This document shows positions 1-25,290 of a stretch of 25,290 nt of DNA, in pieces. Source of the stretch: a virus; the IMG/VR virus record IMGVR_UViG_3300047317_000531, positions 1-25,290 of that record, one strand, 5' to 3'. The position numbers and the translations under genes were made by a program. How positions within the stretch are numbered: position 1 is the stretch's first letter; the number at the start of each line of letters is the position of its first letter. The notes beneath the pieces were generated by a model that was not told where the DNA came from, ran no database searches, and saw nothing but the letters and a program-made list of their open reading frames with translations.

Positions 1-492
1 GTGACCGTAGTTGCCAGCCGCAGAGGCGTGACCGTAGTTGCCCGTTGTGTGCTGACCATTCCCCTGAAGTCTGGCCTTTTCGGCTACCCACTTCACGGCT
101 CGTCGCGTCAGATCTCCGAGAGAAAGCTCAACATTGATGGTGATTTTGGCGGATGCCAGTTTGCTGTCTTCGCCTTCGCTGCCCTTGCTGATCTCGCCGC
201 CAGCGGTGACTTCGGCAAATCGACTTCCGATTGGCGCATAGTAATTCCAGGTGTCGAGCGGATGCTCACAGGAGTGAAATCCGCCGGAAGTACCGCAGCG
301 AACGACCTTGCCAGGGTGGATGTAAGTCCCGCCGATCTCGTATTGAAAGTCGCGGCATTTCCAGTCGGCGCCGAACCCCTTGAAGGTTGTCAGTTCTACG
401 GGGGAGGTTGTCAGCTCAGTCGGCGTCTCGACGACGGCGACAACGGCTTCGATTTCAGGCGCAGCAACGGTCTTCACGGCTCTTTTGGCCAT
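1..492 (-). CDS. DUF7666-like phage protein with C-terminal nonapeptide repeats (partial)
   Basis: The minus strand is open from an ATG at 492 to the left edge (164 codons, no stop), so the C-terminus is missing. The start is supported by GAGGAGAC just upstream. After a basic, Ala/Val-rich N-terminus (residues 1-35) comes a domain with GFGADWKCRDFQYEIGGTY, a second segment with GGFHSCEHPLD, and a strand-rich DSKLASAKITI segment. This is the pattern I associate with the DUF7666 family of phage proteins, which often end in GNYGxASAxG repeats. The same repeat appears here: GNYGH occurs twice, 9 residues apart, at the edge, and is visible in DNA as a 27-base period at 1-42. Molecular function is unknown. 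It is the most distal gene seen in the leftward operon. The long plus-strand frame over it is its shadow. Confidence 0.75.
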   Translation of the reverse strand, partial: MAKRAVKTVAAPEIEAVVAVVETPTELTTSPVELTTFKGFGADWKCRDFQYEIGGTYIHPGKVVRCGTSGGFHSCEHPLDTWNYYAPIGSRFAEVTAGGEISKGSEGEDSKLASAKITINVELSLGDLTRRAVKWVAEKARLQGNGQHTTGNYGHASAAGNYGH

Positions 493-574
493 AGGTTGGT
501 CTCCTCAGGTGTGGTGATTGGGTGATTGGTGAAACGCAGGCGAGGATGGTAACCCCGTCGGCGGTATTGTTCGA

Positions 575-1327
575 TTACTCTGCAGCTTCAGCGAACGATC
601 CGGGATATGCGCCCTCGGCGTCCTTAAGCTCATATCCATACTTCACGAACGCATCATGCAGTTTCGTGACGAGGTGATCAGGCATCTTCTCTCGCTCGGC
701 TTTGCATGTCGGCGTACGCCACCAGTTAGCCAAGTCTGCAACCGTCTTCTTCGATCGCATGATGCGATCAAGACGGACGTATTCGGGGCCATCGCCCGCG
801 ACTTGCTGGATCCTTGGCTTTGCCGCAGGCTTGACAGGTTCCGGCTGCTTGGCTTTGGCGGCAGCAGGACGTGGTGCGCCACGGATATAATCCCAAGGGC
901 TTGCCTGCCACTTCTTCCAGAATTTCTTGCCGTCTTTTTCGTAGAACTCGCATGGCACCCAAGGCGACTCGATGTCGTATAGGTAACGGCCAATGCCCCA
1001 CTTGACGGCGGCGCGCTTCAAACTGTCCGAGATCGCGCCCTTTTCAGCTTCGAAATCGCTGTCGCCGGCGCCGTCTGCTTTCGCGATCCACTCATTGCCG
1101 ACGCGGATGGACAAGTAGCAGACCGTGCGAGATCCGTGGAATTCGTAGCGGTCCTGCCAGTTCTCGGGACTGCACATTTCATCGAGGCGGTTCATCACGT
1201 CGCGCGCATCGATGTAGGCGAGGGCGAGAGCTTTATCGCCATCCCTGGTCATGTTCTGTGCGCGCCAACTGATGACGTCGCGCGGAAACTCGTCGGATAG
1301 GCGCCGGATGTCTTCGATCGTCAACAT
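575..1327 (-). CDS. Rad52/Rad22-type single-strand annealing protein
   Basis: A 250-residue protein. Residues 32-63 (DKALALAYIDARDVMNRLDE, then CSPENWQDRY) and about 85-115 (AKADGAGDSDFEAEKGAISD, then LKRAAVKWGIGRYLY) match the conserved annealing core of the Rad52/Rad22 family. Phage members anneal complementary single strands during recombination-dependent replication or repair. A Pro/Ala/Lys linker (about 150-172) leads to a C-terminal tail of unknown role. The ATG at 1327 overlaps the TGA of the upstream gene by one base, so translation is probably coupled. A GTG one codon earlier is possible but less likely. It sits in the leftward operon, while a Sak4-like ATPase lies in the rightward one. 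Family assignment is strong; partners are inferred. Confidence 0.85.
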   Translation of the reverse strand: MLTIEDIRRLSDEFPRDVISWRAQNMTRDGDKALALAYIDARDVMNRLDEMCSPENWQDRYEFHGSRTVCYLSIRVGNEWIAKADGAGDSDFEAEKGAISDSLKRAAVKWGIGRYLYDIESPWVPCEFYEKDGKKFWKKWQASPWDYIRGAPRPAAAKAKQPEPVKPAAKPRIQQVAGDGPEYVRLDRIMRSKKTVADLANWWRTPTCKAEREKMPDHLVTKLHDAFVKYGYELKDAEGAYPGSFAEAAE

Positions 1328-2184
1328 CACAGCACCTTTTCCTCGACGATGGTGAACCCAGGGATTTCGCGCTTGCCGGAGGCAGAGCGGACTTCCTTTG
1401 TGGCGAGCTCGAGAATGAACGCCATCAGATCCTCATTGCGCTCCTTCCACACCCACGCGGCAGCAAGCTTGGCGTCGACCAGTTGCGGCGTGCGAATGGT
1501 GCGCAGGCTTGTCGCACGCTCTTGACCTTTCGCATGCGCCTTCGAATTCTCGGCGCGTGTCGCCGTAGTGCTGGCTTGCCTCGCGACCTGGACAAGGGTT
1601 TCCGCCTCTTCGCGCTGTGCGAGGTTGGCGGGGTCGCGTTGGCGCATGGCCTCCATTGCCTCGTTGTGCAGGCGGTCAGCTTCTTCGCGGGCAAGACGTG
1701 CCGTTTCCTGTTGCTGTCGGTCGAGCTCGAGAAGGTATGGCCGCAGCGCGTCGTTGCAGGCCTTCTCAGCGCGGATAGCGATCCCGACGACGGTCTTGTT
1801 GTTGCCGATAAGCTCGTTGTAGCGCGCCTGGATCTCCTTGACGGTATCCTGATGCGGCGTGATCTCCTTCACGCGGATATCCTCGGCTGCCGCGGTGGCA
1901 GCCTTGATCGCGCTTTTCAACGTGTTGATTGCGTCTGCCTGGTCCTGATGTTCGACGGGCGTGCCGTCAAGCCAGAGCTTTGCCTCTTCATAGAGGTCGA
2001 CGATATTCACGCGCACGGCATCAAATGCTGCCGCAAACGGATCGATAGGCGCGGTCAGCAGGCCGATCGCGACCGCGGCGTTTGCGTCTACGGCAACATC
2101 GATCGGCGTTTCTTCCGGAGGATTGTTTCCGCCGATTATCGCGCGGGGGTTTTGCGTCGAGATAGTCTTCGTCATCACGTTCAT
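1327..2184 (-). CDS. Coiled-coil phage protein of unknown function
   Basis: A 285-residue acidic protein starting MNVMTKT. A GAGGTG ribosome-binding site lies six bases before the ATG at 2184; the frame extends further upstream without a better start. After a Pro-rich N-terminus containing GGNNPPEE, residues 50-150 are helical, and about 140-215 form a charged Gln/Glu/Arg/Ala-rich segment (ELDRQQQETARLAREEADRL) that should be a coiled coil. The C-terminus has an aromatic AAWVWKERNEDLM patch. I do not recognise an enzyme motif. Its one-base overlap with the Rad52-like gene suggests that the two products are made together, possibly as a recombination accessory; that role is inference only. Confidence 0.7.
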   Translation of the reverse strand: MNVMTKTISTQNPRAIIGGNNPPEETPIDVAVDANAAVAIGLLTAPIDPFAAAFDAVRVNIVDLYEEAKLWLDGTPVEHQDQADAINTLKSAIKAATAAAEDIRVKEITPHQDTVKEIQARYNELIGNNKTVVGIAIRAEKACNDALRPYLLELDRQQQETARLAREEADRLHNEAMEAMRQRDPANLAQREEAETLVQVARQASTTATRAENSKAHAKGQERATSLRTIRTPQLVDAKLAAAWVWKERNEDLMAFILELATKEVRSASGKREIPGFTIVEEKVL

Positions 2185-2258
2185 TGCATGCACCTCACTG
2201 ATTTGAGAAATGGAGATCCAGCGTCCCGGCGCAGCGAATGCGCCAGAACTTCGCGTGG

Positions 2259-2567
2259 TCAGGAGACCAATTGGAGGCGAGGGCGAGAGACGCGCTGAGA
2301 CGCCCATTCGAGCGCCGCGTGGCGGCCGTACGTGGTCTTGTCGTCTTCGATGACCTTCGCGATGCGCTTGAACAGTTCGCCCTCGAAACCGCTGGCGCTG
2401 TTCACCGAGCTCGGCCGGCGCAAGACTGCGCCACCGTCAAGGCGGATCAACGAGACGTAGAAATCGCCGTCTCGATTATCCTTGAGCGTAGCGACGCCGT
2501 AGAGCAGGAGACCAACATCATCTTTGTCACAGACCGGGATCTGCAGTTCATCGAAGAGGAAATCCAT
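2259..2567 (-). CDS. Hypothetical phage protein, 102 aa
   Basis: The start at 2567 (MDFLFDELQIPV) is preferred because AGGGAA lies just upstream. The longer frame to 2654 gives a basic, low-complexity N-terminus that overlaps the neighbouring micro-gene. The protein is acidic at first, has a central beta-like segment (DVGLLLYGVATLKDN, DGDFYVSLIRLDGG) and a basic C-terminus. No known domain was recognised. It lies 10 bases after the micro membrane gene and 74 bases before the coiled-coil gene, in the same leftward operon. Confidence 0.6.
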   Translation of the reverse strand: MDFLFDELQIPVCDKDDVGLLLYGVATLKDNRDGDFYVSLIRLDGGAVLRRPSSVNSASGFEGELFKRIAKVIEDDKTTYGRHAALEWASQRVSRPRLQLVS

Positions 2568-2577
2568 GACCGGTTCC

Positions 2578-2682
2578 CTAAGAAAGGTGCGAAGCGTAAG
2601 TCGCCCACATCGTGACAGCGGCGACGAATGCCGCGAGCGCGATGCCAGCGGCAACGTCCTCGAGAAAATCGCGAAGCGTCAT
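2578..2682 (-). CDS. Micro membrane protein, 34 aa
   Basis: A short frame starting MTLRDFLEDVAAGIA and ending ASHLS, with one continuous hydrophobic stretch (about residues 11-27, AGIALAAFVAAVTMWAT) that could span the membrane once. Its ATG (2682-2680) overlaps the TGA of the upstream gene as ATGA, typical of coupled phage genes, and it fills the gap between two otherwise well-spaced genes. No function is assigned. The evidence is the overlap, the packing and the coherent hydrophobic segment; without homologues it remains tentative. Confidence 0.5.
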   Translation of the reverse strand: MTLRDFLEDVAAGIALAAFVAAVTMWATYASHLS

Positions 2683-3047
2683 GGTGCGTCACCCCCGAAC
2701 AAAACATCGCCGGGCTCGTAGCCGTCACCGACAGAAACCCTGAGTGCGAAGACGTCAAAGCGACGGCCAGTCAGGCCGTGCAGACGCTCCGCCTCGGTAA
2801 TTGCGGACTCCTCGGAGGGGTGCTCGAACGGCATGCGGCCGGCCAAGATCGCGCCAGTCTTGATGCGACCGGTGCGACGACCGCGACCAAATACGAAAAA
2901 GCCACCGCCAACTTTTTCATTGCGGCGTGGCTTGCTGTGGCCCTTGGATTTGTGGTCTGGCTTCGCAAAAGGCTCGGCGCTGGCAGCTGCAGCTGCGGTG
3001 GGCACGTATTCTTCGTCGAGAATGATATGCTGTGGTCTGATGTTCAT
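2679..3047 (-). CDS. Hypothetical phage protein, first gene of the leftward operon
   Basis: A 122-residue protein beginning MNIRPQHIILDEEYVPT. GAGGAGAC lies just before the ATG at 3047, the same ribosome-binding motif that precedes many genes in this window. The N-terminal third is Ala/Lys-rich and basic; a GGGFFVFGRGRRTGRIKTG segment follows, and the C-terminus (about 70-122, EESAITEAERLHGLTGRRFD, then VFALRVSVGDGYEPGDVLF) resembles the short helical and beta tail found in other phage early proteins. A similar A-E-A-E-R-L segment followed by FGVF occurs at the C-terminus of the 5737-6795 protein here. Function unknown. Confidence 0.65.
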   Translation of the reverse strand: MNIRPQHIILDEEYVPTAAAAASAEPFAKPDHKSKGHSKPRRNEKVGGGFFVFGRGRRTGRIKTGAILAGRMPFEHPSEESAITEAERLHGLTGRRFDVFALRVSVGDGYEPGDVLFGGDAP

Positions 3048-3110
3048 GACCGTCTCCTCAAGTGCTGCGCAACGGCAGCGTGGTGTCGGCCAGGGTGCGG
3101 CCGTGAGGAG

Positions 3111-3139
3111 AGCGTATGCCTACCATTTTACAATGTCAA
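3111..3139 (-). promoter_or_regulatory. Predicted promoter of the leftward operon
   Basis: On the minus strand TTGACA (3139-3134) is followed after 17 bases by TACGCT (3116-3111), giving a consensus -35 and a weak -10. Transcription would start about 60 bases before the ATG at 3047. The promoter is embedded in the inverted repeat at 3121-3152, so a bound repressor should block it. Confidence 0.6.
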
Positions 3140-3152
3140 CGACAAAATGGTA
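3121..3152. promoter_or_regulatory. Operator-like inverted repeat over the leftward promoter
   Basis: Arms TACCATTTT (3121-3129) and AAAATGGTA (3144-3152) are perfect inverted copies separated by 14 bases that include the -35 box. The site lies directly after the stop codon of the S24 repressor at 3157-3918, which is its most likely ligand. Looser TTACCA-like half sites also appear upstream of that repressor gene (about 3950 and 4003). Confidence 0.55.
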
Positions 3153-3156
3153 AAAT

Positions 3157-3918
3157 TTAATATTTGCCCGCCAGAACGATTGGATGGATGCTTACCACTT
3201 CATCGCGTTCAAAGCTTAATTGTGATTCTGGATTATATTGACGCAGAGTTAGCTTATTGCCAGACCAACCAACGAACTCCTTGATATAGCCGCGCGGTGG
3301 CGCGTCTTCTTCATCAGGATGGATCTGAACAATAACATCGTCGCCACGACGAGGCGGCTTCCCAGGATGGATAAATACAGTTTCTCCGGGCCGATATCGC
3401 GGCGACATGGATTCGCCGTTCACAAACGCAGCATAGGCCCCAGATACATTCTCCAATGAAGGCGGGCAGGCGACGTAATCCAGAATCGTCCCGTTGAAGA
3501 TAAAGTCGCCATTGGTGCCCCCGGCGGCTTCCCCAAGAACCGGCAATAACTTGCCGAGACGTGTCGGTTGCTGCAACTTGGTGGGATCAATTCGTGCATT
3601 TGGGCCAAAAATTTCATCTATCGTCGATAGATCCTCCTTCCGGCGGCGCAATTGTTCCGACGTGACGGGAATGATGCTTCGAGGCAAACGCGTTGTTTTT
3701 CCAGACTCTCGTCCAGCCTCAATCATCAGTTCACGCATGACTGCTTCTGGAATCTGCAACTCACGCGCTATTTCACGCCACTTACGAGGCGCAGCAACAT
3801 CACCACTAAAGAGCGCGCTAATGCTCTGTTGCAACATCCCAGTGCGATCGGCCAGGTCTGTCTGGCTTATTCCAAGCTCGGCGGCCTTCGTCGACAGCAG
3901 GTCAGAAAGTCGGCTCAT
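3157..3918 (-). CDS. cI-type phage repressor: HTH plus S24 self-cleaving domain
   Basis: A 253-residue protein. The N-terminal HTH (about residues 14-37, ELGISQTDLADRTGMLQQSI) is of the XRE type. The C-terminal half is a LexA/CI-like peptidase S24 domain with FVNGESMSPRYRPGE (nucleophile Ser near residue 170) and GYIKEFVGW (general-base Lys near 213), so RecA-stimulated autocleavage should be possible. The ATG at 3918 has GAGGAC seven bases upstream; a TTG five codons earlier lies on that motif and is rejected. It should maintain lysogeny and release it on DNA damage. The operator just beyond its stop codon and TTACCA-like half sites before it fit control of the leftward operon and of itself. 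Confidence 0.85.
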   Translation of the reverse strand: MSRLSDLLSTKAAELGISQTDLADRTGMLQQSISALFSGDVAAPRKWREIARELQIPEAVMRELMIEAGRESGKTTRLPRSIIPVTSEQLRRRKEDLSTIDEIFGPNARIDPTKLQQPTRLGKLLPVLGEAAGGTNGDFIFNGTILDYVACPPSLENVSGAYAAFVNGESMSPRYRPGETVFIHPGKPPRRGDDVIVQIHPDEEDAPPRGYIKEFVGWSGNKLTLRQYNPESQLSFERDEVVSIHPIVLAGKY

Positions 3919-4170
3919 TAAATAAGTCCTCAATTTATCAACTACTTACCAATTAATCGCACAATATACAAACAATTTTATTGACTGCTAAGAATTGTAG
4001 ATGGTAATGTTGAAATTGTAAACAACGCAGATGATTTGAGAGTACAGCGTTAAAACAGAAAATTACCGGCGCAGGGCGTGCCGGCCAAGGGAGTAGAAAA
4101 CGATGCGTCATAATATGGATCAGGCTGGAAGAAGAGTTGAAGCGAAAGGTCGGGACCCGCCGAGAAGAAG
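3919..4170. other. AT-rich intergenic control region upstream of the S24 repressor
   Basis: This stretch is much more AT-rich than its surroundings. It should contain the repressor promoter on the minus strand and a divergent plus-strand start feeding the terminator at 4171-4205. TTACCA-type half sites are at about 3948-3953 and, inverted, at about 4002-4008. A 39-codon plus-strand frame (4103-4222, preceded by AAGGGAG) runs through the terminator and is not annotated as a gene. Confidence 0.4.
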
Positions 4171-4205
4171 ACGCTGGCCGCAGATAATGCGGCTGGCGTT
4201 TTTTG
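4171..4205 (+). terminator. Strong intrinsic terminator in the immunity region
   Basis: ACGCTGGCCGCA (4171-4182), a GATAA loop and TGCGGCTGGCGT (4188-4199) form a 12-bp stem with two G-U pairs, followed directly by six T (4199-4204). It faces plus-strand transcription starting downstream of the S24 repressor promoter region, so it would end a transcript of roughly 200 bases or less. Confidence 0.75.
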
Positions 4206-4231
4206 TGTTCTGCATGAAGTAGAAGCACCAA

Positions 4232-4311
4232 TTCCCCGCGACGACCCGAAGGCCGGCACCACCCGCTTAGCGTCGTGGGGAAATCAGTTCGTACTATCTC
4301 GGGGAGGAGAC
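4232..4311 (+). promoter_or_regulatory. Orphan hairpin plus GAGGAGAC leader without a start codon
   Basis: TTCCCCGCGACG (4232-4243) pairs with CGTCGTGGGGAA (4271-4282), with one G-U pair. A GGGGAGGAGAC motif follows at 4301-4311. This is the arrangement that precedes several real genes in the window, but the next bases are tagcTGACG where tagcATG would be expected, so no start codon is in place. It could be a relic of a lost gene or a non-coding structured element. Confidence 0.4.
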
Positions 4312-4380
4312 TAGCTGACGCTGGTCAGACCCGGAGTTCCATATCGCCACCACAGCGACGTCGGGTGTCTACCAACATTC

Positions 4381-4392
4381 GACAAATTTGTC
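4381..4392. promoter_or_regulatory. Palindromic operator copy, ACAAATTTGT family
   Basis: GACAAATTTGTC is a perfect 12-base palindrome. With the next bases it shares ACAAATTTGTCAAGGC with the copy at 5098. It lies just beyond the 3' end of the second repressor gene and may be an auxiliary operator. Confidence 0.55.
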
Positions 4393-4422
4393 AAGGCCGC
4401 ATGGTCACCAAACCTGCGCGCT

Positions 4423-5049
4423 TTACGAAGCAACTCTCTCTGAGAGAACGATGACATGCACAGCTTCAATATCCCGTATCGTCATCGACCCGCCGGTCAA
4501 CCGCTCGATGATCGCAGAGTTGCCATCAATCGAAGCCAGGCGACCAAGCCACGCGACGCCACCCTTGGCGTGGACGATCACTTCGTTGCCAACCTTTGGC
4601 CAGACGGATGGGTCTATCCATGCCTTCGTGCCGACGAGGAGGGCGGGCTCCATCACTTTCGTATCTATCAGAATGCAGTAGCGACCTTCTGGAATGCGCT
4701 TGCGGCCCACATTGAACGCTTCAAATGCATATTTGCCCTCTTTGCGATCCGAAACGCGACCGTAGACACGCGCCGTCGCAAGGGCGCCAACTCTCGGAAT
4801 TTTGGATGTTCCAGCAGATTCGGTTGCCTCGTCGACGAGCTCGCGCACCATGTCGGTCGAGATGCTGAGGAATTGCCCGATGCTCGCAAACATGTGGGGT
4901 CGCGGCAGGCTGCCCATTTTCCACCGGCTGAATGTCTGCTGAAGCCAATTATGGTTTTCGGCAATCTCTCGATCGGTCAGCCCACGCTTGGTCTGCTCGT
5001 TCGTGAGCATTTGCGCGAAGCGCGATTTGCCAGTCGAGCGCGACGCCAT
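4423..5049 (-). CDS. Second repressor: HTH plus inactive S24-like domain
   Basis: A 208-residue protein starting MASRSTGKSRFAQML. The ATG at 5049 has AAGGTG upstream; the ATG at 5088 would lie in the promoter region. The N-terminus holds a HTH (GLTDREIAENHNWLQQTFSR, about 25-45). The C-terminus follows the S24 fold (EGRYCILIDTKVMEPALLVG, then IDPSVWPKVGNEVIV and GGVAWLGRL). The usual nucleophile Ser before MEP is Val (near residue 132), and the Lys strand reads AWLGRL without Lys. So I predict a repressor fold that cannot cleave itself. Operators of the ACAAATTTGT family flank the gene (4381 and 5098), and two more lie at 14923 and 23422. It may act as a Cro-like or second immunity regulator; the target assignment is inferred from position. 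Confidence 0.75.
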   Translation of the reverse strand: MASRSTGKSRFAQMLTNEQTKRGLTDREIAENHNWLQQTFSRWKMGSLPRPHMFASIGQFLSISTDMVRELVDEATESAGTSKIPRVGALATARVYGRVSDRKEGKYAFEAFNVGRKRIPEGRYCILIDTKVMEPALLVGTKAWIDPSVWPKVGNEVIVHAKGGVAWLGRLASIDGNSAIIERLTGGSMTIRDIEAVHVIVLSERVAS

Positions 5050-5071
5050 TTCACACCTTGCCCAGGAGGTC

Positions 5072-5112
5072 TTGTTTACACTACACATTGACTTATTACA
5101 AATTTGTCAAGG
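5072..5112. promoter_or_regulatory. Divergent promoter/operator between second repressor and rightward operon
   Basis: The operator core ACAAATTTGT is at 5098-5107. On the minus strand TTGACA (5110-5105) overlaps the core and could be the -35 of the repressor gene. On the plus strand TTGTTT (5072-5077) followed after 16 bases by TATTAC (5094-5099) is a possible promoter for the rightward operon. The -10 assignments are tentative. Confidence 0.5.
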
Positions 5113-5174
5113 CGTCAACCAACGCCAGGCAATGACGGTTTCGGCCGCAATCACCACCAGCATGAGGAGATATG

Positions 5175-5438
5175 ATGGACAACAGCGTGCATGACATAAC
5201 CCGAGCGCTCAGAGAAGAGGGGCTTTCCCTTCGAGCGATCGGCGAGAAACTAGGCGTAAGCCATCAGACGGTTTATTTCCGTCTCGGCGGCAGCCGCACA
5301 CCGCTCCGCAAGGCGCCTCGCGTTGCAGCCAATGACAACAAGACAATCAAGATGATGCCTCACAACGGCGGTTGCTCGACGACCAGCGGCAAGCTGCCGG
5401 TGAGCGTGGCCCGCACTGCAGAGCAGGTGGCGGCGTGA
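5175..5438 (+). CDS. Small HTH DNA-binding protein, first gene of the rightward operon
   Basis: An 87-residue protein (MDNSVHDITRALREEG...). The segment GLSLRAIGEKLGVSHQTVYF (about 17-36) is a clear helix-turn-helix of the resolvase/Hin or sigma-4 kind. GAGGAGA is followed by two adjacent ATG codons; the second, at 5175, has the better spacing. The rest is basic and Ser/Thr-rich, with AANDN at about residue 53 and a QVAA end. As the first rightward gene it could be an early transcription regulator, but nothing in the sequence identifies its target. The next gene begins at its stop codon (GTGA). Confidence 0.7.
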   Translation: MDNSVHDITRALREEGLSLRAIGEKLGVSHQTVYFRLGGSRTPLRKAPRVAANDNKTIKMMPHNGGCSTTSGKLPVSVARTAEQVAA

Positions 5439-5737
5439 CGGATGCTTGCGACGATTGCGGCCGTATTTTTTACGCGTACGGCGACCGCGTGCGGCTCGTG
5501 CAGAACCATCTTCTGACCGGCCAAGTCATCGGCGAGATGGATTGGCACGGCAAATACAACGTCCGTCTCGGCGGTACCGTCACCGCGGCATGGTTTGAAG
5601 AGTGCGAGCTCGAACCTGATCCGGAATTCTACGAACCGGGAGGCGCTGCAAGGCCACCTGTTCCGGAGGAAGATTCCGCGAAGGACAACAACGTTATTTC
5701 GCTGGCCGAGCGCCGCGCGGTAGGAGGGATTCACTGA
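5435..5737 (+). CDS. Small SH3-like hypothetical protein
   Basis: A 100-residue protein from a GTG that overlaps the previous TGA; AGGTGG lies just upstream. It starts MTDACDDCGRIFYAYGDRVR and has a short beta-rich region (GDRVRLVQNHLLTGQVIGE, YNVRLGGTVTAAWF) like a KOW/SH3-type barrel, then an acidic, disordered tail ending in LAERRAVGGIH. CxxC is present but no second metal-binding pair, so a zinc site is doubtful. It sits before a larger SH3-repeat protein, with a one-base overlap. Function unknown. Confidence 0.6.
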   Translation: MTDACDDCGRIFYAYGDRVRLVQNHLLTGQVIGEMDWHGKYNVRLGGTVTAAWFEECELEPDPEFYEPGGAARPPVPEEDSAKDNNVISLAERRAVGGIH

Positions 5738-6795
5738 TGGGAAAGTTCAAAGTTGGGGATCGCGTGCGATGCGTGAAGCGCTACACAGGAGCGTTTACCG
5801 TCGGCAAAGAATACACCGTCGCATATTACGAGCCTGCCGAACATCGCATTGGTGTCGTAACCGCCGATCATGGTGACAACGACGGCATTGATGCCAGCTA
5901 TTTCGAACTCGCCGTCGCCAAGTGGGAGCATAAGGTCGGCGACCGAGTGCGGTCTCTGGTGAGCCCTGAAAAAGGAATCGGAACCATAGTGAAGAACGAA
6001 GCCGACGGCTTCAATTCGTATGGCCATACGATGGTGAAGTTCGACAACTGGCGTATGGGGCACAACGGCGTTGACTTGCTGGGCAATACCGGAGGCAGTC
6101 ACTGGCTAATCTACCCAAGCGAACTCGAACTCGTGCCGACCGTTGCAGACGCTGGCGGCGGCTTCAAGGCTGGCGACCGCATTCGATGCATCAGGAACCC
6201 GGCAGGCGAGCAATGCCTGATCGGCGACCAGTTCGTTGCAGTTGCGCGCGGCAAAGGGAGCGGCTTTGCATCATCCGTTCACTATACCAGCAAGGATGGC
6301 CGCAAGACCTGGCGCCCTGGTGAATATTTCGAGCTTGTCACTGCACCAGCCACCTTCACCATCGAATCCGGCAAGTTCTACAAGACCCGCGACGGCCGCA
6401 AGGTCGGGCCGATTGCGCTCGGCACAAGCGGTCCTCGTCATTGGATTGCACCCGTGATGGATGACGTCTACGCCTCATCTTGGTATCAGGACGGCGCATT
6501 CTATTCCGGAGAGCAATTCAGGCTAGATCTCGTCGCCGAATGGGGTGAAGAGCCAGCCGTAACCACGCCCGTCGCCGCCGTGCCAACCGCCATCGTCGCC
6601 GTGATCGAGGACGGCGTGCCTAAGCCCGCAACCAAGCCGTTCGTGCATACAACGGCAGAAGCCGCAACGGCAGAAGCGGAACGACTTGCACTTCTGCATG
6701 CCGGCTCCGAATTCGGCGTGTTCACGTTGGCGACCAGCCGCGTTGCGGACATCGTCAAGGAGACTGTGACTCGCACTGTGCTGCGCGCCGCCTAA
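5737..6795 (+). CDS. Repeated SH3-like barrel protein, 352 aa
   Basis: At least three related beta modules are visible: FKVGDRVRCVKRYTG (residue 4), HKVGDRVRSLVSPEKGIGTI (about 65) and FKAGDRIRCIRNPAGE (about 143), each followed by a strand-rich stretch and YFEL or SELELV. A fourth, more divergent module begins at about 208 (FTIESGKFYKTRDGRKVGPI). These resemble small KOW/Mib-type barrels that bind nucleic acid or protein, but I cannot name the ligand. The C-terminus (about 300-352) is a separate helical module with AEAERLALLHAGSEFGVFTL. AGGAGG precedes the ATG, which overlaps the previous stop by one base. Confidence 0.65.
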   Translation: MGKFKVGDRVRCVKRYTGAFTVGKEYTVAYYEPAEHRIGVVTADHGDNDGIDASYFELAVAKWEHKVGDRVRSLVSPEKGIGTIVKNEADGFNSYGHTMVKFDNWRMGHNGVDLLGNTGGSHWLIYPSELELVPTVADAGGGFKAGDRIRCIRNPAGEQCLIGDQFVAVARGKGSGFASSVHYTSKDGRKTWRPGEYFELVTAPATFTIESGKFYKTRDGRKVGPIALGTSGPRHWIAPVMDDVYASSWYQDGAFYSGEQFRLDLVAEWGEEPAVTTPVAAVPTAIVAVIEDGVPKPATKPFVHTTAEAATAEAERLALLHAGSEFGVFTLATSRVADIVKETVTRTVLRAA

Positions 6796-6822
6796 CGCCA
6801 CCACCAAACACACCACAGCAAC

Positions 6823-6847
6823 GCCGTGCGCCCACCAAGCGCACGGC
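6823..6847 (+). promoter_or_regulatory. Leader hairpin (9-bp stem, 7-base loop) before the 6862 gene
   Basis: GCCGTGCGC and GCGCACGGC pair perfectly around loop CCACCAA. The hairpin ends three bases before AGAGGAGAC, and CACCACA lies just upstream. It is one of five similar leaders; no T-run follows, so it is not a terminator. Confidence 0.6.
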
Positions 6848-6861
6848 CAGAGGAGACCATT

Positions 6862-7050
6862 ATGTCAAGACAGTCAGATCGCGCGAGAGCGCGACGTCAA
6901 GCCAAGATCGATACGGCAGGAAACTTTAAGCCCGGCTATCCAGCTGGCCGATACGTTCCCGTCATGGCGCGCGGCAAGACCTATGCGCCGAACGGCAAGC
7001 AAGAGGTCGCGCGCCGCCTGCGGCAGGCCATCCTACAGGCTGCAGCATGA
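6862..7050 (+). CDS. Small basic protein, 62 aa
   Basis: Starts MSRQSDRARARRQAK after AGAGGAGACCATT. Very rich in Arg/Lys, with GYPAGRYVPVMARGKTYAPN in the middle and a helical C-terminus (QEVARRLRQAILQAAA). It may bind nucleic acid through charge, but no family is recognised. Its stop overlaps the next ATG (ATGA). A longer frame from 6826 is rejected because it would be translated from within the leader hairpin. Confidence 0.6.
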   Translation: MSRQSDRARARRQAKIDTAGNFKPGYPAGRYVPVMARGKTYAPNGKQEVARRLRQAILQAAA

Positions 7051-7319
7051 CCAAGACATCAAGGAAAGACCCACCACTCACAGCACCGCCGCTCGACTAC
7101 GTCCCGTTCGAGCGTCTCAGCGTTCCCGGGTACGCCACGCCAACGCAATACAAGCCGCCGTCGCTTCGTCGGGCGGGCATCGCCGCGTCGATCGTTGGAC
7201 TTGCCGGCGTCTTCGTGTTCCTGGCTCCGATAGCCGCCGTCGGCATTCTGGCGATGTGCGGCGCGATCTGGGTCGGCGGGAAGATCGCCGACAGGCTCAA
7301 CGCCTATGACCATGAATAG
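7047..7319 (+). CDS. Small membrane protein, 90 aa
   Basis: Begins by ATGA overlap with the previous gene. Residues 1-40 are Pro-rich and polar (DPPLTAPPLDYVPFERL). Residues 43-80 are strongly hydrophobic (AGIAASIVGLAGVFVFLAPI, AAVGILAMCGAIWVGG) and could form two closely spaced membrane helices. A short charged tail follows. No family recognised. It is followed, with an 8-base overlap, by another tiny membrane protein, so the pair may work together. Confidence 0.6.
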   Translation: MTKTSRKDPPLTAPPLDYVPFERLSVPGYATPTQYKPPSLRRAGIAASIVGLAGVFVFLAPIAAVGILAMCGAIWVGGKIADRLNAYDHE

Positions 7320-7416
7320 CGTTCTCAGCACCGTATGGCCATCGCCGCCCGACTGGCGACTGATCTTCTATTTCGCAGCGCTGCTGACGGTGCTCGCGCT
7401 GGTATTTCACAATTAG
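7312..7416 (+). CDS. Micro membrane protein, 34 aa
   Basis: A short frame MNSVLSTVWPSPPDW then RLIFYFAALLTVLALVFHN. The second half is one hydrophobic helix of about 17 residues. The ATG lies within the end of the previous membrane-protein gene, and the TAG forms part of the TTAGGAGG ribosome-binding site of the next gene, so the reading frame exactly fills the gap. Function unknown. Confidence 0.55.
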   Translation: MNSVLSTVWPSPPDWRLIFYFAALLTVLALVFHN

Positions 7417-7425
7417 GAGGACCGA

Positions 7426-8199
7426 ATGGCAATAAGCCTTGGGAGTTTGAACTCCACGAGAAACAACAAGCCGCCGATCGGGGTGATCTATGGCGTCCAC
7501 GGCGTCGGCAAAACGCAGCTGGCGTCCGAATTCCCTGATCCGTACTACCTGACGACCCTTGGAGAGGAACCGCCAGACGACGTCGAGATGTTTTCGCCGG
7601 GTAGCGCGGAGAGTTTTGAGGACATCCTCGACGTTATCGGCTGGCTGCTCACCGAAGAGCACGATCGCAAGACGCTCATTCTCGACAGTGTCGACGGCGC
7701 CGAAAATCTCGTCTGGGGCGCAACGTGCCGACGCCTCGGTCTCAACAGCATCGAAGACGCCGGCTTTGGCAAGGGCTATGTCGAGGCGGACACGGAGTGG
7801 CGCGAGCTGCTGTCCGGTCTGCAGGCGCTTCGCGAAGCTGGTATTGCTGTCGTCTTGCTGGCGCACACCGAGATCACCAGGTTCGATAGCCCGACCAGCG
7901 ATCCATACAGCCGATACGGCATCAAACTCCACAAGCGCGCGTCGGCGCTGGTGCAGGAAACGGCGCAATTCGTCGGCTTCGTCAACTACCGGCACACCCT
8001 CAAGGAAAAGGAAGTCGGCTTCAACAAGAAGGTTTCGCACGCCGAGGGCAGCGGCGAGCGCCAGATCCACCTCGAGGAACGGCCAGGCTTTCTCGCGAAG
8101 TCGCGATACGGCACGCCGGCGTCCATCACCTTCCGAAAGGGCAAGGGATGGGATGAACTTGCCAAATATATGCCGGCGCCTGTGGGGATGGCGGCATGA
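7426..8199 (+). CDS. AAA/RecA-like ATPase, probable Sak4-type annealing protein
   Basis: A 257-residue P-loop protein: Walker A GVHGVGKT at residues 23-30 and Walker B KTLILDSVDG with Asp near 87. A polar LLAHTEI segment near 148 fits a sensor position. This layout and size match the phage AAA_24/Sak4 group, single RecA-core ATPases that assist single-strand annealing in phage recombination. The DUF669 gene shortly downstream is the usual companion of this family and supports the call. AGGAGG lies before the ATG at 7426. It overlaps the next small gene by ATGA. Another cellular or phage NTPase role cannot be excluded. Confidence 0.75.
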   Translation: MAISLGSLNSTRNNKPPIGVIYGVHGVGKTQLASEFPDPYYLTTLGEEPPDDVEMFSPGSAESFEDILDVIGWLLTEEHDRKTLILDSVDGAENLVWGATCRRLGLNSIEDAGFGKGYVEADTEWRELLSGLQALREAGIAVVLLAHTEITRFDSPTSDPYSRYGIKLHKRASALVQETAQFVGFVNYRHTLKEKEVGFNKKVSHAEGSGERQIHLEERPGFLAKSRYGTPASITFRKGKGWDELAKYMPAPVGMAA

Positions 8200-8414
8200 A
8201 ATTTCGGACGGGCAAGAAAGAACGCGAGGCGAAGCGACGAGCCAATTATCGCGCGATGATCGAGCGTTACTGCGGCTGGCATCGCTGGTTTGCGTGGATC
8301 CCGATCGACGTTGGCAACGACGAGATTATCTGGCTCGAAATCGTTGAGCGGCGATTTGCTTATGTCGACGCTTACACACTGTCACCGAGCAATCCAATCT
8401 ACCGCTCAATCTAA
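8196..8414 (+). CDS. Hypothetical phage protein, 72 aa
   Basis: Begins by ATGA overlap with the ATPase gene. The N-terminal 25 residues are strongly basic (KFRTGKKEREAKRRANYRAM); the rest is aromatic and acidic (YCGWHRWFAWIPIDVGNDEI). No known domain. Its place between the ATPase and the DUF669 gene suggests co-expression with the recombination genes, nothing more. Confidence 0.55.
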   Translation: MKFRTGKKEREAKRRANYRAMIERYCGWHRWFAWIPIDVGNDEIIWLEIVERRFAYVDAYTLSPSNPIYRSI

Positions 8415-8439
8415 CCACCACCACACGAAGGAGACTAGC

Positions 8440-9075
8440 ATGGCGAAAATCGGCAACAACTACGAAGCTGATTACGAGAACACCGAGAAACAGGGCGGCG
8501 GAGGTATCTTGCCGCACATGTACGCGCTGTTGCAGGCTGAGGCCATCAACTTGCCGGACACAAAGGACGGCAAGGGCGTTCAGGCTGAAATCACGTTCGA
8601 GGTCGTGGAGCCGGCGGAATTCAAGGGACGCAAGTTCTGGGCATATTGGACGATCGCCCACTCCGACGGTTACCAACACGGCGCCTACAAGTACGGAAAA
8701 CCGATGATGGACAGATTTGGTCGAGCAGTCGGAGAGAGGATCGACGCCGGCACAGATACGGACGATCTGCTCTTTAAGACATTCGTCGCCGAAATCGGCA
8801 TTCAGATCGGAAACGCCAACCCGGCTGGCGGCTTCTACAAGGACAAGAACCAAATCGAACGGTTCTATTACTCTGACGCCGACGCCAAAGAAGCCATCCC
8901 TGAGCTCGGCCTGATCGGCGATGGTACTCAGGGGAAGAAGCAAAACGATAACGCGCCGGCCGCCGCCAACGACAACAAGCCGACTACTCGCCAGCCTGCC
9001 AACAATAACCGTCAGGCAGCACCTGCTGCGGCTGCGGCGACTGGTGGGGCGCGCAGGCCGTGGGGCGCCAAGTAA
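8440..9075 (+). CDS. DUF669 protein, probable single-stranded-DNA-binding partner
   Basis: A 211-residue protein (MAKIGNNYEADYENTEKQGG...). GAAGGAGAC precedes the ATG at 8440. The core with EITFEVVEPAEFKGRKFWAY, a central helical part (LLFKTFVAEIGIQIG) and a flexible Asn/Ala/Pro-rich tail ending GGARRPWGAK match the DUF669 family found next to Sak4-like ATPases. Its members are thought to behave like phage SSBs. The tail contains AANDN (about residue 176). CACCACCACA precedes the ribosome-binding site, without an obvious hairpin. Assignment rests on family pattern and neighbour; DNA binding is inferred. Confidence 0.7.
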   Translation: MAKIGNNYEADYENTEKQGGGGILPHMYALLQAEAINLPDTKDGKGVQAEITFEVVEPAEFKGRKFWAYWTIAHSDGYQHGAYKYGKPMMDRFGRAVGERIDAGTDTDDLLFKTFVAEIGIQIGNANPAGGFYKDKNQIERFYYSDADAKEAIPELGLIGDGTQGKKQNDNAPAAANDNKPTTRQPANNNRQAAPAAAAATGGARRPWGAK

Positions 9076-9082
9076 CTGATTG

Positions 9083-9107
9083 CGGGCCGCCGCGCCATGG
9101 CGGCCCG
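9083..9107 (+). promoter_or_regulatory. Leader hairpin (9-bp stem, 7-base loop) before the exonuclease gene
   Basis: CGGGCCGCC and GGCGGCCCG pair perfectly around GCGCCAT. ATCACCACAAGAGGAG follows, giving the same order of hairpin, CACCAC and ribosome-binding site as other leaders here. No T-run follows. Confidence 0.6.
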
Positions 9108-9132
9108 ATCACCACAAGAGGAGAAGAAGAAA

Positions 9133-9663
9133 ATGCGCGATCTTATGATCGATATCGAGACACTCGGCACGGCGCCGGGGAGCGTAATTTTGAGCATAGG
9201 CGCCACGGCGTTTGATGCTGAGACAGGAGAGTTCGGCGAGTATTTCTATGCTGCGATTGATCCGCAGTCGGCTGTCGCATCTGGCCTTACGTTGGACGTA
9301 TCCACCGTGAAATGGTGGATGGAGCAATCGGCTGAGGCGCGAGCAGACGCATTCTCTGGCACCAGACTTTTTGGTTTGGTGCTCGGTGAATTCGGCGATT
9401 ACGTCCGACGCGTCGATGCAAGTCGCGTCTGGGCAAAGCCGCCATCCTTTGACGTGGTGCTGTTGGAATCGGCATTTCGAGCATGCTCAATCCTTATTCC
9501 TTGGAGTTATCGTACGCCGCGCGATTGTCGAACCTTGTTTGATATCACCGGAGCAGTTCAGCCCGAAGTCGGTACGGCACACAACGCGCTCGATGATGCC
9601 AAGTCGCAGGCTCTTGGCGTGATCGATGCCTACCGCATCCTCGCATCCCGGTCAGCATCTTAA
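9133..9663 (+). CDS. DEDD-type 3'-5' exonuclease
   Basis: A 176-residue protein starting MRDLMIDIETLGTAPGSVIL. The MIDIETLG motif supplies the first Asp/Glu pair of the DEDD superfamily. A central SFDVVLLESAF holds the second Asp, and the C-terminal HNALDDAKSQA gives the final His/Asp of the DEDDh subtype. Length and motif order resemble the Rv2179c-like/phage exonuclease VIII-type group. It probably trims single-stranded 3' ends of DNA or RNA in replication or recombination; the substrate cannot be told. AGGAG lies upstream of the ATG at 9133. An upstream ATG at 9097 is rejected because it lies inside the leader hairpin. Confidence 0.85.
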   Translation: MRDLMIDIETLGTAPGSVILSIGATAFDAETGEFGEYFYAAIDPQSAVASGLTLDVSTVKWWMEQSAEARADAFSGTRLFGLVLGEFGDYVRRVDASRVWAKPPSFDVVLLESAFRACSILIPWSYRTPRDCRTLFDITGAVQPEVGTAHNALDDAKSQALGVIDAYRILASRSAS

Positions 9664-9668
9664 CTACC

Positions 9669-9693
9669 GCCGTACGGTCACCAGCCGTGCGGC
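9669..9693 (+). promoter_or_regulatory. Leader hairpin (9-bp stem, 7-base loop) before the clamp gene
   Basis: GCCGTACGG and CCGTGCGGC form nine pairs, one of them G-U, around loop TCACCAG. AACCACCACAATGAGGAGAC follows. The G-U pair keeps the stem despite a base change, which suggests selection on the RNA shape. Confidence 0.6.
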
Positions 9694-9717
9694 AACCACC
9701 ACAATGAGGAGACCATA

Positions 9718-10776
9718 ATGCAGCTTTCCATAAGTCGCGCCGATCTCTCGCGCGTCATGACCAACGTCGGTCGCGTCGTCGAGGCACGCAACACAATTCC
9801 AATCCTGTCCAGCGTCCTGCTAACCGCCAGCGACGGCCGCCTGACGATATCTGGCACCGATCTCGACATCATGGCTACAGCAAGCACCGATGCTGACGTA
9901 TCGACGCCAGGCGCCATTTGCGTCGATGCGAAGCTGCTCGGCGATATCGTCAAGAAGGCCGGAGACAGCGACGTCACCATGTCTCTGGCTGGCGACAAGC
10001 TGACCGTCAAATCAGGACGCAGCAAATTCACGCTGCAGACACTTCCGGCAGACGACTTTCCGGACCTGAAAGACGACGACTTCAAGACGGAATTCGAGAT
10101 CGATCTTGCTGCGCTCTTCGCCCCGTGCGCCTTTGCGATCTCAAACGAGGAAGTGCGATACTATCTGAACGGCGTCTTCTTCATCGCCGACGACGGTTTC
10201 ATGACGGCGGTCGCCACCGACGGACATCGGCTTGCGCGCCACCGCCAACCTTCCACCGAAAGTTTCACCGGCGTCATCGTGCCACGCAAGACCGTCGGCA
10301 TGCTTCCGAAGGGTATCGTCACTGTTGCGGTCTCAGAAACCAAGATCCGCATTCGTGCCGGCGACTTCTTGCTGGTTTCAAAGCTGATCGACGGGACGTA
10401 TCCGGATTATGAGCGCGTCGTTCCGAAATCGAATGACAAGCTGATCACGGTCGATCGGGACGCTATCTTGAAGGCTGCCGATCGAGTGGCGTCGATTTCG
10501 TCGGAGCGTGGCCGTGCCGTCAAACTCAGCATCGCGCCAGGATCCGTCGAGCTATCCGCGCGCTCGGATGTCGGGCAGGCTGAGGACGAGGTCGCCGCTG
10601 AATACACTGGCGAGCCGATAGATATCGGTTTCAACTCGGTCTACCTGCGCGATCTGCTGAGCGTGCTGCCAAGCGGTCCTGTTGTCATTGCGCTGGCGGA
10701 CAATGGCTCGCCTGGTCTTGTCACGTCGCCGGCGTTCGATGGGCTGACCCTCGTTGCCATGCCTATGCGTGTGTGA
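9718..10776 (+). CDS. dnaN: Phage-encoded DNA polymerase III beta subunit (sliding clamp)
   Basis: A 352-residue protein that reads as a full-length beta clamp: N-terminal MQLSISRADLSRVMTNVGRV, TIPILSSVLLTA, the central FFIADDGFMTAVATDGHRLA with the family's ATDGHRLA signature, YPDYERVVPK, and a C-terminus VAMPMRV close to the usual MPMRx end. It would encircle DNA and tether polymerase and other clamp-binding proteins to the replication fork. It is slightly shorter than typical bacterial clamps but shows no truncation. GAGGAGACCATA precedes the ATG. A clamp in a phage early operon is unusual; hosts carry their own copy elsewhere. Confidence 0.93.
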   Translation: MQLSISRADLSRVMTNVGRVVEARNTIPILSSVLLTASDGRLTISGTDLDIMATASTDADVSTPGAICVDAKLLGDIVKKAGDSDVTMSLAGDKLTVKSGRSKFTLQTLPADDFPDLKDDDFKTEFEIDLAALFAPCAFAISNEEVRYYLNGVFFIADDGFMTAVATDGHRLARHRQPSTESFTGVIVPRKTVGMLPKGIVTVAVSETKIRIRAGDFLLVSKLIDGTYPDYERVVPKSNDKLITVDRDAILKAADRVASISSERGRAVKLSIAPGSVELSARSDVGQAEDEVAAEYTGEPIDIGFNSVYLRDLLSVLPSGPVVIALADNGSPGLVTSPAFDGLTLVAMPMRV

Positions 10777-10778
10777 CC

Positions 10779-11042
10779 ATGACCGACCGCTACCACCCCG
10801 CCAACACTACTGAGGGCGCTCAATTCGAGCGCTCTTGGTGCCGCCATTGCCTCAACGACAAGTGGCCAGACTGGGAAGACGAGTTCGGAAACGACGTTCC
10901 CGGCCATTGCCCGATCTTGGATATCGCCCAGTACGCATCGCCACCCGAATTGGTCGTGCGGGATGGCGTGCCGACGTGCTTGGCCTACGAAGAAGACCCG
11001 ACCAATCCGGCACGCTGCTTGACGACTTTGGAGATGTTTTAA
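10779..11042 (+). CDS. Small Cys-containing phage protein, 87 aa
   Basis: Starts MTDRYHPANTTEGAQFERSW at the ATG two bases after the clamp stop; a GTG at 10773 overlapping that stop is an alternative. CRHC (about residue 21), GHCPILD, PTCLAYEE and ARCLTTLEMF give five Cys in a pattern that could hold a metal ion. Acidic throughout, with no recognised family. No clear ribosome-binding site is seen, so translation probably depends on coupling to the clamp gene. Confidence 0.6.
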   Translation: MTDRYHPANTTEGAQFERSWCRHCLNDKWPDWEDEFGNDVPGHCPILDIAQYASPPELVVRDGVPTCLAYEEDPTNPARCLTTLEMF

Positions 11043-11043
11043 C

Positions 11044-11439
11044 TTGGCACCACTTCCTCGCATTAGCGCACCGGTAGCCATTCCGCCGAAGTCGGGCAAG
11101 GCTAACAACGTGCCCGTCACAGCTGAGTATCTGCAGAGCCGCGCCATCCGCTCGATCGCCCTCGGATACGGCAAGCCGAAGTATATCCAGTTCTGCGAAC
11201 GCGCGCTTGCGTCCGGCATGCGGGTTCAGCTTTACGAGGCGCGTCACACCGCATCGAAATATGTGACCCTACGGGCGGGAGGTCGTCAGTTCAAAGTCCG
11301 GTTCTCGAACCACAAGCCGATACCATCCCGAGAAGTTGGTGGAGATTGTGACTTCTTCGTCGGCGTCACAAATCTGGCGGTTACCACGACCGATCAGGCT
11401 TTTGCTGCGGCTATGTCTTACTTTGGGCAGGTGCTCTAA
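11044..11439 (+). CDS. Hypothetical phage protein, 131 aa
   Basis: The frame begins at a TTG one base after the previous stop, with a weak GGAG upstream. It has a Pro-rich N-terminus, a helical part (AEYLQSRAIRSIALGYGKPK) and a beta-rich C-terminal half (YVTLRAGGRQFKVRFSNHKP, then DFFVGVTNLAVTTTDQAF). I do not recognise the family. It overlaps the nuclease gene by one base (TAATG), implying co-translation. Confidence 0.55.
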   Translation: MAPLPRISAPVAIPPKSGKANNVPVTAEYLQSRAIRSIALGYGKPKYIQFCERALASGMRVQLYEARHTASKYVTLRAGGRQFKVRFSNHKPIPSREVGGDCDFFVGVTNLAVTTTDQAFAAAMSYFGQVL

Positions 11440-12371
11440 TGGTGCCCATCCCCAAAGTCACGCCATCGACGCTCCGCGCTGTGCAAGAAGCCCTAGAATC
11501 CAGCGATGACGAATGGGAATCTGTCGGCGTGCCGGCTGGTGACATCGGCGTCGAGTGCGATCGCGCCATATGGCTTGCTTTCCGGCGTGCTTCCGTTCCC
11601 GAGACGATCGACTGGCGCAAGCGTCGCATCTTCGAACGAGGAACCATTGAGGAAACACGACTTCTCGATCTGTTGCGCATGGTCGGTTGCGAAGTCTGGG
11701 GAGAGCAAGACCGCGTGCGGGCTGCTGGCGGACATCTCCGCGGCAAGATCGACGGTCGCGCGCTTGGTTTGCTGGAAGCTCCGAAGACCGAGCACATAAT
11801 CGAATGCAAGTCGGCAAAGCAGGAAGTCTTTCGCAAGGTCCACAAGGAAGGCGTCCGCAAAGGCAAGCCGGAGCACCACGCGACGTTCCAATTCTACATG
11901 CACGGCCTCGGCGTCGATCGTGTCTACTATCTCATGTCGAATAAGAACGATGAGGATCTACATTTCGAGCGCGTCAACTATGACTTCGAATTCGCAGCCC
12001 GTGCCGTCGCCAGGATTGAGCGCATTATTACGCTACCAGAGCCACCAAGCCGTCTTTGCACGAAGCGGGACGACTTCCACGGCATGTTCTGCCGACAGGC
12101 TGCGGTTTGCTGGGGAGAAGAAAAGCCACGGGCTCACTGCCGATCGTGCATCCATTCCACGCCACTGATGGACGGTAACGCCGGATGGGATTGCAGTCGT
12201 TGGCAGAAGCCGCTGTCGCTCGACGAGCAGGACGCGGGCTGTCCGGCACATCTTTTCATTCCCGTCATGCTCGTCGGCCTCGAACAGATCGACGTCGACC
12301 AGGACGCCGAGACCATCACATACCGCCGCCCAGACGGCAGCATTTATATCGACGGCGCCACCAACGCCTAA
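11439..12371 (+). CDS. PD-(D/E)XK nuclease of the Cas4/RecB type with Cys clusters
   Basis: A 310-residue protein. The motif GKIDGRALGL, followed by HIIECKSAK (about 102-124), supplies the Asp and Glu-x-Lys of a PD-(D/E)XK active site. The C-terminal half is Cys-rich: LCTKRDDFHGMFCRQAAVCW, HCRSCIHSTP, WDCSRW and AGCPAHL (about 206-265). This resembles the metal or Fe-S-binding Cys arrangement of Cas4/AddB-like nucleases and is typical of a common phage subfamily. It likely cuts or resects DNA ends during phage recombination. There is no CRISPR array or cas gene nearby, so it is not called Cas4. Confidence 0.8.
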   Translation: MVPIPKVTPSTLRAVQEALESSDDEWESVGVPAGDIGVECDRAIWLAFRRASVPETIDWRKRRIFERGTIEETRLLDLLRMVGCEVWGEQDRVRAAGGHLRGKIDGRALGLLEAPKTEHIIECKSAKQEVFRKVHKEGVRKGKPEHHATFQFYMHGLGVDRVYYLMSNKNDEDLHFERVNYDFEFAARAVARIERIITLPEPPSRLCTKRDDFHGMFCRQAAVCWGEEKPRAHCRSCIHSTPLMDGNAGWDCSRWQKPLSLDEQDAGCPAHLFIPVMLVGLEQIDVDQDAETITYRRPDGSIYIDGATNA

Positions 12372-12406
12372 TGATCCAAATATGGCGCATAAAGCCGCCT
12401 AATGTC

Positions 12407-12425
12407 GCAAATATCGACCATTTGC
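12407..12425 (+). promoter_or_regulatory. Leader hairpin (6-bp stem, 7-base loop) before the sigma-like gene
   Basis: GCAAAT and ATTTGC pair around ATCGACC. CCACCACAGAGGAGAC follows after two bases. The stem is AT-rich, unlike the others, but keeps the 7-base loop and the downstream order. Confidence 0.5.
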
Positions 12426-12445
12426 CCACCACAGAGGAGACTTAA

Positions 12446-12955
12446 GTGACCACACCTGCCAACGACAACCGACCACGACCGCCAGAATTCGACGCCCGAC
12501 TAATGGAATACCTGCCTGGCATGCGAAAGCTTGCCGGCAAATACCGGCGTGACCGCGAACAGCGAGACGATCTCGTCACCGACACGATCGCCAAGTGCCT
12601 GGAGACTTGGGAGAACTACCGGGAAGACGGCGGTTTTTGGAACTGGATATATTGGGCAATGCGCGGCGTCATGAGCAAGGAACGGGATGCACGCAAGAGA
12701 AAACTTCGGATCGTAGACGATCCAGAGGGCCACTGGGCTGCGACCATCGGCATGGCGCCGACCCAGCTGAAGCACGTTGAGCTATCGCAGACGCTTGACG
12801 AGATGAAGGGCCGAGAAGGCGACATCTTGATGCGACGCGCGATGGGCGAGAGGCTTTGTGAAATCGGAGCCACTCTCGGCGTTTGCAAGGAACGAGTTCG
12901 GCAGATCGAAAAGCGCGAGCGCCAACGCCTAATCGCGCATGCGGTGGCAGCATGA
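12446..12955 (+). CDS. Sigma-70-family-like transcription factor
   Basis: A 169-residue protein from a GTG preceded by GAGGAGACTTAA. The first half resembles sigma region 2: YLPGMRKLAGKYRRDREQRD then DLVTDTIAKCLETWENYRED and FWNWIYWAMRGVMSKERDAR (about 26-76). The last part is a clear region-4 HTH: GERLCEIGATLGVCKERVRQ followed by IEKRERQRL (about 132-160). So it looks like a compact ECF-type sigma factor. It could direct host RNA polymerase to phage promoters, for example for late genes. The N-terminus starts MTTPANDNRP, carrying the A-N-D-N motif. Core-polymerase binding is inferred from the region-2 likeness, which is less certain than region 4. Confidence 0.7.
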   Translation: MTTPANDNRPRPPEFDARLMEYLPGMRKLAGKYRRDREQRDDLVTDTIAKCLETWENYREDGGFWNWIYWAMRGVMSKERDARKRKLRIVDDPEGHWAATIGMAPTQLKHVELSQTLDEMKGREGDILMRRAMGERLCEIGATLGVCKERVRQIEKRERQRLIAHAVAA

Positions 12956-13134
12956 AGAGCGCGCGACCAGCCAACGACAACCGGTTCCCAAAGGACATCA
13001 TCACCGTTGAGCAGCTGACCGCTCTTCTCGACTCTGGTTGGATCGTCGTTCGCCATGATGCCATCCGCCTAGCTCAGTCGCATGCGGTCGACGAGGTGCG
13101 CGCAAAAATCGAGCGGAGCGCGGCCAATGCTTAA
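12952..13134 (+). CDS. Small hypothetical protein, 60 aa
   Basis: Begins by ATGA overlap with the sigma-like gene: MKSARPANDNRFPKDIITVE. The first 12 residues contain A-N-D-N in a setting like the start of the sigma-like protein (PANDNR in both). The rest is a short alpha/beta stretch (EQLTALLDSGWIVVRHDAIR) with an acidic C-terminus. No known family. The helicase gene starts inside its last three codons. Confidence 0.55.
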   Translation: MKSARPANDNRFPKDIITVEQLTALLDSGWIVVRHDAIRLAQSHAVDEVRAKIERSAANA

Positions 13135-14914
13135 GCTGCGGCCGTACCAGGAAGAGGCGGAAGACGCCGTCTTCGATTATTGGTCCAACGAACCCGGCAA
13201 CCCACTAGTCGACCTCGCAACCGGCTGCGGCAAGTCTCTAGTCATGGCGTCGCTCATCAAGCGCCTGGTCGAAGGCTGGCCTGATATGCGTATATTAGTA
13301 GCTACTCATGTAGCGGAATTAATAGAACAGAACTATCTCGAGCTGGTCGGAATCTGGCCGTTCGCCCCGGCAGGTATTTATTCGGCCGGTCTTGGCAGGC
13401 GCGATGCGCGTAGCCAGATCGTTTTCGCGGGTATCCAGACCGTGCACAATAAAGCGCATCAGATCGGGCATATCGACGTGCTGATGGTCGACGAGTGCCA
13501 CCTCATTCCAGCCAACAGCGACACAATGTACGGTCGTTTCATCGCCGCGCTTTTCGAAATCAATCCAGATATCAAAGTAGTCGGCTTGACGGCTACTCCG
13601 TACAGACTCGATAGCGGTCGGCTCGATGAGGGCGACAATCGGATGTTCGACGAGGTCGTCTATACCTACGGCATCGGCGACGGTGTCCGCGATGGCTACC
13701 TAACGCCACTGTCATCGAAGCACACAGCGACCAGCTTCGACATGAAGGGCGTTGGCAAACTTGGTGGCGACTACAAGCAGTCGGCACTTCAGGCCGCAGT
13801 CGACCGTTTCGACGTGACGCGGTCGGCTGTTGACGAGATTGTCGCCAAAGGCGCCGATCGCCGGTCCTGGCTATGCTTCTGCTCTGGCGTCGAGCATGCC
13901 GAGCACGTGCGCGACGAGATACGCTCGCGTGGCATAAGCTGCGAAACCATTACCGGCGAAACCGCGAAAGACGAGCGTCGGCGCATCATTGAGGATTTCA
14001 AGAACTATCGCATTCGCGCGCTGACTAATAACTCCGTCCTGACGACCGGCTTCAATCACAAGGGCGTCGATTTGATCGCAGCTCTGCGGCCCACCCTGTC
14101 CGTCTCCCTCTACGTTCAGATGATGGGGAGAGGGACGCGGCCGCTTTACGCACCGGGCATGCCGCTCGGGACGCCCGAACAGCGCGTTGCCGCCATTCGA
14201 TCTGGCCCGAAGCCGTCATGCCTGGTGCTGGACTTCGCTGGGCTAGTGAATAAACACGGTCCTGTCGACATGGTGCAGCCAAAGACGCCTGGCAAGGGCG
14301 ATGGCGACGCGCCTATCAAGATCTGTCCGCTTGCCGTCGACGAGAACGGCAACCCATCTGAGCCTGACAAGAATGGCAATCATGGATGCGGTGAGAAAGT
14401 TCACGCGTCGGCGCGGGTCTGCCCATGCTGTGAATACGAGTTCGACATTGACGACAGCCCAAAAATCTCTGGCAGTGCGGCCGACGTGCCAATCATGACG
14501 ATGGCCGAACCGGAAGCACGCAAGGTTGGCAGCCGCACGTTCCGTTTCCACGAGGGGAAGGGCGATAAACCTCCAACCGTGAAAGTAACGTATATGGTCG
14601 GCGTCACGCCTATCAACGAGTGGATATGCCCTGAGCACAAGGGCTTCGCGAAGACAAAGGCCGACCGCTACTGGCTTGCGCACGGCGGCCAGAGGCCATT
14701 TCCGGCTACGCCCATCGAGTGGATTCAGCGCCAGGGCGAGCTTGCCGAGACGGCCGAAATCATGGTGAAGCCTCGCGATCGGTATTGGGATGTTCTCAGT
14801 CATGTGGTCGGAGCACACGCACAGGCCAATGACAACACGCCGGATGCCGCTAACGACAATGCGAAGCCAGCACGAGACTGGGAATGGGAAATGGACGACG
14901 ACATTCCCTTCTGA
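13127..14914 (+). CDS. SF2 (DEAD/DEAH) helicase with SSB-type C-terminal tail
   Basis: A 595-residue protein starting MLKLRPYQEEAE. Motifs in order: Walker A ATGCGKS (31-37), DECH (122-125), LTATP (154-158) and, in the second RecA lobe, QMMGRGTRP (motif VI). A zinc-ribbon-like Cys set follows (CPLAVDENGNPSEPD, CGEKVH, CPCCEYEF). After a linker with two A-N-D-N motifs it ends in WEMDDDIPF, nearly the same as the acidic tip of bacterial SSB (DDDIPF), which SSB uses to recruit repair and replication proteins. It presumably unwinds or remodels phage DNA at forks or recombination intermediates. The ATG lies within the end of the previous gene. Confidence 0.88.
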   Translation: MLKLRPYQEEAEDAVFDYWSNEPGNPLVDLATGCGKSLVMASLIKRLVEGWPDMRILVATHVAELIEQNYLELVGIWPFAPAGIYSAGLGRRDARSQIVFAGIQTVHNKAHQIGHIDVLMVDECHLIPANSDTMYGRFIAALFEINPDIKVVGLTATPYRLDSGRLDEGDNRMFDEVVYTYGIGDGVRDGYLTPLSSKHTATSFDMKGVGKLGGDYKQSALQAAVDRFDVTRSAVDEIVAKGADRRSWLCFCSGVEHAEHVRDEIRSRGISCETITGETAKDERRRIIEDFKNYRIRALTNNSVLTTGFNHKGVDLIAALRPTLSVSLYVQMMGRGTRPLYAPGMPLGTPEQRVAAIRSGPKPSCLVLDFAGLVNKHGPVDMVQPKTPGKGDGDAPIKICPLAVDENGNPSEPDKNGNHGCGEKVHASARVCPCCEYEFDIDDSPKISGSAADVPIMTMAEPEARKVGSRTFRFHEGKGDKPPTVKVTYMVGVTPINEWICPEHKGFAKTKADRYWLAHGGQRPFPATPIEWIQRQGELAETAEIMVKPRDRYWDVLSHVVGAHAQANDNTPDAANDNAKPARDWEWEMDDDIPF

Positions 14915-14916
14915 CG

Positions 14917-14941
14917 TTCTTGACAAATTTGTAAGTTTACA
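14917..14941 (+). promoter_or_regulatory. Internal promoter/operator copy, ACAAATTTGT family
   Basis: A 25-base stretch here is identical to 23416-23440. It contains TTGACA (14921-14926 with its first T at 14920) overlapping ACAAATTTGT (14923-14932), then AAGTTTACA. TTGACA looks like a -35 box; no convincing -10 can be fixed. It would start transcription of the helicase/methyltransferase block under the second repressor. Confidence 0.6.
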
Positions 14942-14985
14942 AGAATGTGCATGCTACCAACTGCACCACGAATGAGGAGACGAAT

Positions 14986-15003
14986 ATGGACAAGAGAAGA
15001 TGA
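14986..15003 (+). CDS. Five-codon minigene or leader peptide (MDKRR)
   Basis: ATG GAC AAG AGA AGA TGA follows a full GAGGAGACGAAT ribosome-binding site that is as good as those of the real genes. Two consecutive AGA codons precede the stop. It could be a regulatory leader peptide for the structured region downstream, a translated minigene, or the relic of a deleted gene. Confidence 0.35.
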   Translation: MDKRR

Positions 15004-15079
15004 CTGCCGCTCCCTAGTGCGCAGTCGCTGACCAGATTTTGTATACAGATTTCGGACGTCCACAACGAGTAGTCGCTGC

Positions 15080-15110
15080 AACTATTGCGCATCTGAAATG
15101 CGCGATAGTT
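15080..15110 (+). promoter_or_regulatory. 13-bp hairpin in the untranslated region before the SNF2-type gene
   Basis: AACTATTGCGCAT (15080-15092) and ATGCGCGATAGTT (15098-15110) pair along all 13 positions, one as G-U, around CTGAA. There is no T-run, so it is probably not an intrinsic terminator. A TGTCCTAGGACA palindrome (about 15120-15131 region) and the next hairpin follow. Confidence 0.55.
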
Positions 15111-15137
15111 ATGTCCTTTGTCCTAGGACACCACCAC

Positions 15138-15158
15138 CCGCGCGCCACCAACGCGCGG
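15138..15158 (+). promoter_or_regulatory. Leader hairpin (7-bp stem, 7-base loop) before the SNF2-type gene
   Basis: CCGCGCG and CGCGCGG pair around CCACCAA, the same loop sequence as the leader at 6823. TCACCACCACAG and then TGAGGAGAC follow before the ATG at 15185. Confidence 0.6.
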
Positions 15159-15184
15159 TCACCACCACAGTCTGAGGAGACGAG

Positions 15185-16600
15185 ATGCAAACCAACGTTG
15201 CGCCAAGTGCGCAAGCGGATGCCTATGCCGCGTTCTTGGCCAGAAAGGCGATCCTCGATCCGCCAACTGGCCTATCGGAGATTCCGGATCTGCCCGCAGG
15301 GCTGTTTCCATTTCAGCGAGACATCGTGACATGGGCGCTCAAGCGCGGTCGGGCGGCGTTGTTTGCTGGCACTGGTCTCGGCAAGAGCTTCATGGAGCTT
15401 GCGTGGGGACAAGCCGTGCACCACGCGACGCAGGGCGACGTCCTGCATTTCGCGCCGCTAGCAGTCGCCGCGCAGATGGTGCGCGAGGCTGAGAAGTTTG
15501 GCATCCCTGCTAGGCATGTCCGGTCGCAAGCCGATTGCGGCCCGGGCATCAACATCACCAATTACCAGAAGATTGAACACTTCGATCTCAACGAGTTCGG
15601 CGGCGTGATCCTCGATGAGAGCAGCATCCTCAAGTCAGAGTCAGGTCACTATCGCAACGAGTTGGTCGATGCCTGCCACAACATCCCATTCCGGCTGTCG
15701 GCCACGGCGACCCCGTCACCGAACGACTACATGGAGCTGGGCAACCAGGCTGAGTTCCTCGGCATCATGTCCTATTCCGACATGCTAGCGACGTTCTTCA
15801 CCCACGATGGTGGTGAGACGCAGAAGTGGCGCTTGAAGGGTCATGCCGAGAACGATTTCTGGCGGTGGATGGCTTCGTGGTCAGTCCTACTGCAGAAGCC
15901 GTCCGATCTCGGATACGAGGACGGCGCGTATGATCTGCCGGCTTTGCATCAAATTCACCATACGGTGACAACTGCGCCAGACGGTATCGACCTGATCGGC
16001 GGAACTGCTTCGACGATGCAAGAGCGTATCAGGGCACGGCGAGACAGCGTGTTGGAAAGGTGCGCAGCAGCGGTTGATGTCGTGCCTAAAGACGGGCTGC
16101 CGTGCATCTTTTGGTGCAATCTCAATGCTGAACAGGATGCGTTGGAGAAGTTGCTTGGCGATGCCGCCATTTCAATCCGCGGCACGCAAAAAGACGAATT
16201 GAAGGAAAGCCTACTGTTCTCTTGGCTCGCTGGCGACAAGCCAAACATCATCTTGAAGCCGTCAATGTTCGGATGGGGCCTGAATTTTCAGCACTGCCGA
16301 CGCATGGCGTTCGTCGGGCTCAATGACAGCTGGGAGCAAATATTCCAAGCCGTTCGTCGATGCTGGAGGTTCGGCCAGACTGGCGAAGTCTTCGCTTGGT
16401 TCATCGCGGCCGATACGGAAGGCGCGGTCGTCGCCAACCTGAAACGCAAGGAAGCCGACGCCGATCGCATGGCCGCAGCGATGGTTTTGCACACGGCAAA
16501 CATCACCAAGCAAGCCATCAACTCGCAGGTTCGCGACAAGGCCACCTACGACCCGAAGATCCCAATGCAGATCCCCACATGGCTAGGAGGCGCCCAATGA
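15185..16600 (+). CDS. SNF2-type phage helicase/translocase
   Basis: A 471-residue protein. Motifs in order: a Q-like FPFQRDIV (41-48), Walker A GTGLGKS (62-68), ITNYQKI, LDESSILKS with DESS as motif II (144-147), LSATATPSPN (171-180), and QAVRRCWRFGQ as motif VI in the second lobe. The DESS box and WRFGQ-type motif VI point to the SNF2-like branch of SF2, here a phage subfamily. These proteins usually move along duplex DNA. The DNA methyltransferase gene starts inside its last codons (ATGA), so the two are translated together and may form a functional pair. GAGGAGACGAG precedes the ATG. Confidence 0.85.
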   Translation: MQTNVAPSAQADAYAAFLARKAILDPPTGLSEIPDLPAGLFPFQRDIVTWALKRGRAALFAGTGLGKSFMELAWGQAVHHATQGDVLHFAPLAVAAQMVREAEKFGIPARHVRSQADCGPGINITNYQKIEHFDLNEFGGVILDESSILKSESGHYRNELVDACHNIPFRLSATATPSPNDYMELGNQAEFLGIMSYSDMLATFFTHDGGETQKWRLKGHAENDFWRWMASWSVLLQKPSDLGYEDGAYDLPALHQIHHTVTTAPDGIDLIGGTASTMQERIRARRDSVLERCAAAVDVVPKDGLPCIFWCNLNAEQDALEKLLGDAAISIRGTQKDELKESLLFSWLAGDKPNIILKPSMFGWGLNFQHCRRMAFVGLNDSWEQIFQAVRRCWRFGQTGEVFAWFIAADTEGAVVANLKRKEADADRMAAAMVLHTANITKQAINSQVRDKATYDPKIPMQIPTWLGGAQ

Positions 16601-17661
16601 CAGTGACCGCAGCAACCGTGACCGCAGATATCAACACTGTGAACCAGGTCATCACCGACAAGTACGCGATCTACGAGGGCGACTCGTGCGAACTGATCCG
16701 CGCCATCCCCGGCGACAGCGTCCATTTCGGAATTCACTCTCCGCCGTTCGAGGGTCTCTATAAATTTTCGAGCTTCGACCGAGACATCAGCAACAACGAA
16801 GGCTCTGGTTTCTGGACGCACTATGCGTTCCTGATTCAGGAACTCCTCCGCGTCACCAAGCCCGGTCGTATCCATTCCGTCCATTGCATGCAGCTGCCGA
16901 CAAGCAAGAGAAGAAACGGCTTCATCGGTATGCGCGACTTCCGCGGCGAGATCATTCGCGCCTACGAAGACGCCGGATGGATCTTCCATTCCGAAGTCTG
17001 CATCTGGAAAGACCCTGTCGTCGCGCAGCAGCGCACCAAGTCCATTCGACTGCTGCACAAGCAGGTCACGAAGGATAGCTGCATCAGCGGCCAGGGGCTT
17101 GCCGATTACATCGTTTCGTTCCGCAAGCCCGGTGAGAATATCGAGCCCGTCGACGGCATGTTTGATGCGTTCGTTGGTTCACAGGCCGGCGAAGATGGCG
17201 GCCTTGACGTTAGCCGCGAGGCTTACGATCGGCACGCGGCTGACACGATCGCCGAAGGCCGCACGCCTTGGAGCTTTGAGCAATGGCGTTCCGTGTTCGT
17301 CTGGCAGCGCTACGCGTCGCCGGTGTGGAGCGACATTCGTCAGACGCGCACCCTGCAATATCGTGGCGGCCGGGACGAGCAGGACGAGCAGCATATCTCG
17401 CCGCTGCAACTGGACGTGATCGAGCGGTGCATCGATCTGTGGAGCCTGCCTGGCGAAGTCGTTCTGACACCATTCCTTGGCATCGGCAGCGAGGTCTATT
17501 CCGCCGTCGAGATGGGTCGCATTGGCGTCGGGTTCGAGCTGAAACCTTCGTATTTCCGCCAAGCTGTCAAGAACATCGCAGCGCTTGGCACCAAGGAGCA
17601 GCCGGCCGCTGATCTGTTTGCTGCTGCCAACGACAATCAGCCGGTGCGGGTGGCTGCGTGA
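16597..17661 (+). CDS. Beta-class DNA methyltransferase (N4-cytosine or N6-adenine)
   Basis: A 354-residue protein. Motif IV HSPPFE lies near residues 47-52 and the SAM-binding motif I FLGIGSEVYSAVEMGRIGVG near 293-312, the order of the beta class. SPPF is most often seen in N4-cytosine enzymes, but phage members of both kinds exist. The region between (about 90-280) would hold the target-recognition part. There is no restriction endonuclease beside it, so it may protect phage DNA or act with the SNF2-type protein. The C-terminus is AANDNQPVRVAA, strikingly like an alphaproteobacterial ssrA tag. AGGAGG precedes the ATG, which overlaps the previous stop. Confidence 0.88.
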   Translation: MTVTAATVTADINTVNQVITDKYAIYEGDSCELIRAIPGDSVHFGIHSPPFEGLYKFSSFDRDISNNEGSGFWTHYAFLIQELLRVTKPGRIHSVHCMQLPTSKRRNGFIGMRDFRGEIIRAYEDAGWIFHSEVCIWKDPVVAQQRTKSIRLLHKQVTKDSCISGQGLADYIVSFRKPGENIEPVDGMFDAFVGSQAGEDGGLDVSREAYDRHAADTIAEGRTPWSFEQWRSVFVWQRYASPVWSDIRQTRTLQYRGGRDEQDEQHISPLQLDVIERCIDLWSLPGEVVLTPFLGIGSEVYSAVEMGRIGVGFELKPSYFRQAVKNIAALGTKEQPAADLFAAANDNQPVRVAA

Positions 17662-18362
17662 CCATCCACTACCACGGAACGCCAATCACCCCTCGTTCCG
17701 AACTCGTTAAGATGGCGGGCAAGTGCTTCTTCGTGTCCTTCGCCAATCCGGGCGACGCTGAATGGTGCTTGGCCAATGGCCAGTCTGTCGGGTGGGACAA
17801 TGGCGGATACCCAGCCTTCACTCAAGGCAAGCCCATCACAGATTGGAAGCCATACTACAGATGGGTTGAACAGAAACTTGGCCATCCGCACTGGGCGGTT
17901 GTCCCGGACGTGATTGGCGGCGCCGTTGAGGAGCAGCGGGAACTTGTTGCTCAGTGGCCTTTTCCCAAAGAACTATCCGCTCCCGTTTGGCACACAGGCT
18001 TGCCGATCGATTACCTACTCGAGCTCGCCGACAATTGGCCGAAAGTCTGCTTTGGGTCGTCTGGACAGTATTGGCAGGTGGGCTCTGACAAGTGGGCAAG
18101 AAGAACGGACGAGGCATTCAATGCCCTTGAAAGCCGAAGGCTAAGACCTTGGGTGCATATGCTGCGCGGCCTTGCTGTTTGCGGGGATATCTGGCCGTTC
18201 GCCAGCGCCGACAGCACTAACATAGCCAGGAACTTTAAGAACAAAGGAAGTGAGGTGTGCCCGGAAAGGATGGCCCGCCGTATCGACGCAGTTCAGTGCC
18301 CAGTCAAATGGATAATGAAAACCAACCACCACGAAGGAGACCTATTCGATGTCGCAGCTTAA
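17658..18362 (+). CDS. TGT/DpdA-like protein, possible 7-deazaguanine transferase
   Basis: A 234-residue protein from a GTG overlapping the previous stop. Motifs: IHYHGTPITP (N-terminus), SVGWDNGGYPAF (about 43-54), VVPDVIGG, PVWHTG, KVCFGSSGQYW (about 129-139), HMLRGLAV and FASADSTNIARN (about 179-190). The spacing and the DNGG, G-S-S-G and A-D-S-T elements are reminiscent of the TIM barrel of tRNA-guanine transglycosylases and their DNA-acting relatives (DpdA), though the protein is shorter than TGT. DpdA enzymes swap guanine in DNA for a 7-deazaguanine base. The nearby YhhQ-type transporter supports this. Its C-terminal codons also encode the CACCACGAAGGAGAC leader of the next gene. Family call is moderate; activity is inferred. 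Confidence 0.55.
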   Translation: MTIHYHGTPITPRSELVKMAGKCFFVSFANPGDAEWCLANGQSVGWDNGGYPAFTQGKPITDWKPYYRWVEQKLGHPHWAVVPDVIGGAVEEQRELVAQWPFPKELSAPVWHTGLPIDYLLELADNWPKVCFGSSGQYWQVGSDKWARRTDEAFNALESRRLRPWVHMLRGLAVCGDIWPFASADSTNIARNFKNKGSEVCPERMARRIDAVQCPVKWIMKTNHHEGDLFDVAA

Positions 18363-18744
18363 GACCCTTTACCTATGCGGGCCGATCAATGGATGCACTG
18401 ACGAGGAGTGCAAGGACTGGCGCGAGTTCGTGACCGCCAACTGGGATGGCCGCACGCTTGATCCAATGCGTCGCGACTATCGCGGCAAGGAAGACGATTC
18501 CGTCAAAGAGATCGTTGAACTCGACAAGATCGACGTTATCGAGTCGGACGTAATTCTGGTAAATTACGACAAGCCGAGCGTCGGTACGTCAATGGAAATC
18601 CTCTACGCATTCGAGCGCGGCAAACTTGTCGTGGTCGTGGCCAAAGACGGGACGCGCATCTCGCCATGGATGCGCTACCACAGCCACAAGATCGCACCAT
18701 CGTTCGAAGCCGCGATGACTTACGTCAGGGAGTTCTACGCATGA
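18349..18744 (+). CDS. Nucleoside 2-deoxyribosyltransferase-like protein
   Basis: A 131-residue Rossmann-like protein. LYLCGPINGCTDEECKDWRE (residues 7-26) holds the family's GPI motif. DPMRRDYRG lies in the middle, and DVILVNYDKPSVGTSMEILY (about 65-84) carries the usual catalytic-type GTSME region. These match the 2-deoxyribosyltransferase-like group common in phages. It may transfer or remove the base of a deoxynucleoside. It sits between the TGT-like gene and the queuosine-precursor transporter, so a role in handling an unusual base is attractive but unproved. AAGGAGACCTATTCG precedes the ATG, 14 bases inside the previous gene. Confidence 0.75.
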   Translation: MSQLKTLYLCGPINGCTDEECKDWREFVTANWDGRTLDPMRRDYRGKEDDSVKEIVELDKIDVIESDVILVNYDKPSVGTSMEILYAFERGKLVVVVAKDGTRISPWMRYHSHKIAPSFEAAMTYVREFYA

Positions 18745-19274
18745 GCAAGTGGATATCGTTCGTCCTGTTCATCCTGACTATCCCTGCAGCCAACTGGATG
18801 ATTGGCAACGTCGGCACCATGTGCATTCCGAATGGACCGTGCATGATCCCGGTGGGCTTAGGCCTTCTGGCACCTAGCGGTGTCCTGCTCGTAGGTATCG
18901 CTATGGTGCTGCGCGACTGGATCCACGAACAGCACGGAACACGCGGGGCGCTGGTAGCCATAGCGATTGGCGGCGGACTATCGGCGCTATTTGCTCCGCC
19001 TGCGCTTGTGGTGGCCTCTGTGGCTGCCTTCATGCTGGCTGAAGTTGCCGACCTTGCAGTCTACATCCCGTTGCGAAAGCGTGGACTTGGTCTGGCAGTC
19101 CTCGGCAGTGGACTGATCGGATCCATCGTCGATAGCGCAATCTTCTTGCTTCTCGCGTTCGGCAGCCTTCAGTTCATCGAAGGCCAGATACTCGGCAAGC
19201 TATGGATGAGCGCTCTGGCGTTCGGCTTTCTGCATGTTGCCTCCATCCGCCGCGTGACTGCAGCCCATGGCTAA
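18741..19274 (+). CDS. VUT/YhhQ-family transporter for a queuosine precursor
   Basis: A 177-residue membrane protein starting by ATGA overlap. It has a signature IGNVGTMCIPNGPCMIPVGL (about 24-43), APSGVLLVGIAMVLRDWIHE, a further membrane helix with LFAPPALVVASVAAFMLAEV and ADLAVYIPLRKRG, then IVDSAIFLLLAFGSL. Five or six membrane helices are expected. These features fit the VUT (YhhQ) family, whose studied members import the 7-deazaguanine precursors preQ0/preQ1. In a phage early operon beside a TGT-like gene it would supply the base for DNA modification. Substrate is inferred from the family. Confidence 0.82.
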   Translation: MSKWISFVLFILTIPAANWMIGNVGTMCIPNGPCMIPVGLGLLAPSGVLLVGIAMVLRDWIHEQHGTRGALVAIAIGGGLSALFAPPALVVASVAAFMLAEVADLAVYIPLRKRGLGLAVLGSGLIGSIVDSAIFLLLAFGSLQFIEGQILGKLWMSALAFGFLHVASIRRVTAAHG

Positions 19275-19650
19275 ACTTCCACCAACAGGCCAGCCCATCA
19301 TCCCATTCACGCCTACCCAGGATACCGACGGCCAGCCGACCGTCTGCAAGGCGTGCGGCTGTCTGGCGTTCGGCATCGGTCGACCTGCGCCTGGATCAAA
19401 AGACCCTGGCTATCTCTGCAAGCCGTGCATCGTAGCGATAGGAGATCTAACGAAATTGGACAGGGTATCGATCTACGAAGTCAAGGCGCTTGAAAAGGGC
19501 GTCGAGGCCGTCGGCGAGTGGATTGCATCGAACGGCAACCTGACTGACTTGGCGCACTATGATGAGCTCATGCAGCTGATGCTGGTCAAGGCGGCGTGGG
19601 AAGGCTGCGCGCGGGGGGTCCGTGAGGCGTTGCGGGAGGCGCCGTTTTGA
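19267..19650 (+). CDS. Zinc-ribbon phage protein, DUF6511-like
   Basis: A 127-residue protein overlapping the transporter gene by eight bases. CKACGCLAFGIG (about 27-38) and CKPC (about 51-54) give a four-Cys zinc ribbon. The C-terminal half is helical, with VGEWIASNGNLTDLAHYDEL and an AWEGCARGVREALREAPF end, which resembles phage proteins annotated as DUF6511. Role unknown; perhaps binding of nucleic acid or of a protein partner. The next gene begins at its stop (TGATG). Confidence 0.6.
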   Translation: MAKLPPTGQPIIPFTPTQDTDGQPTVCKACGCLAFGIGRPAPGSKDPGYLCKPCIVAIGDLTKLDRVSIYEVKALEKGVEAVGEWIASNGNLTDLAHYDELMQLMLVKAAWEGCARGVREALREAPF

Positions 19651-20315
19651 TGCGGGCGATGAAGGTTCTTGTCGCATGCGAGTTCTCGGGGACCGTTCGC
19701 AATGCGTTCCTCGACCGCGGACATGACGCATGGTCTTGCGATCTGCTCCCAAGCGAGGATGGAAGCAATCGTCATATTCAAGGCGACGCTCGCGATCTAC
19801 TTAACGATGGATGGGATTTGCTTATGGTAGCGCATCCGCCTTGCACGCGGCTCTGCAACAGCGGCGTTCGCTGGCTATCTGCGCCTCCTCCGGGGCGCAC
19901 AGCAAGCGACATGTGGGCTGAACTTGATGAGGGTGCGGAGCTGTTTTCTGCGTTCTGGAACGCGCCAATCGAACGTATCGCGATCGAGAACCCTGTCATG
20001 CACAAGCACGCGAAGAAGCGGATCATAAACTATCGTGATTTCGCGCAGAGCGTACAACCTTGGCAGTATGGTCACCCTGAAACCAAGCGCACCTGCCTTT
20101 GGCTCAAGAACCTGCCGAAGCTAACGCCCACCAAAGTTGTCGACGGACGTATCGCCCGGGTGCATCGAATGCCACCCGGGCCAGACAGGTGGCGAGAACG
20201 GTCAAGGTTTTTCGCCGGAATTGCCAACGCGATGGCTGACCAGTGGCCGCGTTCATTCTTTGGTGGCCTGCCGCAGTATGCCAACGACAACAATAATCTG
20301 GAGATTGCAGCCTAA
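19650..20315 (+). CDS. C5-cytosine-methyltransferase-like phage protein
   Basis: A 221-residue protein. GGGAGG lies 10 bases before the ATG at 19650. MKVLVACEFSGTVRNAFLDR resembles the SAM-binding motif I, and WSCDLLPSE fits the acidic end of the second strand. MVAHPPCTRLCNSGVRWL carries a Pro-Pro-Cys like catalytic motif IV, and ERIAIENPVM resembles motif VI (ENV). The protein is much shorter than C5 methyltransferases and has no clear target-recognition domain. So it may be a minimal enzyme acting on a nucleotide or other substrate. It ends YANDNNNLEIAA, another ssrA-like tail. It overlaps the primase gene by one base. Confidence 0.65.
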   Translation: MRAMKVLVACEFSGTVRNAFLDRGHDAWSCDLLPSEDGSNRHIQGDARDLLNDGWDLLMVAHPPCTRLCNSGVRWLSAPPPGRTASDMWAELDEGAELFSAFWNAPIERIAIENPVMHKHAKKRIINYRDFAQSVQPWQYGHPETKRTCLWLKNLPKLTPTKVVDGRIARVHRMPPGPDRWRERSRFFAGIANAMADQWPRSFFGGLPQYANDNNNLEIAA

Positions 20316-22480
20316 TGGCCAAAATAAACTTCAAGCCACCACGTTCTGTGTCAGACAGAGCTCCAATCGATGTTGCCCGCTCGTATATCGCAGCGGGCAT
20401 TCCCGTTTTTCCATGTCGAGAAGCAACGATCGAAGGTGTCGACCACACCACCGGCGAGTTAATAGAGTTCGCCGAGAAGTCGCCGTATACAGCATACGGT
20501 CTCAAAGACGCCACCACGTCGGCCCGCATCATCAATATTTGGTTCGGCGACCGGCACGCAGGCGCGGCCATAGGTGTACCGACTGGCGAGAAATTGGCGG
20601 GATGGGTTTTGGACCTAGATCGCCACGACGACAGGGACGGCCATAAATGGCTGGAGGCCATGGAGGCGCAGCACGGCCAGCTACCGCCAACGGCTCGCGC
20701 ATCTACGGCTAACGGCGGTACGCATATATTCTTCAAGCATGTCGTCGGCATAAGGAACCGCGCTGCAATTGCACCAGGTGTCGATACGCGTGGCGACGGT
20801 GGCTATATTCTGGCGCCTGGATCCGTGATGGCGGACGGTCGACGCTATGTGTGGAAGGATTGGGAGGAAGATGGCATTCCTGAATTCGCGGATGCTCCGG
20901 CGTGGCTTGTCGACATGGTCATCACGAAGGCGCCTGCCGCAGTTGAGCGCGTCAAATCCGAATATACCTACAGGCCGGCAGATGATACCGGTGCAACAGC
21001 ATACGCGTCGAAGTCCTTCACGATGGAACTCGACAAGCTGATATCTGCGCCAAAGGGTCAACGCGGCCAGCAGCTATTCGCCAGCGCCTGCAATATCGGC
21101 GAATTCGTCGCCGGCGGATACATCTCACGATCGGAAGCGGAGGCCGGATTGTTCGATGCAGCAACTTCGAATGGCCTTGTTGGAACCGACGGTGATCGGA
21201 AGACTTGGGATAAAATAAAGCGCGGCCTCGACAAGACGGCCAATTCGCCTCGACAAATACCTGAACGAGCCAACGACAATGGTTCTGATCCTGAGGATTT
21301 GAAAGCCTTCGCCGAGCGGAATAGAGCTAAGAAGGACGCCCCGTCCGCAGCTACGGTTGGCGTGTCACCAACCGGTGACATTGCGGCCGAAGCAACAGCC
21401 ACACCCAAGAAGCGCGAGCGGTTCGAATGGACATGGTTCGACGAGATCGAGGAGGGCAAGCCGAAGGAAACAATCCTTAAAGGTTGGCTAGGCGTTGGCG
21501 AGTTCACGACCATCTCAGGCTTGCCTGGCACCGGCAAGAGCGTGGTGGTCACCGACATAGCCTGCCACATAGCTGCCGGCATGGAGTGGCACGGCAAGAA
21601 GGTCAAGCAGGGCCTCGTGGTCTACGTCGCAGCTGAGCGCAAGAAGCTGACGGAGCGGCGAATGATGGCCTTTCGCAAGCACCATGACGTACACAACGTG
21701 CCACTCTTGGTTATCGGTGGACGGCTCGATTTCACAAAAGACCTGAAAGACGCTCGAGATTTGATCGCCGCTATCCGTGAGGCCGAGACTATCACGGAGA
21801 TGAAGTGCGTCTGGGTTATCATCGACACGCTCACACGTGTGTTTGGTGGTGGCGACCAGAACGCCAGCAAGGACATGACGCGGTTCGTCCAGTCGTGTGA
21901 CGAGATCCTGGCGGAGACGAAAGCGCACGTCACAGCCATTCATCACAGTGCATGGAGCGGCGAGCGAGGTAAGGGGGCCATCGATCTTGATGGCGCCGTG
22001 GACGCCAGCTTCATGGTCAAAAAGGAGGGCAATAAGCACAGGCTTGTCTGCGATGGCACCAACGACGGCGAGGAGGGTGACGTCCTGGCCTTCAGCATGA
22101 AGTCTGTCCCGATCGGCGTTGACGAGGATGGAGAGGCCACCACGGCGCCGGTGGTGGTGCTGGCGGAGGAGACGCAGATGCGGTCTGGCTCTGACATGCA
22201 GAAGAGCAAGAACGCAAGGGCGTTTGATCTTCTCGTGGCACTGACTGAGCGTGACGGGGTTGATCCGGAGACGTCAGGCTATCCATCTGGTGCGAGGGTA
22301 GTGTCGCCTGAGACGTGGAAGGCCGCGGTTCACGCCGACGACAGCGATCGCATGTCACCTGAGGCGAAGAAGAAGCGGTTCCAGCGCGCCAAGAAAGACC
22401 TTCTTGCCGATGGCCTGATTGGCGAAAATCCTCAGTGGGTATGGGTCATTCCGACGGATGCGGACGAAGACGAAGAATAG
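20315..22480 (+). CDS. Primase-polymerase plus RepA-like helicase (replication initiator)
   Basis: A 721-residue protein. The N-terminal bifunctional primase/polymerase domain (about 20-205) has IPVFPCRE, GLKDATTS, IGVPTG, VLDLDRHDD with acidic active-site residues, TANGGTHIFF and RGDGGYILAPGS. After an Ala/Pro-rich linker with ANDN (about 325) comes a RecA-like helicase domain with Walker A SGLPGTGKS (about 402-410), VVYVAAER, VWVIIDTLTR as Walker B, and AIHHSAWSG. The last 100 residues look like a winged helix (SPEAKKKRFQRAKKDLLADG). This matches phage and plasmid primase-helicases that start replication. A repeat array typical of an origin begins six bases after its stop. Confidence 0.88.
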   Translation: MAKINFKPPRSVSDRAPIDVARSYIAAGIPVFPCREATIEGVDHTTGELIEFAEKSPYTAYGLKDATTSARIINIWFGDRHAGAAIGVPTGEKLAGWVLDLDRHDDRDGHKWLEAMEAQHGQLPPTARASTANGGTHIFFKHVVGIRNRAAIAPGVDTRGDGGYILAPGSVMADGRRYVWKDWEEDGIPEFADAPAWLVDMVITKAPAAVERVKSEYTYRPADDTGATAYASKSFTMELDKLISAPKGQRGQQLFASACNIGEFVAGGYISRSEAEAGLFDAATSNGLVGTDGDRKTWDKIKRGLDKTANSPRQIPERANDNGSDPEDLKAFAERNRAKKDAPSAATVGVSPTGDIAAEATATPKKRERFEWTWFDEIEEGKPKETILKGWLGVGEFTTISGLPGTGKSVVVTDIACHIAAGMEWHGKKVKQGLVVYVAAERKKLTERRMMAFRKHHDVHNVPLLVIGGRLDFTKDLKDARDLIAAIREAETITEMKCVWVIIDTLTRVFGGGDQNASKDMTRFVQSCDEILAETKAHVTAIHHSAWSGERGKGAIDLDGAVDASFMVKKEGNKHRLVCDGTNDGEEGDVLAFSMKSVPIGVDEDGEATTAPVVVLAEETQMRSGSDMQKSKNARAFDLLVALTERDGVDPETSGYPSGARVVSPETWKAAVHADDSDRMSPEAKKKRFQRAKKDLLADGLIGENPQWVWVIPTDADEDEE

Positions 22481-22930
22481 CTACCGGGACAAGCGGGACA
22501 TTCCGGGACAAATTGGCAATGTCCCCAACGATATCAAATGCTTACGGTATATCGGGACAAAACGATATGTCCCGATATCATACCAAAGGTTGAGCGGAGT
22601 GAAAAATACAGAAAACACCGGGACAATCGTATTTTGCTAATATACAGTTTGTCCCGGCATTTGTCCCGATACGAAACGTGAACATTCAGGGGCGGGACAA
22701 CCGGGACAAACCGGGACAAAAACGCAATGTCCCCAACAATATCAAAGACTTAGACGAAATCAGGACATTTCACTTTTATCTATTTTGTCCCTCGAACATC
22801 CTAACGGGACAAAAACCCCACACCCCTTTAGGGGTGGGTGTTGTCCCGGTGTTTTGTCCCGGTATTGTTTTGAAGAAAAATAGCAGCGGAAATACCAGAC
22901 GGAAATAACCACCACCACATAGGAGACAGC
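22481..22930. repeat. GGGACA/TGTCCC array, candidate replication origin
   Basis: In 375 bases (22486-22860) there are 17 copies of GGGACA or its complement TGTCCC, eight in one orientation and nine in the other by my count within one copy. Triplets at 22486/22495/22505 and 22694/22703/22713 have 9-10 base spacing. A perfect inverted repeat (ATATCGGGACA at 22549-22559, TGTCCCGATAT at 22568-22578) is included. A 40-base unit at 22505-22545 recurs, imperfectly, at 22713-22753. A CACCCC-TTTA-GGGGTG hairpin lies near 22831-22846. The region is AT-richer than its neighbours and has no convincing gene. Position directly after the primase-helicase gene supports an iteron-type origin. Confidence 0.7.
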
Positions 22931-23422
22931 ATGGCCAAAGCTACCACCCATACCACTCGCATGGACGGCAAGCGCGTTCGCATCAGGACCAGCGCGTCCG
23001 GCAAGGTAACCGTCACCGACGCCGGCCCAAAGGAATGGGAACTGCAGGCAGCGCAAGTCCGCGCTCTTCGCGCTATGCCGGAGTACGGCAGGCGGTTCCT
23101 GTTGGCAGGTGACCAGAATAGCGCCAAGCGTGGCCCGCGAGCACAGATAGAAGCGATCGCTGCGGGGATGACGCCAGGAGAGGCTGACGTGAGGATCTAT
23201 CTCGACTACGGCCGGCTGCGGATGATCGAGAACAAGGTTGGCAACGGCAAGCTGTCGCCGGCGCAGATCGCAAGGCATGCGGCACTTCGTCGTCTTGGTC
23301 ACGACGTCGAAGTCTGTCGCGCGACGACCTGCGATGATGCTGCAGCGCAGGCGGTGGGCATGGTCCTAGGATGGCTGGCAGCCAACGACAATCAATCTGA
23401 ACGGGTCGAAGCCGTTTCTTGA
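22931..23422 (+). CDS. VRR-NUC-type nuclease
   Basis: A 163-residue protein. ATAGGAGACAGC precedes the ATG at 22931. TPGEADVRIYLDYG (about 81-94) and RMIENKVGNGKLSPAQIARH (about 97-116) provide the Glu/Asp and Glu-x-Lys elements of the VRR-NUC branch of PD-(D/E)XK nucleases. The rest of the signature, ALRRLGHDVEVCRA, follows. Members cut branched DNA, such as flaps or Holliday junctions, and stand-alone forms are common in phages. The N-terminal 45 residues are basic and may bind DNA. It ends LAANDNQSERVEAVS. Placed right after the putative origin, it could resolve replication intermediates. Confidence 0.82.
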   Translation: MAKATTHTTRMDGKRVRIRTSASGKVTVTDAGPKEWELQAAQVRALRAMPEYGRRFLLAGDQNSAKRGPRAQIEAIAAGMTPGEADVRIYLDYGRLRMIENKVGNGKLSPAQIARHAALRRLGHDVEVCRATTCDDAAAQAVGMVLGWLAANDNQSERVEAVS

Positions 23423-23440
23423 CAAATTTGTAAGTTTACA
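23416..23440 (+). promoter_or_regulatory. Internal promoter/operator copy, ACAAATTTGT family
   Basis: Identical over 25 bases to 14917-14941, including TTGACA and ACAAATTTGT (23422-23431). It starts inside the stop region of the nuclease gene, about 60 bases before the 23500 gene. The identity stops sharply on both sides, arguing for a selected site rather than a recent duplication. Confidence 0.6.
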
Positions 23441-23499
23441 TCAGCTTAAACCTACCAAATCACCACGACATTGCACCACCACCAGATCGAGGGGACAGC

Positions 23500-24399
23500 A
23501 TGGCACGACACTCATCGCTCGCCGATCAGCTCAAAGGTTTGAGAATTTATGCGACGAAGCCAGACCACGAACCGGAGCCTATTCAAACGAACTGGTCATT
23601 GGTCGCGGCGAACGACAACGACAAGGAGGACATCGAAGGGATGCGTGTCGAGCGTCGCTGGCGCCTCAAGCCATCGATAGAAGAAATCATGCGCTCTGTT
23701 CATTCCGACGACGTAGAACGCAACGGCGATGGCCAGACCGTCAGGATTGGCTCTATCCGTTTCAGCGATGGCACCCAGACGGAATTAGCTCACAAGCTTA
23801 CCATCGACGGCAAGGTTGTCTCTTTTCGCGCACGCATGCCAACAGGTTCCATGATGGGAACCAAGGATGCAGCTGAAAGCCAGCTTGGTGCCGAGGAAGA
23901 CAGCCAAGCCACAACGGCCAGCAATCGGTTTTTTGCTGAGTTGCTAGGCACGCTTCCGCATCGGTATCGGGCAGGCGGCAAGCGCCGGAAAGGCAGGAAC
24001 TACACGATCCATGAGGCGAGGGCGATGCTTGATGAAGCCTACGCCAACACGCCAGTGCTGCCGGCAGTGAAGCGTTACCAAACCGGACTGCCATGCGGCT
24101 CGCAGAAGATGTCTCAGGTATTTCCTGGATTGGTCAAGACGTGCACCGGCGAGAGCGGATCGATGATGTGGCAGGATATCGTTTCCGCGAAACTAGACCG
24201 GCAGGTATGGGCGGAGACAATCGCTCGATTGCCAAAGGCTGACGTTGCCGTGCTCGACACCGCCGTTAAGGCGAAGAACATGCGGGAGATTGGATCCTCG
24301 TCGGGCTTCACGGGCAAGACGGCGGAGCGTCGCGGGAAGAGGGCGCTTATGGCCGCGAATGACAATTTGATGGAAGCCATCAAGGCAGCCGCTGCGTAG
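23500..24399 (+). CDS. Probable phage regulator with C-terminal HTH-like region
   Basis: A 299-residue protein starting MARHSSLADQLKGLRIYATK, after GAGGGGACAGC. It is mostly unrecognised. The C-terminal 60 residues (WAETIARLPKADVAVLDTAV, KNMREIGSSSGFTGKTAERR) resemble a sigma-4 or repressor-type HTH: helices around a turn at SSSGFTG. AANDN occurs at about residue 36 and again near the end (MAANDNLMEAIKAAAA). The gene has its own promoter/operator, closes the early region and is followed by a strong terminator. That location would suit a regulator of late genes, but that is inference. Confidence 0.55.
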   Translation: MARHSSLADQLKGLRIYATKPDHEPEPIQTNWSLVAANDNDKEDIEGMRVERRWRLKPSIEEIMRSVHSDDVERNGDGQTVRIGSIRFSDGTQTELAHKLTIDGKVVSFRARMPTGSMMGTKDAAESQLGAEEDSQATTASNRFFAELLGTLPHRYRAGGKRRKGRNYTIHEARAMLDEAYANTPVLPAVKRYQTGLPCGSQKMSQVFPGLVKTCTGESGSMMWQDIVSAKLDRQVWAETIARLPKADVAVLDTAVKAKNMREIGSSSGFTGKTAERRGKRALMAANDNLMEAIKAAAA

Positions 24400-24689
24400 A
24401 TGTCCCTTTTTGCGATTTCGAAGGGTGTGTGTGTGAAGGGGTCGAGCAACTGCTCTGCCCCGCATCCTTTCGGTGCGCGATATATTACAGCGACCGAGGC
24501 TCGGCCAGTGATGAGCCGGGCCTAACTATTGGCAGTTCTAGGGTCTGACCCGCGACATCGCCTCGTTGACCGGCATCGGTCCTGCGGTGGCTGCCTCTCT
24601 CGTACACCGTGGCAGCGTCTCTGCGCTTCGTATGCGCCCACGGTACTGTATTGCCCTGGCGCCGCCTCCTCCGGCGACATGGCAGTCGT
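24400..24689 (+). ncRNA. Structured non-coding stretch before the terminator
   Basis: No convincing gene lies between 24400 and 24769. Two hairpins precede the terminator. One is GGGG-TC-GAGC-AACT-GCTC-TG-CCCC at 24438-24461. The other pairs AGGCTCGGC (24497-24505) with GCCGGGCCT (24515-24523), with one G-U pair. It may be the 3' untranslated region of the 23500 gene or a separate small RNA ending at the terminator. Confidence 0.35.
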
Positions 24690-24745
24690 GCGGCTGCTTG
24701 AGGTCCGGATAGATAAACCGGGTGCCTCGCAGCCGCTTTTGTTTT
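24690..24745 (+). terminator. Intrinsic terminator closing the early region
   Basis: GCGGCTGC (24690-24697) pairs with GCAGCCGC (24729-24736); inside it GAGG pairs with CCTC and CCGG with CCGG, giving a long interrupted stem. TTTTGTTTT follows. It would stop plus-strand transcription just before the 24770 gene. Confidence 0.7.
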
Positions 24746-24769
24746 CTCCTCAAAGCAGGATCCCCGCAC

Positions 24770-25117
24770 ATGTCCAAATTCATCGCTTGGCTGAAAAGCC
24801 TGTTTTCAAAAGGAAAAGCCGAAATGACCGATCTCGTCGCTGGCGCTGAAGGCGCCGTATCCGCCGTCGCCACTGATGTCGTCGCTGCCGTCGATGCCGT
24901 TCCTGGCGAAGTTGCCGCTGCTGTCGCCGATGCCAGCACGTTCGTTGCGGCTGCTGAAGCCGATGTGGCCAAGGTCGTCGCTGCTGCCCCCGCGATTGTC
25001 ACTGAAGTCGTCGACGAGCTCGATGCCGCAGCAGCCAAGATCAAGGCTGTCTATGACAAACTCGGCATCGACGTGCATGCGTGGGCCGAGATCGTGGCAC
25101 TCGCCAAGGCGCTGTGA
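24770..25117 (+). CDS. Ala/Val-rich small phage protein
   Basis: A 115-residue protein starting MSKFIAWLKSLFSKGKAEMT; AGGA lies nine bases upstream. An internal ATG at 24824 with AAAAGGAAAAG before it is an alternative start. The first 15 residues form an amphipathic, basic helix. Residues 25-90 are low-complexity Ala/Val/Asp (AVATDVVAAVDAVPGEVAAA) and should form amphipathic helices. The C-terminus is KIKAVYDKLGIDVHAWAEIV. No family was recognised; membrane association is possible but unproved. It lies between a terminator and tRNA genes. Confidence 0.65.
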   Translation: MSKFIAWLKSLFSKGKAEMTDLVAGAEGAVSAVATDVVAAVDAVPGEVAAAVADASTFVAAAEADVAKVVAAAPAIVTEVVDELDAAAAKIKAVYDKLGIDVHAWAEIVALAKAL

Positions 25118-25184
25118 TGGGCGACGACGCAGCCAAACGGGCCGGCTTCCCCAAATCCAAGCCAATAACCATCAGACAAATCCC

Positions 25185-25260
25185 GCCAACATAGCTCAGT
25201 CGGAAGAGCGCCGTTTTTGTAATTCGGATGTCGCGGGTTCAACTCCTGCTGTTGGCTCCA
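25185..25260 (+). tRNA. tRNA-Thr (anticodon TGT), CCA encoded
   Basis: The 76 bases fold as a tRNA: acceptor GCCAACA/TGTTGGC, D stem GCTC/GAGC, T stem GCGGG/CCTGC (one G-U) with loop TTCAACT, and 3' TCCA encoded. The seven-base anticodon loop is TTTGTAA, giving TGT, which reads ACA (Thr). The anticodon stem CCGTT/TTCGG has only three good pairs, with two T-T mismatches next to the loop, so it may be a weak or altered tRNA. Confidence 0.8.
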
Positions 25261-25265
25261 AATAC

Positions 25266-25290
25266 TGCGGGATAGAGCAGTCCGGTAGCT
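25266..25290 (+). tRNA. Initiator-like tRNA-Met (partial, cut by window end)
   Basis: TGCGGGATAGAGCAGTCCGG and the next bases match the 5' part of bacterial initiator tRNA (acceptor strand, then GAGC and an AGTCCGGTAGCT D-arm). The anticodon lies beyond the window, so the identity is a strong resemblance, not proof. The first base is T, where bacterial initiators usually have C unpaired with A. Confidence 0.55.

Follow-up and report, generated by a model that had tools for sequence, protein, structure and literature searches.

Gene organization of the locus

The window analyzed here is the whole 25,290 bp stretch (positions 1 to 25,290) of the IMG/VR virus record IMGVR_UViG_3300047317_000531. 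It contains three overlapping genes encoding a short DpdA, a nucleoside deoxyribosyltransferase-like (NDT-like) protein and a Vut_1 family membrane protein (VUT), with overlapping genes on both sides (Table 1). A preliminary description had listed three coupled genes for a TGT/DpdA-like protein, a deoxyribosyltransferase-like protein and a VUT/YhhQ-type transporter, and we confirmed all of them in place, strand, overlap and identity.

Table 1. Genes of the putative 7-deazaguanine cassette and of its flanks
Feature	Position	Strand	Basis
DNA N4/N6 methyltransferase gene, same operon, upstream, overlapping	16597..17661	+	PF01555 52.7 bits (cut-off 26.7)
Short DpdA, putative TGT-like base-exchange enzyme, 234 aa	17658..18362	+	phrog_887; profile to phage DpdAs; TIM-barrel model
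Putative nucleoside deoxyribosyltransferase/DNPH1-fold N-glycosidase (NDT-like), 131 aa	18349..18744	+	PF05014; predicted fold
Vut_1 family (YhhQ/QPTR-like) membrane protein, 177 aa	18741..19274	+	PF02592; phrog_4899
DUF6511 gene, downstream, overlapping	19267..19650	+	PF20121 29.4 bits (cut-off 28); phrog_19707 E 7.5e-43

The GTG start of dpdA sits within the end of the methyltransferase gene, dpdA and the NDT-like gene share 14 bases, and the NDT-like and VUT genes share 4 bases. The start of the methyltransferase gene was read directly as an ATG, and we found no evidence that this gene belongs to the cassette. The source of the cassette is probably a temperate phage of Rhizobiaceae.

Compared with its relatives in loci L012 and L190, dpdA differed by 19/20/50% and 17/14/54% at codon positions 1/2/3, and the NDT-like gene differed from that of L167 by 5/5/49%, a pattern as in selected genes. 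That the three genes are chance neighbours or decaying genes with no joint function is extremely improbable: phage gene order is fluid and some prophage dpdA genes are split into two frames (L209, L210), but the overlapping starts and stops, the excess of changes at the third codon position and a linkage repeated in both gene orders speak against it.

The short DpdA

The DpdA of the window matched phrog_887, labelled 'queuine tRNA-ribosyltransferase' (E 3.4e-43), and no family of Pfam or NCBIfam at E 1, the Pfam DpdA family PF23859 being among those unmatched. PF23859 matches phiLM21 p025. The profile built for the short DpdA scored gp38 of Pantoea phage MED16 with 218 bits, gp032 of Salmonella phage 7-11 with 164 bits and the DpdA of CAjan with 43 bits, all three being outside the profile. 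Six residues (D47, D84, H112, G133, H167 and R170) are invariant across 65 sequences, and D185 is nearly so (at least 90% of them). D47, D84 and D185 are likely the active-site aspartates; from the order of the motifs and general TGT biochemistry, we take them to correspond to the catalytic aspartates of TGT.

The predicted structure is a TIM barrel (pLDDT 92.3) that matched archaeosine TGT (Z 15.4), Cap10 (Z 15.1) and Zymomonas TGT (Z about 14.3). The fold by itself is not decisive, because PdxJ, another TIM barrel, scored Z 14.1 and Foldseek alone ranked transaldolases on top, with low TM-score. The structural check against TGT and DpdA proposed in the preliminary description thus placed TGT among the top matches and left the fold alone ambiguous, and the profile to phage DpdAs was positive. 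Judged by sequence, the protein can be classed as a phage DpdA of the short 7-11/MED16 type.

Neither the short DpdA nor phrog_15826-type proteins significantly matched eight host TGTs in profile comparison, and comparison of the two with each other gave E 1.8e-7 (probability 94%). The best match of profile A5 among PDB sequences had only E 0.73. For HRTV-29, a DpdA is reported by its authors (PMC8651126), and we found none with the A5, PF23859 or A8 profiles. A small protein encoded upstream of some dpdA genes was considered as the cause of dADG in MED16 and dropped, MED16 gp37 not matching that family; alignment A4 and the searches made from it inadvertently still included MED16 gp37.

The protein shares superfamily and chemistry with tRNA-modifying TGT and carries a corresponding PHROG label, and QPTR transporters are reported to supply tRNA queuosine in bacteria (PMC11130926); the cassette might then be a small TGT with a precursor transporter that raises queuosine in tRNA. 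We consider this very improbable, since PF01702 (TGT) had no match in the window (it matched in 14/14 genomes as positive control), the protein, at its short length, is without the CxCxxC cysteines of host TGTs, 37 of the 38 prophage hosts have a TGT of their own, and the profile relatives of this DpdA accompany DNA modification.

Cap10 of type IV CBASS also has a TGT-like fold handling 7-deazaguanine, and its structure is about as close to the model as that of TGT. Protein deazaguanylation is a real reaction, and Cap10 acts on protein with the QueC-like Cap9 (both reported in PMC11996544), so the window protein might join 7-deazaguanine to protein, or recognize such a conjugate, instead of acting on DNA. 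This is improbable, though less so than a role in tRNA: no queC-type ORF that could be such a partner was found in the window, PADLOC gave no CBASS match for the six window proteins scanned, and the sequence relatives of the DpdA come from phages with modified DNA.

The transporter and its linkage to dpdA

VUT matched PF02592 with 47 bits (cut-off 27.2) and TIGR00697, the queuosine precursor transporter equivalog, with 39.7 bits; as the latter is below the cut-off of 50.95, we liken VUT to this family and do not file it there. Its family phrog_4899 also holds the annotated preQ0 transporter of CAjan, and a simple scan found four strongly hydrophobic segments. From these sequence matches, we propose that VUT may import preQ0 or a sibling base.

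A scan of IMG/VR with the window DpdA alone gave only three loci, and profile scans were therefore used. The short DpdA has at least 582 relatives in IMG/VR; among the best 80 of these, VUT lies within 2.5 kb of the short dpdA, upstream or downstream, in 42 of 56 distinct loci. Conversely, 53 of 54 distinct VUT loci adjoin a DpdA-like gene, belonging to three sequence groups, a count that carries a bias of the VUT profile, all of whose seeds adjoined a DpdA-like gene. Five of the eight named records fetched by VUT have an adjoining DpdA-like gene; mEp021, RHph_Y17 and MT837598 have none beside VUT, and in mEp021 none was found across the whole record. With a second VUT query, dpdA directly adjoined VUT by coordinates in 12 of 21 deposited records. 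Deposited E. coli phages with adjacent dpdA and VUT include LHE71 (on K-12) and Lg3 (on C), and the pair is also present in RHph_N3_2, a cultured phage of a Rhizobium host. Where VUT is lacking, queD or queE adjoins dpdA in 4 of 14 distinct loci.

In the sets examined, the transporter thus shows a strong association with short DpdAs, whichever gene comes first, and it accompanies several DpdA groups. The recurrent pairing is new here, as far as the literature was searched, and it suggests that the base for DNA modification is taken up from outside rather than made by the phage.

The NDT-like protein

The middle protein matched PF05014 with 32.7 bits (cut-off 28.8), and its best match among PDB sequences was Rcl/DNPH1 (E 2.4e-4). 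Its model (pLDDT 91.3) gave Z 16.7 to 7o62, 14.9 to MilB and 14.3 to DNPH1; the sequence profile thus favours Rcl/DNPH1, whereas structure ranks a transferase first. Four residues (Y8, D59, D67 and E83) are invariant in 19 sequences.

In 16 of 19 distinct loci the NDT-like gene adjoins a DpdA-like gene, and these neighbours fall into several sequence groups. Three named phages have it in or near preQ0-synthesis clusters. Among the 56 distinct short-DpdA loci it occurs in only three, one being the virus of the window. Three of the 19 loci are without DpdA, and in one of these (L173) the gene adjoins a dCMP deaminase.

Considering these last loci, DpdA and VUT may act as proposed while the middle protein is an ordinary deoxynucleotide N-hydrolase of nucleotide metabolism or pool cleaning, outside base supply. 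DNPH1 relatives, as named among the PDB matches, hydrolyse dNMPs, and a survey of archaeal viruses assigns phage NDT to pyrimidine metabolism (PMC8651126). We hold this to be rather unlikely, although it is the strongest of the alternatives, given how often its relatives adjoin DpdA-like genes and that they also occur in or near full preQ0 clusters. A role of the middle protein in freeing the 7-deazaguanine base from (deoxy)nucleotides is nevertheless the least certain part of our reading.

Precursor synthesis genes and hosts

Using profiles grown from phage sequences, we found no queC, queD or queE in the window, as the preliminary description had stated from inspection, and FolE (PF01227) was likewise not found there. 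Nor were QueC and QueD found in G039, a 31.6 kb record of this virus (99.99% identity to the window over the 12.7 kb compared), both records being possible fragments.

QueD was absent from 3 of 9 hosts of VUT-type prophages and from 0 of 29 hosts of prophages without VUT (p = 0.01, kinship uncorrected). At least one further Vut_1 match of the host's own, separated from the prophage copy by coordinates, was found in 8 of the 9 VUT-type hosts.

Comparison with known systems

The DpdA-only phages that form group 3 in Hutinet et al. (2019), among them 7-11, and MED16 have the same short DpdA by profile and are also without preQ0 synthesis genes. MED16, however, has no VUT or NDT-like gene adjoining dpdA, and none is annotated there in 7-11, whereas in the window both are joined to dpdA in one run of overlapping genes. 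The biosynthetic phages CAjan, EC151 and Vid5 combine DpdA with a Vut_1 transporter, as in the window, but CAjan and EC151 carry folE, queD, queE and queC, which the window record does not, and Vid5 is reported to be without one of these four (PMC8306585). Their DpdA is also longer (306 aa in CAjan) and distant from that of the window.

Bacterial salvage of queuosine (QPTR/YhhQ with TGT and QueK or Qng1) resembles the cassette in its logic of transporter, transglycosylase and base-freeing glycosidase, a role that QueK and Qng1 play for queuine. It differs in that we expect DNA to be the target in the window, where the glycosidase has the deoxyribosyltransferase/DNPH1 fold. Fusions of QPTR with TGT are reported in bacteria (PMC11130926).

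Proposed pathway and its meaning

We interpret the three genes as a salvage-type cassette for 7-deazaguanine modification of DNA, with a probability of about 0.6. VUT would bring in a 7-deazaguanine base, either preQ0 or a close relative like preQ1, and the short DpdA would swap guanine in phage DNA for the imported base by transglycosylase chemistry of the TGT type, both steps being modelled on relatives. The middle N-glycosidase may release 7-deazaguanine base from (deoxy)nucleotides in a form usable by DpdA.

A supply of base seems to be needed, because the DpdA-only phage Orion is reported to carry no modification in a host without preQ0 synthesis (PMC6884629). Inactivation of DpdA in CAjan abolishes modification (PMC8306585, PMC6884629), and uptake or salvage of the base by phages has already been proposed in print (PMC6884629; PMC6266253). 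The earlier suggestion that this phage scavenges its precursor instead of making it gains from the DpdA-VUT pairing in both orders, the association of the middle gene with DpdA and que genes, and the hosts without preQ0 synthesis. It stands as something we infer, with records possibly incomplete and most VUT-type prophage hosts carrying their own Vut_1 protein.

Protection from restriction by a DpdA of the short type is doubtful, because the reported modification is only about 0.02% of G as dADG in 7-11 (PMC6884629) and about 0.13% in MED16, where the enzymes tested were hardly affected (PMC8306585).

If the salvage reading is right, it would explain the supply route of DpdA phages lacking preQ0 synthesis, tie DNA modification to a micronutrient from the environment, and provide two families of unknown function, phrog_15826 and phrog_4899, with predicted ones. 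It would also offer a candidate role for a phage deoxyribosyltransferase-like family. More tentatively, and at somewhat less than even odds, we might speculate on a modular phage pathway for 7-deazaguanine salvage, self-contained and made up of a dedicated importer, interchangeable DpdA-like enzymes (at least three sequence groups) and a base-freeing glycosidase, to which some relatives add phrog_37496, a mini QueF-L-like tailoring protein. If true, this phage NDT-like family would gain base-freeing as a new function, phages could modify their DNA in mycobacteria, some rhizobia and other hosts unable to make preQ0, and phage DNA modification would hinge on an environmental micronutrient.

Gene organization

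The three genes that had been suggested as a 7-deazaguanine DNA modification cassette are coupled as proposed, since each overlaps the next, and they form the middle of a chain of six overlapping genes located at 15185-19650 in the window, a virus record of 25,290 bases.

Overlapping gene chain of the window
Gene	Position	Family match
Helicase	15185-16600	
N4/N6 methyltransferase	16597-17661	
DpdA-like	17658-18362	phrog_887
NDT-like	18349-18744	PF05014
VUT	18741-19274	PF02592, phrog_4899
DUF6511	19267-19650	

A phrog_757 protein was found two genes downstream of VUT (19659-20315), and in the lambdoid phage mEp021 (locus L238, 2992-4259) VUT is overlapped with a phrog_757 "DNA methyltransferase" in place of DpdA. 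The window also encodes a DNA polymerase III beta clamp (9718-10776; three Pfam domains above cut-off), and the DpdA clusters in CAjan, Erebus, ZHS and RHph_X3_2 have clamp genes alongside them too.

Encoded proteins

The TGT/DpdA-like identity given in the preliminary description was confirmed by the PHROG match (E 3.4e-43) and by a DpdA profile grown from relatives of the window protein. With the MED16, 7-11 and CAjan proteins excluded from building, this profile scored 218 bits against Pantoea phage MED16 gp38, 164 bits against Salmonella phage 7-11 gp032 (likewise 234 aa) and 43 bits against CAjan DpdA. No naming match was found in Pfam or NCBIfam, and the search of the window with PF01702 showed that the protein is not a TGT of that family. 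The modified base dADG is reported at about 0.13% of G in MED16 DNA and about 0.02% in 7-11 DNA, and dpdA inactivation is reported to abolish the modification in CAjan (PMC8306585, PMC6884629).

Residues D47, D84, H112, G133, H167 and R170 were invariant in 65 DpdA sequences, and D185 nearly so. The AlphaFold model was a TIM barrel (pLDDT 92.3). Its top VIA-align matches were TGTs and Cap10, with Z from 15.4 down to about 14.3, but these were practically level with PdxJ at 14.1.

The middle protein was correctly described as deoxyribosyltransferase-like: it passed the PF05014 cut-off, and its model (pLDDT 91.3) gave Z 16.7 to 2'-deoxyribosyltransferase, 14.9 to MilB and 14.3 to DNPH1. Rcl/DNPH1 was closest by sequence profile, and Y8, D59, D67 and E83, which we take to be the known catalytic residues, were invariant in 19 sequences. 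The VUT/YhhQ-type assignment of the third protein also held, with the PF02592 cut-off passed, that of TIGR00697 missed, and phrog_4899 shared with the annotated preQ0 transporter of CAjan.

Linkage of VUT and dpdA

The scan of IMG/VR with the DpdA profile revealed at least 582 relatives, from which the best 80, nearest the window, were kept and reduced at 95% DpdA identity to 56 loci including the window virus. Within this selection VUT lay within 2.5 kb of dpdA in 42 of 56 loci, and where 1.5 kb was available on both sides (n = 42), VUT was present in 35, only a que gene in 2 and neither in 5. The reciprocal scan found 132 VUT relatives, of which 80 were kept, giving 54 distinct loci with the window virus as one; short DpdA was beside 47, a phrog_15826-type protein beside 5 and PF23859 DpdA beside 1 (phiLM21), and 1 ended at the contig edge, in a scan biased towards linkage because every seed of the VUT profile came from a position next to a DpdA-like gene.

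Among eight named records fetched for their VUT, a DpdA-like gene was adjacent or one gene away in five (phiLM21, StevieRay, Aoka, ReqiPine5 and PEAT2) and not beside VUT in three (mEp021, RHph_Y17 and MT837598); RHph_Y17 has DpdA elsewhere in the record, and three profiles found none in mEp021. A second VUT query matched 21 deposited records, 12 with dpdA directly adjacent by coordinates; the other 9 include mEp021 and PEAT2, the latter being two records of one phage, in one of which, when examined, VUT and DpdA overlap.

On a quick tree of 60 representatives (5 short-flank rows dropped, 21 of 57 inner branches unresolved), 24 have VUT downstream of dpdA, 17 have it upstream and 19 lack it. 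These three states require at least 15 changes against a shuffled mean of 28.4; counting well-supported branches alone, each state still requires at least 5.

The phrog_15826 family, to which PHROGs assigns no function, was matched by the three VUT-adjacent proteins of this type that were scanned, and the other two of the five showed 75% identity to one of them. The type aligned with short DpdA (hhalign 94%, E 1.8e-7), and deposited actinophage members carry a DpdA-like label. From this match, the same motifs and a VUT or NDT-like neighbour, the proteins are predicted to be DpdA-like enzymes (loci L102, L111, L117, L157, L164 and L187-L189; StevieRay L235, Aoka L236, ReqiPine5 L240).

In an Ensifer aridi prophage (L209, 5968-6680), dpdA is split over two frames and the adjoining VUT is open. 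A phrog_37496 protein of about 80 aa, not in the window, occurs at L001 (4771-5004) and at another 37 loci, such as L013, L025, L042, L053, L106, L174, L177, L202, L207 and L214-L217, mostly adjoining dpdA with and without VUT. Among PDB entries its profile best matched archaeosine synthase QueF-Like (5jyx, E 0.0012), in an alignment that pairs the CP motif and the glutamates; we regard it as a candidate tailoring enzyme, a miniature QueF-L. Another small protein (81-86 aa; 12 loci, among them L003 5681-5941, L001 4518-4763, L102 5748-5990, L190 and L163) accompanies VUT and two DpdA types, and weakly matches part of phrog_9572, which is labelled sulfatase-modifying factor enzyme.

NDT-like gene

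The 24 IMG/VR relatives of the NDT-like gene represent 19 distinct loci; a DpdA-like gene adjoins it in 16, at L175, L183 and L184 by a weak match (29-36 bits) with queD or queE also nearby, and 3 are without DpdA. Conversely, of the 56 distinct DpdA loci drawn from the best 80 of at least 582 relatives, only 3 contain the gene. It also occurs in synthesis clusters, ordered QueE-QueC-QueD-NDT-FolE-DpdA in Aminobacter phage Erebus (small genes between some) and QueE-NDT-QueC-QueD-FolE in RHph_X3_2, and about 1 kb beyond QueC-FolE-DpdA in Edwardsiella phage ZHS. These neighbours indicate a companion of 7-deazaguanine genes, in phages that synthesize the base as well as in those expected to import it. 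Qng1 and QueK are reported to free the base for queuine (PMC11130926), and by analogy we propose that the middle protein might free the base in their role.

Precursor genes and hosts

Whole-record searches for que genes, covering 50 of 72 listed phage records, found QueC in L044 and L153, which both have VUT. QueD was found in three records (L027, L172 weakly, L004 below cut-off), and none of these three has VUT beside dpdA. QueC-like ORFs adjoin VUT-DpdA pairs at L044 (5444-5998), L160 (4478-5230) and L153 (4785-5942). In L153 the N-terminal half of DpdA (D47 and D84 motifs, without the D185 part) is continuous with the QueC-like domain in one 386-codon frame, by possible fusion, deletion or assembly error.

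The 40 genome loci represent 38 host genomes, with L223 and L229 counted as second contigs, and VUT was beside dpdA in 9, in a set that includes some MAGs and a few VUT-less loci ending near dpdA (e.g. L212, L213). QueD was not found in three of the nine (Rhizobium subbaraonis, a Devosia MAG and a Rhizobium MAG), where QueC matches were partial (about 60 of 210 columns) and TGT was present; the other 29 genomes contained QueD in 29 and QueC in 28. The difference in QueD absence (3/9 against 0/29) gave Fisher p 0.01, uncorrected for kinship. Considering that another Vut_1 match is present in eight of these nine hosts, dose or specificity may be what the phage copy provides.

By tree path the window DpdA was nearest to L190 (Agrobacterium pusense prophage) and to L012 and L099 (metagenomes), from which we infer a rhizobial host. 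A phage-like VUT adjoins queC in the host genomes at L243 (G007:C111), with queD and queE too, and at L246 (G003:C1). L244 (G013:C24) holds queC, queD, a weak TGT match and a phage-like VUT adjoining queC in a single stretch, which may be a dpd-type island of bacterial origin.

Relation to the proposed salvage route

Hutinet et al. proposed host preQ0 or uptake as the source of the base in DpdA-only phages; in their study YhhQ correlated with no group, and no modification was found in Orion, a DpdA-only phage whose host lacks preQ0 synthesis (PMC6884629). A transporter within a phage que cluster, together with the salvage idea, is reported for Vid5 (PMC6266253) and discussed in print for EC151, and YhhQ reportedly accompanies the preQ0 pathway in two archaeal viruses as well (PMC8651126). 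A non-exhaustive literature search found no account of VUT paired with short DpdA, or of the link to NDT. Given these prior proposals, the window is probably a further case of the salvage variant already suspected; what is new is that VUT is linked to several DpdA groups and that NDT is a partner.

Follow-up and report, generated by a model that had tools for sequence, protein, structure and literature searches.

A short hexamer recurs in both orientations directly after a gene for a predicted primase-helicase of a virus, and this raises the questions of which protein reads the repeats and what they are for. The window, that is, the whole stretch of DNA analysed, is the 25,290-base virus record IMGVR_UViG_3300047317_000531.

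The initiator gene and the repeat array

The following features, all on the plus strand, define the gene that precedes the array:

20315..22480, plus strand: initiator gene encoding 721 aa, with Prim-Pol, RepA-type helicase and winged helix (Pfam, PHROG, AlphaFold2)
22190..22450, plus strand: predicted C-terminal winged-helix domain, ~aa 626-712 (AlphaFold2 model of aa 616-721)
22358..22411, plus strand: predicted recognition helix, aa 682-699, the third helix (residues 67-84 of the AlphaFold2 model)
22382-22384, plus strand: codon of Q690, in the recognition helix; residue 690 covaries with the array unit

Two Pfam domains, and only these, were found in the initiator protein: Prim-Pol (PF09250) at aa 21-197, with an E-value of 1.1e-29 and 104.4 bits against a curated cut-off of 22.8, and AAA_25, the RepA-like RecA-fold ATPase domain with its Walker A and conserved motifs, at aa 368-549 (1e-35). 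The protein also matches PHROG 906 (DNA polymerase/primase). The best solved relative of its helicase in a profile search is RSF1010 RepA (1G8Y, 5.1e-12), and a phmmer search of the PDB with the whole protein gave no hit. By its domain, the helicase belongs to the RepA-type hexameric-helicase family and is predicted to form a ring. An earlier sequence-only reading of the window had remarked that the end of the gene looks like a winged helix, and AlphaFold2 predicts precisely such a domain there, with the order helix-helix-helix-strand-strand and a pLDDT of ~83-91 inside it. The matches returned by a fold search of this domain against the PDB are weak (all with E >=0.06) and come mostly from winged-helix proteins.

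The array itself is organised as follows:

22485..22861, both orientations: array of 17 GGGACA/TGTCCC copies, with a unit of approximately CGGGACAA; putative origin iterons, based on sequence counts and on the conserved place in the family
22485..22559, plus strand: module copy 1, with three direct units (9 and 10 bp spacing), one inverted unit, an IHF consensus and one direct unit
22549..22578, no strand: 11-bp perfect inverted repeat comprising two convergent units, ATATCGGGACA (22549-22559) and TGTCCCGATAT (22568-22578)
22693..22767, plus strand: module copy 2, with the layout of copy 1, its last unit degenerate; 80% identical to copy 1

There are 17 exact copies of GGGACA/TGTCCC within 375 bp (22486-22860), nine in the plus and eight in the minus orientation, and an 18th, degenerate copy, AGGACA, at 22762-22767. 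In 2000 dinucleotide shuffles of the array region, the mean was 0.43 copies and the maximum 3, and all other 375-bp stretches of the window hold at most 2. The dense array in both orientations that the sequence-only reading had described is thus far above the shuffled expectation, and its first copy (22486) does start, as was claimed, six bases past the stop of the primase-polymerase/helicase gene at 22480. We also located the paired same-orientation triplets with 9- and 10-base spacing (22486/22495/22505 and 22694/22703/22713) and the 11-base perfect inverted repeat, and the spacers said to be AT-rich have 52-74% AT. The repeated unit reported as 40 bases exists but is longer, since the module that occurs twice, with 22485-22559 as the reference copy, spans 75 nt. 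The GC content of the array region is 46%, compared with 55-63% for nearby coding windows.

Conservation of the array and covariation of its unit with the winged helix

The sequence-only reading had named a search beside homologous genes, and loss of the array in relatives, as a check on its proposal. We find that the array keeps its place and that its unit is specific to the lineage. The Rhizobium phages 16-3 and RHph_X2_25, whose proteins are 71-73% identical to the initiator protein (71% for p101 of phage 16-3), have an array in the same place with the unit GCGTGACA, and a Roseobacter phage whose protein is 26% identical has the unit ACTACAAA there. Of the helicase loci sampled, which are mainly alphaproteobacterial, 118 of 140 have an array at most 450 bp from the helicase stop, as judged against shuffled controls; arrays are present in 66 of 82 clusters formed at 90% identity, also with a shuffle control. 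When an array is defined as at least five copies of one 7-mer, counted without new shuffles, the 3' end of the helicase gene carries one in 85 of 118 clusters of phage and prophage relatives. The other 33 fall below five copies, and some of them have a winged-helix match (L013, L014 and L150). No 3' array accompanies the RepA-type helicases of L013, L014, L146 and L148-L150, some of which match the winged-helix profile. A scan of genome contigs returned nothing with one protein as the query and four with an alignment as the query.

The units found by lineage include CGGGACA, CGTGACA (phage 16-3), CCAGACA, CCATACA, CCGGACA, CCGAACA and CGTAACA, together with others, and often have the form C-NNN-ACA. 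In L032, L033, L089 and L109, the array lies inside the 3' coding region of the helicase open reading frame, after the winged helix; both array and hairpin are within coding sequence in these loci, so that the repeats are translated. A short array at L022:6149-6260 mixes CCATACA and CCAGACA units and is a possible intermediate of a unit switch.

The differences between units were compared with those between the domains of the helicase proteins. For 16 close relatives, unit distance correlates with recognition-helix distance (r=0.745, p=0.0002) and with that of the whole winged-helix region (r=0.62), as opposed to r=0.02 for the helicase core and r=-0.08 for the Prim-Pol domain. The 44 loci with an F/W/Y-x-R helix (FxR) give a correlation of 0.42 between unit and helix and 0.01 between unit and core, and on the tree of the helicase core at least 24 changes of the unit triplet are counted. 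A GG(G/A) unit is present in 14 of 16 loci with Gln at position 690 and in 4 of 28 with other residues (Fisher 2.4e-6), in a test set that includes the first four loci examined, from which the Gln690 rule came. The Q690 class and the GG(G/A)ACA class shift together in 6-7 of 6-7 informative independent pairs and never in opposite directions (sign test p ~0.016), the clearest sister pair being L157 (FYR, CGTGACA) and L161 (FQR, CGGGACA). Exceptions to the rule are GGG units with W, N, K or A at this position, and GTA with YQR. This covariation of helix and unit supports specific binding, with the array units probably being read by the C-terminal winged helix of the helicase.

A different reader would be the primase. 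The Prim-Pol domain could recognise the units in single-stranded DNA and start primers there, as the PrimPol of phage NrS-1 does on TTTGGTTA or GTG(A/G); priming by that enzyme requires a template motif (PMC8718748; PMC7102993), the unit complement TTTGTCCCG loosely resembles TTTGGTTA, and the arrays use both strands. However, unit and Prim-Pol domain do not vary together, and arrays persist in the absence of this domain: one is kept in L105, where TOPRIM replaces Prim-Pol (with weaker TOPRIM matches in L159 and L041), and in L101, L108 and L142, whose proteins have no recognised primase domain. Conversely, where a Prim-Pol relative is found on a different helicase, 12 of 13 loci lack an array and one has it. 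Single-strand priming sites, the alternative mentioned in the sequence-only reading, are weakened because of these three observations. We dropped template recognition by Prim-Pol as the leading idea for the main function, and regard it as improbable. In L131, an array of eight GGTGGAA copies is found near the stop of a Prim-Pol gene whose helicase differs.

Origin-like anatomy and other readings of the array

The following features of the window bear on what the array may be used for:

22532..22544, plus strand: IHF-consensus site TATCAAATGCTTA, exact match to WATCAANNNNTTR
22740..22752, plus strand: IHF-consensus site TATCAAAGACTTA, exact match to WATCAANNNNTTR
22805..22848, no strand: terminal palindrome, with convergent units at 22805-22811 and 22842-22848 around the stem CACCCC/GGGGTG (22821-22836) with a TTTA loop
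22931..23422, plus strand: VRR-NUC-like nuclease gene (PF08774 below cut-off, PHROG 824), directly after the array

The hairpin CACCCC-TTTA-GGGGTG and the two exact IHF-consensus sites had escaped the sequence-only reading. As single-strand DNA, the terminal palindrome of the window has a fold z of -2.6. Across the family, a hairpin with an A/T loop occurs in 55 of 85 arrays, as compared with 29 of 1240 background segments of the same length (~2%). The most enriched 8-mer, obtained separately from the hairpin search, is CCTTTAGG, found in 26 of 85 arrays against 0.5 expected, and the CCTTTAGG-type hairpin in the arrays is flanked by inverted units. For adjacent units that point the same way, most distances (206 of 318) are in the range of 8-11 bp, or approximately one helical turn. 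The IHF consensus has a density of 0.69/kb in arrays against 0.042/kb elsewhere, a 16-fold difference, with flat scrambled controls; exact sites are confined to 18 of 85 arrays. The GC content is below that of the array's own locus in 76 of the 85 cases. Multiple short repeats beside an initiator gene and above chance, an AT-rich region and IHF-type sites are features expected of an iteron origin, and all are seen here. DnaA boxes, which are usual in theta plasmids and are not required by every iteron origin, show no enrichment: a single array of the 85 contains exact or near-consensus boxes. GC skew, another check named in the sequence-only reading, did not favour an origin and was uninformative as a marker in phage 16-3, where the cumulative skew has no switch at the array.

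An array read by the winged helix could also serve regulation, since covariation tells who reads the repeats and not for what purpose. The winged helix would then bind to control transcription of its own gene or of the downstream nuclease gene, with no start of replication, and three promoter-like matches were found within the array against 0.8 expected. The position of the array argues against this operator role: it follows the helicase gene instead of preceding it, and in the four loci cited above it is inside the 3' coding region. Moreover, the many units, the hairpin and the IHF sites are kept regardless of the gene that follows, and the reader is a replicative helicase. We consider regulation alone unlikely. 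It is even harder to see the array as a transcription terminator accompanied by unrelated repeats. Although the window has four terminator-like calls against 1.0 expected, a T-run (at least 5 T in 8 bases) follows the hairpin in only 3 of 55 cases, the hairpin is within the coding region in L033, L089 and L109, and the covariation of unit and helix would be left unexplained; this reading is extremely improbable and was set aside on account of the T-runs. In the window, a T-run (TGGGGTTTTT) does follow the hairpin at 22821-22836 on the minus strand, with a terminator-like score, a feature that is not general in the family. An Rfam search of the window returned nothing but a tRNA.

The array could instead be a target of the nuclease encoded downstream, or a segregation or packaging site. 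The nuclease gene adjoins the array in 16 of 16 close relatives, and its divergence correlates with that of the unit (r=0.49), with a partial r=0.41 (p ~0.01) after controlling for the recognition helix. Nevertheless, a nuclease homologue is present in only 16 of 60 array loci with sufficient downstream sequence, the unit-helix correlation is still 0.72 after controlling for the nuclease, and the cos of phage 16-3 is a separate annotated site ~3.6 kb from the array. The covariation of nuclease and unit may reflect linkage, and the gene is probably a linked neighbour and not a part of the origin. We judge a nuclease target, or a segregation or packaging site, to be very improbable.

The proposed origin and known replication systems

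Taken together, the comparisons favour the candidate origin put forward in the sequence-only reading, in which the array is read by the winged-helix end of the initiator: the array is conserved, and its unit follows the recognition helix. The array is most probably a phage replication origin whose iterons would be bound by the C-terminal winged helix of the adjacent helicase itself. Its place, the covariation of unit and helix, and the enrichment of hairpins and IHF sites are supported by comparison, and from them we infer binding, melting, loading, priming and the start of replication at this site. In the mechanism that we propose, each unit (approximately CGGGACAA) would be bound by the C-terminal winged helix of the upstream gene product, a single polypeptide that would combine a primase-polymerase, a RepA-type ring helicase and an origin-reading domain. 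Aided by IHF-type bending, copies of the protein would occupy neighbouring units of either orientation at a distance of about one helical turn. The bound copies would concentrate and assemble the helicase ring on AT-rich DNA close by and on the 3'-terminal CCTTTAGG hairpin of the array. This hairpin would be the likely place of loading or priming, and the Prim-Pol domain would prime after assembly of the ring.

The closest parallel in layout is offered by SaPI Rep and SCCmec Cch2, self-loading helicases whose C-terminal domain binds iterons directly downstream of their own genes (PMC7581432). They share with our system a helicase with a C-terminal domain for double-strand DNA binding (predicted in our case), short repeats downstream of the gene, and a primase that is fused or nearby (PMC7581432). 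They differ in being AAA+ helicases (DUF927 or D5/Primase_Cterm), whereas the one described here is of the RepA-type AAA_25, with a RecA fold, and the array of the window has units of ~7 bp in both orientations and the CCTTTAGG hairpin. The initiator would thus work like SaPI Rep and Cch2 without being a member of their family, as it has no DUF927 or D5/Primase_Cterm match. In RSF1010 (IncQ), a RepA relative of our helicase, an AEP primase and a hairpin are likewise involved, but primase, helicase and iteron binding are split over RepB', RepA and RepC, in place of one polypeptide (PMC4538821). The RSF1010 origin has a separate RepC, 20-bp iterons and the ssiA/ssiB hairpins, in contrast to units of ~7 bp, a winged helix fused to the helicase and a single hairpin within the array.

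Phage P4, the precedent chosen in the sequence-only reading, is a fair one in function, but a better match is provided by SaPI Rep/Cch2 for the layout and by RSF1010 RepA for the helicase family. The helicase of P4 alpha belongs to superfamily 3. P4 alpha has primase, helicase and winged helix in one protein and an origin with repeats (PMC4234260); its primase is a TOPRIM, as compared with the Prim-Pol and RepA-type helicase described here. Prim-Pol, helicase and winged helix are also joined in ORF904 of pRN1, whose essential origin, with a stem-loop, is downstream of the gene (PMC4234260). The pRN1 system differs by its superfamily 3 helicase and by a stem-loop of ~100 nt without iterons, for which no specific protein binding was detected (PMC4234260). 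PrimQH and related AEP families have a similar domain content (Prim-Pol, RepA helicase and winged helix), and a 2018 survey suggested that the winged helices of these proteins recognise origins, none of which was named; that paper gives no origin, iterons or matching specificity (PMC5862659). The RepA of PLE, satellites of Vibrio cholerae, resembles our system in that it and its iterons make up a matched replication module subject to exchange and diversification; the iterons are three semi-palindromic sequences of ~30 bp (PMC8263062).

More tentatively, these loci may represent a class of origins that is widespread among phages, prophages and related elements of alphaproteobacteria and that has no description in the open-access literature searched. 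The RepA-type helicase would be its own origin-recognition protein, the winged helix and the array would make up a specificity cassette that can be exchanged and evolves fast, its residue-to-base code being readable in part (for example Gln690 with GG(G/A)ACA), and the CCTTTAGG hairpin would be the site of ring loading or priming. A likely replication origin is obtained for 16-3, a long-studied Sinorhizobium phage, for which we found no earlier paper on the origin in the same literature. For many related phages and prophages, the rule would be to look for the origin directly after the RepA-type helicase gene. It also becomes testable how a helicase ring is directed to its own origin and loaded there when neither DnaA nor a separate loader takes part, and winged-helix DNA specificity could be learned from the numerous pairs of helix and unit that exist in nature.

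Elsewhere in the window, a gene matching a phage queuine tRNA-ribosyltransferase family (PHROG 887) is clustered at 17658-19274 with matches to a Vut_1 vitamin-uptake transporter and a nucleoside 2-deoxyribosyltransferase, possibly as a module for 7-deazaguanine DNA modification or precursor uptake. A tRNA-Thr gene (anticodon TGT) is located at 25185-25260, at the end of the phage contig.
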